Shown piece by piece: positions 1-64,000 of a DNA stretch of 64,000 bases. Every line of letters begins with the position of its first letter. Position 1 is the stretch's first letter. The notes under the pieces were generated by a model. That model was not told where the DNA came from and made no database searches. It worked only from the letters and a program-made list of their open reading frames with translations. The DNA is from Hamadaea flava (lineage in GTDB: Bacteria; Actinomycetota; Actinomycetes; Mycobacteriales; Micromonosporaceae), in NCBI RefSeq assembly GCF_024172085.1, contig NZ_JAMZDZ010000001.1, forward strand, positions 7,750,001 to 7,814,000, written 5' to 3'. The translations under genes and the position numbers were made by a program.

Positions 1-1212
1 CGGCTGTTCGCCCCCTACGACAAGGCGTTCGCCGATCGTGCGCTGGCCGCGGCGAAGAAGGCGTACGCGGCGGCGAAAGCCCACCCGGCGATCTACGCCG
101 ACCCGAACGACGGCAACGGCGGCGGTTCCTACAGCGACAGCGACGTCAGCGACGAGTTCTACTGGGCGGCGGCCGAGCTGTACCTGACCACGGGTGCGGC
201 CGGGTACCTGGCCGACCTCACCGCCTCGCGCCACCACACCGGCGACGTGTTCAGCGCGACCGGGTTCGGCTGGGGCAGCACCGCCGCCCTGGGCCGCCTC
301 GACCTCGCGACCGTCCCGAGCGGCCTACCGGCGGCGGACAAGACCCGCGTACGCCAGTCGGTGCTGACCGCCGCCGACGCGTACCTCGCCACCCAGGCCG
401 GTCAGGCGTACGGGCTGCCGATGCCAGGCACCGCCGGCGCTTACTTCTGGGGCGGCAACAGCAACGTCATCAACAACGCGATCGTCCTGGCGACGGCATA
501 CGACCTGTCCGGAGGCACCGCGTACCGGGACGGCGCGGTCCAGGCGATGGACTACATCCTCGGCCGCAACGCGCTGAACCAGTCCTACGTCACCGGCTGG
601 GGCGAGCACGCGTCCGAGAACCAGCACACCCGGATCTACAGCCATCAGCTGAACGCGTCGCTGCCGCATCCACCTGCGGGATCGCTCGCCGGCGGTGCGA
701 ACGCGGGTCTGGACGACCCGTTCGCCCAGCAGCTGCTGGCCGGCTGCAAGCCGATGTTCTGCTACGTCGACGACATCAACTCCTACGCGACCAACGAGGT
801 GGCGATCAACTGGAACTCGTCCCTGGCGTGGCTGTCGTCGTTCCTCGCCGATCAGGGCGCCGTCCCGCCGACCGGGACGCCGGCCTGCCGGGTCACGTAC
901 GACAACTACGGTCCGTGGGCTGACGGTTCGGGCTTCACCGCCCAGCTGGCCGTGACCAACACCGGCACGACGACGGTCGACGGCTGGACGATCCGGTTCG
1001 CGTTCACCGGCGACCAGAAGATCCGCGAGGCTTGGATGGGCCGCGTGACCCAGTCGGGTGCCGTCGTCTCGGCCGCCAACGAGTCCTACAACGCCCGGCT
1101 GCAGCCGGGCGCGACGGCCTATGTCGGCTTCAACGCCACCACCAGCGGTGCGTACGCCAATCCGAAGCCGTCGCTGGTGACGCTTAACGGAACTCCCTGC
1201 GCCGGACCGTGA
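1..1212 (+). CDS. GH9 endoglucanase/cellulase with C-terminal CBM2 (5' end outside window)
   Basis: This secreted cellulase, cut by the window edge, would hydrolyse beta-1,4-glucan outside the cell. The frame is open from base 1 and gives 403 residues. The visible part is the C-terminal half of a GH9 (alpha/alpha)6 catalytic domain, with the family's late blocks: HTRIYSHQ, then [19 protein letters not shown], whose Asp pair and Glu correspond to the catalytic residues of the family. From about residue 297 a CBM2 follows, with the usual Cys near each end and Trp residues (GPWADG, GWTIRF, EAWMG) that bind crystalline cellulose. It is the only CBM2 in the window. A 12-bp hairpin after the stop separates it from the next gene. 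The N-terminus, signal peptide and any other domains lie upstream and are not visible. Confidence 0.9.
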
Positions 1213-1218
1213 CCGGCT

Positions 1219-1254
1219 GCCCGGTCGCCGTCGGCAGGTCGGCGGCGACCGGGC
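1219..1254 (+). terminator. Hairpin terminator after GH9 gene
   Basis: A perfect 12-bp inverted repeat (arms 1219-1230 and 1243-1254) starts seven bases after the GH9 stop. There is no T-run, as is common for actinomycete terminators. Confidence 0.6.
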
Positions 1255-1290
1255 TCGGGGCCAGCTGACCGCGCCAATCAAGATGATCTA

Positions 1291-1319
1291 TTGACTGAGG
1301 TAAGATCTTCCGTTAGTTT
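1291..1319 (+). promoter_or_regulatory. Candidate promoter for the GH43-esterase-GH27 set
   Basis: TTGACT (1291-1296) and TAGTTT (1314-1319) are separated by 17 nt, matching the sigma70/HrdB layout. It would give an untranslated leader of about 270 nt before the GH43 start at 1596. The region is noticeably AT-richer than its surroundings. Confidence 0.4.
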
Positions 1320-1408
1320 TCCGGTAAAGCAACCGTCTCGAGACCGCGTGGTGAAGCCGGGCCGTTGAGCCCGCGGTCGTTTCCCAACCATCAGTGGTGG
1401 AGGAAGAC

Positions 1409-1522
1409 ATGATTCCCTTGGCCCGGCGACATCTTCCTGTCTGGCGGACGACGACCGCCACGGTCGAAGCGATCCTGTTCTCGCGTCTGAGTACGCACCT
1501 CGACGCGAATTCCTCCTGCTGA
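1409..1522 (+). CDS. Possible 37-residue leader peptide
   Basis: A short ORF begins MIPLARRHLPVW and ends in SSC. It follows a strong ribosome binding site (GGTGGAGGAAG, spacing two to five bases). It lies between the structured leader element and the hairpin at 1533-1562, so translation of it could decide which hairpin forms. I do not recognise the peptide. It has no obvious signal sequence. It may be an untranslated accident, so confidence is low. Confidence 0.3.
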   Translation: MIPLARRHLPVWRTTTATVEAILFSRLSTHLDANSSC

Positions 1523-1532
1523 TCCATTTCCG

Positions 1533-1562
1533 CTGAGCCCGAGTTCCGGGCGCTCGGCTCAG
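1533..1562 (+). terminator. Attenuator-like hairpin upstream of GH43
   Basis: CTGAGCC-C-GAG (1533-1543) can pair with CTCGGCTCAG (1553-1562), a 10-bp stem with one bulge. No T-run follows. It ends about 33 bases before the GH43 start, so it could block elongation or shield the ribosome binding site. Confidence 0.4.
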
Positions 1563-1595
1563 ACCCGCTCGCATCGGCAGAAGGGTCGATTCCGC

Positions 1596-5034
<3,439 letters not shown>

Positions 5035-5043
5035 CATTTCTCC

Positions 5044-5077
5044 GGGGTCAGGCGGCCTGGGCGGGCCGCCTGACCCC
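5044..5077 (+). terminator. Intercistronic hairpin between esterase and GH27 genes
   Basis: A perfect 14-bp stem (5044-5057 and 5064-5077) with a six-base loop sits ten bases after the esterase stop. It has no T-run. It may end transcription, or stabilise mRNA ends if the genes form one operon. Confidence 0.55.
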
Positions 5078-5096
5078 TCCCTCGCGAAAGGCATCA

Positions 5097-7881
<2,785 letters not shown>

Positions 7882-7902
7882 TCGAGCTTGCCGTAAGAGG
7901 AA

Positions 7903-7930
7903 GGGGGCGTGCCAGGCACGCCCCCTTTTG
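7903..7930 (+). terminator. Strong rho-independent terminator between convergent gene sets
   Basis: An 11-bp GC stem (7903-7913 with 7915-7925, functional loop CCAGG) is followed by TTTTGTT. It is the only hairpin here with a real T-run. It closes the rightward set and faces the end of the leftward GH43 gene. Confidence 0.85.
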
Positions 7931-7939
7931 TTCAATGGC

Positions 7940-9739
7940 TCACCGAGGCGTGAAGTCCTGGTTGGTGGCCGGTGCGTTCTTGCACTGCCATTGATCGAGC
8001 TGTTGGCCGAGCGTGCTGTTGGCCCCGAAGACATCCAGGCAGAGCCCGCTGTTCTGGTTCTTGAACGAGTAGGAACCGTCTGACTGTTGCACTGGCAGCC
8101 ACAGGCTGTTCGGCGCGCTCGTGGGCGTCTGTTGGATGATGTTCGGCACGCCCGCTGCCGTCGAGCTGTTGGCGACGGCCACGTCGAGGCCCGAATGCTG
8201 CGCTTGCAGGCGTCCGTAGCCGCCGGTCACGGGCACGAATTGGAACTGCTGATTGGCCTGTCCGCCGCAGGTCCATTGAGTGACGGCGGCCCCGGCCGCG
8301 GTCGACGCCCCGCTGACATCGAGGCACAGGCCGTTGTTGCCGATCACGAGCGGGTGATAGCCGGTCGGATACGCCCCTCCGGACGGACCGGTGGCGAACT
8401 GCCACCAGTTCAGGTTGAACAGGTACCCGCTGCCGCCGGTGAAACGTAGATACAGGTCGTGCGTGCCAGTCGCCCCGGTTGTGGCACAGGTGGTTGTGGC
8501 CCAGGTCTGCCAGCCACCGGTGCCCGACACCGAGCAGGTCCCGGCGAGAGTCCCGGTCGTGCTGTCGAGGCGTAGCTCGATGGTGCCGCCGCTGGCTCCG
8601 GACGCGACGCGGGCGGTGAAGGAGGACGCGCCCGTGCCGAATCCGACGCCCTTGACCTTGATCCAATCGCCGTTCTGGATCCAGCCGACGTTCATGCCGC
8701 CCTCGGCTGCGGGTTCGGTCTCGACACCCGACTCCCACGCGATCGTCTCGGCCTCCTGCCGGACGTACGGGTTGACCACGCCGACTTGCGGGGCTCCGGC
8801 GGTCGTCATCGTGATCGTGGGGATGGTGCCGTCGGCGTTGTAGCTGAACTTCTCCACGGCCACCGACCGGGTATAGCCTCCGCCGCCCGGCAGCGCACCG
8901 TTGTGATAGAAGAAGTACGAGCCGCCGTTGAAGTCGACCAACCCTGGGTGGTTGGTGAAGCTGCCGCCCTGCGTCGGCATGATCGTTCCGCGGTAGGTCC
9001 ACGGCCCAGTCGGACCGGGTGCGGTCGAGTACGCGATGAACTCCGAGCAGCACTTGGCCGCGAACACCAGGTAGTACTGGCCGTTGCGCTTGTAGAACCA
9101 CGGCCCTTCCTCGTAGAGCGTGGGCCGATTGGCGTCGCCGGTCCGCGTGCCGAATCCCGCCGTGGTGAGCGGGATCTGCGTGGGGCTGCCCGAGTAGGAG
9201 ATCATGTCGGCGTTGAGCCGCACGTACCACAGATGCGGATTGCCGTAGTAGAGGTACGCCTGTCCGTCGTCGTCGATGTAGACGGTCGGGTCGATCTCGG
9301 CGTTCTGGATCAGCGGGTGGCCGAGCGCGTCCCGGAACGGCCCGGTGGGGGAGTCAGCCACGCCTACGCCGATGGCCGTGGAGCCGTTGGACAGCCGCAC
9401 CGGGACGTACCAGTAGAACTTGCCATTGCGGTAGACGGCCTGGCCCGCCCAGGCGTCGGAGCTCGCCCAGCTGAAGGTGGCCAGGCTCATCGCTGAACCG
9501 TGATCGGTCCAGTTCACCATGTCTGCCGACGACCAGACCCGCCAGTCGCGCATGGTGAAGTAGGTGGACCCGTCCTCGTCGTGGCCGGTGTAGAGGTACA
9601 CCCGGCCGTTGTAGACGAGCGGCGCCGGGTCGGCCGTGTAGATGGTTTGAACGATGGGGTTGTCGGCCCGGGCCGGGCCGGGGACGAGCACGACGCCGAC
9701 AAGCAACGTCGCGATCACGAATCTGAAGAATCTCCTCAT
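7940..9739 (-). CDS. Secreted GH43 arabinofuranosidase/xylosidase-type enzyme with CBM6 and CBM13
   Basis: This exported arabinoxylan-debranching candidate has 599 residues. The start at 9739 is chosen because MRRFFRFVIATL begins a signal peptide (ending ARA) and AAGG lies upstream. The frame stays open to 10093, but that part reads through another gene. The GH43 domain (about 27-320) shows TADPAPLVYNGRVYLY, EIDPTVYIDDDGQAY and YEEGPWFYKRNG, carrying the base Asp, modulator Asp and acid Glu. A CBM6 (about 330-455, QNGDWIKVKG) and a CBM13 (about 460-599) follow. The GH43-CBM6 pairing is typical of arabinoxylan arabinofuranohydrolases (established knowledge). It is the last gene of the leftward set, 80 bases after GH2. 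Confidence 0.88.
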   Translation of the reverse strand: MRRFFRFVIATLLVGVVLVPGPARADNPIVQTIYTADPAPLVYNGRVYLYTGHDEDGSTYFTMRDWRVWSSADMVNWTDHGSAMSLATFSWASSDAWAGQAVYRNGKFYWYVPVRLSNGSTAIGVGVADSPTGPFRDALGHPLIQNAEIDPTVYIDDDGQAYLYYGNPHLWYVRLNADMISYSGSPTQIPLTTAGFGTRTGDANRPTLYEEGPWFYKRNGQYYLVFAAKCCSEFIAYSTAPGPTGPWTYRGTIMPTQGGSFTNHPGLVDFNGGSYFFYHNGALPGGGGYTRSVAVEKFSYNADGTIPTITMTTAGAPQVGVVNPYVRQEAETIAWESGVETEPAAEGGMNVGWIQNGDWIKVKGVGFGTGASSFTARVASGASGGTIELRLDSTTGTLAGTCSVSGTGGWQTWATTTCATTGATGTHDLYLRFTGGSGYLFNLNWWQFATGPSGGAYPTGYHPLVIGNNGLCLDVSGASTAAGAAVTQWTCGGQANQQFQFVPVTGGYGRLQAQHSGLDVAVANSSTAAGVPNIIQQTPTSAPNSLWLPVQQSDGSYSFKNQNSGLCLDVFGANSTLGQQLDQWQCKNAPATNQDFTPR

Positions 9740-9761
9740 CGAAGCCGCCTTGAAGGGGAGG

Positions 9762-9806
9762 CCGCGGGTGTAGGGACGAGGGCACGGCGCGTCCCTACAC
9801 CCGCGG
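9762..9806 (-). terminator. 17-bp perfect hairpin between GH2 and GH43 genes
   Basis: Arms 9762-9778 and 9790-9806 are perfectly complementary over 17 bp. The hairpin lies between the GH2 stop (9820) and the GH43 start (9739). There is no T-run. It could be a terminator or an mRNA-stabilising end. Confidence 0.6.
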
Positions 9807-9819
9807 GTCTTGGGATGGG

Positions 9820-15398
<5,579 letters not shown>

Positions 15399-15451
15399 CT
15401 AGCGACGCGCCCGAGGAGCCGGGCAGAACCCCGGGCACGTCGATGCCCGAA

Positions 15452-15480
15452 AACATAAGTCGTATGACGTATGCTGTCAA
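15452..15480 (-). promoter_or_regulatory. Promoter with embedded operator for GH141-like set
   Basis: Read leftward: TTGACA (15480-15475), 17-nt spacer, TATGTT (15457-15452). The spacer holds CATACGTCATACGACT, nearly the same as in the transporter promoter at 16367-16395. CATA-n5-TATG (15454-15466) is an inverted repeat. A repressor bound here would block RNA polymerase. Confidence 0.75.
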
Positions 15481-15532
15481 TCGGAGAACTTAAAAAGGTA
15501 AGTTTATAGATGAGCTATGAGTGGCGCTGTGG

Positions 15533-16300
15533 CTAGCGCTGGAGGCGCACCGGATCGCCCGAGGCGGCTCGGCGGACGAGCCACGCCTCGGTGATGTGGG
15601 TGAAGACCGCCTCGGCGGCTCCCGCTGGATCACCTGCGGCGATGCGTTCGTAGATGCGCCGATGCCCCTGATTCGACGCCACGCACAGTTCACGCGCCGT
15701 CCGGCCGGTGTATCGGGCAGTGTTGATCACCTGGCTCTCCAGGGATCGCACCACCGCGCGGGCGATGCGGTTGCCGGAGGTCTGCATGACCACGTCGTGG
15801 AACGCGCGGTCGTAGTCGGCGTACTTCACGGGATCTCCGACGAGTTCGTCCATCTGGTCCACGAGCACACGCAGCCGTTCGACCACGTCGGCGTCGGCCA
15901 GCTTGGCCGCCATGTGGGCCATGTCCGACTCCAGCAATCGGCGGGTTACGACGACGTCGTCCAAGATCGCCAGTGTGTCGTCCACCGCGATGGTGGCCGC
16001 CAGCACCAGTTCGTCGAGCATGTTCCAGCTGGTCTGCGGGGTGATGACGGTGCCGGCGCCCTGCCGGACCTGAACCAGCCCCTTCTCTTGGAGCATCTTC
16101 ACCGCTTCGCGCACGACGGTGCGGCTGACTCCGAACGCTTCGCACAACGCGGGCTCGGGCGGCAGCGGTGAACCCGACGGGTGCCGACCTTGGACGATGC
16201 GCTCCACGAGTTCGGCCGCCAGCGCATGAGCGAGATTGGCGGGTCGTTGCACCCAGGCGGGCGGCGGCGGTGTACTGGCGGTCGGTCGCGCTGCCCTCAT
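15533..16300 (-). CDS. FadR-type GntR transcriptional regulator (FCD domain)
   Basis: This DNA-binding regulator, probably a repressor, has 255 residues. The N-terminal winged helix-turn-helix (about 20-90) has the GntR signature LPPEPALCEAFGVSRTVVREAVKML followed by GLVQVRQGAGT. The C-terminal all-helical FCD domain (about 105-240), with conserved Asp/His residues (including FHDVV), binds small acids or sugar acids through a metal. The gene lies between the GH141-like set and the divergent ABC transporter operon. The same motif occurs in the spacers of both flanking promoters, so self-control is likely through the shared 16302-16448 region. A sugar acid handled by the enolase-superfamily enzyme at 19497 is a plausible inducer. 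Confidence 0.9.
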   Translation of the reverse strand: MRAARPTASTPPPPAWVQRPANLAHALAAELVERIVQGRHPSGSPLPPEPALCEAFGVSRTVVREAVKMLQEKGLVQVRQGAGTVITPQTSWNMLDELVLAATIAVDDTLAILDDVVVTRRLLESDMAHMAAKLADADVVERLRVLVDQMDELVGDPVKYADYDRAFHDVVMQTSGNRIARAVVRSLESQVINTARYTGRTARELCVASNQGHRRIYERIAAGDPAGAAEAVFTHITEAWLVRRAASGDPVRLQR

Positions 16301-16366
16301 GGTGTCCCTCCGGTCCGGCGCTTCGAGCCGTGCCCAAAGTCGTCGGTAGTCTACCCGCCCTCGGTG

Positions 16367-16395
16367 TTGACATCATACATCATACGACTTACGTT
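16367..16395 (+). promoter_or_regulatory. Promoter with embedded operator for sugar ABC transporter
   Basis: TTGACA (16367-16372), 17-nt spacer, TACGTT (16390-16395). The spacer TCATACATCATACGACT differs from the one at 15458-15474 at only two positions. The predicted start lies near 16402, giving a leader of about 45 nt. Confidence 0.75.
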
Positions 16396-16448
16396 TGGAC
16401 ATCCGTCTATCGGGCCGGACGCACGGCCTTTTCCGAGAGTGAGAAGCC

Positions 16449-17717
16449 ATGAGTCAGCGAGCAGTGTGGCCCGCGCTGCTGACAGCCCTGCTGGTCGTAG
16501 CAGGCTGTGGCAGCGCGTCGGGAACCGGTTCTTCCGCTGGGCAGACGAGCGGCAAGCTCGTGGTCTGGGACTGGAAGTCCGGCGACAAAGCCGCCAGCGG
16601 TTATGTGCAACAGGCGAAGGCCGACTTCGCCAAGAAGCATCCTGGTGTGACCGTGGAGTTCGTCGCGCAGCCGTTCGACCAGTACTACACCCTGCTCGGT
16701 GCGGCCATCCAGGCCGGCAAGGGCCCTGACGTCGTCTTGTTCAACGGCGGCGGTCAGATCCGCGACCGAGCAAGCTCCCTGCTACCGCTCGACGATCACC
16801 TCGCGCCGGACAAGCAGCGGCTGGCAGGTTGGGACGCGTTCAGCAAGGACGGCAAGACCTACGCGGCGCCGGTGACCTTGCAGGGACATCCGATCTATTA
16901 CAACAAGGCGTTGTACGCCAAGGCCGGGCTCGACGCGGAGCATCCGGCTGCCACCTGGGCGGACTTCACGGCCGGCTGCGCGGCCATCAAGAAGGCGACC
17001 GGGGCGAGCTGCCTCAGCCTCGGCAACAAGGAGGGCTACGGAATCCAGTTCTTCATGTCGGGGCTGGGCTCGGGCATCTTGACGCCTGGGGAGTACGACG
17101 ACTGGATCGCCGGCAAACGGGACTGGCAGTCCCCGCACGTGAAGCGGATCTTCCAGCTATGGAAGGAAGCCAACGACGCAGGCCTGAACAACAACGGCCC
17201 GAATTCCACGGCCATGTTCAACGACTCCTTCTCCCTGTTCGAGTCGGGCAAGGCCGCGACGGTCATCGGCCTGATGTCCGACATCGGGCATTGGAAGGAC
17301 TTCGGCGAGTTCTTGAAGCCGGAGAACGTTGGCGCCACGTTGGCGCCCGTCGTGACCCCGGGCGCCGTGCCCAGCCTCGCCTACGACGGCGGCATCGGCT
17401 ATGGGATCACGAAGTGGACGAAGGACCCGGCGATCGCCGCCGACCTGGTGCGCTCGCTGACCTCGACCGACGCGTTGCGGTCCTTCTACACCGGAGCCGG
17501 GGCCATCGTGTCGGACACGACCATCGACGCCTCGGGCAGCGGACCCGCCGCAGCCAAGATCGTCGCCGCCATCAAGTCCGGCAAACCCGCGCTGCACGTG
17601 GCGCTTTCGGCCAAGACGCTGGATCTCATGGGCCGGCTGTCGCAGCAGATCCTCGCGGGCTCGGTGACGGTCGACGCGGCAGTGACCCAGCTCGCGGCAT
17701 CCGACAAGGCGAGCTGA
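16449..17717 (+). CDS. Sugar ABC transporter substrate-binding lipoprotein
   Basis: This extracytoplasmic solute-binding protein (family 1, MalE/UgpB-like) has 422 residues and is lipid-anchored at the Cys of the lipobox VVAGC (about residue 20). The mature part opens GKLVVWDWKSGD, the usual first strand of sugar-binding proteins, and has the hinge-type segment NKALYAKAGLD. GAGAAG precedes the start. It leads an operon with two permeases and an enolase-superfamily enzyme. No ATPase gene is present, as is normal where a shared MsiK-type ATPase serves many sugar importers. The ligand is unknown; the context suggests products of the GH141/GH2/GH43 enzymes. Confidence 0.9.
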   Translation: MSQRAVWPALLTALLVVAGCGSASGTGSSAGQTSGKLVVWDWKSGDKAASGYVQQAKADFAKKHPGVTVEFVAQPFDQYYTLLGAAIQAGKGPDVVLFNGGGQIRDRASSLLPLDDHLAPDKQRLAGWDAFSKDGKTYAAPVTLQGHPIYYNKALYAKAGLDAEHPAATWADFTAGCAAIKKATGASCLSLGNKEGYGIQFFMSGLGSGILTPGEYDDWIAGKRDWQSPHVKRIFQLWKEANDAGLNNNGPNSTAMFNDSFSLFESGKAATVIGLMSDIGHWKDFGEFLKPENVGATLAPVVTPGAVPSLAYDGGIGYGITKWTKDPAIAADLVRSLTSTDALRSFYTGAGAIVSDTTIDASGSGPAAAKIVAAIKSGKPALHVALSAKTLDLMGRLSQQILAGSVTVDAAVTQLAASDKAS

Positions 17718-17726
17718 GGCGCATCG

Positions 17727-18668
17727 ATGGCAACCGCACGGCTGTTGGTCCGCCCGGAGACCCGGCGGACCAACAGCCCGACCTCGGCCAACCGCCGCCG
17801 GCGCCGCGTACGCCCGGAGCGGCTGGCCCCCTACGTTCTGGTCGCGCCGGCCGTCCTGGTCATCCTGGGATTTCGGCTGTGGCCGCTGCTGCTCGGGGTG
17901 AACTTCTCGTTCACCGGCGATGGCGATCGCGACGGTACGCCGGTGGGCCTGGACAACTACGCCGAGCTGATGCGTGATCCGGTCTTCCGGATCGCGCTGC
18001 GCAATGTCGGGTTGCTGGTATTGCTGCTACCGGTCGCGGTGGCGATCCCCGGGCTGCTCGCCACCTTCCTCTACCTGCGCGTACCCGGGGCACGGGTGTT
18101 CCGGACCGTCTACTTCTTTCCGGCAGTGCTGTCGCCGGTGATCGTGGGTTCCATCTTCAATCTGCTCCTGGCCTACGACGGGCCGCTCAACGCCGGGCTG
18201 GGTGCCGTCGGGCTCGGTCCGGCGGATTGGCTCGGTGACCCGCATGTCGCGATGTTCACCGTCGCAGCAGTGCACATCTGGGCCACGTTCGGCATGGCAC
18301 TGGTGGTGTTCCTGGCAGGTTTCGCCACTCTCGACGCCACGCTGATCGATGCCGCCAGAACCGATGGCGCGGCCCTGCGCCAGGTGATCTGGCACGTGAT
18401 CGTTCCGGGTCTGTCGCGCACGATCCAGTTCGTCTTCGTCACGACCATGATCGGCATGCTGACATCCATGTTCGGGCTGCTCTACGTCATGACCGGCGGC
18501 GGCCCCGGAGGCGCGACCTATCTACCCGAGTACTACATCTGGATTCAGCAGGGACAGATGAACCGTCCCGCGCTGGCCTCGGCCGCGTCCACCGTGCTGT
18601 TCCTGGTGATGCTCGTGGTCGGTCTCGCGCAGATCGGCCTTCTCCGCAAAGCCACCAGGGAGGACTGA
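17727..18668 (+). CDS. Sugar ABC transporter permease (MalF/UgpA type)
   Basis: This inner-membrane subunit of the importer has 313 residues with about six membrane helices. The first lies near residues 40-60, after a basic N-terminus. The EAA loop, which contacts the ATPase, reads DAARTDGAALRQVIWHVIVPGL. It starts nine bases after the binding-protein stop and overlaps the next gene by one base (TGATG), so the genes are translationally coupled. Confidence 0.9.
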   Translation: MATARLLVRPETRRTNSPTSANRRRRRVRPERLAPYVLVAPAVLVILGFRLWPLLLGVNFSFTGDGDRDGTPVGLDNYAELMRDPVFRIALRNVGLLVLLLPVAVAIPGLLATFLYLRVPGARVFRTVYFFPAVLSPVIVGSIFNLLLAYDGPLNAGLGAVGLGPADWLGDPHVAMFTVAAVHIWATFGMALVVFLAGFATLDATLIDAARTDGAALRQVIWHVIVPGLSRTIQFVFVTTMIGMLTSMFGLLYVMTGGGPGGATYLPEYYIWIQQGQMNRPALASAASTVLFLVMLVVGLAQIGLLRKATRED

Positions 18669-19495
18669 TGCGGGCCTCTCGAACCACCCGTTGGCTGGCG
18701 GCAGCGCCCATGGCGGCCCTCGCCGTCGCGACGGTCTATCCGCTCGTGTTCACGACCAACGTCGCCCTGAAGACCCGTCACGACTACATCCTCGATCGGT
18801 TCTCGCCGACGCGAACCGCGCACTGGGACAACCTGGGGGAGGCTTGGGCGAGCGCCGGCGTCTCGCAGTACTTCGTCAACTCGCTCATCGTGGTCGGCTG
18901 CGCCGTCGTACTGCTTCTGGCGCTCGGGTCGATGGCCGGATTCGCCCTGAGCCACCTGCCGTTTCGTGGCTCGCGAGCGTTGTTCCTGGCGTGCCTCGCC
19001 GCGCTGTTCATTCCCTTCCAGGTCATCATGGTGCCGCTCGCGCGCACCATGACCGGCATCGGGCTGATCGACACCTACCCAGGGCTGATCCTCGCCTATG
19101 TGGCGCAGTTCCTGCCGTTCACGATCTACTTGATGACCAGCTACTACAGCGGGATCCCCGCCGACATAGTCGACGCCGCCCGCATCGACGGCAGCAGCGT
19201 CTACGGCGTCTATCGGCGCATCATGCTTCCGCTCGGCGCGCCGGCGCTGCTGTCGGTGGGCGTACTCGACGCTTTGTTCTGCTGGAACGACGTGCTCATC
19301 GCCTTGCTGCTGATGCCGTCGGCGCAGCATCGGACGCTGATGGTCGGCATCACCTCCCTGCGCGGGCAGTACTCCGACGACATTCCCACGTTCGCCGCGG
19401 GCGTCCTCATCGCGGCCGTTCCGATCCTTGTCGTCTACCTGGTGTTTCAGCGCCAGATCGCCGACGCCGTCACCGCCGGTGCCACGAAGGGCTGA
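18668..19495 (+). CDS. Sugar ABC transporter permease (MalG/UgpE type)
   Basis: This is the second membrane subunit, 275 residues, with about six helices. Its EAA loop is DAARIDGSSVYGVYRRIMLPL. The ending VFQRQIADAVTAGATKG is the usual MalG-type tail. It overlaps the upstream permease by one base and is followed after one base by the enolase-superfamily gene. An equivalent subunit at 46544 belongs to the second transporter; both end in ATKG. Confidence 0.9.
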   Translation: MRASRTTRWLAAAPMAALAVATVYPLVFTTNVALKTRHDYILDRFSPTRTAHWDNLGEAWASAGVSQYFVNSLIVVGCAVVLLLALGSMAGFALSHLPFRGSRALFLACLAALFIPFQVIMVPLARTMTGIGLIDTYPGLILAYVAQFLPFTIYLMTSYYSGIPADIVDAARIDGSSVYGVYRRIMLPLGAPALLSVGVLDALFCWNDVLIALLLMPSAQHRTLMVGITSLRGQYSDDIPTFAAGVLIAAVPILVVYLVFQRQIADAVTAGATKG

Positions 19496-19496
19496 C

Positions 19497-20675
19497 ATGC
19501 GCATTACCGGATACCGCACCATGTTCACGGTCCAGGACTGGGGCCGCGCCGTCGGCGACGCCAACGGCGTGTTCGCCAAAGGCCGCACGACGGTGCCGAT
19601 CGTGGTCATCGACACCGACGAGGGCCACTCGGGCGTCGGTCTCGGCCCGCACACCGACATCGAGACCGTCTTCGCCGCCGTCGACGGTGAAGACCCCCGC
19701 GCGGTCACCGCACTGTACGACCGCATGCTGCGCCGGACCTTCAAGGCAGGCCATGCCGGAACGATCTTCGGCACGATCGGCGCCGTCGACACCGCGTTGT
19801 GGGACATCAAGGCGAAGGCGGCAGGTCAGCCACTGTGGCGGCTCCTGGGTGGTCGCGACCGTCGCGTTCCGGCGTACGCGTCCGGTCTCGACTTCGGACT
19901 GACCGACGACGACCTGGTGACCGCGTACCAGTCCTATGCGGAGCGCGGCCTGCGTGCCGCGAAGCTGAAGGGGGGCTTGGACGTCGACCGTGACCGCGAC
20001 CGGCTGATCCTGGTTCGGGACGTGCTCGCCGCGGCCGGAAACGGCGCCCGGCCCGGACTGATGCTCGACGCGAACGAGTCCTGGAACCGAAAGCAGGCCG
20101 TACGCCACGTCGCCGAGCTCGAACGCCACGTGGACCTCATCTGGGTCGAGGAGCCAGTCCGCCGCTGGGATGCCGAGGGGCTGGCCGCGGTGGGCCGCGG
20201 TGTCCGCGCGGCCGTCGCCAGCGGCGAGAACCTGACGGGGCTGGAACAGTTCCGGCCGCTGCTCGCCGCGTCCGCGCTGGACATCGTCCAGACCGCCGCC
20301 GTCTGGGGAGTGACCCACTTCCTGCGGGTCGCGACGTTGGCGCACGCCTACGACCTTCCGGTCAGCCCGATCGGCACCACTCCGATCGGACTGGTGCACG
20401 CGGCCACGTCGATTCCCAACCACATCGGCAGCGAGTTGCAAGACCTCCGGCCGCCGACCGGCTTGTCGATCGATCTATCCATCGAGGACGGCGCCTTCGT
20501 CCTCGGCGACTCGCCCGGCCTCGGTGTCCGTCTCGACGAAGACGTCATCGCGGCGCTCGCCCACCGGCCGGAAGCCACCGATCGTGGGCCGCACATCAGA
20601 CCGGAGCGGGCTGGTCACCGGCTCGTCCCAAACGGCTCCCAGGAGACGCCAACCACGATGATCAAGACCCTTTAG
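19497..20675 (+). CDS. Mandelate racemase/muconate lactonizing enzyme family protein (sugar-acid dehydratase candidate)
   Basis: This cytosolic enolase-superfamily enzyme has 392 residues. It would use Mg2+ to abstract a proton next to a carboxylate, commonly dehydrating a sugar acid. The capping domain is followed by the barrel with the acid ligands in LMLDANESW, IWVEEPV and ASGENL. A KxK base motif is in AKLKGG, and a His/Asp region lies near PNHIGSELQD. The start at 19497 is placed one base after the permease stop. Co-transcription with the importer suggests it acts on the imported compound or its oxidised form. Rhamnonate, fuconate, galactarate or another acid cannot be told apart by eye. 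The last 30 residues look unrelated to the family and may reflect a rearrangement just downstream. Confidence 0.8.
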   Translation: MRITGYRTMFTVQDWGRAVGDANGVFAKGRTTVPIVVIDTDEGHSGVGLGPHTDIETVFAAVDGEDPRAVTALYDRMLRRTFKAGHAGTIFGTIGAVDTALWDIKAKAAGQPLWRLLGGRDRRVPAYASGLDFGLTDDDLVTAYQSYAERGLRAAKLKGGLDVDRDRDRLILVRDVLAAAGNGARPGLMLDANESWNRKQAVRHVAELERHVDLIWVEEPVRRWDAEGLAAVGRGVRAAVASGENLTGLEQFRPLLAASALDIVQTAAVWGVTHFLRVATLAHAYDLPVSPIGTTPIGLVHAATSIPNHIGSELQDLRPPTGLSIDLSIEDGAFVLGDSPGLGVRLDEDVIAALAHRPEATDRGPHIRPERAGHRLVPNGSQETPTTMIKTL

Positions 20676-20696
20676 TCTTTGGAGCAAGCCCATGCA

Positions 20697-20940
20697 TCGA
20701 TGTCGGCCCGGCCGCCGACGGCCGCATCACGCCCGAGCAGACCGAACGACTCGAGAGACTTGGCACCTGGATCGCCGGCCACCGAGGCCGTCTACGGCAC
20801 CGTCGCCGGCGGCCTCGGCGAGGTGCCCGGCGTCACCTGGATCACCGCTCCGGAAGAGTCCGATGTCGACGGACACTGCACAGTGCTGGCCCTCGACCTG
20901 GACGGCGAGCTGGACCTCTATCGAGGCGCCGGCCGCGGCT
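20697..20940 (+). pseudogene. Remnant of a GH29 alpha-L-fucosidase C-terminal region
   Basis: Two frames joined by a frameshift read like the end of a GH29 fucosidase. The first frame gives IDVGPAADGRITPEQ followed by TERLERLGTWIAGH. The second gives EAVYGTVAGGLGEV followed by a short tail. In intact GH29 enzymes the same run is of the form NVGPxADGxIPxxQ...LxxxGxWLxxNGEAVYGT (established family pattern). No start, catalytic domain or ribosome binding site is present. It lies directly after the enolase-superfamily gene, so a fucosidase gene once probably ended this operon. Confidence 0.55.
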
Positions 20941-20958
20941 GACGAGCTTGTCGGGACC

Positions 20959-21987
20959 TCACGCCGGCGGTGCTGTGCTGCCTCGTACGACGAGAGTCGT
21001 GGCGAGTTCGACTCGCGTACGCTTCGGCATCTCCCCGGTGGCCAGGGCGACGGCGAACCGCGCGGCGGCGGCGCCCATCTCCGCGAACGGCTGGCGCACC
21101 GTGGTCAGCGGCGGTGCACACCAGGCGGCCTGCTCGACGTCGTCGAAGCCGACGACGCTGAGTTGCTCGGGAATGAGCAGGCCGACTTGCCGGGCCGCCT
21201 CGTAGACACCCAGTGCCTGCAGATCGTCGCCGCAGACGATGGCGGTGGGCGGTTCGGGCAGGCGCAGCAGTTTGAGCGCGAGGTCGCGACCCTGCTCGAA
21301 GGTGAACAGTCCGCTGCGCAGGAGCTGCTTGTCGAACGGCGCGCCCGCGGCGTCCATGGCGGCCCGGAAACCGTCCAGGCGGGCCCGGGACGCGAGGTCC
21401 TTGACCGGTCCGGAGAGCACTCCGATGCGCCGATGCCCGAGATCGAGCAGATGGCGGGTGGCGTTGAGCGCACCGCTCCAGTTCGTCGAGCCGACGGAGG
21501 GTGTGCTGTGCAGATCGCTGGTGGGGTCGAGAGCCACCAGCGGTATGCCGTTGGACACCAGCGTCTCGCGGTGTTCCGGGGTGATCGCGGAGGTCACCGC
21601 GATCACCCCGGCGGGCCTGCGAATCAACAGCGTGTCCACCCACAGCCGGCCCGCTTTGCCCCGCCGGTGCACGTCGAGGTATCCGAAGGTCATGTCGTGG
21701 GCGGCGGCGACCTCCTCGACTCCGCGCATGATCTCCATGGCGATCGAGCTCAGCATGCCGTGGAACACGACCTCGAGATGCCGAGTCGACTGGCCGGACG
21801 TCGACTTGCGGTAGCCGTGGTCACGTAACAGTGCCTCCACGCGCCGGCGGGTCTCCTCGCTGATGCCCGCTCGACCATTGAGGACTTTCGACACCGTGGG
21901 CGCCGAGACCCCGGCGAGTTCGGCGATCGCCGTCACGGGCAGGTCGCCGCCGCGCCGTCGTCGATGGGGTCTGGGGCTCTCCGACAT
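20959..21987 (-). CDS. LacI-family transcriptional regulator
   Basis: This sugar-responsive repressor has 342 residues. The N-terminal helix-turn-helix and hinge read VTAIAELAGVSAPTVSKVLNGRAGIS. The periplasmic-binding-protein-like sensor domain (about 70-340) follows, with the typical block PEQLSVVGFDDVEQAAW. The start at 21987 (MSESPRPHRR) puts the helix-turn-helix at the usual distance. A longer frame reaches 22095 without better support. It is divergent from the GH10-GH62 gene, with palindromic operator candidates between them (22264-22280, 22389-22410). Regulation of xylan degradation is therefore likely. Confidence 0.88.
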   Translation of the reverse strand: MSESPRPHRRRRGGDLPVTAIAELAGVSAPTVSKVLNGRAGISEETRRRVEALLRDHGYRKSTSGQSTRHLEVVFHGMLSSIAMEIMRGVEEVAAAHDMTFGYLDVHRRGKAGRLWVDTLLIRRPAGVIAVTSAITPEHRETLVSNGIPLVALDPTSDLHSTPSVGSTNWSGALNATRHLLDLGHRRIGVLSGPVKDLASRARLDGFRAAMDAAGAPFDKQLLRSGLFTFEQGRDLALKLLRLPEPPTAIVCGDDLQALGVYEAARQVGLLIPEQLSVVGFDDVEQAAWCAPPLTTVRQPFAEMGAAAARFAVALATGEMPKRTRVELATTLVVRGSTAPPA

Positions 21988-22263
21988 GGCAGCGAGTGTA
22001 CGCAGGAGTGCGGAATGTGTCCGAGCTACCAGATCGATCGCGAAATTCTGTGCCGGGCTTCCGTGACGACGACCGTCCAGCGCAGCGCAGATCATCCTCG
22101 TGACCTGCTCTTCATCGGCGGCCCGGCTTCCTCGCCCGGGTACGCCTCGCAGAAAACTCGACCGACCAGCACTTGAATGTTTCGCTTCGGGCTGGCAACC
22201 TCACCGTCCTGGATGGGAGCGCTACCACGAGGTAGGGCCGCAGCCGGGAACGGCGGCTTCCTG

Positions 22264-22280
22264 GCTCCGAAATTTCCGGA
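22264..22280. promoter_or_regulatory. Palindromic operator candidate upstream of xylanase
   Basis: CTCCGAAATTTCCGGAG pairs at seven of eight positions around its centre. Size and symmetry fit a LacI-type operator. Confidence 0.45.
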
Positions 22281-22388
22281 GTACGTTAACGCGCACATTT
22301 CCAACAGATGGTGCCGTCAGATCAGGCGTCGTGCTGTCCCTGATCCCTATCTGCCTGCTCTTTTGTGGATCGCCGAGGTCACAAAATT

Positions 22389-22410
22389 GTTTCCGGAACT
22401 TTTCCGAAAC
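22389..22410. promoter_or_regulatory. Second palindromic operator candidate upstream of xylanase
   Basis: GTTTCCGGAA and TTCCGAAAC form an inverted repeat separated by a short CTT-type centre. It resembles the CGAAA/TTTCG-type elements known near actinomycete xylan genes, and it lies about 115 bases before the start. Confidence 0.5.
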
Positions 22411-22423
22411 TATTGCCTCGTAA

Positions 22424-24931
<2,508 letters not shown>

Positions 24932-24975
24932 GCGACAGGCGGCCGGTCAAGGGCTGAACCTGTTCGCTCACCGCT

Positions 24976-25013
24976 CGGGCGTGCCCGGCTTCGGCCCGGG
25001 CCGGGCACGCCCG
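24976..25013 (+). terminator. Terminator after GH10-GH62 gene
   Basis: A perfect 13-bp stem (24976-24988 and 25001-25013) lies 45 bases after the stop. Confidence 0.7.
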
Positions 25014-25230
25014 TCTCCCAGCTAAGTTCGCACGTCTATCGCGCCACGTGAAGGGCCTCGTCTCGGACCCCGGCTCGTCGGCAGGGCCAGCCCAACCCGC
25101 ACGCCGCTCGGGCAGTACCGGTAAGGCCGGAGGCCAGCAGCGCTCCAGTGATCGGTGACAGGCCGATCACAGCCGCGACCGCGAATGCCAGCACCGATAC
25201 GACTGCTAGCCGAACCTCGCGGCCTGGTGG

Positions 25231-26517
25231 TCAGAAGAACCGCAGATACAGGTAGGGGACGCAGACTGCGACGGTGATGACGGTGACGACAAGCCCATAC
25301 TTGGTGAACTGCCAGAACGAGATCGGTCTGCCCGAACGCTCGGCGATGCCGAGCATGACCACGTTGGCCGACGCGCCGATGGCTGTGGCGTTGCCGCCGA
25401 GGTCGGCGCCGAGCGCGAGGGCCCACCACAGCACGTTGCCGGTCGGGGTGCCGTCGGCGTGGACGAGGTCGGCGACGATCGGGCTCATCGTCGCCACGTA
25501 GGGAATGTTGTCCACGATGGCCGACAGGGCGGCCGACGCCCACAGCAGCAGCATGGTGGCACCCCACAGCCGACCGTCGACGGCATCGGTGGCGGCGCTG
25601 GAGACGGTGTCGATGACACCGGTGTTGACCAGTCCGCCGACCATGACGAACAGTCCGGCGAAGAAGATGAGCGTATGCCATTCGACGTCGCGGGCGATCT
25701 CGTCCGGATCGAGGCGGGACGCCGCGAGCAGGATCAACCCGCCGACGATCGCGACGACCGACGGCTCTAGGTGCAGCAGCGAGTGCAGTAGGAACGCGGC
25801 GAGCACGACCGCCAGGACGGCGAGACTGACCGCGAGCAGGCGTGGGTTGCGGATCGCCTCACGTTCACGCATCGCCAGCACCGACGCGACCCGGCTGCTG
25901 TCGGCAGAGAACGCGTGGCGGAACAGCCACCGGCACAGGGCCAGGAACACCACGAGCAGGATCAGCACGATCGGCGCCAGCACCGACAGGAAGTCGTTGA
26001 ACGTCAGCCCGGACCTGCTGGCGATGATGATGTTCGGCGGGTCGCCGATCAGCGTCGCGGTACCGCCGATGTTGGAGGCCATGACCTCGGCGATCAGGAA
26101 CGGCGCGGCAGGCAGGCCGAGCCGGTCGCACACGAAGAGGGTCACCGGCGCGACCAGCAGGACAGTGGTGACGTTGTCCAGCCCCGCCGACGCTATTCCG
26201 GTGATCAGCACGAGGATGACCATCACCGGGTACGGCCGGCCGCGGGCGCGTTTGACGGCCCAGATCGCCAAGTATTCGAACAAACCCGTGCGGCGCAGCA
26301 CCGCCACGATCAGCATCATGCCGATCAGCAGGAAGATCACGTTCCAGTCGATGCCGGAGTCCGAGGAGAAGAACGCCTCCTCGGCATTCGTGGCTCCGAT
26401 GAGCAGCATCGCGATCGCCCCGCCGAGCGCGGCAGCCACCCGGTGAACCCATTCGGTGGCGATCAGGACGTACGCGGCGGCGAAGACGGCCACCGCCAGC
26501 CAAGCCTGAACGCTCAC
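25231..26517 (-). CDS. Membrane ion transporter of the ArsB/NhaD (SLC13-like) superfamily
   Basis: This polytopic transporter has 428 residues and about 11-12 membrane helices. It resembles NhaD Na+/H+ antiporters and ArsB-type carriers. The family hallmark SNIGGTATLIGDPPNIIIAS is present, and a second half-repeat contains GADLGGNATAIGASANVV. The start is the GTG at 26517, which overlaps the stop of the CBS gene (GTGA), so the two are coupled. A much longer reading frame upstream belongs to other genes. The transported ion cannot be told from sequence. Confidence 0.85.
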   Translation of the reverse strand: MSVQAWLAVAVFAAAYVLIATEWVHRVAAALGGAIAMLLIGATNAEEAFFSSDSGIDWNVIFLLIGMMLIVAVLRRTGLFEYLAIWAVKRARGRPYPVMVILVLITGIASAGLDNVTTVLLVAPVTLFVCDRLGLPAAPFLIAEVMASNIGGTATLIGDPPNIIIASRSGLTFNDFLSVLAPIVLILLVVFLALCRWLFRHAFSADSSRVASVLAMREREAIRNPRLLAVSLAVLAVVLAAFLLHSLLHLEPSVVAIVGGLILLAASRLDPDEIARDVEWHTLIFFAGLFVMVGGLVNTGVIDTVSSAATDAVDGRLWGATMLLLWASAALSAIVDNIPYVATMSPIVADLVHADGTPTGNVLWWALALGADLGGNATAIGASANVVMLGIAERSGRPISFWQFTKYGLVVTVITVAVCVPYLYLRFF

Positions 26518-26966
26518 AGCGGCAGCACCCGGTCCAGCAGCGCGTGCAAGGTGACCGCACCGAGCAGCGCGCCGTCGACGACGGCCACCAGGGGGCTGCG
26601 CGTACGCGCCATCAGCGCTGCCATCTCCAACGCGGTCGCTTGCGGCGGTACGACGGGTAGTTCGTGGGGTTGTGGCGGCAGTAGCTCGCGCACAGTGCGG
26701 TCGCCGAGTTCGCGGACGAACACGTCGGCGGCGGCCTCGTCGACCAGATGGGTCAGCGCGGGATCGTCCTGGCAGTAGGACGGCACCGCCAGCCGCAGCA
26801 CCTGCGTACCGGGTAGGACGGCGAATGGTCGGCCCTGGTTGTCGACGACGATCAGACCGGGCAGATCGGCATCGGCCAGAATCCGGGCCGCCTCGATAGC
26901 GGGCGTCGTGAGAGTGACCGTCGGATAAGGCTGAACGAGGTCGGCGGCGCGCACGAGAGTCTCCAA
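26514..26966 (-). CDS. CBS-domain pair protein
   Basis: This small cytosolic protein (150 residues) consists of two CBS motifs (about 15-70 and 95-150). Such a pair usually binds adenosine nucleotides and gates a partner. It overlaps the transporter gene by four bases, so it probably senses energy state for that transporter. The start ATG at 26966 lies in the region open to both strands and is not backed by a strong ribosome site. Confidence 0.8.
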   Translation of the reverse strand: METLVRAADLVQPYPTVTLTTPAIEAARILADADLPGLIVVDNQGRPFAVLPGTQVLRLAVPSYCQDDPALTHLVDEAAADVFVRELGDRTVRELLPPQPHELPVVPPQATALEMAALMARTRSPLVAVVDGALLGAVTLHALLDRVLPL

Positions 26967-27131
26967 GGGTCGGCGAACACTGTGCCGACCAGACTTCCCG
27001 GCGCTCCGGCGGCCACCCTATCGGTTCTGTGACGACTTTGCGACTCGCCGTGCTCAAAGTGGCGTTCAAGGGTCCTGAGACGTCGTGCTCTGGCTGGCCC
27101 GGGTGGGCTTTCGCCCCTCCGGCGGGCGGTA

Positions 27132-27557
27132 CTAACGCCTCATTCTCCGCATGCTCAGGTAGAGCGTGGCGGCGCCGAGTACGGCGGTCACGGCGCCGAC
27201 GGACACGTTGCTCGCGACTGCGGGCGTGGTGTTGACCGTGCCGCGGATTACCCACGGTGACACGAACGCCCAAATACCGAGAACGGGAATCACCCAGGTG
27301 ACGCCGTGCCAACGCTCAAACGACGCGGTCAAGCCGCAGGCGAGCGCGACGAGCACCGCGCCGGTGGCGATGTTGCTGATCGCGAGCGGTGCCAGCGATT
27401 GGAAGCCGACCACCCAGGGTGAAATCGCAAGATACAACCCCGATAGCAGAACGAGGCCGGTGACGACGTGAGCGGCCCAGGTCTCGTTGACCTGTTCGTA
27501 CTTCTGGCGCAACGCCACAATGTCGGGATGCCGCTCGATGCTGATCGTGGAAGCCAT
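27132..27557 (-). CDS. SPW-repeat membrane protein
   Basis: This four-helix membrane protein (141 residues) has two SPW repeats: YLAISPWVVGF followed by APLAISNIATGA, and IWAFVSPWVIRGT followed later by ASNVSVGAV. Start MASTISIERH at 27557 follows a GGGGGTGG stretch; an in-frame start at 27614 is less likely. Function of the family is unknown. SPW proteins are often found beside stress genes, as here. Confidence 0.8.
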   Translation of the reverse strand: MASTISIERHPDIVALRQKYEQVNETWAAHVVTGLVLLSGLYLAISPWVVGFQSLAPLAISNIATGAVLVALACGLTASFERWHGVTWVIPVLGIWAFVSPWVIRGTVNTTPAVASNVSVGAVTAVLGAATLYLSMRRMRR

Positions 27558-27810
27558 GGTTTGCCACCCCCAGAAAAGCCCAAAGAAGGAGTGCAATATG
27601 CGGCTACCGCGCACCGCCTGGTCACCGTTGATCGGGTGATGCGCTGGCGGGCTGCCTTACCTCCAGGCTAGTACCGCCCGGGGTGCAGTCAACCTGCGGA
27701 TCGGGCACGGGCCCGTCGGCGCGCTCAGCGCCCTCACCACGAGCGTTCGGGTGATCGAGACCCCGGAAGCCGGTCGTTCGTGGCAGGTGGAACCGGTTCC
27801 CGTCATGATC

Positions 27811-27824
27811 GGGGCCTTGGCCCC
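27811..27824. promoter_or_regulatory. DosR/DevR-like box
   Basis: GGGGCCTTGGCCCC is a perfect palindrome that fits the symmetric core GGGACYWWRGTCCC of DosR sites except at the position next to each GGG. It lies about 295 bases before the gene at 28120. Confidence 0.5.
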
Positions 27825-28016
27825 TACCTCGTGAGCGTCCCCGTGCTGCGCTCTAGACCGGGCATTCGTGCTGGAGGTGACCGATGATCACGCTTTCGAC
27901 GCAGCCACGCGTCAAACCGCCCGAAGATGACGGCTTGGTCGGCGATCGCGGCCAACACCCTCGGGCTCGTCCTGCTATCCGGGAGCTGGCTTGAAGGGCG
28001 TGTGCCCCGACGCCAC

Positions 28017-28030
28017 AGGACCTTGGCCTC
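28017..28030. promoter_or_regulatory. Weak DosR-like box
   Basis: AGGACCTTGGCCTC is a 14-mer with the same CCTTGG core, about 90 bases before the gene at 28120. Confidence 0.35.
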
Positions 28031-28119
28031 TGCGTGGGCGATCCCGCAATGCGATGTGATGACCGGTGACTATTCGGCGAGCCAACAGCTGACCAGCTCA
28101 ACGCGGTCTTGGGGGAGTC

Positions 28120-28566
28120 ATGGACACTCTGGTGATCGGGATCGGTGAGGAGCATCGGCACGACTACGCACTCGGTCTCGTGGCGGTACGTGAACTGCGG
28201 AGCCCGCACACGCAAGGGATCGAGTTCATGGAAAGCGATGGAGAGGCCACAACGCTGGTCGACGCCTGGGCAGATGTTCCCCTGGCGATCATCGTCACCG
28301 CCGGCGACATGGGCGACGCACCCGGCCGTATCCGGCGGATGGGGTTACACGACGCTGCCCTGACCAGCAATGACTCGCCAATGGGCGAGGCGATGGCGCT
28401 GGCCCGGTCGCTCGACCGGATGCCGCACAGGCTGCTGGTCTTCCGCGTCCAGATCCACGACGGATCGCCCGGTGACGGCCTCTCGTCGCCCGCGAGTCTG
28501 GCTGTCGGCGAGGTGATCAGCGAGATCGCGGACCTGCTCGTCACCCAGCGTTGGGCGCGTCAGTGA
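28120..28566 (+). CDS. Hydrogenase maturation protease-like protein (HyaD/HycI fold, degenerate)
   Basis: This cytosolic protein has 148 residues. The N-terminus VIGIGEEHRHDYALGLVAVREL aligns with the GNxxRxDDGxG opening of NiFe-hydrogenase maturation proteases. Glu and Asp metal ligands are partly kept, but the usual Asn is replaced by Glu. The C-terminal half carries an ALARSLDRMPHRLLVF segment typical of the fold. GGGGGAG precedes the ATG. No hydrogenase gene is in the window, so it may serve a hydrogenase elsewhere or have another role. Its position after DosR-like boxes fits low-oxygen expression. Confidence 0.65.
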   Translation: MDTLVIGIGEEHRHDYALGLVAVRELRSPHTQGIEFMESDGEATTLVDAWADVPLAIIVTAGDMGDAPGRIRRMGLHDAALTSNDSPMGEAMALARSLDRMPHRLLVFRVQIHDGSPGDGLSSPASLAVGEVISEIADLLVTQRWARQ

Positions 28567-28588
28567 GGGGTCCCGCCTACGCTGTGCC

Positions 28589-28602
28589 GGGCCGAAGGTC
28601 CC
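28589..28602. promoter_or_regulatory. DosR-like box before the DUF1876 operon
   Basis: GGGCCGAAGGTCCC lies 58 bases before the gene at 28660. Its reverse complement is identical to the core of the box at 31616-31635. Confidence 0.6.
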
Positions 28603-28659
28603 GTCTGTGGTAGGCGGTCGGCACTTGGCCAGCTGAAACCCCGCTCTCACGCTGGACAC

Positions 28660-28842
28660 ATGAGCGAGAAGGAAATCCACGACGCCAGCCGGGAGACGGT
28701 GCGAACGGTGGTCGATCGTCCGCAGGCCCAGGGCACGCACGAGGAAGAGCTACTGCGATACCTCGGCGGCGTCGCGTACCGCGAGCAACGTGAGGAGTCT
28801 CGCTCGAAGCGGGATGTGGCGACCGAGGAGAACAGGCGATGA
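28660..28842 (+). CDS. Small charged hypothetical protein
   Basis: This 60-residue, very polar protein (MSEKEIHDASRETVR) is rich in Glu and Arg, with no signal or membrane segment. I do not recognise it. The stop overlaps the start of the DUF1876 gene (ATGA), which supports real translation and coupling. A DosR-like box lies 58 bases upstream. Confidence 0.6.
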   Translation: MSEKEIHDASRETVRTVVDRPQAQGTHEEELLRYLGGVAYREQREESRSKRDVATEENRR

Positions 28843-29093
28843 CTGTCGCGCGTACCTGGACCGTCGAGGTCTTCATCGACGAACACGAAGATGAGCGGCG
28901 TACTCACGCGGAGGCGCGGCTGCACACGCGTGATCGCACCAACTTGAAGGGCGAAGGTGTCGCGACGCGGCGACCCAGCGACACCGAGGTCCCGGAGATC
29001 GGCGAGGAGCTCGCCGTCGCGCGGGCACTCGCCGACTTGTCGCATCAGTTGCTCACTGCGGCCGCGGGTGACATGGAGCAGGTCGCGGGCTGA
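28839..29093 (+). CDS. DUF1876 domain protein (Rv1738/Rv2632c family)
   Basis: This small dsRBD-like protein has 84 residues. It matches the family from the opening WTVEVFIDEHEDERRTHAEA through the GVATRRPSD loop to PEIGEELAVARALADLSHQL. In Mycobacterium tuberculosis, Rv1738 is among the most strongly DosR-induced genes (established knowledge). The palindrome at 28589-28602 suggests the same control here. Structural similarity to ribosome hibernation factors has been proposed for the family. Start overlaps the previous stop by four bases. Confidence 0.85.
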   Translation: MTVARTWTVEVFIDEHEDERRTHAEARLHTRDRTNLKGEGVATRRPSDTEVPEIGEELAVARALADLSHQLLTAAAGDMEQVAG

Positions 29094-29143
29094 TCACCCG
29101 TCGGGCAGCTCGGCTTTGCGAGCCGTCACGGAGGCGAAGCGAA

Positions 29144-29566
29144 ATGGCAGTCATGGGGACCCGGCATCCGGCCCGGCGGCGGTGGAAGCTGTGGAACGCC
29201 TTCACCTTGCGGGTGCTGCACACGCCACTGCTTGAGCGGCTCGCTGAGCAGCAGGTGTGCGAGCTTCGTTTCCGGGCGCGGCACAGCGGCGGCGAAGTGG
29301 TGCTGCCGGTCATGTACGCCCAGCATGACGACCTACTCGTCGTGCTGGTCGGTGGCCCTGAGGGCAAGCGGTGGTGGCGCAATTTCACGATGCCGTGGCG
29401 GGTCGAGGTCTTCCTTCGGGGGAGCGCGCGTTCCGGTGTCGGGCACCTCGTGCGGACGGGTTCGCCGCAGCGGCCGGAGGCGGCCCGCATCTACGGCGGC
29501 CGGTTTCCTGACCTGGCGGTCAACGACGATCCGATCGTGGTCATCGAGCTCGATCCGGTTCATTGA
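29144..29566 (+). CDS. DDN-like nitroreductase/quinone reductase family protein
   Basis: The product has 140 residues with the split-barrel fold of deazaflavin (F420)-dependent nitroreductases. The core strands read CELRFRARHSGG, VLPVMYAQHDD and LLVVLVGGPEGKRWWRNF, and the segment MPWRVEVFLRG follows. F420 or flavin use is inferred from the family. GGAGGCGAAGCG precedes the ATG. The gene sits in the stress island, where such proteins may protect against oxidised quinones. Confidence 0.75.
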   Translation: MAVMGTRHPARRRWKLWNAFTLRVLHTPLLERLAEQQVCELRFRARHSGGEVVLPVMYAQHDDLLVVLVGGPEGKRWWRNFTMPWRVEVFLRGSARSGVGHLVRTGSPQRPEAARIYGGRFPDLAVNDDPIVVIELDPVH

Positions 29567-29568
29567 CC

Positions 29569-29912
29569 ATGGCATCGACCAGTCATTGCCACACCAGGGG
29601 CGGCATATCCGAGGATCGGCTACTCGTGGTCGGATCGGGACCCACGGGTCTGGCGCTGCAAGCGACTTCGCTGGCCCGCAGGTGCAACTGATCGACCGGC
29701 GTGCTGCTGCGATCCGGCCGTCGCGCGCGATGCTTCTGAACGTACGCACCCTGGAGGTACTGCGCCCGCTTGGCGTGACGGACGCGCTGCTTGAACAAGC
29801 CATGACCGCGCCACGAATGCAGCTGCACGTGGGCAAGCACACGGTGCCGCTGACCCTTGCCGACTTCGCGGTTGACGACACCGCGTTTCCGCACCTGCAG
29901 CCGACCTTCTGA
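29569..29912 (+). pseudogene. Decayed FAD-dependent monooxygenase
   Basis: The sequence keeps the N-terminal part of a PheA/TfdB-type FAD monooxygenase. LLVVGSGPTGLALQATSLARR, the Rossmann GxGxxG segment, is in the frame of the ATG at 29569 and hits a stop. After a frameshift the homology continues as VQLIDRRAAAIRPSRAMLL, then RTLEVLRPLGVTDALL, and ends at a stop at 29912. Only about 110 of the usual 400 or more residues remain, so it cannot be functional. Confidence 0.8.
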
Positions 29913-30069
29913 CAGAACAGGTCCGGGGGCTGCGCACAGTGGGACCTCCGTGTCTGGGGGCGGATGCCTCACCAGGAGTGGACTGTGAATAGAGGGCTAT
30001 GAGCGTCTGCGAACAGCAGGCCGACCAGCCGGGACGACGCGCTTGCACGACGTGAAGGAGCGAGCTGCG

Positions 30070-30345
30070 ATGACTGTCTACGTGGACGTCCAGAACGAGC
30101 AACGCCAAGAATCCCGGGCCGATGAGCGCTCGCCGATCCGGCAGTCCGCTGCGAAAAGGGCCGCCCGCGCCTATTCCATGGCCGTCCGCGCGACCGAGCA
30201 GTTCATCGTCGGACTGCCGGGCACGCCCACCCACGCGGACCTCGACCGCTACGCCAGCCTGATCGACCGTGAGAACGCCGCCTGGCAGGTACGCCGGGAA
30301 GCGTTCGCCGCGCTCGCGGTGCACGACCAGGCGCAGATGAGTTGA
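30070..30345 (+). CDS. Small hypothetical protein of the stress island
   Basis: This 91-residue protein (MTVYVDVQNEQRQESRAD) has a helical, alanine/arginine-rich middle (SAAKRAARAYSMAVRATEQF). AAGGAG lies nine bases before the ATG at 30070, so I prefer it over an in-frame start at 30043. No family recognised. The gene ends five bases before the Rv2629-like gene and probably shares its mRNA. Confidence 0.6.
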   Translation: MTVYVDVQNEQRQESRADERSPIRQSAAKRAARAYSMAVRATEQFIVGLPGTPTHADLDRYASLIDRENAAWQVRREAFAALAVHDQAQMS

Positions 30346-30349
30346 CCTC

Positions 30350-31279
30350 GTGGCGGACTTCGATGCGGCGTTCAACCTGGTCAGCATCGATCTGGGAATG
30401 CTGCGGGAACTTGTGGAACCGGCCGACGCCACGTTTACCAGCGTCTACGTGGCTGACGCCGGAAGCGGCGGCCGGGCCGCGGCTGGCAGCCAGACTCACC
30501 GGCAGATGATCGCCTCCCGGCTGGCGAGCGCGGGCGCACCTGCGGCGGACATCGACGCCATCTGCAGGGCGTGGGCCGCCACCGGAGGTGGGTCAGACCG
30601 CTTCCTCGTCGCCTGCGACGGCGAAACCCGGCTGACTCAGTGTCTGCCGGGTGCGGTGACGACCGATGTCGCCCGCGTCGGCGCGCCGCCGCCGCTCGGG
30701 CCGCTGCTCGCTTGGTGGCAGCGGCATCCGGCGTACGTCGTGAGCCGCGACGTCGATGCCGCGAAAGTGCTTGCGCTGGCGCGGTCGAGCGGCGCTGATC
30801 TCGTGCTGGCGGCGCAGGACCACACCGACGACCTAGTGAACCAGGTTCGCGGGCTGGCTCCGTCGATCACCGTGCTAGAGATCGGCAGCGGCCCGGTGAC
30901 CGACGAGTCGATCCAGCAGGTGCTAGATGATTACGCCGCGGCCACCAGCGCTGAGCTGCGACTGGCGCTGGACGCCTTCGCCGTTCCACACAGTGTCGCC
31001 GTCCAGGGAGTCCACGCGACGCTCGCGGCACTGGCAGTCGGCCGAGTCGACACGGTGCTGGTGGTAGACGATCCTGACGATCGGCGAAGCGCGTGGTTCG
31101 GACCGGTCGAGCTGTGCGCCTCGCTGCCGGACCCCGTGCATCCGCAGCGAACCCCGCACGGTGGCCGCCTGGTCGACGTGGCGATCCGGGCAGCCCTGCT
31201 CACCGGGGCGCGGATACGAATTCTGAGCGGCGATCAAGCGCGCGGCTTGCGCGGAGGGCTCGGCGCCCTCATCCGCTGA
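30350..31279 (+). CDS. Rv2629/Balon-like eRF1-related protein (candidate ribosome hibernation factor)
   Basis: The product has 309 residues starting at GTG. Similarity to Rv2629 includes an early TFTSVYVADA segment, the RFLVACDGE strand and the middle VLDDYAAATSAELRLALD helix. It continues with ALAVGRVDTVLVVDD and a C-terminal VDVAIRAALLTGARIRIL. Rv2629-type proteins are baeRF/eRF1-domain relatives and include the hibernation factor Balon (established knowledge). No GGQ motif is seen, so peptide release is not expected. Rv2629 belongs to the DosR regulon, which matches the island. Function here is inferred. Confidence 0.75.
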   Translation: MADFDAAFNLVSIDLGMLRELVEPADATFTSVYVADAGSGGRAAAGSQTHRQMIASRLASAGAPAADIDAICRAWAATGGGSDRFLVACDGETRLTQCLPGAVTTDVARVGAPPPLGPLLAWWQRHPAYVVSRDVDAAKVLALARSSGADLVLAAQDHTDDLVNQVRGLAPSITVLEIGSGPVTDESIQQVLDDYAAATSAELRLALDAFAVPHSVAVQGVHATLAALAVGRVDTVLVVDDPDDRRSAWFGPVELCASLPDPVHPQRTPHGGRLVDVAIRAALLTGARIRILSGDQARGLRGGLGALIR

Positions 31280-31300
31280 TGGCAGTGGGGCGGGGTCCAT

Positions 31301-31490
31301 CTGTGCGTCACCGTCGAGGCCGACATCGCGGTGCAGGTGGACGTGGACCGGCTCGTCGCCCGGCGCTGCCGAATGGCCACGTCGACCCGCTCGCCAACGT
31401 CCGGCGGCATCATGGACCACTTTCTGCCGGTGAGCGAGTTCGACGACGACACGTGGCAGCGGGTGCTGGAGGTCGAATCCAGCACACCGT
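31301..31490 (+). pseudogene. Remnant of a short-chain dehydrogenase (SDR)
   Basis: Frames shift within this stretch, but the order matches an SDR. VEADIA and DVDRLVAR come first, then GHVDPLAN in another frame, and then GIMDHFLPVSEFDDDTWQRV in the original frame. Intact SDRs read ...VDRLVARAVERFGHVDVLVNNAGI...W.RVL.VN. No start or remaining domains are visible. Confidence 0.6.
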
Positions 31491-31531
31491 GTGGCGACGG
31501 TTCTGCGCAGTGGCGGGGGCCTGCAATGGGC

Positions 31532-31545
31532 CGTCCGAAGGTCCC
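31532..31545. promoter_or_regulatory. DosR-like box (imperfect)
   Basis: CGTCCGAAGGTCCC matches 12 of 14 positions of the box at 28589-28602 and is flanked by GAAC. Confidence 0.4.
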
Positions 31546-31615
31546 GAACCGGACACTCCGCCGAGTGCTGGCCCGGGTCGGTTGCTGGCCGGCGCCGTGG
31601 CCGTCACACAGTTCG

Positions 31616-31635
31616 TTCGGGACCTTCGGCCCGAA
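31616..31635. promoter_or_regulatory. DosR-like 20-bp palindrome before universal stress protein
   Basis: TTCGGGACCTTCGGCCCGAA closely fits the DosR consensus TTSGGGACTWWAGTCCCSAA. The outer arms extend to 10 bp (31612-31621 and 31630-31639). It lies about 190 bases before the universal stress protein start. Confidence 0.65.
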
Positions 31636-31825
31636 CGAAGGACGGGTTCCGCTGAACGCTGCCCTTGACCCGCTTCCAGCTCCGAAAATGGAAACGTGCG
31701 GCGGCCGGATCGCCGGCGGAGTCAGGAAGAACCGGTCATGCCGACCGGCAGGATCTGTGGCTCCGCTGTTCACACCCTGCCACGGCGGATTCTCCCGTGG
31801 AAGCACATCTGCCAAGGAGGCTGAC

Positions 31826-32293
31826 ATGAACTTCCGCATCGTCGTCGGCATCGACGGCTCCGAGGCCGCCCGGCGGGCGCTGCACTGGGCGGTGACCGAG
31901 GCCGAGGTCAGAGACGGCACCGTGCAGGCGATCGCCGTCTGGCACTGGGACGGCAGCGGCACCTTCGCGCCCATGGCCACGACGCCGGCCGAAGAACGCG
32001 ACCGCGCGCAAGCTGTGCTCACCCGCGAGGTCGAATCGATGGTGAAGGACTTCCCGACAGTCGCTGTCACGGCCGACATCATCGAGGGTCACCCCGCCCG
32101 CGAACTGACCAAGGCCGCCCGTGACGCCGACCTGCTCGCTCTGGGCAGCCACGGCCACAGCCACCTGTACCAGTCCGTGCTCGGCTCGATCAGCGACGAG
32201 TGCGTACGCACTGCGACCTGTCCGGTCGTGGTGCTGCCGGCGACCAGAGCGCAGGCGGTCGCGCCAGCCGAGGCGTTGGCAAACAGCCGTTGA
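31826..32293 (+). CDS. Universal stress protein (UspA family)
   Basis: This cytosolic ATP-binding stress protein has 155 residues, one USP domain. It opens RIVVGIDGSEAARRALHWA and has the nucleotide-loop ending LGSHGHSHLYQSVLGSISDE, close to the GxxGxxxxxxxxGS motif. AAGGAGG precedes ATG 31826. The reading frame is open to 31331, but that part is decayed sequence. A DosR-like palindrome upstream suggests induction under low oxygen or nitric oxide. Confidence 0.92.
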   Translation: MNFRIVVGIDGSEAARRALHWAVTEAEVRDGTVQAIAVWHWDGSGTFAPMATTPAEERDRAQAVLTREVESMVKDFPTVAVTADIIEGHPARELTKAARDADLLALGSHGHSHLYQSVLGSISDECVRTATCPVVVLPATRAQAVAPAEALANSR

Positions 32294-32318
32294 AGCCCTG
32301 AGCTGGGCGGCGTGCTGC

Positions 32319-32807
32319 CTAAACGGATGCCTGCTGTTCGGCGACGGCCGTCGCGAAGGCCCTCACCTGGCTCGGGTCCCGCCAGTCACCTGCCTTCGTC
32401 TTGGCCATCGCCGACGCGATCAAACCCTTGGCATCCGGTGTGAGTCGGCCGCCGAAGGTGACCGCGCCGAGCGCCCCCAGGTCCGCGGCGATCCGGGCAA
32501 CCTGGGAAACCGGTGGAAGCGCACCGGCATTGGCAGAGTTGTCGAGCGGCCCGCTGGCGACCAGCCACACCGGGACCTGCCGAAGCGCGACGCGATGACG
32601 CCTGGTGAACCGGCGCGCGTCTCGGTGCCACCGGCTGTTGTACAGCGCCCCGGCCACGATGACAGACCGGTAACCGTCGGCCGACTGAATTTCGGCGGCG
32701 GGCCGGACCTCGACCTGGATTCCGCGCGCGACCAGTTCAGCACCGATCATGTCGGCCAATCCCGCCGTCCCACCACGCTTGGAACCGTAAGCGATCAGGA
32801 CTGTCAT
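32319..32807 (-). CDS. Flavodoxin-domain protein
   Basis: This FMN-binding electron carrier or protoporphyrinogen-oxidase-like flavodoxin has 162 residues. The phosphate loop reads IAYGSKRGGTAGLADMIG, then VIVAGALYNSRWHRDARRF and a VPVWLVASGPLDNSA strand follow. GGAGAACC precedes the ATG. It converges with the universal stress protein gene, 25 bases away. Confidence 0.8.
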   Translation of the reverse strand: MTVLIAYGSKRGGTAGLADMIGAELVARGIQVEVRPAAEIQSADGYRSVIVAGALYNSRWHRDARRFTRRHRVALRQVPVWLVASGPLDNSANAGALPPVSQVARIAADLGALGAVTFGGRLTPDAKGLIASAMAKTKAGDWRDPSQVRAFATAVAEQQASV

Positions 32808-32832
32808 ATCGGTTCTCCTTCCAATTGTGTAC

Positions 32833-32863
32833 GGCCCGGCGACGCGGGGAGCGTCACCGGGCC
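32833..32863 (-). terminator. Hairpin terminator after membrane protein gene
   Basis: Arms 32833-32845 and 32851-32863 pair at 12 of 13 positions. The hairpin lies just past the stop of the leftward membrane protein gene and before the flavodoxin gene. Confidence 0.5.
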
Positions 32864-32888
32864 GGACCCGGGGGAGATCACTTCACGA

Positions 32889-33539
32889 TCACTTGGCCGT
32901 GGCCTTGGCCTGTTCGGTTTCGACGAGGGCGAAGCCGGTCGATTTCGGGGTGGTGAAGGCGTGGGCGAGTCCGGCCAGCGCCAGCAGGAGCATCAGGGCG
33001 GCGGCGCCGTAGGCGACGAGTGCGGCCTGACCGGCCTTGGTGCCGAATTCGCTGAAGCCGTAGCTGGTCAGCAGCAGGCCGCGCAGGGTTTCGCCTTTGA
33101 AGACGGTCTCCCGTTGAGCGGTGACGTCGGCCAGTTGCTTGGTCAGGTCGTCGACCTTGGCCTGGTCGACCGGGGTGGCCTTCTGTGCCTCGGTCAGCTG
33201 GTTCTTCAGCTGCGTCTGGGGGGTGCCGAGGTCGGCGTAGGTCTGGCCGCCGGCGATCGACTTCAGGTGCAGTCCGATGAATTCGTTGGCGTAGCACTCG
33301 GCTTGCTTGCCGGTGGTCATCGGCTGGCCGGCGTACTCGACGAGGCAGGCGGCCTTCTTCTCTTCGTCGGTGAGGGTGTCGGCGGTCTTGAAGGTGATGT
33401 GCTGCGCGGCCAGCTGGTCGTGCACGTAGGTGTTGGCGAAGCTGGCGTTGGCGCCCAGCACGATGCCGGCGACCAGCAGGAGCGCGGCGATGGCGAGCCC
33501 GCCGATGCTGAACAGGAGGTCGAGGGTCCGGCGTTTCAT
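32889..33539 (-). CDS. Hypothetical two-helix membrane protein
   Basis: This 216-residue protein has a membrane helix near each end (about 8-30 and 170-192). The large external loop contains Cys residues (AACLVEY, AECYANEF) and a coiled-coil-like Gln/Leu/Lys stretch (QLKNQLTEAQKATPVDQAK). I recognise no named family. GGAGCAC precedes the ATG. A weak DosR-like site (33638-33651) lies about 100 bases upstream. Confidence 0.65.
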   Translation of the reverse strand: MKRRTLDLLFSIGGLAIAALLLVAGIVLGANASFANTYVHDQLAAQHITFKTADTLTDEEKKAACLVEYAGQPMTTGKQAECYANEFIGLHLKSIAGGQTYADLGTPQTQLKNQLTEAQKATPVDQAKVDDLTKQLADVTAQRETVFKGETLRGLLLTSYGFSEFGTKAGQAALVAYGAAALMLLLALAGLAHAFTTPKSTGFALVETEQAKATAK

Positions 33540-33637
33540 GGTGTGCTCCTTCAGGAGGGGGTGAGAAACACTTCGTTGCCCTCAGAGCATCGGTTCTGGA
33601 CGGTCGTGGCAGCAGAGACACAGTTCCCGGATCGGGT

Positions 33638-33651
33638 GGGACCAAAGACTC
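33638..33651. promoter_or_regulatory. Weak DosR-like box
   Basis: GGGACCAAAGACTC matches the DosR core at about 11 of 14 positions, upstream of the leftward membrane protein gene. Confidence 0.3.
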
Positions 33652-33697
33652 CGATCGGAGGGACTGTCAGCCCGGCGTCTGGTGTGGATAAGACAAG

Positions 33698-33729
33698 GGC
33701 GGTGCGGACCGTCGAAGGTCCACACCGCC
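33698..33729. terminator. Hairpin in intergenic region
   Basis: Arms 33698-33710 and 33717-33729 pair with one mismatch around a GTCGAA loop. No flanking intact gene ends here, so its role is unclear. Confidence 0.35.
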
Positions 33730-33889
33730 GTGTCCGGCCCACCGGCTCGCCCGCGTTCCCAAGTGGACGTCCGCTCAGGCCCTCCTCGCAGAAAGCCAGG
33801 TGTCCGAACTGGAACATCACATCGCACTGGTCCGGGCCACGGCAGAGGACAAGGTCCCGACCGGCTCCGCCTCACGGCCTGTGCCGCGG

Positions 33890-34023
33890 ACCAGTGCCCC
33901 CTGGGCCGCGAGGACCCCGTCGGCATCCACCTCGGGCACACGGTCAAACTGTTGTTGGACGCGGACAATCCCGGGCGGTGGATGCTGCACTGCCACAATA
34001 CCTAGCACGCGGCCCACATCATC
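33890..34023 (+). pseudogene. C-terminal remnant of a multicopper oxidase
   Basis: The frame reads REDPVGIHLGHTVKLLLDAD, then NPGRWMLHCHNT and a stop, then HAAHI in frame. This is the type 1/type 3 copper block HCHxxxHxxxxM of multicopper oxidases, broken by a TAG right after the HCH motif. The rest of the gene is missing. The stretch 33540-33889 shows nothing else that I recognise as coding. Confidence 0.7.
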
Positions 34024-34624
34024 ACTGCTCGCGGCGGTGGCGTACGCGCCACACGATCACGGCGACGATCGCGATGACTGCCACGGTGAGCGCGGCGTAC
34101 TCGCCGAATCGGGCGGCGACGGTCCGGTAGGCGTTGCCGGCGAGGTAGCCGAGGACGACGCTGGCGGCGCCCCAGATCAGGCCGCCGACGGCGTTGGAGG
34201 ACAGGAAGGTTCGGTAGCGCAGGTGGGCCGTGCCGGCCAGGAACGGCATGGCGGTCCGCAGGAACGCGACGAAACGGCCGAAGAACACGGCGGGTCCGCC
34301 GTGCTTGGCCAGGAACTGCCGGGCTTGGTCGATACGTCGGCGGCGTCGTCGCAGCGGCCGGATGTCGAGCATGCGTACGCCGTAGCGGCGACCGATCTGG
34401 TACCCGACGCTGTCTCCCGCGATGGCCGCCAGCACGACGACGACGGCCATCGTGACGACGTTCGTGTGGCCGGTGCTAGCGGTGACGCCGCCGAGGATCG
34501 CCGCGGTCTCACCGGGGATCAGGAATCCGAGGAACATCACATTCTCGGTGAACACCAGCAGCGCCACCGTGAGGTAGACCCACCCGGCCGGCAGGCTGGT
34601 GAGGTGGTCGAGCAGTCCGCTCAC
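34022..34624 (-). CDS. DedA family membrane protein
   Basis: This polytopic membrane protein has 200 residues and is probably a lipid-phosphate scramblase-type transporter. Family motifs include the re-entrant LGFLIPGETAAILGG, DSVGYQIGRRYG and the FFGRFVAFLRTAMPFLAG loop. The start is the GTG at 34624, overlapping the PAP2 stop (GTGA). The two would act together in recycling of polyprenyl or phospholipid carriers. Confidence 0.88.
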   Translation of the reverse strand: MSGLLDHLTSLPAGWVYLTVALLVFTENVMFLGFLIPGETAAILGGVTASTGHTNVVTMAVVVVLAAIAGDSVGYQIGRRYGVRMLDIRPLRRRRRRIDQARQFLAKHGGPAVFFGRFVAFLRTAMPFLAGTAHLRYRTFLSSNAVGGLIWGAASVVLGYLAGNAYRTVAARFGEYAALTVAVIAIVAVIVWRVRHRREQ

Positions 34625-35211
34625 CCAGCCACCGCGAGGCGGCCGGCGACCAGCGGCCGCAGCCGCGTACGGGCGACCAACGCGGCGAGACGGGTCAGCC
34701 GCCGGTGGGCCAGTGCGTACACGATGATCGCTGTCGCCGCGCCCACGGCCAGCCCAGCGAGCACATCGCCGGGATAGTGGGCGCCGATGTACACCCGCGA
34801 GAACGCCATGAACAGCGCCGCGACCGCAGTGATCTGTCCCAGGCGACGGCTGGCGAACCACAGTCCCGCCGCAGCGGCCCCGGCCATCGTGGCGTGATCC
34901 GACGGGAACGACCAGTCGGTGCTGCGGTGGGCGAGGATCAGCAGGTCCGGATGGGCGGTGTACGGCCGCGGGCGGGCGGCCAGCGCCACGAGCGGCTGGT
35001 TGATCGCCACCGCTGCCAGCACCGCCAGCCCCGCGCACCAGACAGCCGCCATCTGCTGCGCAGACCCTCTCCGGCGGGCCATCCACCAGCCGACGACCAG
35101 GAATGCCGCGAACAGCGCGACACCGAAGTCCGCGTACCCGAGCACGAGTGGGTGCGCCCAGCCGGTCGCCCGGGCCAGCCGGTTGATCGCGTACAGCCAA
35201 GTGGTGTCCAT
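34621..35211 (-). CDS. PAP2-type membrane phosphatase
   Basis: This lipid phosphatase (undecaprenyl-diphosphatase-like) has 196 residues and about five helices. The three PAP2 motifs are present: the ARPRPY block, PSDHATM and SRVYIGAHYPGD, with Ser-Asp-His in place of the usual Ser-Gly-His. It is coupled to DedA by a four-base overlap. It faces away from the GntR-deoC genes. Confidence 0.88.
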   Translation of the reverse strand: MDTTWLYAINRLARATGWAHPLVLGYADFGVALFAAFLVVGWWMARRRGSAQQMAAVWCAGLAVLAAVAINQPLVALAARPRPYTAHPDLLILAHRSTDWSFPSDHATMAGAAAAGLWFASRRLGQITAVAALFMAFSRVYIGAHYPGDVLAGLAVGAATAIIVYALAHRRLTRLAALVARTRLRPLVAGRLAVAG

Positions 35212-35347
35212 ACCGCCGAGTCCCTTCGAGATGGTGCGATGCCCGTGACGGCTGGCCTCATCCCGCCGTACCGAGCGGGCGGATGGTGTCCGCGCCGATG
35301 AGGTTTCAACGGGCCGCGGACGGCGCAGGTGGCGTCGACACGCCAGC

Positions 35348-35365
35348 CTGTATATACAGCTATAC
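35348..35365. promoter_or_regulatory. GntR operator candidate overlapping regulator start region
   Basis: CTGTATATACAG (35348-35359) is a perfect palindrome. GTATA-n6-TATAC (35350-35365) overlaps it. It sits 8-25 bases before the GntR start, next to GGAG, so binding would block its own transcription or translation. Confidence 0.6.
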
Positions 35366-35372
35366 TGGAGTC

Positions 35373-36083
35373 ATGACGGACCCATCGACGCCTCGATATC
35401 ACGCCATCGAGCAGGCGCTACGCCAACGCTGCCGAGACCTGCCCGCACACGCGCCCCTGCCGTCCGAGTCGCAGTTGAGCGCGGAGTTCGGCGTCAGCCG
35501 GATGACGGCCCGGGCCGCCGTGACCCGGCTGGTCACCGCCGGACTCGTCTACCGCGAGTCCGGCCGGGGCACCTTCGTCGCGCCGCCCGCGTCGAACCGG
35601 CGCGCCGACAGCTTGGTGCGCTTCACCGAACAGATGCGCCGCTCCGGACGCACGGCCACCTCGCGGCTCGTCGGTACCGACGTCCGGGAAGCGACCGACG
35701 CCGAGCGCACCGACCTGCGCCCAGGCAAGAACGGCGTCATCGAGATCCGGCGCGTCCGCCTCGCGGACCAGACACCCATCGCGGTGGAGACCGCGGTCTT
35801 CGCCGCCACCCTGATCGCCCTACTCGACAGCGACCTGACCGAGTCGCTGCACACAGCGCTGGTACGGCTAGGTCGCGTCCCGACCAGCGGCCGCGCCACG
35901 GTCACCGCCGCGTGCGCCACCAGCGAGGACGCCGACCTGCTCCGCATCCCGCCCGGCTCGGCGGTGCTGATCGAGCGGCGGCTGATCAAAGACCAGCACG
36001 GCCACCCGCTGGAACGCACCGAAAGCCGCTACGCCGCCAACCGATACGGCCTCGACGTCATCTTCGACGTCGACCAGTCCTGA
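35373..36083 (+). CDS. GntR/HutC-type regulator with UTRA domain
   Basis: This ligand-responsive repressor has 236 residues. The winged helix (about 8-75) has LPSESQLSAEFGVSRMTARA followed by GLVYRESGRGTFVA. The UTRA ligand domain covers about 90-230. The ATG at 35373 follows TGGAG closely; a longer frame from 35283 would place the operator inside the gene. Nineteen bases separate it from deoC, so it probably controls that operon and itself. A deoxyribose- or nucleoside-derived ligand is a guess from context. Confidence 0.88.
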   Translation: MTDPSTPRYHAIEQALRQRCRDLPAHAPLPSESQLSAEFGVSRMTARAAVTRLVTAGLVYRESGRGTFVAPPASNRRADSLVRFTEQMRRSGRTATSRLVGTDVREATDAERTDLRPGKNGVIEIRRVRLADQTPIAVETAVFAATLIALLDSDLTESLHTALVRLGRVPTSGRATVTAACATSEDADLLRIPPGSAVLIERRLIKDQHGHPLERTESRYAANRYGLDVIFDVDQS

Positions 36084-36101
36084 CCCGTCGAAGGGGAGAC
36101 C

Positions 36102-36824
36102 ATGCGCACCGTCGCCGAAGTCGCCAAGATGATCGACCACTCGCTCCTACGGCCACAGCTCACCACAAGCGACATCGAGGCCGGCTGCGCCCTGGCCGAC
36201 CGCTACCACGTCGCATCCGTCTGCGTACGCCCATGCGACGTGCCGCTCGCCGCCACCTTGCTGGCCGGAACCGACGTGCTCGTCGGCACCGTCGTCGGTT
36301 TCCCACACGGCAGCCACGCGACGCCGATCAAGGCCGCCGAAACACGGCTGGCGATCCAGCAACGCGCAGCCGAGATCGACATGGTGCTCAACATCGGACG
36401 CCTGCGCTCAGCCGATCCGACCTTCGTCGAAGACGACATCCGGGCAGTCGTCACCGCGGCGGACGGCGCCTTGGTGAAGGTCATCCTCGAAAACGCGTAC
36501 CTCACCGACGAACAGAAAGTCGCCGGTTGCCAGGCTGCCGAACGCGCCGGCGCCCACTTCGTCAAGACGTCCACCGGCTTCGCCGACGGCGGCGCGACGA
36601 TGGACGACCTGCGTCTGATGCGCGCGTCGGTGTCCGAGGCGGTCCAGGTCAAGGCCGCAGGCGGCGTACGCACCCTGGACATCCTGCTCGCCATGGCCGA
36701 CATCGGAGTCACCCGATTCGGAGCCACCGCGACCGCTGGAATTCTCGACGACCTGGACCACCGTCTACGGCATGGCTCCCCGCTTCCAGCGGATCTCGCC
36801 GCCACAGCAGCTACCTCCTACTAG
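36102..36824 (+). CDS. deoC: Deoxyribose-phosphate aldolase
   Basis: DeoC cleaves 2-deoxyribose-5-phosphate into glyceraldehyde-3-phosphate and acetaldehyde during deoxynucleoside breakdown. It has 240 residues, a normal length. The opening MIDHSLLRPQLT, VCVRPCDV, TVVGFPHG and the Schiff-base lysine block FVKTSTGF are present. The second lysine is in VKAAGGVRT. AAGGGGAG precedes the ATG. It forms a two-gene unit with the GntR regulator; no other nucleoside catabolism gene is nearby. Confidence 0.95.
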   Translation: MRTVAEVAKMIDHSLLRPQLTTSDIEAGCALADRYHVASVCVRPCDVPLAATLLAGTDVLVGTVVGFPHGSHATPIKAAETRLAIQQRAAEIDMVLNIGRLRSADPTFVEDDIRAVVTAADGALVKVILENAYLTDEQKVAGCQAAERAGAHFVKTSTGFADGGATMDDLRLMRASVSEAVQVKAAGGVRTLDILLAMADIGVTRFGATATAGILDDLDHRLRHGSPLPADLAATAATSY

Positions 36825-37215
36825 CGGAAGGGGATCGCGTACGAACTGGTTGCCTAGGACGCTGTACCGGTTGTGCTGCTTCGACGAGGACAAGGCACGA
36901 GCCCACCATGATCTCCGACGGCATTCGGCCGGCAACGTCTCGAAACCGGTCGGGGTAGAGGCTGCGCCACGGCGGTCGAAGGTAGTCGCCGTCGCCGTCC
37001 GCCGCGCGCCGAGTTCCATCTCCAGGGGACGCAGTTTCACTATGTGGGTCTCGGTTCGCTCAATCTCCACCATGGACCCCCGCATGCGGTTGACCATGTG
37101 CAACATGCGGGATATCTTGCCGTATCACGCAAGCAACTTCCAGATTGGATCGCTCATTCCACAGCTTCACCCCCAGGGCGTGCCCCCGTCGCCCCAGTGA
37201 CTCCAGGAGCCCCTC
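36825..37215. other. Intergenic region before GH31
   Basis: No convincing gene is seen. Arms CCCGCATG (37079-37086) and CATGCGGG (37104-37111) form an inverted repeat that may be an operator or hairpin for the GH31 gene. A leftward ORF (37106-36765) has no recognisable product. Confidence 0.5.
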
Positions 37216-40200
37216 ATGCGGAAACGCGCCACGCGGACAACCGCCATCGCCGCCACGGTCATACTCGGGTTCGGTCTCGCCGCCACAGGCCCCGCCGCCG
37301 GCCGACCCGGTGGGGACCCATCGGGCGGGCGGGTGGTCGACACCGGTGACAGCATCGTGATCCGTGGCACGACCTACCGGATGCGGATCGTCAAGGACGG
37401 CTTCCGGTACTCGTTCGAGACCCCGACCGGCGAGCCCGTCGCGCCGGCCCACCCGAGTTCCGGCCTGCGGATCAAGTCCGCCACTGCGACCGACTTCAGC
37501 GACGCGGCCGACACCTGGCTGATCTCCGGTCCCAAGTCCGCCACCGCCGTGTTGGCTGTGACGATGACGGACGGTGCGCGGGTCAACGTCCACATCCAGC
37601 CGACCGACACGTACGCCCGGGTCACGGTGCCGGACCTGCCGGGCCAGAGCAGCACCGTCGACTTCCGTACCGGCGGGGTGGCCCCGGCGTACGGGCTCGG
37701 CGACTATGGCTCGTTCGCTGACGGCCAGCCCGAGCAGGGCACTCCATGCAGCGGAAATGTCCAGGTCCGGCCGAGCACCGAACTGACCGGCCTGGTGCTG
37801 GACAACCTGACCAACGAGGGCAGCTGCAAACGCTTCATCACCAACTTCACCGTCTTCCCTAAGCAGCGGTTCGGTCAGGTGTGGTTCGCCGAAGGCCAGA
37901 AGCGGGTCGGTCTCACCTCGGACGAGAACCGGCTCGGCGCCACCGGCGTCGACGAGGTGAACAGCCTGTACTACTTCGTCGGCCGCGATCTGCGCCAGGT
38001 GTACGCCGACTACCGGCAGGCCCGGCACCGCCACGGGTACCTCGACGCCAAACCCCGCGAGTCCGCCGTCGGGCTCGGTTGGGAGGCGTACGGCGCGCTC
38101 GCCTGGAACACGTATCAGTCCTCGGTGATGGACACGGTCCAGAAGTTCATCGACCAGGGCTACCCGCTCAGCTGGGGCGTAGTCGGATCCGGCTTCTGGC
38201 CGGGGCCGCGCGGAAACAAGGTCGAGGGCACCACGAACAGCTTCGGGATGTGGGACGACACCGCCGAGGAGGGCCGCGACGACGGGCTGCCCAACCCGCG
38301 TTACCCCGATCCGGACGCGCTGAAGAAGCTCTTCGCCGACAACGACATCAAGCTCCTGCTCGGCGCCCGCAACAACTTCAAGGCCCTGCCGGCCGACGGC
38401 GGCAACTACAACCCGACTTACGACGGGCAGTTCGTGCAGACAGCGCTGGACAACGGCTACCTGTTGCGTAACGCCGACGGCACGCCCCGAGTGGTGACCC
38501 GGGCCCAGTTCCCTTCCGGCACCAGCTACGTCCTCGACGGCGCCAACCCGGACGCGGTGCGCTGGTACGTCGACCAACTACGAGCCTGGGGGGTGGACGG
38601 ATGGAAGGAGGACACCATGCTCTACGACCCGAACTTCCACCTCGACGGCAACTGGAACACGGTCCAGAACGCGCTGCACGACGCCAGCGAACTGCTGATG
38701 GTGCGCAACGCGGCGTACTCGGTGCCGGGTGACATGATCCGGATCAACGACACCATCTACGGCACCGGCGAGGCCTACCACGAGGACCCGGACCGGATGC
38801 CGGTGAACCTGCTCAACTACGCCGCCTCCGGCGCCGGAAGCCTGTCCGGCGACATCGTCGGCGGCACCCCGGGCCCGTCGCTGCAGGACCCGGCGTACCA
38901 GCAGTACTTCGTCCGCAACGCCCAGTTCAACGCGATGCTGCCGGTGCTGACGTTCGGTAAGGGTCCGTGGGAACTCGGCCGGGACGACTATTCGGCGTCG
39001 ATGAAGCGGCTGGCGTTGTGGCACGAGGCGCTGCGGCCCTACATCTACGACGCGGTGCTGGACGGGTACGAGACCGGGTTCCCGAGCGCGGTTACCCCGC
39101 TGCCACTTGCGTACCCGGACGATCCGGCCACATACGACCTGCCGAACGACACCACCCGGCAGTACGAGTGGATGTTCGGTGAGTCCCTGCTCGCCACTCC
39201 GGTCTTCGGCGCTGACTTCGCCACGGCGCAGGCCCGCGACGTGTACCTGCCAGCCGGAAAGTGGATCGATGTCGAGACCGGGGCGGTGTTCCACGGACCG
39301 ACGACCCTGACTGGCTACGCGATCGGCACCGACCGGATCCCAGCCTTCGCCGGCGGCAAGGGTGTGCTGGTCACCGGCACGGCCGGGGCGCTCAACGCCG
39401 AGGTCTACCCGGTCTCGACCGATTCGCGCTACACCGCCGGCCGGGGCGGCAGCGCCGTCACCGTCGAGAACGCCAACACCGGCTGGGATCCCAGCTCGCT
39501 CACCGTGCGGGACATCAGGACCGGCGCTCGGGTCGGCTACCGGATCGACCCGGTCACCGGCGCGCTGCGCTTTCCGGTCGCCGCCGGGCACACCTACCGG
39601 CTCACCGGCGGCGGCACCGCCGGGCACACCGTCGCGCTGGACACCGCCATACCCGGCCGGGTCAGCGGCCTGCGGCACGACACCGGCACCAGCACCACGA
39701 CGTTGAGCTGGGACCCGGTCGAGGGCGCCCGGTCGTACGTGGTGACGGCACAACTGCGGCAGGAGTGCGGCACCACCACCCCGGAGCGGGTAGTCGGCTC
39801 GGCGACCGGCACCAGCCTGGTGTTCGGCAACGAGCGTGCCGCCGGCATCTACCGGGTGACCGCGACGAACAACGTCGGCGGTGGAGAGCCGTCGGAGCCG
39901 CATTCGATCGAGCCGTTGCCCGGCGAGGTGGAGCCGGTCGTTGTCGTCACCAACGAGGGGACGCCGACGACCTGCGACCCGGACAACCCGGCGTACAGCG
40001 AGTCCGGTGGCTGGCTCTCCAGCAGCCTGAAGGGCTTCGACGGCACGGGCAGCCGGTACACGCGCACGGCCGGGCTCACCGCCACCTGGCGCGCGATCCT
40101 GCCGGCTGGCAGCTATCAGGTCGAGGTTTGGTCACCCTCGAACACGATTTGCAGCGCCCACGCGACGTACACGGTCGGTGAGGTGACGGTGCCGGTCGAC

Positions 40201-40332
40201 CAGTGCGCCACCGGCGGGTCGTGGCACTCGATCGGCACGTACCCGCTTTCGGCCGGGCTCGCCGCAGTCACGTTGACGTCGGGTTCCGGTGCTACCCGGG
40301 CGGACGCGGTCCGCTTCACCCTGCAGGAATGA
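37216..40332 (+). CDS. Secreted GH31 family glycosidase
   Basis: This exported alpha-glucosidase/alpha-xylosidase-type enzyme has 1038 residues. CAGGAG precedes the ATG; the signal peptide covers about 1-29. The N-terminal sandwich (about 35-275) is followed by the barrel (about 280-640). The nucleophile Asp is in GWKEDTML and the likely acid/base lies in the AASGAGSLSGDIVGG segment. C-terminal sandwiches, a fibronectin-III-like domain (about 810-895) and a golvesin-type binding domain (about 905-1038) follow. No CBM13 or CBM35 is present, unlike the neighbouring loci. Substrate (isoprimeverose, starch or other alpha-glycoside) is not clear. Confidence 0.85.
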   Translation: MRKRATRTTAIAATVILGFGLAATGPAAGRPGGDPSGGRVVDTGDSIVIRGTTYRMRIVKDGFRYSFETPTGEPVAPAHPSSGLRIKSATATDFSDAADTWLISGPKSATAVLAVTMTDGARVNVHIQPTDTYARVTVPDLPGQSSTVDFRTGGVAPAYGLGDYGSFADGQPEQGTPCSGNVQVRPSTELTGLVLDNLTNEGSCKRFITNFTVFPKQRFGQVWFAEGQKRVGLTSDENRLGATGVDEVNSLYYFVGRDLRQVYADYRQARHRHGYLDAKPRESAVGLGWEAYGALAWNTYQSSVMDTVQKFIDQGYPLSWGVVGSGFWPGPRGNKVEGTTNSFGMWDDTAEEGRDDGLPNPRYPDPDALKKLFADNDIKLLLGARNNFKALPADGGNYNPTYDGQFVQTALDNGYLLRNADGTPRVVTRAQFPSGTSYVLDGANPDAVRWYVDQLRAWGVDGWKEDTMLYDPNFHLDGNWNTVQNALHDASELLMVRNAAYSVPGDMIRINDTIYGTGEAYHEDPDRMPVNLLNYAASGAGSLSGDIVGGTPGPSLQDPAYQQYFVRNAQFNAMLPVLTFGKGPWELGRDDYSASMKRLALWHEALRPYIYDAVLDGYETGFPSAVTPLPLAYPDDPATYDLPNDTTRQYEWMFGESLLATPVFGADFATAQARDVYLPAGKWIDVETGAVFHGPTTLTGYAIGTDRIPAFAGGKGVLVTGTAGALNAEVYPVSTDSRYTAGRGGSAVTVENANTGWDPSSLTVRDIRTGARVGYRIDPVTGALRFPVAAGHTYRLTGGGTAGHTVALDTAIPGRVSGLRHDTGTSTTTLSWDPVEGARSYVVTAQLRQECGTTTPERVVGSATGTSLVFGNERAAGIYRVTATNNVGGGEPSEPHSIEPLPGEVEPVVVVTNEGTPTTCDPDNPAYSESGGWLSSSLKGFDGTGSRYTRTAGLTATWRAILPAGSYQVEVWSPSNTICSAHATYTVGEVTVPVDQCATGGSWHSIGTYPLSAGLAAVTLTSGSGATRADAVRFTLQE

Positions 40333-40342
40333 GCGGGCGGCT

Positions 40343-40377
40343 CCCGATGCCGAGGTAGCGCAATCCGAGGCATCGGG
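40343..40377 (+). terminator. Terminator after GH31 gene
   Basis: A perfect 9-bp stem (40343-40351 and 40369-40377) lies 11 bases after the stop. Confidence 0.55.
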
Positions 40378-40729
40378 GGTTGGGTCGTCTCGTGGTGACT
40401 GATGGTGCCGAATCACAAGCCAGCCGCGGGAGCGGACCGGCGGGCATGAGGATCTGCGGGCGCGCTCAGGGGCTGGGTGTCAGGCCGGGCAAGGCGCCGT
40501 GGCGGTGCAGGAGGCCGCTTCGCGTCACGTTGCCGGCCCTCAGGTGGGCTGTGTGCCGGCAGGCGGTCGCGGTCTTGCCCACCCGTGGGCGATGAGCGGG
40601 CGATGGGTGCCTGATCACCGCCGCGGGGAGGATCTAGCAGCGGCGGATGAGTCGGGCGGAGCAGGCCGCCGTTGTTCCAGATCATCTCGGTAAAGCTCGG
40701 GTGGCGGTCCTCAGAAGAGAGAGATAGAT

Positions 40730-40757
40730 AGGCAAACTTACTAACAACTATTAGGCT
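40730..40757. promoter_or_regulatory. AT-rich motif before secreted CBM protein
   Basis: TAGGCAAACTTACTAAC followed by AACTATTAGG is an AT-rich, partly repeated segment 24-50 bases before the start. It resembles TTAGGAAACTTTCCTAA-type leaders known before secreted hydrolase genes in streptomycetes. The match is loose. Confidence 0.3.
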
Positions 40758-40779
40758 GCCTTCAATCGAAGGAGGCACC

Positions 40780-42777
40780 ATGTTCCGGCGCATCCTGCTC
40801 GCGGCGGCCTGCATCGTGGCGGCCACGACCGCGGCACTGTCCACCTCACCCGCTCAAGCTGCAACGACGCAGCAGACGTTCATCACGTTCTACGGCTGGT
40901 ACGACAACACGCCGCCCGGCGGCGACATCGCGTATCCCCAGATCCACAGCAGCGCGGGCGGCAAGGGCACCTATGCCGACCCGATCACTTTCGCCAGCGC
41001 GACCGCCGAACTGCCCGCGGGCAAACGGATCTACGTGCCGCGGGTGAAGAAGTACTTCATCATGGAGGACTCATGCCAGGAGTGCGAGGCCGACTGGAGC
41101 AGCCAGGGGCCCAACGGCGGACCCGGTCTGCGGCACGTTGATCTGTGGCTCGGCGGTGCGGGCGGCAGCGCGTTCGATGCGATCGACTGCGAAGACGCGC
41201 TGACCCACTACAACACCGACGGCACGCCGATCCTCGAACCGGTGATCGTCGATCCCTCGTCGTCCGAGGTCTACGACTCGACGCCGCTGTTCAACACGAG
41301 CACCGGCGACTGTTACGGCGGCGCCCAGCCCAACGTCACCATCGGTCAGTACAAGAACGTATCGACCGGCACCTGCCTGGACGACCCCGGCAACAGCTCA
41401 TCGACCGGCACCGCGCTGACTGTCGCCGCCTGCACCGGCTCGGCCGAGCAGCAGTTCACCTTCCACGGCGCCTTCCTGGTGATCAACAACCTGTGCGCCA
41501 ACAACTCCAGCGGCGTCATCAAGCTCGCCACCTGCACCGGCGGCCCGTCACAACAGTGGTCCATCAATCCGAACCTGACCATCTCCGACATCCAGACCGG
41601 CGGCAAATGCTTCCGGACCTCGGGCACGTCGGTCCTCGCGGGCAGCTGCACGGGCAGCGCGGCTCAATGGGCCTTCACCCCGAAACCGACCGGCCCCGAA
41701 TTCGGCCTGACGATCAGCCCCTCCGGCGGCACTGTCGCTCCCGGTGGAACGCTCACGGCCACGGTCGCCACGACCGCGTCCGGCTCGCCGCTGCCCGTGA
41801 CGCTCAGCGCCGCCGGCCTGCCGGCCGGAGTCACCGTCGCCTTCTCTCCCACGTCCGTGACCAGCGGCGGGTCCGCGACGATGACGCTCACTGCCGACGC
41901 GAGCACAGCGGCGGGTTCAGCCTCGATCGCGGTCACCGGCACGTCCGGCTCGCTGTCTCATTCCAGCTTGTACGCCTTGAGCGTCACCGGAGCCGGCGGA
42001 ACCGCCCGTTACGAGGCGGAGAATGCCGCGATCAACCAGGGCAGCGTGGCCGCCAACCACCTGAACTTCTCCGGGACCGGCTTCGTCGACTACACCAACG
42101 TCACGGGCTCTTCAGTGACGTTCACGGTCACCACGTCCGCGACGGGCGCTGCGCCGGTGACGATCCGGTACGCCAACGGAACCACCACGAACCGGCCGAT
42201 GAACGTCTCGGTCAACGGAACGCTGGTCGCGTCCAATGTGACCTTCGGGGCGACCGCGAACTGGGACACCTGGGCTGACGTGACGCGTACGCTGAATCTG
42301 GTGGCCGGGTCGAACACCGTCACGCTCACCGCCACGACCGCCAACGGCGGCCCGAACCTGGACTACGTCGACGTCGGGCCGATCGTGGTGCCACTGCCGG
42401 TGACCCGGTACGAGGCGGAGACGGCCACGATCTCGCAGGGCATCGTGGAGACGCTGCATCCCGGTTACTCCGGCAGCGCGTACGTCAACTGCGACAACGT
42501 CGCCGGATCGTATGTCGACTGGACGGTCGACGCGACGGCCGCCGGACCGGTGACGCTGCGCATCCGGTACGCCAACGGCACGACAGCCAACCGTCCTTCC
42601 TCGGTCGCGGTGAACGGAACCGTCGTCGCGACACCGTCGTTCGCCCCGACCGCGAATTGGGACACCTGGACGACCGTCACCGTGCCGGTGACGCTGGCGG
42701 CGGGCTCCAACGCGATCCGGATCACCGGCACGACAGCCACCGGGCCGGCCAACCTGGACTACCTCGAGACAGCCTGA
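40780..42777 (+). CDS. Secreted protein: novel Cys-containing N-terminal domain, CBM13, Ig-like, two CBM35
   Basis: This exported protein has 665 residues with a 27-residue signal peptide (AQA). The N-terminal domain (about 28-185) has TFITFYGWYDNTPPGGD, LPAGKRIYVPRVKKYFIMED and HVDLWLGG. Its Cys residues are in EDSCQECE, IDCED and GDCYGG. The pattern suggests a small double-psi-beta-barrel-type fold as in expansin-like or 3D proteins, but I cannot assign activity. A CBM13 (about 187-305), an Ig-like segment (about 310-400) and two CBM35 modules (about 405-530 and 540-665) follow. It is the only protein here with both CBM13 and CBM35. GAAGGAGG precedes the ATG. Confidence 0.7.
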   Translation: MFRRILLAAACIVAATTAALSTSPAQAATTQQTFITFYGWYDNTPPGGDIAYPQIHSSAGGKGTYADPITFASATAELPAGKRIYVPRVKKYFIMEDSCQECEADWSSQGPNGGPGLRHVDLWLGGAGGSAFDAIDCEDALTHYNTDGTPILEPVIVDPSSSEVYDSTPLFNTSTGDCYGGAQPNVTIGQYKNVSTGTCLDDPGNSSSTGTALTVAACTGSAEQQFTFHGAFLVINNLCANNSSGVIKLATCTGGPSQQWSINPNLTISDIQTGGKCFRTSGTSVLAGSCTGSAAQWAFTPKPTGPEFGLTISPSGGTVAPGGTLTATVATTASGSPLPVTLSAAGLPAGVTVAFSPTSVTSGGSATMTLTADASTAAGSASIAVTGTSGSLSHSSLYALSVTGAGGTARYEAENAAINQGSVAANHLNFSGTGFVDYTNVTGSSVTFTVTTSATGAAPVTIRYANGTTTNRPMNVSVNGTLVASNVTFGATANWDTWADVTRTLNLVAGSNTVTLTATTANGGPNLDYVDVGPIVVPLPVTRYEAETATISQGIVETLHPGYSGSAYVNCDNVAGSYVDWTVDATAAGPVTLRIRYANGTTANRPSSVAVNGTVVATPSFAPTANWDTWTTVTVPVTLAAGSNAIRITGTTATGPANLDYLETA

Positions 42778-42782
42778 CGCCA

Positions 42783-42821
42783 CGGGCTGCCGTGTGCCAC
42801 GCGCCGGAGCACGGCAGCCCG
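42783..42821 (+). terminator. Terminator after CBM13/CBM35 protein gene
   Basis: A perfect 12-bp stem (42783-42794 and 42810-42821) lies six bases after the stop. Confidence 0.65.
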
Positions 42822-42958
42822 CCCGATCAGCTTACGATGAGCGTCGCAGCGCGACCTGGTGTCCCCAAGGCCCGCGCCTGTCCTCGGCTGCTCTGGCATA
42901 GACGACTCTCCGACATGGCAAGTGCTGTCGCCTGGCTGCCGACGCCCACCACGATCAC

Positions 42959-44023
42959 CTAACGGTGGTACGCCTTCGGCAGGCGCATGCCCCGCTCGGC
43001 CATGATCTGCCGGACGCGATCCGGATAGTCGGTGATGATCCCGTCGACTCGCAGATCGATGAGCGCACCGATGGTCGCCGGATCGTCGCACGTCCACGGG
43101 ACCACCTTGAGACCGCGGGCGTGGGCGTCGGCGATCATCTTCGCGTCCGGATAGAACCGGAAGCCAGGGTCGGAGATCTTGCCGTTCTGCGGGAAGCCGT
43201 AGTTCGGCGAGAGTGTCGTCACGCCGGGAATGGCCGCGGCAGCCCGGACGAAGTCACCGCCGAAGTCGTCGGCGTCGAGGCCGCCGAGCCACGGCGACGC
43301 ACCCGGTTGTCCGACCTGCAGAAAGTCGTAGTTCGTCAGGGCCACGAGCGGCCAACGTGGGGCGAGGCGATGCATCTCGCGCAGGGCGCCCCAGTCGAAG
43401 GACTGGATGGTCACCTGGCGCTCGATGCCGGACGCGTGGATTTCCTCGTATACCCGCCGGACGAACAGCGCCCGCGGCGCTGTCTGCTCGGGCGCGCCCG
43501 CCTCGACCTTGGTCTCGATGTTGAGCGTGACCTCGCGCGCCCGGTACGCCTTGACGAGATCCAGCACGTCGGACAGCTCGACCATCCGGAAGCCGTGGAC
43601 GACCTCCTGTTCCGGGAACCCAGGCAGCTGCTGATAGCCGCAGTCCATGGTCTTGATCTGAGCGAGCGTCAGATCCTTGATGTACTTGCCGACGTACGGA
43701 TACGACGGGTCACCGGCGATCACGGGCGCGGTGTCCCGGCACTTCGTGGCCGAGATCTTGCGATCGTGGTTGACCACGACCTTCTCGTCCTTGGTGACGT
43801 GGGTGTCCAGCTCCAGGGTCGTGACCCCGAGCTGGAGCGCTTTCGCGAAGCCTTCCAGCGACTCTTCGGTAGTCAGACCCAGCCCGCCTCGGTGTGCTTG
43901 GAGGTCGAAGTGGGTCTTCTGCGGTAGGACGCCCGGCCCGGCGGCGTCGGCGGCGTACGCGGAGACCGGCGTGGCGAGCAGCCCGACGGCCACAGCACCC
44001 ACGATGAAGTGGCGAAATGACAT
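42959..44023 (-). CDS. Secreted glycerophosphodiester phosphodiesterase
   Basis: This exported enzyme releases glycerol-3-phosphate from glycerophosphodiesters. It has 354 residues with a signal peptide of about 24 residues (AYA). The GDPD motifs are clear: AHRGGLGLTTEESLEGF, LELDTHVTKDEKVVVNHDRK and the C-terminal VVPWTCDDP plus VDGIITDYPD. The gene stands alone between two carbohydrate genes. A role in phosphate scavenging or teichoic acid turnover is likely from the family. Confidence 0.93.
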   Translation of the reverse strand: MSFRHFIVGAVAVGLLATPVSAYAADAAGPGVLPQKTHFDLQAHRGGLGLTTEESLEGFAKALQLGVTTLELDTHVTKDEKVVVNHDRKISATKCRDTAPVIAGDPSYPYVGKYIKDLTLAQIKTMDCGYQQLPGFPEQEVVHGFRMVELSDVLDLVKAYRAREVTLNIETKVEAGAPEQTAPRALFVRRVYEEIHASGIERQVTIQSFDWGALREMHRLAPRWPLVALTNYDFLQVGQPGASPWLGGLDADDFGGDFVRAAAAIPGVTTLSPNYGFPQNGKISDPGFRFYPDAKMIADAHARGLKVVPWTCDDPATIGALIDLRVDGIITDYPDRVRQIMAERGMRLPKAYHR

Positions 44024-44110
44024 GGGATGACGCTCTCAACGCGTCCCGCACCTGATCATGGCCGGGGGTTGAGGGCACCGTGAACAGTCCCCGAACGTCG
44101 CCCCGCCCGG

Positions 44111-44151
44111 GCCTCGCTTGCCCGGCGGTCGGTGCGGCGGGCAGGCGAGGC
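44111..44151 (-). terminator. Terminator after GH28 gene
   Basis: Arms 44111-44124 and 44138-44151 pair over 14 bp with one G-T type mismatch, just past the GH28 stop (leftward). Confidence 0.55.
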
Positions 44152-44163
44152 GCGGACGTCGGG

Positions 44164-46431
44164 TCAGACGTCGAGATAGTCGAGGTTGGCGCAGCCGGCA
44201 GCCGTCGTGGCGGTCACCCGGACGGTGTTCGCACCGGCGGCGAGGTTGACGGGCACCGAGGTGATCGCCCAGGTATCCCAGTTCGCCGTCCCGGCGAAGG
44301 TTGGTGAGGCGACCACTGTTCCATTGACCGACACCGTGGCCGGCCGGGTGGTCGTCGTGCCGTTCGAGTAGGCGATCCGCAGGGTCGCCGGCCCGGCGGC
44401 CGTCCCGTTGACCGTCCACTCGACGTAGCTACCGGCGATGTTGTCGGTGTTGACGAAGCCGGTGCCGCTGAAGCCGAGATGATTGGCTTCCACCACGCCC
44501 TGCGAGATGGTGGCGTTCTCGGCCTCGTATCGCAGTGGCGGGGGAGAGGTCGCAGCGATGTCCACGTAGTCGAGGTTCGGATCGCCACCGGCTGTCGTCG
44601 CCGTGGCGCGAAGGCTGTTGGTTCCGGCGGTCAGGGTCGCGGTGACCGTGACGGTCGCCCAGGTGTCCCAGTTGGCCGTCGGCGGGAAGGAGACCGCAGC
44701 GGCGACGGTGACGCCGTTGACCGTGATGTCCATCGGACGGTCCGCCGTCGTGCCGTTGGCATACCGGAACTTGAGCGTGTGCGGTCCCGCCGCGTCGACC
44801 TGGACGTTCCACTGCACGTACGCGCCGAGCACGTTGTCGCTGTTGACGTAGCCGGTGCCGCTGTAGCCGGTGTGCGTGTTCTCCAAGACTCCCGGCGAGT
44901 AGGTGGCGTCCTCAGCCTCGTAGCGTCCGGGTGGCGGGGCGGTCCCGCAGTCCTCGGTGGAACTGGCTGCGCTGACGCGCAGCGCGCCGCCGGTCGTGTT
45001 CTGGCCGGTCGCGCAGTAGCCGTTGACGCTCTGGAAACCCACGTCGTAGGCCGAGCCGGTGCCGCGCTCGGCGGTGAAGTCGGTGAATCGCAGGTTGCTG
45101 CCGGTGTTGGCGATGACGGCGGGGCGATTGTCGTTGGTCTGGAAGTCGACCGAGCTGTCGACGAACGAGACGTTGTTCGCGTTGTGGAGGTACCACCCGT
45201 AGGCGGGCCTCGTTCCGATGCTGTTCGGGTTGTAGTTGGTCGGGTCGTTGCTTGGTACGCCGGTCGAGATGGCCGAGCTGCCACCCGGCACGGTCAGGTG
45301 CACGTTGGTGAAGGTGACGTCGCTGATCTGGTTGCCGCCGGCTTCGCCCCACAGCGTCGGGCTGTAGACCGGGCTGCTCTTGCCGACGCCGGTCACGTTC
45401 TCGTAAGTGATGTTGCTGATGTGGCCGATGCCGGGGCTGTTGCCGCATCGTCTGCGCGTGCCGATCTTCTGCATGATCGGCGAGCTGACGCCGGTCATGG
45501 TGATGTCCTTGTAGTGGACGTCGGTGATGTTCGCCCCGTCCATGCTCACCATGCCCAGGCCGGACTTGTTCGCGCCGGTGATGGAGATCCGCTCGAAGAC
45601 GTAGTCGGTGAAGTCCCCGCAGGTCTCGGAGCCGAACATCAGCGCGTTGCAACAGCCTGCGCTGGCGTGGGTGTCGGTCACGCGTACGTGGCCGTTGGGC
45701 AGTTTGGCGCCCAGCGCGTAGTCGCTCTTGAACACGATCGCGTCGTCGTTGCCGTTGATGTCGCCGTTGGTGATGGTCACGTTCGTCGCGCTGATGATGT
45801 TCCACGCGTCCCGGTCGGAGGCGGTGAAGATCTTCAAGTGGTCGGAGGTGATGTTGTTGCAGTTGTTGGTGAGGATCGCGAAGTGCCCGCCCCGGCGCAG
45901 GGTGATGTCATCGAGGACGAGCCCGTCGCATCGGGTCAGGGAGATGATCTTGTCGGCTTCGCCGGAGGCCGGATTGCCGGTGATCAAATTGCCGCCGCCG
46001 TCGAGCGTGCCGGTGCCGGTGAACCCGATGTTGGTCAGCCGGTCGCCGTAGAACATAGCGTTGTGGAAGTGGCTGTGCCCATAGTCCTGGTACGCGTCCC
46101 ACTGGTTCGGCTCCGGCGGGTCGTAGGTGTCGGCGCTGGAGCCGATGACGGTGGAGCCGGCGTCCAGCTGGACGGTGATGTTGCTCTTCAGGTGGACGGT
46201 GTTGGCCGACTTGTAGGTGCCGGACGGAAATTGAACGATGCCGCCGCCTGCGGCGGCCGCGGCGTCGATCGCCTTCTGGATCGCGGCCGAGTCGTTGGTC
46301 GAGCCGTTTCCGGTGGCGCCGTAGTTCTTGACGTTGTAGGTCGCGGCGAACGCGGGTTGGTCGATCGCGCCCGCCAGTAGTACGCCCGCTGCGATGGCCA
46401 TGGCCACGCGAAGCAGCCGTCTCGGTCTCAT
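44164..46431 (-). CDS. Secreted GH28 polygalacturonase-like enzyme with two CBM35
   Basis: This pectin-degrading enzyme has 755 residues. The start at 46431 has AGGAGG six bases upstream and a signal peptide to AFA; a start at 46461 is less likely. The parallel beta-helix opens YNVKNYGATGNGSTNDSAAIQ, typical of GH28. The active-site region shows ASDRDAWNI, GNDDAIVFKSD and GSETCGDF, related to but not identical with the NTDG/DD/GHG set, so specificity may differ (rhamnogalacturonan or unusual pectin). Two CBM35 modules (about 510-630 and 635-755) each start RYEAE. Its promoter (46513-46541) carries an operator-like motif in the spacer. Confidence 0.82.
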   Translation of the reverse strand: MRPRRLLRVAMAIAAGVLLAGAIDQPAFAATYNVKNYGATGNGSTNDSAAIQKAIDAAAAAGGGIVQFPSGTYKSANTVHLKSNITVQLDAGSTVIGSSADTYDPPEPNQWDAYQDYGHSHFHNAMFYGDRLTNIGFTGTGTLDGGGNLITGNPASGEADKIISLTRCDGLVLDDITLRRGGHFAILTNNCNNITSDHLKIFTASDRDAWNIISATNVTITNGDINGNDDAIVFKSDYALGAKLPNGHVRVTDTHASAGCCNALMFGSETCGDFTDYVFERISITGANKSGLGMVSMDGANITDVHYKDITMTGVSSPIMQKIGTRRRCGNSPGIGHISNITYENVTGVGKSSPVYSPTLWGEAGGNQISDVTFTNVHLTVPGGSSAISTGVPSNDPTNYNPNSIGTRPAYGWYLHNANNVSFVDSSVDFQTNDNRPAVIANTGSNLRFTDFTAERGTGSAYDVGFQSVNGYCATGQNTTGGALRVSAASSTEDCGTAPPPGRYEAEDATYSPGVLENTHTGYSGTGYVNSDNVLGAYVQWNVQVDAAGPHTLKFRYANGTTADRPMDITVNGVTVAAAVSFPPTANWDTWATVTVTATLTAGTNSLRATATTAGGDPNLDYVDIAATSPPPLRYEAENATISQGVVEANHLGFSGTGFVNTDNIAGSYVEWTVNGTAAGPATLRIAYSNGTTTTRPATVSVNGTVVASPTFAGTANWDTWAITSVPVNLAAGANTVRVTATTAAGCANLDYLDV

Positions 46432-46456
46432 CTCCGACCTCCTGGGGAAGGGTCCA

Positions 46457-46470
46457 GACATTGGATGAAT
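46457..46470. promoter_or_regulatory. ATYGGAT-type motif before GH28
   Basis: GACATTGGATGAAT lies 26 bases before the GH28 start. It matches the motif at 49535-49552 and 49788-49805. Confidence 0.45.
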
Positions 46471-46512
46471 GACGGTGGACTTTCCCGCATGGCGCGGATA
46501 TGCGGCCTTCTA

Positions 46513-46541
46513 AATGTATGATTGGTCGGATGTCACGTCAA
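46513..46541 (-). promoter_or_regulatory. GH28 promoter with embedded operator motif
   Basis: Read leftward: TTGACG (46541-46536), 17-nt spacer, TACATT (46518-46513). The spacer TGACATCCGACCAATCA contains the reverse of the recurrent TYGGAT motif. Confidence 0.65.
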
Positions 46542-46543
46542 GG

Positions 46544-47350
46544 CTAACCCTTGGTGGCGCCACCGGTGAGACCCTTCACGAAGTGCCGCTGCAACAGCAG
46601 GAAGAAGATCAGCACCGGCAGCGTCGCGAGGAACATCATGGCGAACATCGCGCCGAAGTCGACCTGGTACTGGCCGATGGAGCGATAGATGCCCGTGGTC
46701 ACCGTGGTGCCTTGACTCGGCCCTAGGATGACGAGCGGATCGATGAAATCGTTCCAGATCCAGACTCCCAGGAAGATGAGCACGCTCGCGGTCGCCGGGC
46801 GCATCAACGGAAAGACTATGCGCCAGAACGTCTGACCGCGGCCGGCTCCGTCGAGGGCGGCCGACTCCTCCAGTTCGACGGGGATGGCCCGCACGAACCC
46901 GGTGAAGACGAAGACCCCGAACGGCACGTAGTAGCCGACGTTGAACAGCACGAGCCCGGGCACGGTCGTCATCAGCCCGACGGCTCGAAGCACCTGAGTC
47001 ACCGGCATCAAAATCACCTGCGGCGGGATCATCAGCCCGCTGAGCAGCAACAACGTCAACGCACGCGTCCACCGTCCCCGCGTACGCGCAAGGTAATGGC
47101 CGAGCATCGCCGACAGCACGGTGAGCACGGCGATCGACAGCGACGTGACGATGAGGCTGTTGGTGAGGCTGACCCAGAAGAGGCGATCGGATCGCCCGAG
47201 GGCGGACCGGATGTTGTCGAGCGTGGGCGGGATCGGCAGCGACGCCGGCGACTTCGAGATCTGCGGCCCGTCCTTGAAAACGTTGACCACGGCGACGTAG
47301 AGGGGGACGGCGAAGACCGTCGCGACCAGCAGGGCGAGCACCTTCCTCAC
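46544..47350 (-). CDS. Sugar ABC transporter permease (MalG type), second transporter
   Basis: This membrane subunit has 268 residues and about six helices. The EAA loop reads ESAALDGAGRGQTFWRIVFPLM, and it ends KGLTGGATKG as MalG-type permeases do. Its start overlaps the upstream permease stop by four bases (ATGA). It is the last gene of the leftward transporter operon; the GH28 promoter lies just beyond. Confidence 0.92.
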   Translation of the reverse strand: MRKVLALLVATVFAVPLYVAVVNVFKDGPQISKSPASLPIPPTLDNIRSALGRSDRLFWVSLTNSLIVTSLSIAVLTVLSAMLGHYLARTRGRWTRALTLLLLSGLMIPPQVILMPVTQVLRAVGLMTTVPGLVLFNVGYYVPFGVFVFTGFVRAIPVELEESAALDGAGRGQTFWRIVFPLMRPATASVLIFLGVWIWNDFIDPLVILGPSQGTTVTTGIYRSIGQYQVDFGAMFAMMFLATLPVLIFFLLLQRHFVKGLTGGATKG

Positions 47351-48249
47351 AGATCCACCTCACGGCGCTGGAGCAGTCTGAGCGCGACGCCGGACAGCGC
47401 CGCGATGATGACCAGCATGAGGATCGCCATCGCGGACGCGAAGCCTTGCCGGTTGGCGACGAAACCGGTCTGCAAGACGTTGTAGGCGATGGTGGCGGTG
47501 GTCCCGGAGCCCGGTCCGCCGCGCGTGATGATCTGGACATGGTCGAAGACCTTGAACGCCGAGATCAGCAGGATCACGGTGTTGATGGTCAGCGCCGGAG
47601 CGAGCAGCGGCCACGTTATCCGCCAGAAACGGCGTACCGGGCCGGCCCCGTCGATCGCGGCCGCTTCCAGCAACTCCTGCGGAATGTGCTGGAGCCCAGC
47701 CAGGTAGATGACGACGCAGAAGCCCAGCATCTGCCACGACAGGATGCCGCCCAGCGAATAGAGGGCGTAGTCCGGGTCCGACAACCACCCGGGTGGCTCG
47801 TCGACGCCGATCGCGCGGAGGGTCTGGTTGATCAGCCCGTCGTTGTCCAGCAGGCGGGTCCAGATGACGCTGACCACGACCGAACTGAGCACGACCGGGA
47901 CGAAGAAGACGGTACGCAGGCTGGAGAAGAACCAGCTCTGGCGATCGAGCAGTGCGGCGATGGCGAGGCCGGCCACGTTCGGGACGATCACCACGATGGC
48001 GGTGAGGATGCCGGTCACCCGCAACGAGGTGAGGAACTCCTCGTCGGTCAGCAGCACCCGGTAGTTGTCGAGGCCGACGAAGTGTGTCTCGTCGCGGAAC
48101 GGGTTGTAGTTGGTCAGGCTGTAGCCCAAGCTGATCAGGATCGGGGCCAGCACGAAGCATAGGTAGACCGCGGTGCCCGGGCCGCCGAACGACACGAAAT
48201 GCCAGACCCGCCGCCCGATCATCGGGCGGCGGGACACGGAGGATCTCAT
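47347..48249 (-). CDS. Sugar ABC transporter permease (MalF type), second transporter
   Basis: The product has 300 residues, with the start at 48249 (MRSSVSRRPMIGRR), two bases after the binding-protein stop. A basic N-terminus is followed by about six membrane helices. The EAA loop is EAAAIDGAGPVRRFWRITWPLL. It is translationally coupled to both neighbours. The substrate is presumably oligogalacturonide or another pectin-derived sugar, inferred from the surrounding enzymes. Confidence 0.92.
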   Translation of the reverse strand: MRSSVSRRPMIGRRVWHFVSFGGPGTAVYLCFVLAPILISLGYSLTNYNPFRDETHFVGLDNYRVLLTDEEFLTSLRVTGILTAIVVIVPNVAGLAIAALLDRQSWFFSSLRTVFFVPVVLSSVVVSVIWTRLLDNDGLINQTLRAIGVDEPPGWLSDPDYALYSLGGILSWQMLGFCVVIYLAGLQHIPQELLEAAAIDGAGPVRRFWRITWPLLAPALTINTVILLISAFKVFDHVQIITRGGPGSGTTATIAYNVLQTGFVANRQGFASAMAILMLVIIAALSGVALRLLQRREVDL

Positions 48250-48251
48250 GG

Positions 48252-49529
48252 TCAGGTGGCCGCCTTCGCCCATTCGGCGTCGAGGAACGCGCAGACCTGG
48301 TCTGCGGTCTTCTTGCCGGTGACGAGGTCGACCGCGGAGGAATCCCACTTCGCCGTCACGCCCGGCAGCATGCCGTCGTCGCCGGCCTCGAAGCCGAACG
48401 CCGGGACCACCGCGTTGGCCGCGACGCCTTGTGCGTACAAGTCGTAACCCAGCTTGTAGGCCGCACCGACGTCGGACGGCGGCGTGTAGCCCTTGATCGC
48501 GGGGAACAGCCCGTCGGCCTTGGCCGAGTTGTCGAGATTGCCCTTGTCGAGCTGGAAGCCGAGCGCGAAGGTCTTCGCCGCATCGAGGTTCTTGGCCTTG
48601 GCGCTGACGAGCAACCCACCGCCGGTGAAGGCGGGGATGACCAGCTTGCCGTCGTCCGCGGGCCAGGCGAACTGCCCGACGTGGAGCTTCGTGGTGGGTT
48701 TGTCGAGTTCGCCGGCGAGCCAGTTGCCCATCGCGTACATCGCGCCCTTGCCGTCCAGGAACGCCTGCTGCCCGGCGGCGTAATCGCGCGAGACGTCCTT
48801 AGCGTCGACGTAGCCCTGTCGCGCGAGGTCGGCCAGCTTCGTGGCGCCTGCCTTGAACTCCGCGTCGCAGAACTTCACCTTGCCGGCCCGGCGGTCGTGC
48901 ATCCAGTTCGGATTCTTGGCATACACGTCGGTGGCGAGGATGCCGGCCCACAGCGGGCCGATCGAGTCGTGCACCCCGGCCGTGACGAACGGTGTGATTC
49001 CGTTGGCCTTGAGCTTCTGGGCAGCAGACATCAGCTCGGCGTAGGTCTTGGGCTCGCCGGTGATGCCGGCCTTCGCGAACAGGTCCTTGTTGTAGTAGAC
49101 GGTCGGGATGGTCTGAGTGTTGGCGGGCAGTTGGTAGACCTTGCCCTTGATCGCGCCGTTGGTGGGGAACTGGAAGTCCTTGAGCTCCTCGGGCGTCCAG
49201 GCGTAGAGGTTGCCGCCCTCGGCGAAACCGGCCGGCGACACGGCGATCATGACATCGGGGAACTGCCCGGAGCTCAGCAACTGCTTGGCGTACGTGGTGC
49301 GGTCCTGGTCCGGCGAGACCAGCTTCTTCACGGTGATGTCGGGGTGCTTGTCGGTCACCCGTTTGATCGCGGCGTCCCAGTATTGCGGCGTGAGATTGGG
49401 TGTTTCGAAGACCAGGAAGGTGATCTCCTTCTTGCCGGCAGGCGTGTTCGGCTCGCCGACTTCGCAGGCGGCCAGGGTTGGGGCGGCGAGGAGCACCGCC
49501 ATCCCCAGCGTGAGCAATCGTCTCCTCAT
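48252..49529 (-). CDS. Sugar ABC transporter substrate-binding lipoprotein, second transporter
   Basis: This family-1 extracellular binding protein has 425 residues. The lipobox is LAAC (about residue 22). The mature domain starts ITFLVFETPNLTPQYWDAAI and includes PTVYYNKDLFAKAGI, the usual hinge block. The start at 49529 has no ribosome site. The -10 element of its promoter ends only about seven bases upstream, so the mRNA may be leaderless. An operator-like motif overlaps that -10. It leads the operon with the two permeases; no ATPase gene is nearby. Confidence 0.9.
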   Translation of the reverse strand: MRRRLLTLGMAVLLAAPTLAACEVGEPNTPAGKKEITFLVFETPNLTPQYWDAAIKRVTDKHPDITVKKLVSPDQDRTTYAKQLLSSGQFPDVMIAVSPAGFAEGGNLYAWTPEELKDFQFPTNGAIKGKVYQLPANTQTIPTVYYNKDLFAKAGITGEPKTYAELMSAAQKLKANGITPFVTAGVHDSIGPLWAGILATDVYAKNPNWMHDRRAGKVKFCDAEFKAGATKLADLARQGYVDAKDVSRDYAAGQQAFLDGKGAMYAMGNWLAGELDKPTTKLHVGQFAWPADDGKLVIPAFTGGGLLVSAKAKNLDAAKTFALGFQLDKGNLDNSAKADGLFPAIKGYTPPSDVGAAYKLGYDLYAQGVAANAVVPAFGFEAGDDGMLPGVTAKWDSSAVDLVTGKKTADQVCAFLDAEWAKAAT

Positions 49530-49534
49530 CCGGG

Positions 49535-49562
49535 GATTACATCCGATGTTTCGCCAGGATGT
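49535..49562 (-). promoter_or_regulatory. Leaderless-type promoter of second transporter with operator motif
   Basis: Read leftward: TTGACA (49562-49557), 18-nt spacer, TGTAAT (about 49538-49533), then the ATG about seven bases later. ACATCGGATGTAAT overlaps the -10 region. Confidence 0.6.
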
Positions 49563-49572
49563 CAAGGCATTA

Positions 49573-49584
49573 GATATGTATATC
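49573..49584. promoter_or_regulatory. GATAT-GT-ATATC palindrome
   Basis: A near-perfect 12-bp palindrome upstream of the second transporter promoter. It may be a second regulator site. Confidence 0.35.
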
Positions 49585-49787
49585 GGGCACTGCCTGGACC
49601 AATGATGGGATGACTGCCGGGTGGCCCCGGTGCCCCGGCCGGCCCCGACGTCGGTCGCGGAGCGTGACGGCCACGACGTGTCTGGATGACGCGATCATCC
49701 GACGTTTGTAAACTAACTGGCCTATCAGGATGAGGCAACCCGGTGGCCGTGGCCATACCGGTTGCCTGGCGTCGCAGCAGCAAGCGA

Positions 49788-49805
49788 GATACATCCAATG
49801 ATTTG
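49788..49805. promoter_or_regulatory. ATYGGAT-type motif before the second FadR-type gene
   Basis: Read leftward it is CAAATCATTGGATGTATC, matching the motif before the binding protein and GH28. It lies about 50 bases before the regulator start, suggesting self-control. Confidence 0.5.
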
Positions 49806-49855
49806 TCGTAACGGACGGTGCGGAGAGTGCGCTCGGCCGCCCTATCCTTGGCCGC

Positions 49856-50527
49856 ATGGCCCTTACCGATGAGGCGATCGAGCGCATCAAGGAGATGATC
49901 GTTTCGGGCGAGCTGCGCCCAGGCGGACGGCTGCCCAAGGAGTCCGACCTCGCCGTGCGACTGGGCCTGTCCCGCAATTCGCTGCGCGAGGCGGTCAAGG
50001 CCTTGTCGCTGATCCGGGTGCTCGACGTCCGGCAAGGCGACGGCACGTACGTGACCAGCCTGCAACCCGCGGTCTTGCTCGACACGGTCGGGTTCATCAT
50101 CGACTTCCATCGCGATGACAGCGTGCTGGATCTGCTGGAGGTTCGGCGCATCCTGGAATCCGAGGCGACAGCGCTCGCGGCCAGGAAGATGACCGACGAA
50201 CAGCTGGCCGAACTCGGCACGGTGATCGACGGCATGGAGTCGGCGGCCGACATCAACGAACTCATCGATGCCGACCTGGAGTTCCATCGCCAGATCGCGC
50301 GGGGCGCAGGCAACCCGGTGCTGGCCTCGCTCATCGAGAGCCTGTCGGCCCCGACACTGCGTGCTCGGGTGTGGCGCGGGCTGACCCAGGCGGACGCGGC
50401 CGACAGCACTCGAGAACAGCATCGGGCGATCTACGCCGCGCTGCGCAGCCGGGACGCCAACGTCGCCCGCTCCTGGGCCGCCGTGCACATCGCCGGTGTG
50501 GAGGAATGGCTGCGCAAGGCGCTCTGA
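49856..50527 (+). CDS. FadR-type GntR regulator (FCD domain), second
   Basis: This DNA-binding regulator has 223 residues. The winged helix (about 1-70) has LPKESDLAVRLGLSRNSLRE followed by VLDVRQGDGTYV. The FCD domain (about 80-220) has metal-site candidates in FHRQIARGAGNP and related positions. It is divergent from the transporter operon and convergent with GH105. The ATYGGAT-type motif at several promoters of this locus makes it the likely controller. It is only distantly similar to the FadR-type protein at 15533. Confidence 0.88.
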   Translation: MALTDEAIERIKEMIVSGELRPGGRLPKESDLAVRLGLSRNSLREAVKALSLIRVLDVRQGDGTYVTSLQPAVLLDTVGFIIDFHRDDSVLDLLEVRRILESEATALAARKMTDEQLAELGTVIDGMESAADINELIDADLEFHRQIARGAGNPVLASLIESLSAPTLRARVWRGLTQADAADSTREQHRAIYAALRSRDANVARSWAAVHIAGVEEWLRKAL

Positions 50528-50535
50528 ACGTGATC

Positions 50536-50569
50536 GCGGGGTGCGAGGCTGACCGGCCCCGCACCCCGC
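50536..50569. terminator. Hairpin between convergent FadR-type and GH105 genes
   Basis: A perfect 9-bp stem (50536-50544 and 50561-50569) lies nine bases after the regulator stop; it may serve both directions. Confidence 0.5.
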
Positions 50570-50641
50570 TCGGACGCCCCCACCCGCGCCTGGCCCGGGG
50601 CGACCGCCGCTCCGGGTGGAACCGGAGCCGCTTTCGACGCG

Positions 50642-52582
50642 TCAGGTACGCGTCTGCTCGTACATGATCAGGAACGCGCCCAGACCGTGGAAGTCGTTGG
50701 TGGCGCGCGTACGCCCGACGTAATAGGCGTAGTCGCCGACGTTGGTGCCGATGGAGATGTCGGTGAGGTTGGTGCGGCCGTCGGACCCCAGGGAGATCCG
50801 GTTCAGCACGCCTTGGACACCCCGGTCGGCGTTGCCCTGATAGGTGGCGGCGACGTATCCGTCGGCGATCGCCTTGTCCATCGTGTACGCGTACATCGAC
50901 GAGCAGGAGGTCTCGGTCCAGTCGTCCGCCCGGTTTCCCTTGTCGACGACCTGGAACCACCGGCCGCTGACGGGGTCCTGATAGGTCGCGAACCCTCGCA
51001 CCATGTTCTGCGCGATCGTGACCAGCTGCGCTCGCCGGGGATGATCCGCCGGAAGGACGTCGAGGATCTGCAGCGTCGCCATGCCGAACCAGCCGATGGC
51101 GCGGCACCAGTACTCGGCGGACAGTCCGGTGACGTTGTCGGACCACGTCTCGTCGCGCGGCTCGTCATAGGCATGTCTGAGCAGGCCGCTCGGCTGCTGC
51201 AGGTGGTTGGCGTAGACGACGATCTGCTTGGTCGCCTCCTCCCAGGCGTACGCGCTGTCGCCGACGATCTCGCCGTACTCGGCCAGGAACGGCATCGACA
51301 TGAAGGCCCCGTCGGCCCACAGCTGGCCGGCCCGGCTGTCGCTCGTCGCGTGCCAGAAGCCGCCGTCACTGGTACGCGGATAGGTGGCGAACCGGTCGTG
51401 GATCTTCTGTGCGGCGATTCGATACTTCGCCTGCCCGGTCTCCCGGTAGAGGATGAGCAGCACCCGTCCCGGCAGCATGCTGTCAAGGTTGTTGTAGCTC
51501 TGCGAGACGTTGCCGTTGGTGTCGACGAACCGGTCCATCCAGTTTCTGATGTAGTCGAAGTAGCGGCGATCGCCGGTGCGCTGATAGACCAGGTATTGCC
51601 CGTACATGTACAGCCCCACCGGGTAACTCCAGCCCCCGATGGTGCTGGGGGTGTATCGGGCCATGGTCGACTCCACCATCGCCACCGCCCAATCTGTGCC
51701 GGACGGCGGCCCGGCGTCACCGCCGACGGTCAGCGAATCGAGGTTGGCCGGGCCGGTGGCGCTCGTGGCGGTCAGGCGCACGGTGTTCGTCCCGGCGTTC
51801 AGCGGAGTCTGCACGGTGACGGTCTGCCAGGCTGACCAGGCGCCGGTCGGGCCGAAGACCGGCGTGCTGACGATCGTTCCGTTCACGGCCAGGGCTGCCG
51901 GTCGGTTCGTCGTGCCACCGTTGGCATATCGAACCGTCAGGTTCGTCGAGCCGGCCTGTTGCGCGGTGAACGTCCATTCCACGCCGCTGCCGCCGGTGTT
52001 GTCGCAATTGGCGAAGCCGGTCCCGGTGTACCCGGGCCAGTTGTTCTCCACGACGCAGCCGACGACGAACGTCGCCGTTTCGGCTTCGAGGACCTGGGGT
52101 GGGGCAGTGGCGTCCACGTCGAGGAAATCCACGTTGGGCCCGCCGTTGGCGGTCGTCGCCGTCGCCTCGACGAGGTTCGCGCCGGCGGTCAGCGTCGCGG
52201 GGATGACCATGGACTGCCATGCGTCCCAGGACCCGGTGCCGGGGAATGCGGCGTTGGCGGCGATCGGCTGTCCATTGAGGGTGATGGTCATGGGTCTGTT
52301 CGTCGTGGTGCCGTTGGCGTACCGGAGGATGAGTTTGACCGGCGTGGTGGCGACGGCGTCGACGCTCCACTGCACGGACGAGCCGGTGACGTTGTCGTAG
52401 TTGACGAAGCCGGTGCCCGAGAAGCCGAGATGGTTCGCCTCGACGACGCCCTGCGTGATCGTGGCGCTTTCCGCCTCGTGCCGCGTCACCGCCGCCGTCG
52501 CGGGAGCGCTGAGCGATGTGAGCGTCACGGCCACCAGAGCGCCGCCGATGGACGCCGAGATGAACCGTCTGACGAAACGCAT
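50642..52582 (-). CDS. Secreted GH105 unsaturated rhamnogalacturonyl/glucuronyl hydrolase with two CBM35
   Basis: This exported enzyme removes the unsaturated uronic acid left by polysaccharide lyases on rhamnogalacturonan or related polymers. It has 646 residues; the start at 52582 has AGGAGG upstream. The signal peptide ends ATA. Two CBM35 modules come first (about 30-150 and 160-285), and the (alpha/alpha)6 GH105 domain is C-terminal (about 295-646). It has LWADGAFMSMPFLAEYG and EYWCRAIGWFGMA, the catalytic-Asp and substrate blocks of the family. Secretion is unusual, as many GH105 enzymes are cytosolic. Its substrate would be supplied by a lyase, perhaps the gene at 55463. Confidence 0.88.
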   Translation of the reverse strand: MRFVRRFISASIGGALVAVTLTSLSAPATAAVTRHEAESATITQGVVEANHLGFSGTGFVNYDNVTGSSVQWSVDAVATTPVKLILRYANGTTTNRPMTITLNGQPIAANAAFPGTGSWDAWQSMVIPATLTAGANLVEATATTANGGPNVDFLDVDATAPPQVLEAETATFVVGCVVENNWPGYTGTGFANCDNTGGSGVEWTFTAQQAGSTNLTVRYANGGTTNRPAALAVNGTIVSTPVFGPTGAWSAWQTVTVQTPLNAGTNTVRLTATSATGPANLDSLTVGGDAGPPSGTDWAVAMVESTMARYTPSTIGGWSYPVGLYMYGQYLVYQRTGDRRYFDYIRNWMDRFVDTNGNVSQSYNNLDSMLPGRVLLILYRETGQAKYRIAAQKIHDRFATYPRTSDGGFWHATSDSRAGQLWADGAFMSMPFLAEYGEIVGDSAYAWEEATKQIVVYANHLQQPSGLLRHAYDEPRDETWSDNVTGLSAEYWCRAIGWFGMATLQILDVLPADHPRRAQLVTIAQNMVRGFATYQDPVSGRWFQVVDKGNRADDWTETSCSSMYAYTMDKAIADGYVAATYQGNADRGVQGVLNRISLGSDGRTNLTDISIGTNVGDYAYYVGRTRATNDFHGLGAFLIMYEQTRT

Positions 52583-52666
52583 GCGGTGATCCTCCTGATC
52601 CTTCAAGCCGCCACGCCACGTTCACGGATGTGGACGGATGTCGCCGGGTTGCGCGTGGCTCACGTG

Positions 52667-52696
52667 AAGATATCCACGATGTTCACCGTCGGTCAA
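52667..52696 (-). promoter_or_regulatory. Candidate GH105 promoter
   Basis: Read leftward: TTGACC (52696-52691), 18-nt spacer, TATCTT (52672-52667). The spacer includes AACATCGTGGA, a variant of the recurrent motif. Confidence 0.5.
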
Positions 52697-52718
52697 TATT
52701 TGTTAAGCAACCTGCCCA

Positions 52719-52814
52719 TCTAAAGATCCAATCAATCTTGGCTCTTCCATTGATCTATGCGGCGTACGTATGCTCTCGGCACCTTGCCGACCCATGATTG
52801 ATCGGATCTTTAGA
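52719..52814. repeat. 19-bp inverted repeat pair in the GH105/GH29-like divergent region
   Basis: TCTAAAGATCCAATCAATC (52719-52737) and GATTGATCGGATCTTTAGA (52796-52814) are inverted copies with one mismatch. Each contains ATYGGAT. The first lies upstream of the GH105 promoter. The second lies 12 bases before the GH29-like start, next to its ribosome site, and in the spacer of a weak TTGCCG-17-TCTTTA promoter. Confidence 0.75.
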
Positions 52815-52826
52815 CGGAGGGTTGCG

Positions 52827-55358
52827 ATGACCCGTCTCCTCGCCCGGCTCTGCGCGGTGCTCCTCGTGGCGGCTACGCTCGTCACCGGTGGGACCTCTCC
52901 CGCGCAAGCTGATCTCCAGCATCCCCGGCAGGCGTTCCTGCGGGACTCGGTGGGCGGTCTGTTCCTCCACTGGGGAATGCGTACCTCGCCCGGCTACACC
53001 AGCTGCAGCAGCTGGGAGAGCGCCGTCGTCAGCGGCGGCTGGGACCCGGACTACTGGGTTGCCGAGGCCAAGAAACTGCACACGCAGTACCTCGTGCTCG
53101 CCACGTTCCACAGTCGCCTCGGGTACGCCCGGCCCTGGCCCTCGGCGATCCCGGGCAGCTGCCGGCTGACCAGCCACGACTTCCTCCGCGACCTGATCGA
53201 CGCGACCAACGCCGCCGGGATGAAGACCATCCTCTACATGACCGACGACCCCCAGTGGAACGCCGAAGGACTGCCGTCGGGTCAGAGCTGGCTCAACAGT
53301 TCGGCGTACTCCGCGTACAAGGGACACACCGTCGACCTGACCACCCGCGACGGCTTCGGGGAATTCAGCTACGACAACTTCTTCGAGGTCATGAATCGCT
53401 ATCCGGACCTGGGCGGATTCTGGATCGACAACGACAACGCGTACTGGGAGAGCCACAACCTCTACGCGCAGATCTACCAGCAGCGGCCGAGCTACACGAT
53501 CAGCAACAACAACGAAGACACGCCGATCATGGACATGATCAGCAACGAGCAGAAGACCGGCATGACGCCGAGCTATGACTACCCGCAAGCGGTCTACACC
53601 GCCGCACCCCGGCTCACCGAGGCAGACTTCAAACTGCCCACCAGCGGGTCGTGGTGGTACACCGGCACGGACAACTCGGTGGACTACAAGCTCACCCTCG
53701 GCCGGCTGATCACCAACGCCGGATCGTCGATCAAAGCGCTGATGGCCGAGACCGCGATGAACAACGGGAAGTTCCCCGCCGCACAAGCCGCCTTCAACAC
53801 GTTCGCCAACACCTACCTGAACGGCATATGGGAGTCCATCGGCGGCACCGAAGGCGGCGGATACATGTACGGGGGGCTGGACCCCGGCTTCTGGAACGAC
53901 GGCGCGCACGGCGTGACCACTGTCAGCAAGACCAACGCCGATCTGCACTACATCCATGTCTTGACGGCGCCCACGACGTCGACACTGCGGCTGCGCGACA
54001 ACGCGTACAAGATCGCCCAGGTCACGAATCTGCGTACCGGCGCGCCGATCGCCTTCACCCAGAGCGGCGGCTGGCTGACCCTGACCGGGCTATCGGGCTG
54101 GGACCAGTACGACACCGTCTTCAAGGTCGTGACGAGCGGCCGTGCGGGCATCATCGCGCCCACGTCGTACGCGATGAGCGCCTCCGCGTCGGCCTCCGGT
54201 CACCCCGCCTCGGCCGCGGCCGACGGCGACTACCTCACCTACTGGGACAACAACAACGCCGCGACCGTCTCGCTGCGGTTCGACCTCGGCACCGCCAAGC
54301 CGGTGCAGTACATCGGGATAAACCAGCGCGAAGACTCGACCGTCTACCCCGCCAGCGGCTCCGCACGGATCAACGCGTACAAGGTCTACACCTCCAGCGA
54401 CGGCAGCACCTGGACCCAGGTCAAGAGCGGCAGTCTGCCGAACGCTCGCGGTGTGCAGATCATCGACTTGACTCGGGTCACGACCCGGCACGTGCGGCTG
54501 GAGAAGACCAGTACGCAGGGCATCGACCGGCTGCGGATCGACGAAGCCTGGATCGGTTCGGACTACGCCAGTTCCGGCGCGGTCGTCGTGCCCGGCCCCG
54601 GTCGTCTCGAAGCCGAAAGCCCGCCGGCGGTCTGCGACGGCACGATCGACAGCAACCAGCCACCGTTCTCCGGGAGCGGCTTCTGCAACACCGCCAACGC
54701 CGTCGGCGCGTACGCCGAATGGCAGGTGGACGCCTCGGCGGCAGGCCCCTACACGCTCACCTTCGGCTGGGCCAACGGCACCACCGCCGACCGAACCTCG
54801 ACCGTGTCGGTGAACGGCACGACGGTGACCACGCCGGCGTTCGCTCCCACAGGAGCGTGGACCACCTGGACCACGACCTCGCTCAGCGCGAACCTCGCGG
54901 CCGGCGTCAACACGATCCGAGTCACCGGCACGACCGCCGGCGGCGCGCCGAACCTCGATTACCTCGACGTCCTCTCGACCGGCCCCGCGCCGGTGGACTA
55001 CCAGGCCGAAGACTGCGCGATCCTGCAAGGTGTCGTCGAATCCAACTGGGCCGGTTACACGGGCACGGGATTCGTCAACGGCGACAACGTCGTCGGCTCC
55101 GGCATCGATTGCACGGTCACCGGCCCGGCGACGACCCTGACGATCCGGTACGCCAACGGCACCACGACCGACCGCCCCATGACGGTCATCGTCGACGGCG
55201 TCGCCGGCGCCACGATCTCCCTCGCCGGCACCGGCGCGTGGACGACGTGGGTGAGCGCCTCGACGCCGATCTCGCTCAGCGCGGGCAGCCATACGGTCCG
55301 GCTGACCTCCACCACCGCCAACGGCGGACCCAACCTGGACCGGATCTCGATCAGCTGA
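52827..55358 (+). CDS. Secreted GH29-like alpha-L-fucosidase-type enzyme with CBM32 and two CBM35
   Basis: The product has 843 residues. GGAGG lies six bases before ATG 52827; signal peptide to AQA. The catalytic barrel opens DSVGGLFLHWGMRTSP, the GH29-type FGxFxHWG block, and the nucleophile candidate is the Asp in GGFWIDNDNAYW. The rest diverges from typical fucosidases, so sugar specificity is uncertain. An F5/8-type C (CBM32) domain (about 455-590) and two CBM35 modules (about 595-720 and 725-843) follow. It is divergent from GH105 across the inverted-repeat region and starts a rightward run to 61537. Confidence 0.78.
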   Translation: MTRLLARLCAVLLVAATLVTGGTSPAQADLQHPRQAFLRDSVGGLFLHWGMRTSPGYTSCSSWESAVVSGGWDPDYWVAEAKKLHTQYLVLATFHSRLGYARPWPSAIPGSCRLTSHDFLRDLIDATNAAGMKTILYMTDDPQWNAEGLPSGQSWLNSSAYSAYKGHTVDLTTRDGFGEFSYDNFFEVMNRYPDLGGFWIDNDNAYWESHNLYAQIYQQRPSYTISNNNEDTPIMDMISNEQKTGMTPSYDYPQAVYTAAPRLTEADFKLPTSGSWWYTGTDNSVDYKLTLGRLITNAGSSIKALMAETAMNNGKFPAAQAAFNTFANTYLNGIWESIGGTEGGGYMYGGLDPGFWNDGAHGVTTVSKTNADLHYIHVLTAPTTSTLRLRDNAYKIAQVTNLRTGAPIAFTQSGGWLTLTGLSGWDQYDTVFKVVTSGRAGIIAPTSYAMSASASASGHPASAAADGDYLTYWDNNNAATVSLRFDLGTAKPVQYIGINQREDSTVYPASGSARINAYKVYTSSDGSTWTQVKSGSLPNARGVQIIDLTRVTTRHVRLEKTSTQGIDRLRIDEAWIGSDYASSGAVVVPGPGRLEAESPPAVCDGTIDSNQPPFSGSGFCNTANAVGAYAEWQVDASAAGPYTLTFGWANGTTADRTSTVSVNGTTVTTPAFAPTGAWTTWTTTSLSANLAAGVNTIRVTGTTAGGAPNLDYLDVLSTGPAPVDYQAEDCAILQGVVESNWAGYTGTGFVNGDNVVGSGIDCTVTGPATTLTIRYANGTTTDRPMTVIVDGVAGATISLAGTGAWTTWVSASTPISLSAGSHTVRLTSTTANGGPNLDRISIS

Positions 55359-55373
55359 CCACCGTTCGCCGCT

Positions 55374-55435
55374 GTTGATCATGGGGTTCGCGGCTGCGAC
55401 ACGCCGTCGAAACCGCGGTCAACTCCATGATCAAC
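55374..55435. repeat. Long imperfect palindrome (REP-like, GTTGATCATGG arms)
   Basis: GTTGATCATGG (55374-55384) pairs with CCATGATCAAC (55425-55435). Further pairing of the GTT/AAC and CCGCGG-type parts extends the stem to about 20 bp. Elements beginning GTTGATCATG are common between genes in some actinomycetes (established, from memory). It lies between the GH29-like and Tat-protein genes. Confidence 0.65.
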
Positions 55436-55462
55436 GCGGTGAGGCACTGGGGAGGAATGACG

Positions 55463-57043
55463 ATGCGTAGGAGAACTGTGCTGGTCGCGGCGGCTGCGGC
55501 AGTCGGCGCGGCGGCCGGGGCGGCGCAACTCGCCCGCCCTGGCGAGCCACTCGGCGCGGCGAGCGCCGCCGCGGCCACCTGGCAGCTGCGCTGGGCGCCG
55601 GAGGCCGGTACGCACGGCCTCGCGGCGTTCGAAGGAGTCGAAGACGACCGGGCGAACTCGCATCCGGCCGGTCAGCCGCACATCTACGTCTCCGGCAACG
55701 ACTACCGCTTCACCATGCACCTCGTCGACCGGGACACCATGACCGACCGGCAACGGCAAGAGGTCAAGGGCATGGTGTGGGACGGTGCGGATCTCATCCT
55801 GGCCAAGGGCGAGACCTGGAAGCTCGCCCATCGGATGTTCATTCCCGGCTCGCTCAAGGCGACCACCACCTTCACCCACATCATGCAGACCAAGGCCCCG
55901 GGCACCGACACGCTACCCATGATCACCATGTCGTTGCGCCGGCACGACGGCGTACAGAAAGTCGAGCTCGTCGCCGGTGGCGTCACGGTCGGCCTGGCCG
56001 ACCTGGTCCCGCTGCAGAACAAGTGGATCGACGTCGAGTTGGAGATGACGATCGGGGACAGTGACACCGGCCGCGTCCGTTGGGTGCTGCGCGACGGCGC
56101 GACGACGGTGATCGACGTGACCCGCAGCGGCGTCGACACCTGGCTGCAGGACCGGGTAAGGCCGAAGTGGGGGATCTACCGGTCGCTCGGCGACACCTCA
56201 GGCAGTCTCCAGGACTGCTACCTGCTGATCAATACGATGCGGGCGTACAAATGGGGAGCGGGCGACCCGCCGCCGGTGGGCACTCGGTACGAGGCGGAGA
56301 ACGCCGTCATCAGCCAGGGAGCGGTGGAGAACAACCACACCGGCTACACCGGAACGGGGTTCGTCAACCTCGACAACGTCGCCGGCTCCTATCTTCAATG
56401 GACGGTCACCGCACCCGGCGCCAGCCTGGCCACCCTCACGTTCCGGTACGCCAACGGCACCACGGCCAACCGCCCGATGGACGTGACCGTCAACGGATCC
56501 CTGATCGCCGACGAGCTGGCCTTCGCACCCACCGTGAACTGGGACGACTGGGACACCCAGACCATCACCGGGGTCCGTCTGCCGGCCGGCGGCAGCACCG
56601 TCCGGGCCACCTCGACGACGTCGAACGGCGGTCCCAACCTCGATCACCTCGAGGTTCAGGTCGTGCCGCTGACCCCGGTGGACTACCAGGCCGAGGCCGC
56701 GACGATTTCGCAAGGCGTCGTGGAAAGCGAGCACACCGGTTACACCGGCACGGGTTACGTCAACACCGACAACATCGCCGGGTGCTCTGTGCAATTCACC
56801 GTCACCGGCCCCGCCGCCACGCTGATCATCCGGTACGCCAACGGCACGACGGCGGACCGGCCGATGACGCTGTCGGCCGACGGCGTCTCCCTCGGCTCGG
56901 TCGGTTTCCCGCCGACCGGCGCGTGGACGACCTGGTCCACCGTCACGAAGACGATCAGCGTCGGTTCGGGCACGCACTCGCTGCGCCTGACGGCGAGCAC
57001 CGCCAACGGCGGGCCCAACCTCGACCGGATCACCCTGTCCTGA
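55463..57043 (+). CDS. Tat-exported concanavalin-like (polysaccharide lyase-like) protein with two CBM35
   Basis: The product has 526 residues. I choose the ATG at 55463, seven bases after GGAGG; another in-frame ATG at 55457 is too close. The leader MRRRTVLVAAAAAVG has a twin-arginine motif. The N-terminal domain (about 40-270) is a jelly roll with LILAKGETWKLAHRMFIPG, FTHIMQTKAP and MRAYKWG. Together these resemble heparin-lyase-like/LamG secreted proteins of unknown substrate. Two CBM35 (about 275-400 and 405-526) follow. Next to GH105, which needs lyase products, a lyase role is attractive but unproven. Confidence 0.6.
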   Translation: MRRRTVLVAAAAAVGAAAGAAQLARPGEPLGAASAAAATWQLRWAPEAGTHGLAAFEGVEDDRANSHPAGQPHIYVSGNDYRFTMHLVDRDTMTDRQRQEVKGMVWDGADLILAKGETWKLAHRMFIPGSLKATTTFTHIMQTKAPGTDTLPMITMSLRRHDGVQKVELVAGGVTVGLADLVPLQNKWIDVELEMTIGDSDTGRVRWVLRDGATTVIDVTRSGVDTWLQDRVRPKWGIYRSLGDTSGSLQDCYLLINTMRAYKWGAGDPPPVGTRYEAENAVISQGAVENNHTGYTGTGFVNLDNVAGSYLQWTVTAPGASLATLTFRYANGTTANRPMDVTVNGSLIADELAFAPTVNWDDWDTQTITGVRLPAGGSTVRATSTTSNGGPNLDHLEVQVVPLTPVDYQAEAATISQGVVESEHTGYTGTGYVNTDNIAGCSVQFTVTGPAATLIIRYANGTTADRPMTLSADGVSLGSVGFPPTGAWTTWSTVTKTISVGSGTHSLRLTASTANGGPNLDRITLS

Positions 57044-57053
57044 GGAGTGCTTT

Positions 57054-59042
57054 GTGCGTACTCAGAAGATGGCACGAGCCTTGATCGCAGCGGCCGTGAC
57101 CTGTGCCGCGACCGTGCTGATGGTCATCGGCGGAGCGCGACCGGCGACGGCGCTGGCCAACGGCCTGGCGCGGACGCCCCCGATGGGCTTCAACAACTGG
57201 AACTCGACCGCCTGCCGGGCCGAGTTCAACGAAGCCATGGTGCTCGGCATCATGGACATCTTCGTCGACCAGGGCTTGCGCGAGGCCGGATACACCTACG
57301 TCAACCTCGACGACTGCTGGGCCGTACCGGCGCCGAACTCGCGTGACGCCGCCGGCAACCTGATCCCTGACCCGGCGCGGTTTCCGCGCGGCATCAAGTA
57401 CCTGGCCGACTACGCGCACGCGCGCGGCCTCAAACTCGGCATCTACACCAGCGCCGGCACGAAGACCTGCAACACGTTGGGCTTCTCCGGCGGGCTGGGT
57501 CACGAGCAGCAGGACGCGGCCACCTTCGCGTCCTGGGGCGTGGACTACCTGAAGTACGACAACTGCAACAACCAGGGCGTGGATCCGGTGCTGCGATACA
57601 CGACGATGCGGGACGCGTTGCTGGCGACCGGACGGCCGATCGTCTACTCGATCTGCGAATGGGGACGCAGCGATCCGAAGGTGTGGACCTGGGGCGCCGA
57701 CGTCGGCAACCTGTGGCGCACAACGGGGGACATCAGCGACAACTGGACCAGCATGATCGGCAAGGCGCAGGCCAACCGGGTGCTCTCGCAATACGCGGGG
57801 CCCGGCCAGTGGAACGATCCCGACATGCTGGAAGTCGGCAACGGCGGCATGACCGCCACGGAGTACCGCACACATTTCAGCCTCTGGGCGATCATGGCGG
57901 CTCCGCTGCTGATCGGCTCCGACCTGCGCAAGGCTACGGCCGACACGTTCAGCATCCTCAAGAATGCCGACGTCATCGCGGTCGACCAGGACCCACTCGG
58001 CCGCCAGGGCACCCTCGTCAGCAATGACGGGGCGGGCCACGTCGTCTACGCCCGCACCTTGGCCAACGGCGATCGCGCGGTCGCCCTGTCCAACGAGACG
58101 ACGACGACCGCCACCATCGCGACCTCGGCGGCAGCGATCGGCATCGGGGGCTCCTCCTCTTACACGCTCAAGGATCTGTGGTCGAAGGCGACCTCGACGA
58201 CGAGTGGGGCGATCAGCGCGTCGGTCGGCGCGCACGCCACGACCCTCTATCGCGTGTCGCGGGCCGGCACGACGACTCGCATCGAGGCGGAGAACGCCGT
58301 CTTCACGAGCGGTTCCACCGTTGACACGAACTGGTCGGGCTACTCCGGGCCGGGATTCGTCAACACGCCGAACAGCTCCGGCAGTTACGTCGAGTTCACC
58401 GTGACCGCCGTGCAGGCCGGGCCGGCCCGGCTCACCTTCGACTACGGCAACGGCTCGACCGCCGACCGGCCCGCCACCCTGACCGTCAACGGCAGCGGTT
58501 CGACGTCGCTGGCCTTCCCGCCGACCGGCGCCTGGTCGCTGTGGAAGACGCAGGTCGCCACCGTCTCCCTCGCCGCCGGCGCCAACACGATCCGGCTCAC
58601 CGCCACCGGCAGCGGCGGCGTGGCCAACCTCGACTATCTCGACGTCACCGTCACGCCCAGCACGCCGACGCAGAACTACGAGGCCGAGGACGCCACGATC
58701 GTCCAAGGCGTCGTCGAGTCCAACCACACCGGATACACCGGGACCGGATTCGTCAACGGCGACAACCTCGCCGGGCCCTACGTCGAGTGGACCGTCACGC
58801 CGTCCGCCGCCGGTCCGGCCACGATCACCCTCCGGTACGCCAACGGCACCGCGGCGACGCGTACCGCAGACGTCCGGGTGAACGGGGCGCTGGTGCAGAC
58901 GCTGTCCTTCCCCAGCACCGGCAACTGGGACACCTGGTCGACGGCGACCTTCACCGCGTCACTCGCCGGTGGAGCGAACACGATCCGGATCACCGCGACC
59001 GGAGCGGACGGCAATCCCAATCTGGACCGTCTCACGATCTGA
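57054..59042 (+). CDS. Secreted GH27 alpha-galactosidase with two CBM35
   Basis: The product has 662 residues from GTG 57054, which follows GAGGAG by six bases. The signal peptide ends ATA. The GH27 opening LARTPPMGFNNWNSTAC, nucleophile Asp in YLKYDNCNN and acid/base Asp in LWRTTGDI are present. A C-terminal sandwich and two CBM35 modules (about 405-530 and 540-662) follow. It is probably co-transcribed with both neighbours (gaps of 10 and 44 bases). It would act on galactose branches of pectin or galactomannan, parallel to the CBM13-bearing enzyme at 5097. Confidence 0.92.
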   Translation: MRTQKMARALIAAAVTCAATVLMVIGGARPATALANGLARTPPMGFNNWNSTACRAEFNEAMVLGIMDIFVDQGLREAGYTYVNLDDCWAVPAPNSRDAAGNLIPDPARFPRGIKYLADYAHARGLKLGIYTSAGTKTCNTLGFSGGLGHEQQDAATFASWGVDYLKYDNCNNQGVDPVLRYTTMRDALLATGRPIVYSICEWGRSDPKVWTWGADVGNLWRTTGDISDNWTSMIGKAQANRVLSQYAGPGQWNDPDMLEVGNGGMTATEYRTHFSLWAIMAAPLLIGSDLRKATADTFSILKNADVIAVDQDPLGRQGTLVSNDGAGHVVYARTLANGDRAVALSNETTTTATIATSAAAIGIGGSSSYTLKDLWSKATSTTSGAISASVGAHATTLYRVSRAGTTTRIEAENAVFTSGSTVDTNWSGYSGPGFVNTPNSSGSYVEFTVTAVQAGPARLTFDYGNGSTADRPATLTVNGSGSTSLAFPPTGAWSLWKTQVATVSLAAGANTIRLTATGSGGVANLDYLDVTVTPSTPTQNYEAEDATIVQGVVESNHTGYTGTGFVNGDNLAGPYVEWTVTPSAAGPATITLRYANGTAATRTADVRVNGALVQTLSFPSTGNWDTWSTATFTASLAGGANTIRITATGADGNPNLDRLTI

Positions 59043-59086
59043 CCCCGCAACAGCGACGCAGACCTCCCAAGGGACGAGGTGAATCA

Positions 59087-61537
59087 ATGAGAAAGGCAAG
59101 GATCACCGGCGGGCTGGCCGCAGCCGCGCTCGTGCTGACGGCGCTGGCCGGAACTCCGGCCTCCGCCGCGCCGACCCGGTACGAGGCGGAGAACTCACCG
59201 GCCGTGTGTGACGGCACGATCGACTCGAACTGGACCGGCTTCTCCGGAACCGGATTCTGCAATACCGCCAACGCCGTCGGCGGCTCGGTGACCTGGACGG
59301 TCACCGCGCCCAACGCCGGCACTGCGACCCTGGGCATCCGGTACGCCAACGGCACGACCACCGACCGCCCGGCCGACGTCATCGTGAACGGCGGGACCGC
59401 CTCGGCGGCGGTGTCGTTCGCCGGCACCGGCGCGTGGACGACCTGGGTCACCAAGACCGTCACGGTGCCGGTGAACGCCGGTTCCAACACGATCAAGCTG
59501 GCCGCGACCACAGCCAACGGTGACGCGAACATCGACTTCCTCGACTTCGAAGTGGCGCCGCCGCAGAACTACACCGACTATCAGGCCGAGAGCTGCACGC
59601 TCACCCAAGGCGTCGTCGAGTCCAACCACACCGGATACACCGGCACGGGTTTCGTCAACGGTGACAACGCCGTCGGCAGCGGCATCGCCTGCACGGTGAC
59701 CTCGGCCGTGGCCGGGACCTACTCGGTGGAGATCCGGTTCTCCAACGGCACCACGACAGTGCGGCCGATGGACGTCTTCGCCAACAACACGCTGGTCACC
59801 AACATCGTCTTCCAGGGCACCACGAACTGGGACACCTGGGCCACCCAGACCGTCAACGTCGCCCTCAACGCCGGAAGCAACACCATCCGGCTGACCTCGA
59901 CCACGGTCAACGGCGGGCCGAACCTCGACCGGCTGCGCGTCGCCGCGCCGCTGGACACCCAGTCTCCGACGACCCCCGGGCAGCCCGTCTGCGACCCGAT
60001 CGTGCAGGATTCGATCACTCTGGACTGGCCGGCCTCGACCGACGACGTCGCAGTGGTGGCGTACGACATCTACCACGACGGCACGCTGCTGGCCTCACCC
60101 GCGTCATCGCCCTACACGCTGACCGATCTCAACTTCAATTTCACCTACCGATTGTCGATCTTCGCGCGGGACGCGGCCGGCAACGTGTCCGCCACCAGCC
60201 CGCTGGCGACCAAACCGGACGGCAGCGGCTGCGTCACCGGGGCGAGTTCCGATGTGAGCCCGCCGTCCGCCCCGACCAATCTCGCCTCCAGCAACGTCAC
60301 GCAGACCTCGGTGAACCTGACCTGGGCAGCGTCCACCGACAACATCGGTGTTCGGCAATACATTGTGCAGAACGCGGCCAACGCCAACCTGTTCGCCCTC
60401 AGCGGCAACCCGCCGGCCACCTCCGCCACCGTCACCGGGCTGACCTGTGGCACCTCCTACACCCTGCATGTGGTCGCCAAGGACAAAGCGGGCAACACCT
60501 CGGCGGCCAGCAACGCCGTCGGCCCGTTCACGACCAGTGCCTGCAGCCGCGGTACGCCACAGAGCCCGACGACGATCGCGGGCAGCTGGGACATCCCCTG
60601 GGACATCTGCTGGAACCCCCAAGGCACCTACGCCCTGGTCACCCAGCGCGACACCTTCCAGGTCTACAAACTGACGCCCAGCGGCACCAAGACCCTGATC
60701 GGCACGGTGCCCAACAGCGTCACCACCGACGGGGAAGGCGGCCTGATGGGCTGCGCGGCCTCGCCGACCTGGAACGGGACCACCGACACCGACTGGTTCT
60801 TCATGCATACCTCCAACGACGGGGGCACCACCCAGAACCGCGTCGTGAAGATGACGTTCAACGGCTCGACCCTGACGAACCGGACCGTCATCCTCGGCGG
60901 CATCCGGTCCAGCCGCTACCACAACGGCGGCCGGATCCGGTTCGGCCCAGACGGCTACCTCTACGTCACCACCGGAGACTCCCAGCAGCAAGATCTCGCC
61001 CAAGACGTCAACTCGCTCAACGGCAAGGTCCTGCGCATCACCAAGACCGGCGCGGCGGCCCCCGGCAACCCCTTCGGTACCCGGATCTACAGCTACGGCC
61101 ACCGCAACCCGCAAGGGCTCGCCTGGGACTCCCAGGGCAACCTGTGGGAAGCCGAATTCGGCAACGCCACCTGGGACGAGGTCAACCTCATCCAGTCCGG
61201 CAAGAACTACGGCTGGCCGACCTGCGAGGGCAGCTGCAGCACGTCCGGCATGACCAACCCCAAGTGGCAGAAGGGCGTCTCGTCCTGCTCGTGCAGCGGC
61301 ATGGCGATCGTCAACGACACGATCTACCTCGGCGCGCTGCGCGGCCAGCGGATGTGGCGACTGGAGATCACCGGCACCGGCATCACCAACGAATCCAGCT
61401 ATTGGGTCAGCACCTACGGCCGGATCCGCTCCATCACCAAGGTGCCCTCGGACAACGCCATCTGGTTCGGCACCTCGAATGAGGACAACAACGGCGACGG
61501 CACCCCGGACGTCATCCGGCAGTCGCTGATCAGGTAA
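59087..61537 (+). CDS. Secreted glucose/sorbosone dehydrogenase-like protein (PQQ-type propeller) with CBM35 and FN3 domains
   Basis: The product has 816 residues. GAGGTGA precedes ATG 59087, and the signal peptide ends ASA. Two CBM35 modules (about 27-150 and 160-285) and two fibronectin III domains (about 290-380 and 390-475) come before the six-bladed GSDH propeller (about 485-816). The propeller shows YHNGGRIRFGPDGYLYVTTGD, YSYGHRNPQGLAWD and NYGWPTCEG, as in soluble PQQ sugar dehydrogenases. PQQ use is inferred from the fold. It may oxidise released sugars or feed electrons to other oxidative enzymes. Last gene of the rightward run. Confidence 0.85.
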   Translation: MRKARITGGLAAAALVLTALAGTPASAAPTRYEAENSPAVCDGTIDSNWTGFSGTGFCNTANAVGGSVTWTVTAPNAGTATLGIRYANGTTTDRPADVIVNGGTASAAVSFAGTGAWTTWVTKTVTVPVNAGSNTIKLAATTANGDANIDFLDFEVAPPQNYTDYQAESCTLTQGVVESNHTGYTGTGFVNGDNAVGSGIACTVTSAVAGTYSVEIRFSNGTTTVRPMDVFANNTLVTNIVFQGTTNWDTWATQTVNVALNAGSNTIRLTSTTVNGGPNLDRLRVAAPLDTQSPTTPGQPVCDPIVQDSITLDWPASTDDVAVVAYDIYHDGTLLASPASSPYTLTDLNFNFTYRLSIFARDAAGNVSATSPLATKPDGSGCVTGASSDVSPPSAPTNLASSNVTQTSVNLTWAASTDNIGVRQYIVQNAANANLFALSGNPPATSATVTGLTCGTSYTLHVVAKDKAGNTSAASNAVGPFTTSACSRGTPQSPTTIAGSWDIPWDICWNPQGTYALVTQRDTFQVYKLTPSGTKTLIGTVPNSVTTDGEGGLMGCAASPTWNGTTDTDWFFMHTSNDGGTTQNRVVKMTFNGSTLTNRTVILGGIRSSRYHNGGRIRFGPDGYLYVTTGDSQQQDLAQDVNSLNGKVLRITKTGAAAPGNPFGTRIYSYGHRNPQGLAWDSQGNLWEAEFGNATWDEVNLIQSGKNYGWPTCEGSCSTSGMTNPKWQKGVSSCSCSGMAIVNDTIYLGALRGQRMWRLEITGTGITNESSYWVSTYGRIRSITKVPSDNAIWFGTSNEDNNGDGTPDVIRQSLIR

Positions 61538-61549
61538 CCCATCGCTCGC

Positions 61550-61579
61550 GGCCGTCCGTGCGCCGACGCACGGACGGCC
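61550..61579 (+). terminator. Strong terminator at the end of the CBM35 locus
   Basis: A perfect 13-bp stem (61550-61562 and 61567-61579) with loop CCGA lies 12 bases after the stop. Confidence 0.75.
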
Positions 61580-61804
61580 ACCGTGACGGATGGGGTCGAA
61601 GACCTTGATTCGGCGCTCGCGCGTCGGGAGAGTAGCCGATCTCGTCGGTGGACTCGCCGATGGTCACGTGCGCATGATTCAACCGGACATCGACTCCGCC
61701 CACACACGCCACGGCGACCCGTCCGAACCATCCTCAAGCTCGAACCGTGCGGCGCGCCCAATGACTTTGTGGTGATGGTGGTGACGGCCACTGGCGTCGC
61801 GGGG

Positions 61805-62143
61805 TCACCATTCCCGGGTGGAGATCAGTTCTTCGATGTCGGCGTCAGCGAACCCGTAGGCCGTTGCGATGAAGTCGAAGTCCGTGCCGATCGCGTCGCG
61901 GGCAACGGTCTCGATCTCGCTGCCCGCCTGGTCGAAAGCTTCCTCAAGGTCGTTGAACTCCTCGGTCGCCGCGTGCGTGATCGCGTAGAGCGCGGCAAGG
62001 TCCGCGGGCTGTTCGGCTTCGATGCGGTCACACATCCGGACCAGGATCGCCTTGCCCAGGTCGACGACATGATCCGGGTAATAGTCGTCCTGGTACATCT
62101 CAGCGAGAAACGAGTATCTCGCCACTTGCTGGTTGAGCGGCAC
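61805..62143 (-). CDS. DUF5713 family protein
   Basis: This small acidic cytosolic protein has 112 residues. AAGGAGAAGAAG precedes the GTG at 62143, which I prefer over longer starts. The sequence follows the family throughout: SFLAEMYQDDYYPDH, ADLAALYAITHAATEEFNDL and the C-terminal FADADIEELISTREW. Function is unknown. The 230 bases upstream of 61805 on this strand (61580-61804) hold only broken frames. Confidence 0.8.
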   Translation of the reverse strand: MPLNQQVARYSFLAEMYQDDYYPDHVVDLGKAILVRMCDRIEAEQPADLAALYAITHAATEEFNDLEEAFDQAGSEIETVARDAIGTDFDFIATAYGFADADIEELISTREW

Positions 62144-62377
62144 CTTCTTCTCCTTGCTTGCGAGTACCCGTCGTCTCACTCGCGCGGTCGGCACATGGGT
62201 TCCGTTGCGGAGCCAAATACGCGTTGACGCACAAAGATCGTATGCCCGAGGAGGCCGGCTCGAAGCAAGGTGGCATCGCGGACCCGGGCCGCTACGACTA
62301 GTTGTTCGGCCAGGCGACCCGGTTGTGGGCGGGGAAACCTGGGCACGCACTCAAACCGCATAGTGCACAATCGACGG

Positions 62378-62902
62378 GTGCACCTCGGCATCCCTGGCTT
62401 CGTGCCAGACTGGCTTGCCGGCCTGAAGGCGATCAAGGCGGCGCACGGTGAGCGTCTGGGCGGGCTGGCCGGTCGCAGGTTGACATCTGTTGATCTCGTG
62501 TACTTCGTCGAGGATGGTTCCTGGTACGCCGATTGCCCGGTGGTGTTTGATTTTGAGGGTGAGCGCGTCGAGATCTGCCACCAGAAGTTCGACGACTTGT
62601 CGATCACCTGGAATACGATCGACTGCTCCGCGCCGATCGGCGGCTGGGACGAGGCCGACTTCGCCCCGGTGTGGCGGGCCGGCGAGGTCCTTCTCGGCGA
62701 TTTCGTCGGCAGTGAGGTGCGAGAGGTGGCCTTGCTGGAGTGGCGCGGTGACCGCGATATGGCCGATGGGATGGTGGCGGTCGAGTTCGTCTTCGAGACG
62801 GGCCGGTTCGCTGTTGCTAACGGGTTGGATGAAAACATGATCGAAATCGGGGCGCGTGTGCCAGCGTACGAGCGTCGAGTGATGGGCCGCGACGGCTTCT
62901 GA
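62378..62902 (+). CDS. Hypothetical protein
   Basis: This cytosolic protein has about 174 residues if it starts at GTG 62378 (another GTG lies at 62363). No signal peptide or membrane segment is seen. Features are a strand-rich middle (VDLVYFVEDGSWYADC, PVVFDFEGERVEICHQKFDD) and a late EVALLEWRGDRDM. I do not recognise a family. The ribosome site is weak, so the start is uncertain. Confidence 0.5.
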   Translation: MHLGIPGFVPDWLAGLKAIKAAHGERLGGLAGRRLTSVDLVYFVEDGSWYADCPVVFDFEGERVEICHQKFDDLSITWNTIDCSAPIGGWDEADFAPVWRAGEVLLGDFVGSEVREVALLEWRGDRDMADGMVAVEFVFETGRFAVANGLDENMIEIGARVPAYERRVMGRDGF

Positions 62903-62964
62903 TCTTGCGTCGGCGCTTCCGGAGGTGTTGACGGCGACGCAATGGTGGTCGCGGACCGTGTTTC

Positions 62965-64000
62965 TCACGAGGCTCGCGCGACCGTGAGCGAGCCGTCGGT
63001 GTGCATCCGGACAGGACTGCCGATGTCAGCGAACGTGCGCGCCATCTCGGCGATGTCGGCCGGCGCAGCTCGCTCGAGGCGCAAGCGTCGTGATCGATAT
63101 ACAACGATGCGCAGGCTTTCGAGCCGTCCCTCGGCGTCCAACGAGGCGAAGTACGCCGGCCGCAAGTCATCGCGGAACCCCTCGTAGCCGCCGATACCCT
63201 CGTAGTCGTCCACGAAGTCGCCGCATCCATAGAGGATCAGCCGATCCCGATAGACCTCGAAGCGCCGCGGATGATGCGACGAATGACCATGCACGAGGTC
63301 GACGCCCGCGTCGACGAGCCTGTGCGCGAACCGGACCTGCTCACGGGGCACGTCGTAACCCCAATTCGATCCCCAGTGAATCGACACGACGACGATGGCG
63401 CCCGGCCGGCGTACACGCTCGATCCGGTCGATCAACGACTCCGCAGCGGCGTCCGACAGATCCGGCAGGTAGGCCACCCCTGAAAGGCTGTCGCGAGCCG
63501 CCCACGCCGAGGGAACGCCGCTACTCGGCGTACCGGCCGCGAACACCATCAGTTGGCCTGCAGGCAGGGCCGTCATCGCCGGCTGCCAGGCTTGCGCCTC
63601 GTTCGGCCCGGCGCCGACGTTCGGAAGCCTCGCATCACGCAGTGCGGCGAGCGTGTCCGCCAGACCGTCCCGGCCGAAGTCCAGGATGTGGTTGTTCGCC
63701 GACACGCACACGTCGGGACGGGCGGCGGTCAGGCAGGCGATATTCGCCGGATTCATCCGGTACAGGACCGGCTTGGCCAGGTCGGGGCTTCCCTGCCCGG
63801 TGATGCTCGTCTCGAGGTTGATCACGCGTGCGTCCGGGGCGACCCGATCGAATTCGGCCAGCGCGTCACCCCAGATCCAGGACGGGGGCACTGGCCGGTG
63901 GATCGGGCCATGCGCGATCTCGGCGAGCCGGACGTAGTCGCGAGCATCGTCGACCATGCTTTCCCACAGCCGGGGGTCCCCCGGCGATTCGAGGATCTGA
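62965..64000 (-). CDS. CapA family protein (metallophosphatase-like), 5' end outside window
   Basis: This protein is related to poly-gamma-glutamate capsule synthesis protein CapA/YwtB. The frame is open beyond ATG 63957 to the window edge (QILESPGDPRLWES), which matches the family's N-terminal part, so the start lies outside. Visible blocks include ARVINLETSITGQG, VCVSANNHILDFG, VVVSIHWGSNWGYD and VHGHSSHHPRRFEVY, which carry the metal-binding His/Asn/Asp residues of the calcineurin-like fold. No signal is visible because the N-terminus is missing. The substrate is unknown. Confidence 0.9.
   Translation of the reverse strand, partial: QILESPGDPRLWESMVDDARDYVRLAEIAHGPIHRPVPPSWIWGDALAEFDRVAPDARVINLETSITGQGSPDLAKPVLYRMNPANIACLTAARPDVCVSANNHILDFGRDGLADTLAALRDARLPNVGAGPNEAQAWQPAMTALPAGQLMVFAAGTPSSGVPSAWAARDSLSGVAYLPDLSDAAAESLIDRIERVRRPGAIVVVSIHWGSNWGYDVPREQVRFAHRLVDAGVDLVHGHSSHHPRRFEVYRDRLILYGCGDFVDDYEGIGGYEGFRDDLRPAYFASLDAEGRLESLRIVVYRSRRLRLERAAPADIAEMARTFADIGSPVRMHTDGSLTVARAS

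Follow-up and report, generated by a model that had tools for sequence, protein, structure and literature searches.

Palindromic boxes before dormancy-type genes in an actinomycete: a likely satellite island of a DosR/OsdR-type regulon

The window, by which we mean the whole stretch of 64,000 nucleotides analysed here, carries the genes and palindromic sites listed below. Sites were scored with a matrix built from the dosR-upstream sites of relatives. It replaced a matrix of 25 published OsdR sites with a GC-rich centre, which scored the reversed control (11.5) above the best site of the window (10.9) and could not tell signal from control. The dosRS island is a second region of the same contig, described further on.

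27811..27824, weak palindrome GGGGCCTTGGCCCC, probably no DosR box (matrix score 7.3)
28120..28566, forward strand, hydrogenase maturation protease relative (TIGR00072, E 4.4e-15, above cut-off)
28589..28602, DosR-type box GGGCCGAAGGTCCC (matrix score 16.5, maximum 18.3)
28660..28842, forward strand, small ORF of 60 aa, 4-nt overlap with the DUF1876 start
28839..29093, forward strand, DUF1876 / Rv2632c-like protein (PF08962, E 1.9e-30)
29144..29566, forward strand, possible deazaflavin-dependent nitroreductase-like protein, weak (TIGR00026, E 0.0014; PF04075, E 0.0062)
30070..30345, forward strand, 91-aa protein directly before the Rv2629-like gene
30350..31279, forward strand, divergent relative of the Rv2629 ribosome-hibernation-factor family (NF052289, E 7.7e-18)
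31532..31545, weak half-conserved second site CGTCCGAAGGTCCC (score 6.1; two mismatches to the 14-mer)
31616..31635, DosR-type box TTCGGGACCTTCGGCCCGAA (matrix score 16.5; 17/20 consensus positions)
31826..32293, forward strand, universal stress protein, USP (PF00582, E 1.4e-28)
32889..33539, reverse strand, membrane protein, duplicated almost unchanged in the dosRS island
33638..33673, two weak box-like sites, at 33638 and 33660 (scores 10.8 and 8.7)

Gene kinds of the DosR type in mycobacteria include DUF1876 (Rv2632c), Rv2629, USP, nitroreductases, Tgs1 and Hrp1. Profile matches bear out the DUF1876, USP and hydrogenase-protease-like identities given in the original prediction, and assign no family to the small ORF at 28660-28842 or to the 91-aa protein. 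The nitroreductase that it named survives as a sub-threshold resemblance: both matches of the gene at 29144-29566 lie under the cut-off, and its 67% homologue in a congener is preceded, at 64 nt, by a box. Kinship to Rv2629 is likewise upheld in part. The NCBIfam Rv2629 hibernation-factor model picks up the protein at 30350-31279, but at 64.8 bits, far under the equivalog cut-off of 320; against solved chains it has no significant match (best E 0.063). We class it as a divergent relative and do not file it as a member of Rv2629/Balon. It resembles them in its setting among hypoxia-type genes, which is where one Balon copy sits in mycobacteria (PMC10901736). No box stands directly upstream of the pair formed by this gene and the 91-aa gene, where the best matrix score is 5.1. 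The membrane-protein gene shares 99.8% DNA identity with its dosRS-island copy over the gene, and the duplicated block (32831-33879) 97.3%; the site pair at 33638 and 33660 precedes this gene and recurs in the dosRS island.

The sequence contains palindromes at 27811-27824, 28589-28602 and 31616-31635, as originally reported, and the last two have one 14-mer in common in opposite orientation, the core GGGACCTTCGGCCC of the 31616-31635 box being the reverse complement of GGGCCGAAGGTCCC. A match to the DosR core had been claimed for all three; it holds for these two, which give the two top matrix scores in the window. The palindrome at 27811-27824 is genuine but makes a poor DosR box (7.3 against 16.5) and is probably none. 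The box at 28589-28602 lies 57 nt upstream of the start codon (ATG) of the small ORF heading the DUF1876 pair, and the 14-mer core at 31616-31635 lies 193 nt upstream of the universal stress gene, with the weak site at 31532-31545 upstream of that box. Against the published Mycobacterium tuberculosis DosR consensus, TTSGGGACTWWAGTCCCSAA (PMC2275270), the 31616-31635 box matches 17/20 positions, the top of the window; the maximum in 30 simulated windows was 16, reached once. The 28589 box matches 13/20, a level of at least 13 being found at 43 places in the window, so that its case is made by the 14-mer core and the context. A spacing of 55-59 nt between all three boxes and an ATG was considered and given little weight, since 5% of random points also have an ATG 54-58 nt further on and nothing supports the ATGs at 27884 and 31688 as gene starts.

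Palindromes that arose by chance in GC-rich sequence next to stress genes would account for the weak 27811 site, and the pattern counts of this genome are not above control. As an explanation of the boxes, chance is nevertheless very unlikely. Of 200 simulated windows, 11 contained one site with the observed matrix score and none contained two, and 100 order-2 simulations of the window yielded no exact copy of the 14-mer. The whole genome holds three exact copies, a pair 3 kb apart in the window and one in the dosRS island; five of the 13 loci from that search were read.

The dosRS island lies about 650 kb from the window on the same 8.86-Mb contig. The DosR/S homologues that the original prediction called for are both found here (coordinates in locus L015):

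L015:12548-13177 (8437547-8438176), DevR/DosR-like NarL/FixJ response regulator (DevR 3c3w, E 1.3e-69)
L015:2550-4139, DosS/DosT-type sensor kinase with GAF, HisKA_3 and HATPase_c domains

A DosR-type regulator is present in the genome. Among solved structures it is closest to DevR (3c3w), followed by VraR (E 1.3e-45), and it is the sole genome match at E<=1e-50. Aligned to DevR positions 54, 179, 182 and 183 are D, K, K and N; the D aligned to position 54 is presumably the phospho-acceptor. For the kinase GAF domain the top matches are 2vzw (E 3.5e-52) and, at E of about 1e-48 to 1e-49, DevS chains. M. tuberculosis DosR(DevR) and DosS/DosT supply the best solved relatives of the regulator and of the GAF domain. 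The domain retains His112 (HPPM), the presumed haem ligand, and Tyr134 (LYL). The two genes are on opposite strands, with about 8 kb between them. The kinase analysis covered the island kinase among the 50 HisKA_3 matches of the genome.

A mycobacterial-type core, GGGACTAAAGTCCC, lies 46 nt upstream of dosR. Further boxes in the island precede nitroreductase/USP, cation-ATPase, WS/DGAT-CBS and acetyltransferase/CoA-ligase genes, at 56-64 nt from the ATPase leader gene, the GNAT/CoA-ligase gene and the WS/DGAT gene. The strict pattern GGGACYWWNGKCCC occurs at eight places in the genome: two in the window, five in the dosRS island and the eighth inside a called gene. Counted by strand rows in the own genome, it shows no excess (10 against 7 in control), nor does GGGNCNWWNGNCCC (35 against 48, with 16 of its 35 places read), and GGGMCSNNSGKCCC is depleted (42 against 127). 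Because these counts do not rise above control, the evidence within this genome is the location of the boxes and not their number.

Other genomes associate the box with the regulator. The full core lies within 260 nt of dosR at 36/80 loci of other genomes, against 60/1600 random pieces, and the 14-mer of the window itself precedes dosR at 6/80. Two congeners carry the same core before dosR, a third GGGACCAAGGTCCC. Genomes with DosR (46) contain 276 pattern rows against 183 in control, those without it (15) 21 against 57; the excess tracks DosR presence across the 61 genomes (one-sided p 2.7e-4). Both observations bear on the rival reading, in which the boxes are operators of a different NarL/FixJ-type regulator that has a similar site. 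The sites of related regulators can resemble one another, and the 50 HisKA_3 matches imply many two-component pairs in this genome; yet the same 14-mer or core precedes dosR here and in relatives, and with the tracking of DosR presence this makes a regulator other than the DosR homologue an unlikely owner of the sites.

The dosR boxes of relatives keep their arms and vary in the centre (AAA, TTG, AAG, TTC). This conservation of arms without the loop, along with the placement of boxes before genes, some of them between divergent genes, makes RNA hairpins, whether terminators or leader structures aided by a UUCG loop, a very unlikely alternative to operators. The core GGGACCTTCGGCCC is able to fold with a UUCG loop, and RNA of 31605-31650 folds a little better than its shuffled versions (z -1.97, 10/200 as good), as does that of the dosR box (z -2.16), but 28575-28620 (z -0.73) and the box at 8423226 (z -0.66) do not stand out, and no T-run is seen by eye after the boxes.

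Conservation before the window genes seems at most moderate for the USP box and appears to be lacking for the DUF1876 box. Upstream of USP relatives, sites scoring at least 11 are found in 7/29 against 2/29 downstream (p 0.07), and sites of at least 9 in 11/29 against 3/29 (p 0.015); the closest orthologue (81%) has a degraded site scoring 9.7. The corresponding figures for DUF1876 relatives are 1/22 on either side and 6/22 upstream against 2/22 downstream, and since relatives hardly show a box, the regulon membership of DUF1876 is argued solely from the box in its own genome. Within the relatives' loci, where 102/588 other genes have a box as background, boxed homologues of window genes comprise USP (8/18), flavodoxin (3/4), DUF1876 (2/10), the membrane gene (2/8) and the 29144-type gene (1/2). 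Homologues of the CBS, protease and 91-aa genes had none (0/1 each), and SPW, the small ORF and the Rv2629-like gene found no homologues in these loci. For dosR and the divergent nitroreductase this count is in part circular, since their promoters were used to train the matrix. By eye, some boxed genes of relatives resemble CydA oxidase, pyruvate phosphate dikinase and a glycyl-radical or formate-acetyltransferase enzyme.

The system resembles two that are described. The sites listed for OsdK/OsdR of Streptomyces coelicolor include the GGGACCTTCGGCCC core before SCO0216, SCO0167 and SCO5979, identical to the 14-mer core of the window, and the same source pairs a DosR-type regulator with a DevS-like kinase, places USP and nitroreductase genes among predicted targets and gives the regulator gene its own box, all as here (PMC5069765). 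In contrast to the osdR-osdK operon as described, the two genes are separated here, the island carries WS/DGAT, CBS, cation-ATPase and GNAT/CoA-ligase genes, and the dosR box has an AT-rich, mycobacterial centre. With M. tuberculosis DosR the system shares similar gene kinds in another order, and the window boxes differ from its site in having C/G beside the centre.

The regulator, the DosS-type kinase, the core before dosR and the boxes before dormancy-type genes support the predicted DosR-like regulon. The boxes at 28589 and 31616 are probably operators of the DosR/OsdR-type regulator 650 kb away, acting with its putative haem-GAF kinase of the DosS/DosT type, and that regulon most likely has the window as a satellite island. 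From the two boxes and the regulator elsewhere on the chromosome, this actinomycete seems to possess a dormancy switch of a known kind, as in mycobacteria and Streptomyces. Boxes, regulator, kinase, key residues, the box before dosR and co-occurrence across genomes are read from sequence; from these we infer the nature of the signal, the phosphotransfer and the binding, as well as the direction of control and the limits of the operons. A drop in oxygen would lead the kinase to phosphorylate DosR; a DosR dimer would then occupy the boxes and activate both the DUF1876 operon and the universal stress gene. Read-through might also reach the nitroreductase-like and Rv2629-like genes, and the boxed genes of the dosRS island would be switched on together with those of the window.

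These observations extend the DosR-type dormancy regulon beyond mycobacteria and Streptomyces to another large actinomycete group, with regulator, sensor and sites all identified within one genome and a site matrix usable for the group. They point to organisms not known as pathogens for the study of oxygen-controlled dormancy, including a hibernation-factor relative. Much more tentatively, the DosR two-island regulon of this lineage (provisionally Micromonosporaceae) might link oxygen sensing to an Rv2629/Balon-like protein, with islands that trade boxed promoters, whether through recent duplication or through gene conversion. If so, the oxygen-to-hibernation wiring would predate the split between mycobacteria and filamentous actinomycetes and would not be a pathogen trait.

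The palindromes at 28589-28602 and 31616-31635 are read here as predicted sites of a DosR/OsdR-type regulator encoded elsewhere on the same contig. Palindromes are indeed present at all three places where the original prediction had put DosR-like boxes, and these two share one 14-mer, in opposite orientation, of which the genome holds three exact copies. None of 200 simulated windows contained two sites at the observed score, and 11 contained one. The 31616 box agrees with the mycobacterial consensus, as stated in PMC2275270, at 17 of 20 positions; the 28589 box agrees at 13 of 20, an ordinary value by that measure, so that the case for it lies in its 14-mer core. A matrix built from 24 distinct sites upstream of dosR in relatives scores each of the two at 16.5, against 7.3 for the palindrome at 27811-27824, whose role as a DosR box is accordingly unproven. 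An ATG at 27884, 59 nt past this weak box, follows a good Shine-Dalgarno-like GGAGGTG and opens a short ORF of only about 36 codons.

The DosR homologue presupposed by the original prediction is encoded on the same 8.86-Mb contig as the window (7750001-7814000), in an island (stretch L015, about 650 kb away) that adjoins the third copy of the 14-mer; this copy, at 8423226, is flanked by a WS/DGAT gene on one side and a CBS-domain gene on the other.

Genes of the dosRS island
nitroreductase-family genes, two
GAF kinase
cation-ATPase-like genes, two (one checked)
cNMP-binding protein
double-USP protein
DosR-like regulator
GNAT/acyl-CoA-ligase gene

The regulator is the sole match at E<=1e-50 in its genome; its best solved relative is DevR, with VraR far behind, and the named organisms with the best matches are Catellatospora (83%), Dactylosporangium, Actinoplanes and Micromonospora, which points to Micromonosporaceae as the family of the organism. 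The kinase GAF domain matches DevS chains and 2vzw, which we take to be DosT, and keeps an HPPM histidine and an LYL tyrosine, by residue counting presumably the haem ligand and the distal tyrosine.

The regulator's own gene is preceded by a box scoring 18.0. In other genomes, a full core lies within 260 nt upstream of dosR at 36 of 80 loci, compared with 60 of 1600 pieces drawn at random from those loci, and the exact 14-mer of the window recurs at six of the 80, including those of Actinoplanes italicus, Catenuloplanes japonicus and Winogradskya humida. The window and 220,513 bases of other stretches of its genome hold 30 sites above 9.5, against 15 for the reversed control, a count biased upwards by the choice of many stretches for holding a palindrome. 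Fourteen stretches of relatives, selected for where their USP or DUF1876 genes lie, hold 24 sites of at least 12.5 (at least two of them, in L172 and L177, already known when the stretches were chosen), against 3 reversed. Gene names in these stretches, such as CydA and pyruvate phosphate dikinase, were assigned by eye; at L172:10532 (genome G004) the exact 14-mer stands between two divergent genes, one resembling CydA, a cytochrome bd subunit, and the other a USP akin to that of the window. A further strong box of the own genome, GGGTCTTAAGTCCC at L022:8269 (1438268), scores 16.4; it is located 3' of a double-USP gene, with a small membrane-protein gene following 134 nt later.

Among the dormancy-type genes originally named, DUF1876 (28839) and USP (31826) are certain, and the 28120 gene is a relative of hydrogenase maturation protease. 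The 30350 gene is related to the Rv2629 hibernation factors but divergent from them, and its product has matches at E<=0.001 in just 12 of 61 genomes, those outside its own being of low identity; the likeness of the 29144 gene to deazaflavin nitroreductases is weak. Between the 29144 gene and the pair at 30070-31279, positions 29600-29912 resemble, by eye, part of a broken FAD-dependent monooxygenase gene. The matrix scan found no box directly upstream of the Rv2629-like pair; the G020 relative of the 30350 gene, though, carries one scoring 15.9, 185 nt upstream (L202). Two further genes lie just upstream of the boxed genes, and the gaps before them hold no site above 7.3 by the matrix.

Genes just upstream of the boxed genes
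26514-26954, strand opposite to the boxed genes, CBS-domain protein
27132-27557, strand opposite to the boxed genes, SPW-repeat membrane protein

A 1.05-kb block at 32831-33879, comprising a membrane-protein gene and its promoter, which carries two weak boxes, has a second copy in the dosRS island (L015:592-1641) with 97.3% identity. The roughly 250 nt of identical upstream sequence suggest that one island recently passed the block to the other by duplication or gene conversion.

On the side against the regulatory reading, direct footprints among relatives of the window genes are mixed, box-like sites being commoner before than after USP relatives and hardly so for DUF1876; the missing box at the Rv2629-like pair and the narrow spread of the Rv2629-like protein stand on that side too. 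Box-like sites upstream and downstream of 29 USP relatives number 11 vs 3 at >=9 (p 0.015), 7 vs 2 at >=11 (p 0.07) and 6 vs 1 at >=13 (p 0.05); for 22 DUF1876 relatives they number 6 vs 2 at >=9 (p 0.12) and 1 vs 1 at >=11. In the nearest orthologue of the USP gene (81%) the site is degraded, scoring 9.7; in the next (80%) the one strong box heads an apparent four-gene operon.

A DosR-type regulon outside mycobacteria is already known for OsdR of S. coelicolor, whose predicted sites (PMC5069765) include the same core as the window boxes. Titles and abstracts among the matches listed for Micromonospora, Actinoplanes, Frankia, Dactylosporangium and Catellatospora describe none in Micromonosporaceae, an absence left unproven by a search that most subscription papers fall outside.

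The regulator occurs at E<=1e-50 in 46 of 61 genomes, the own genome counted. Rows of GGGACYWWNGKCCC number 276 against 183 for the reversed pattern in genomes with it, and 21 against 57 in those without (one-sided Mann-Whitney on per-genome differences, p 2.7e-4). In the own genome, the window and the dosRS island together account for seven of the eight strict-pattern places, and the remaining one falls inside a called gene. Since the genomes compared share ancestry and vary in size and composition, this tracking of the regulator by the pattern excess is support, rather than proof, for a link to DosR.
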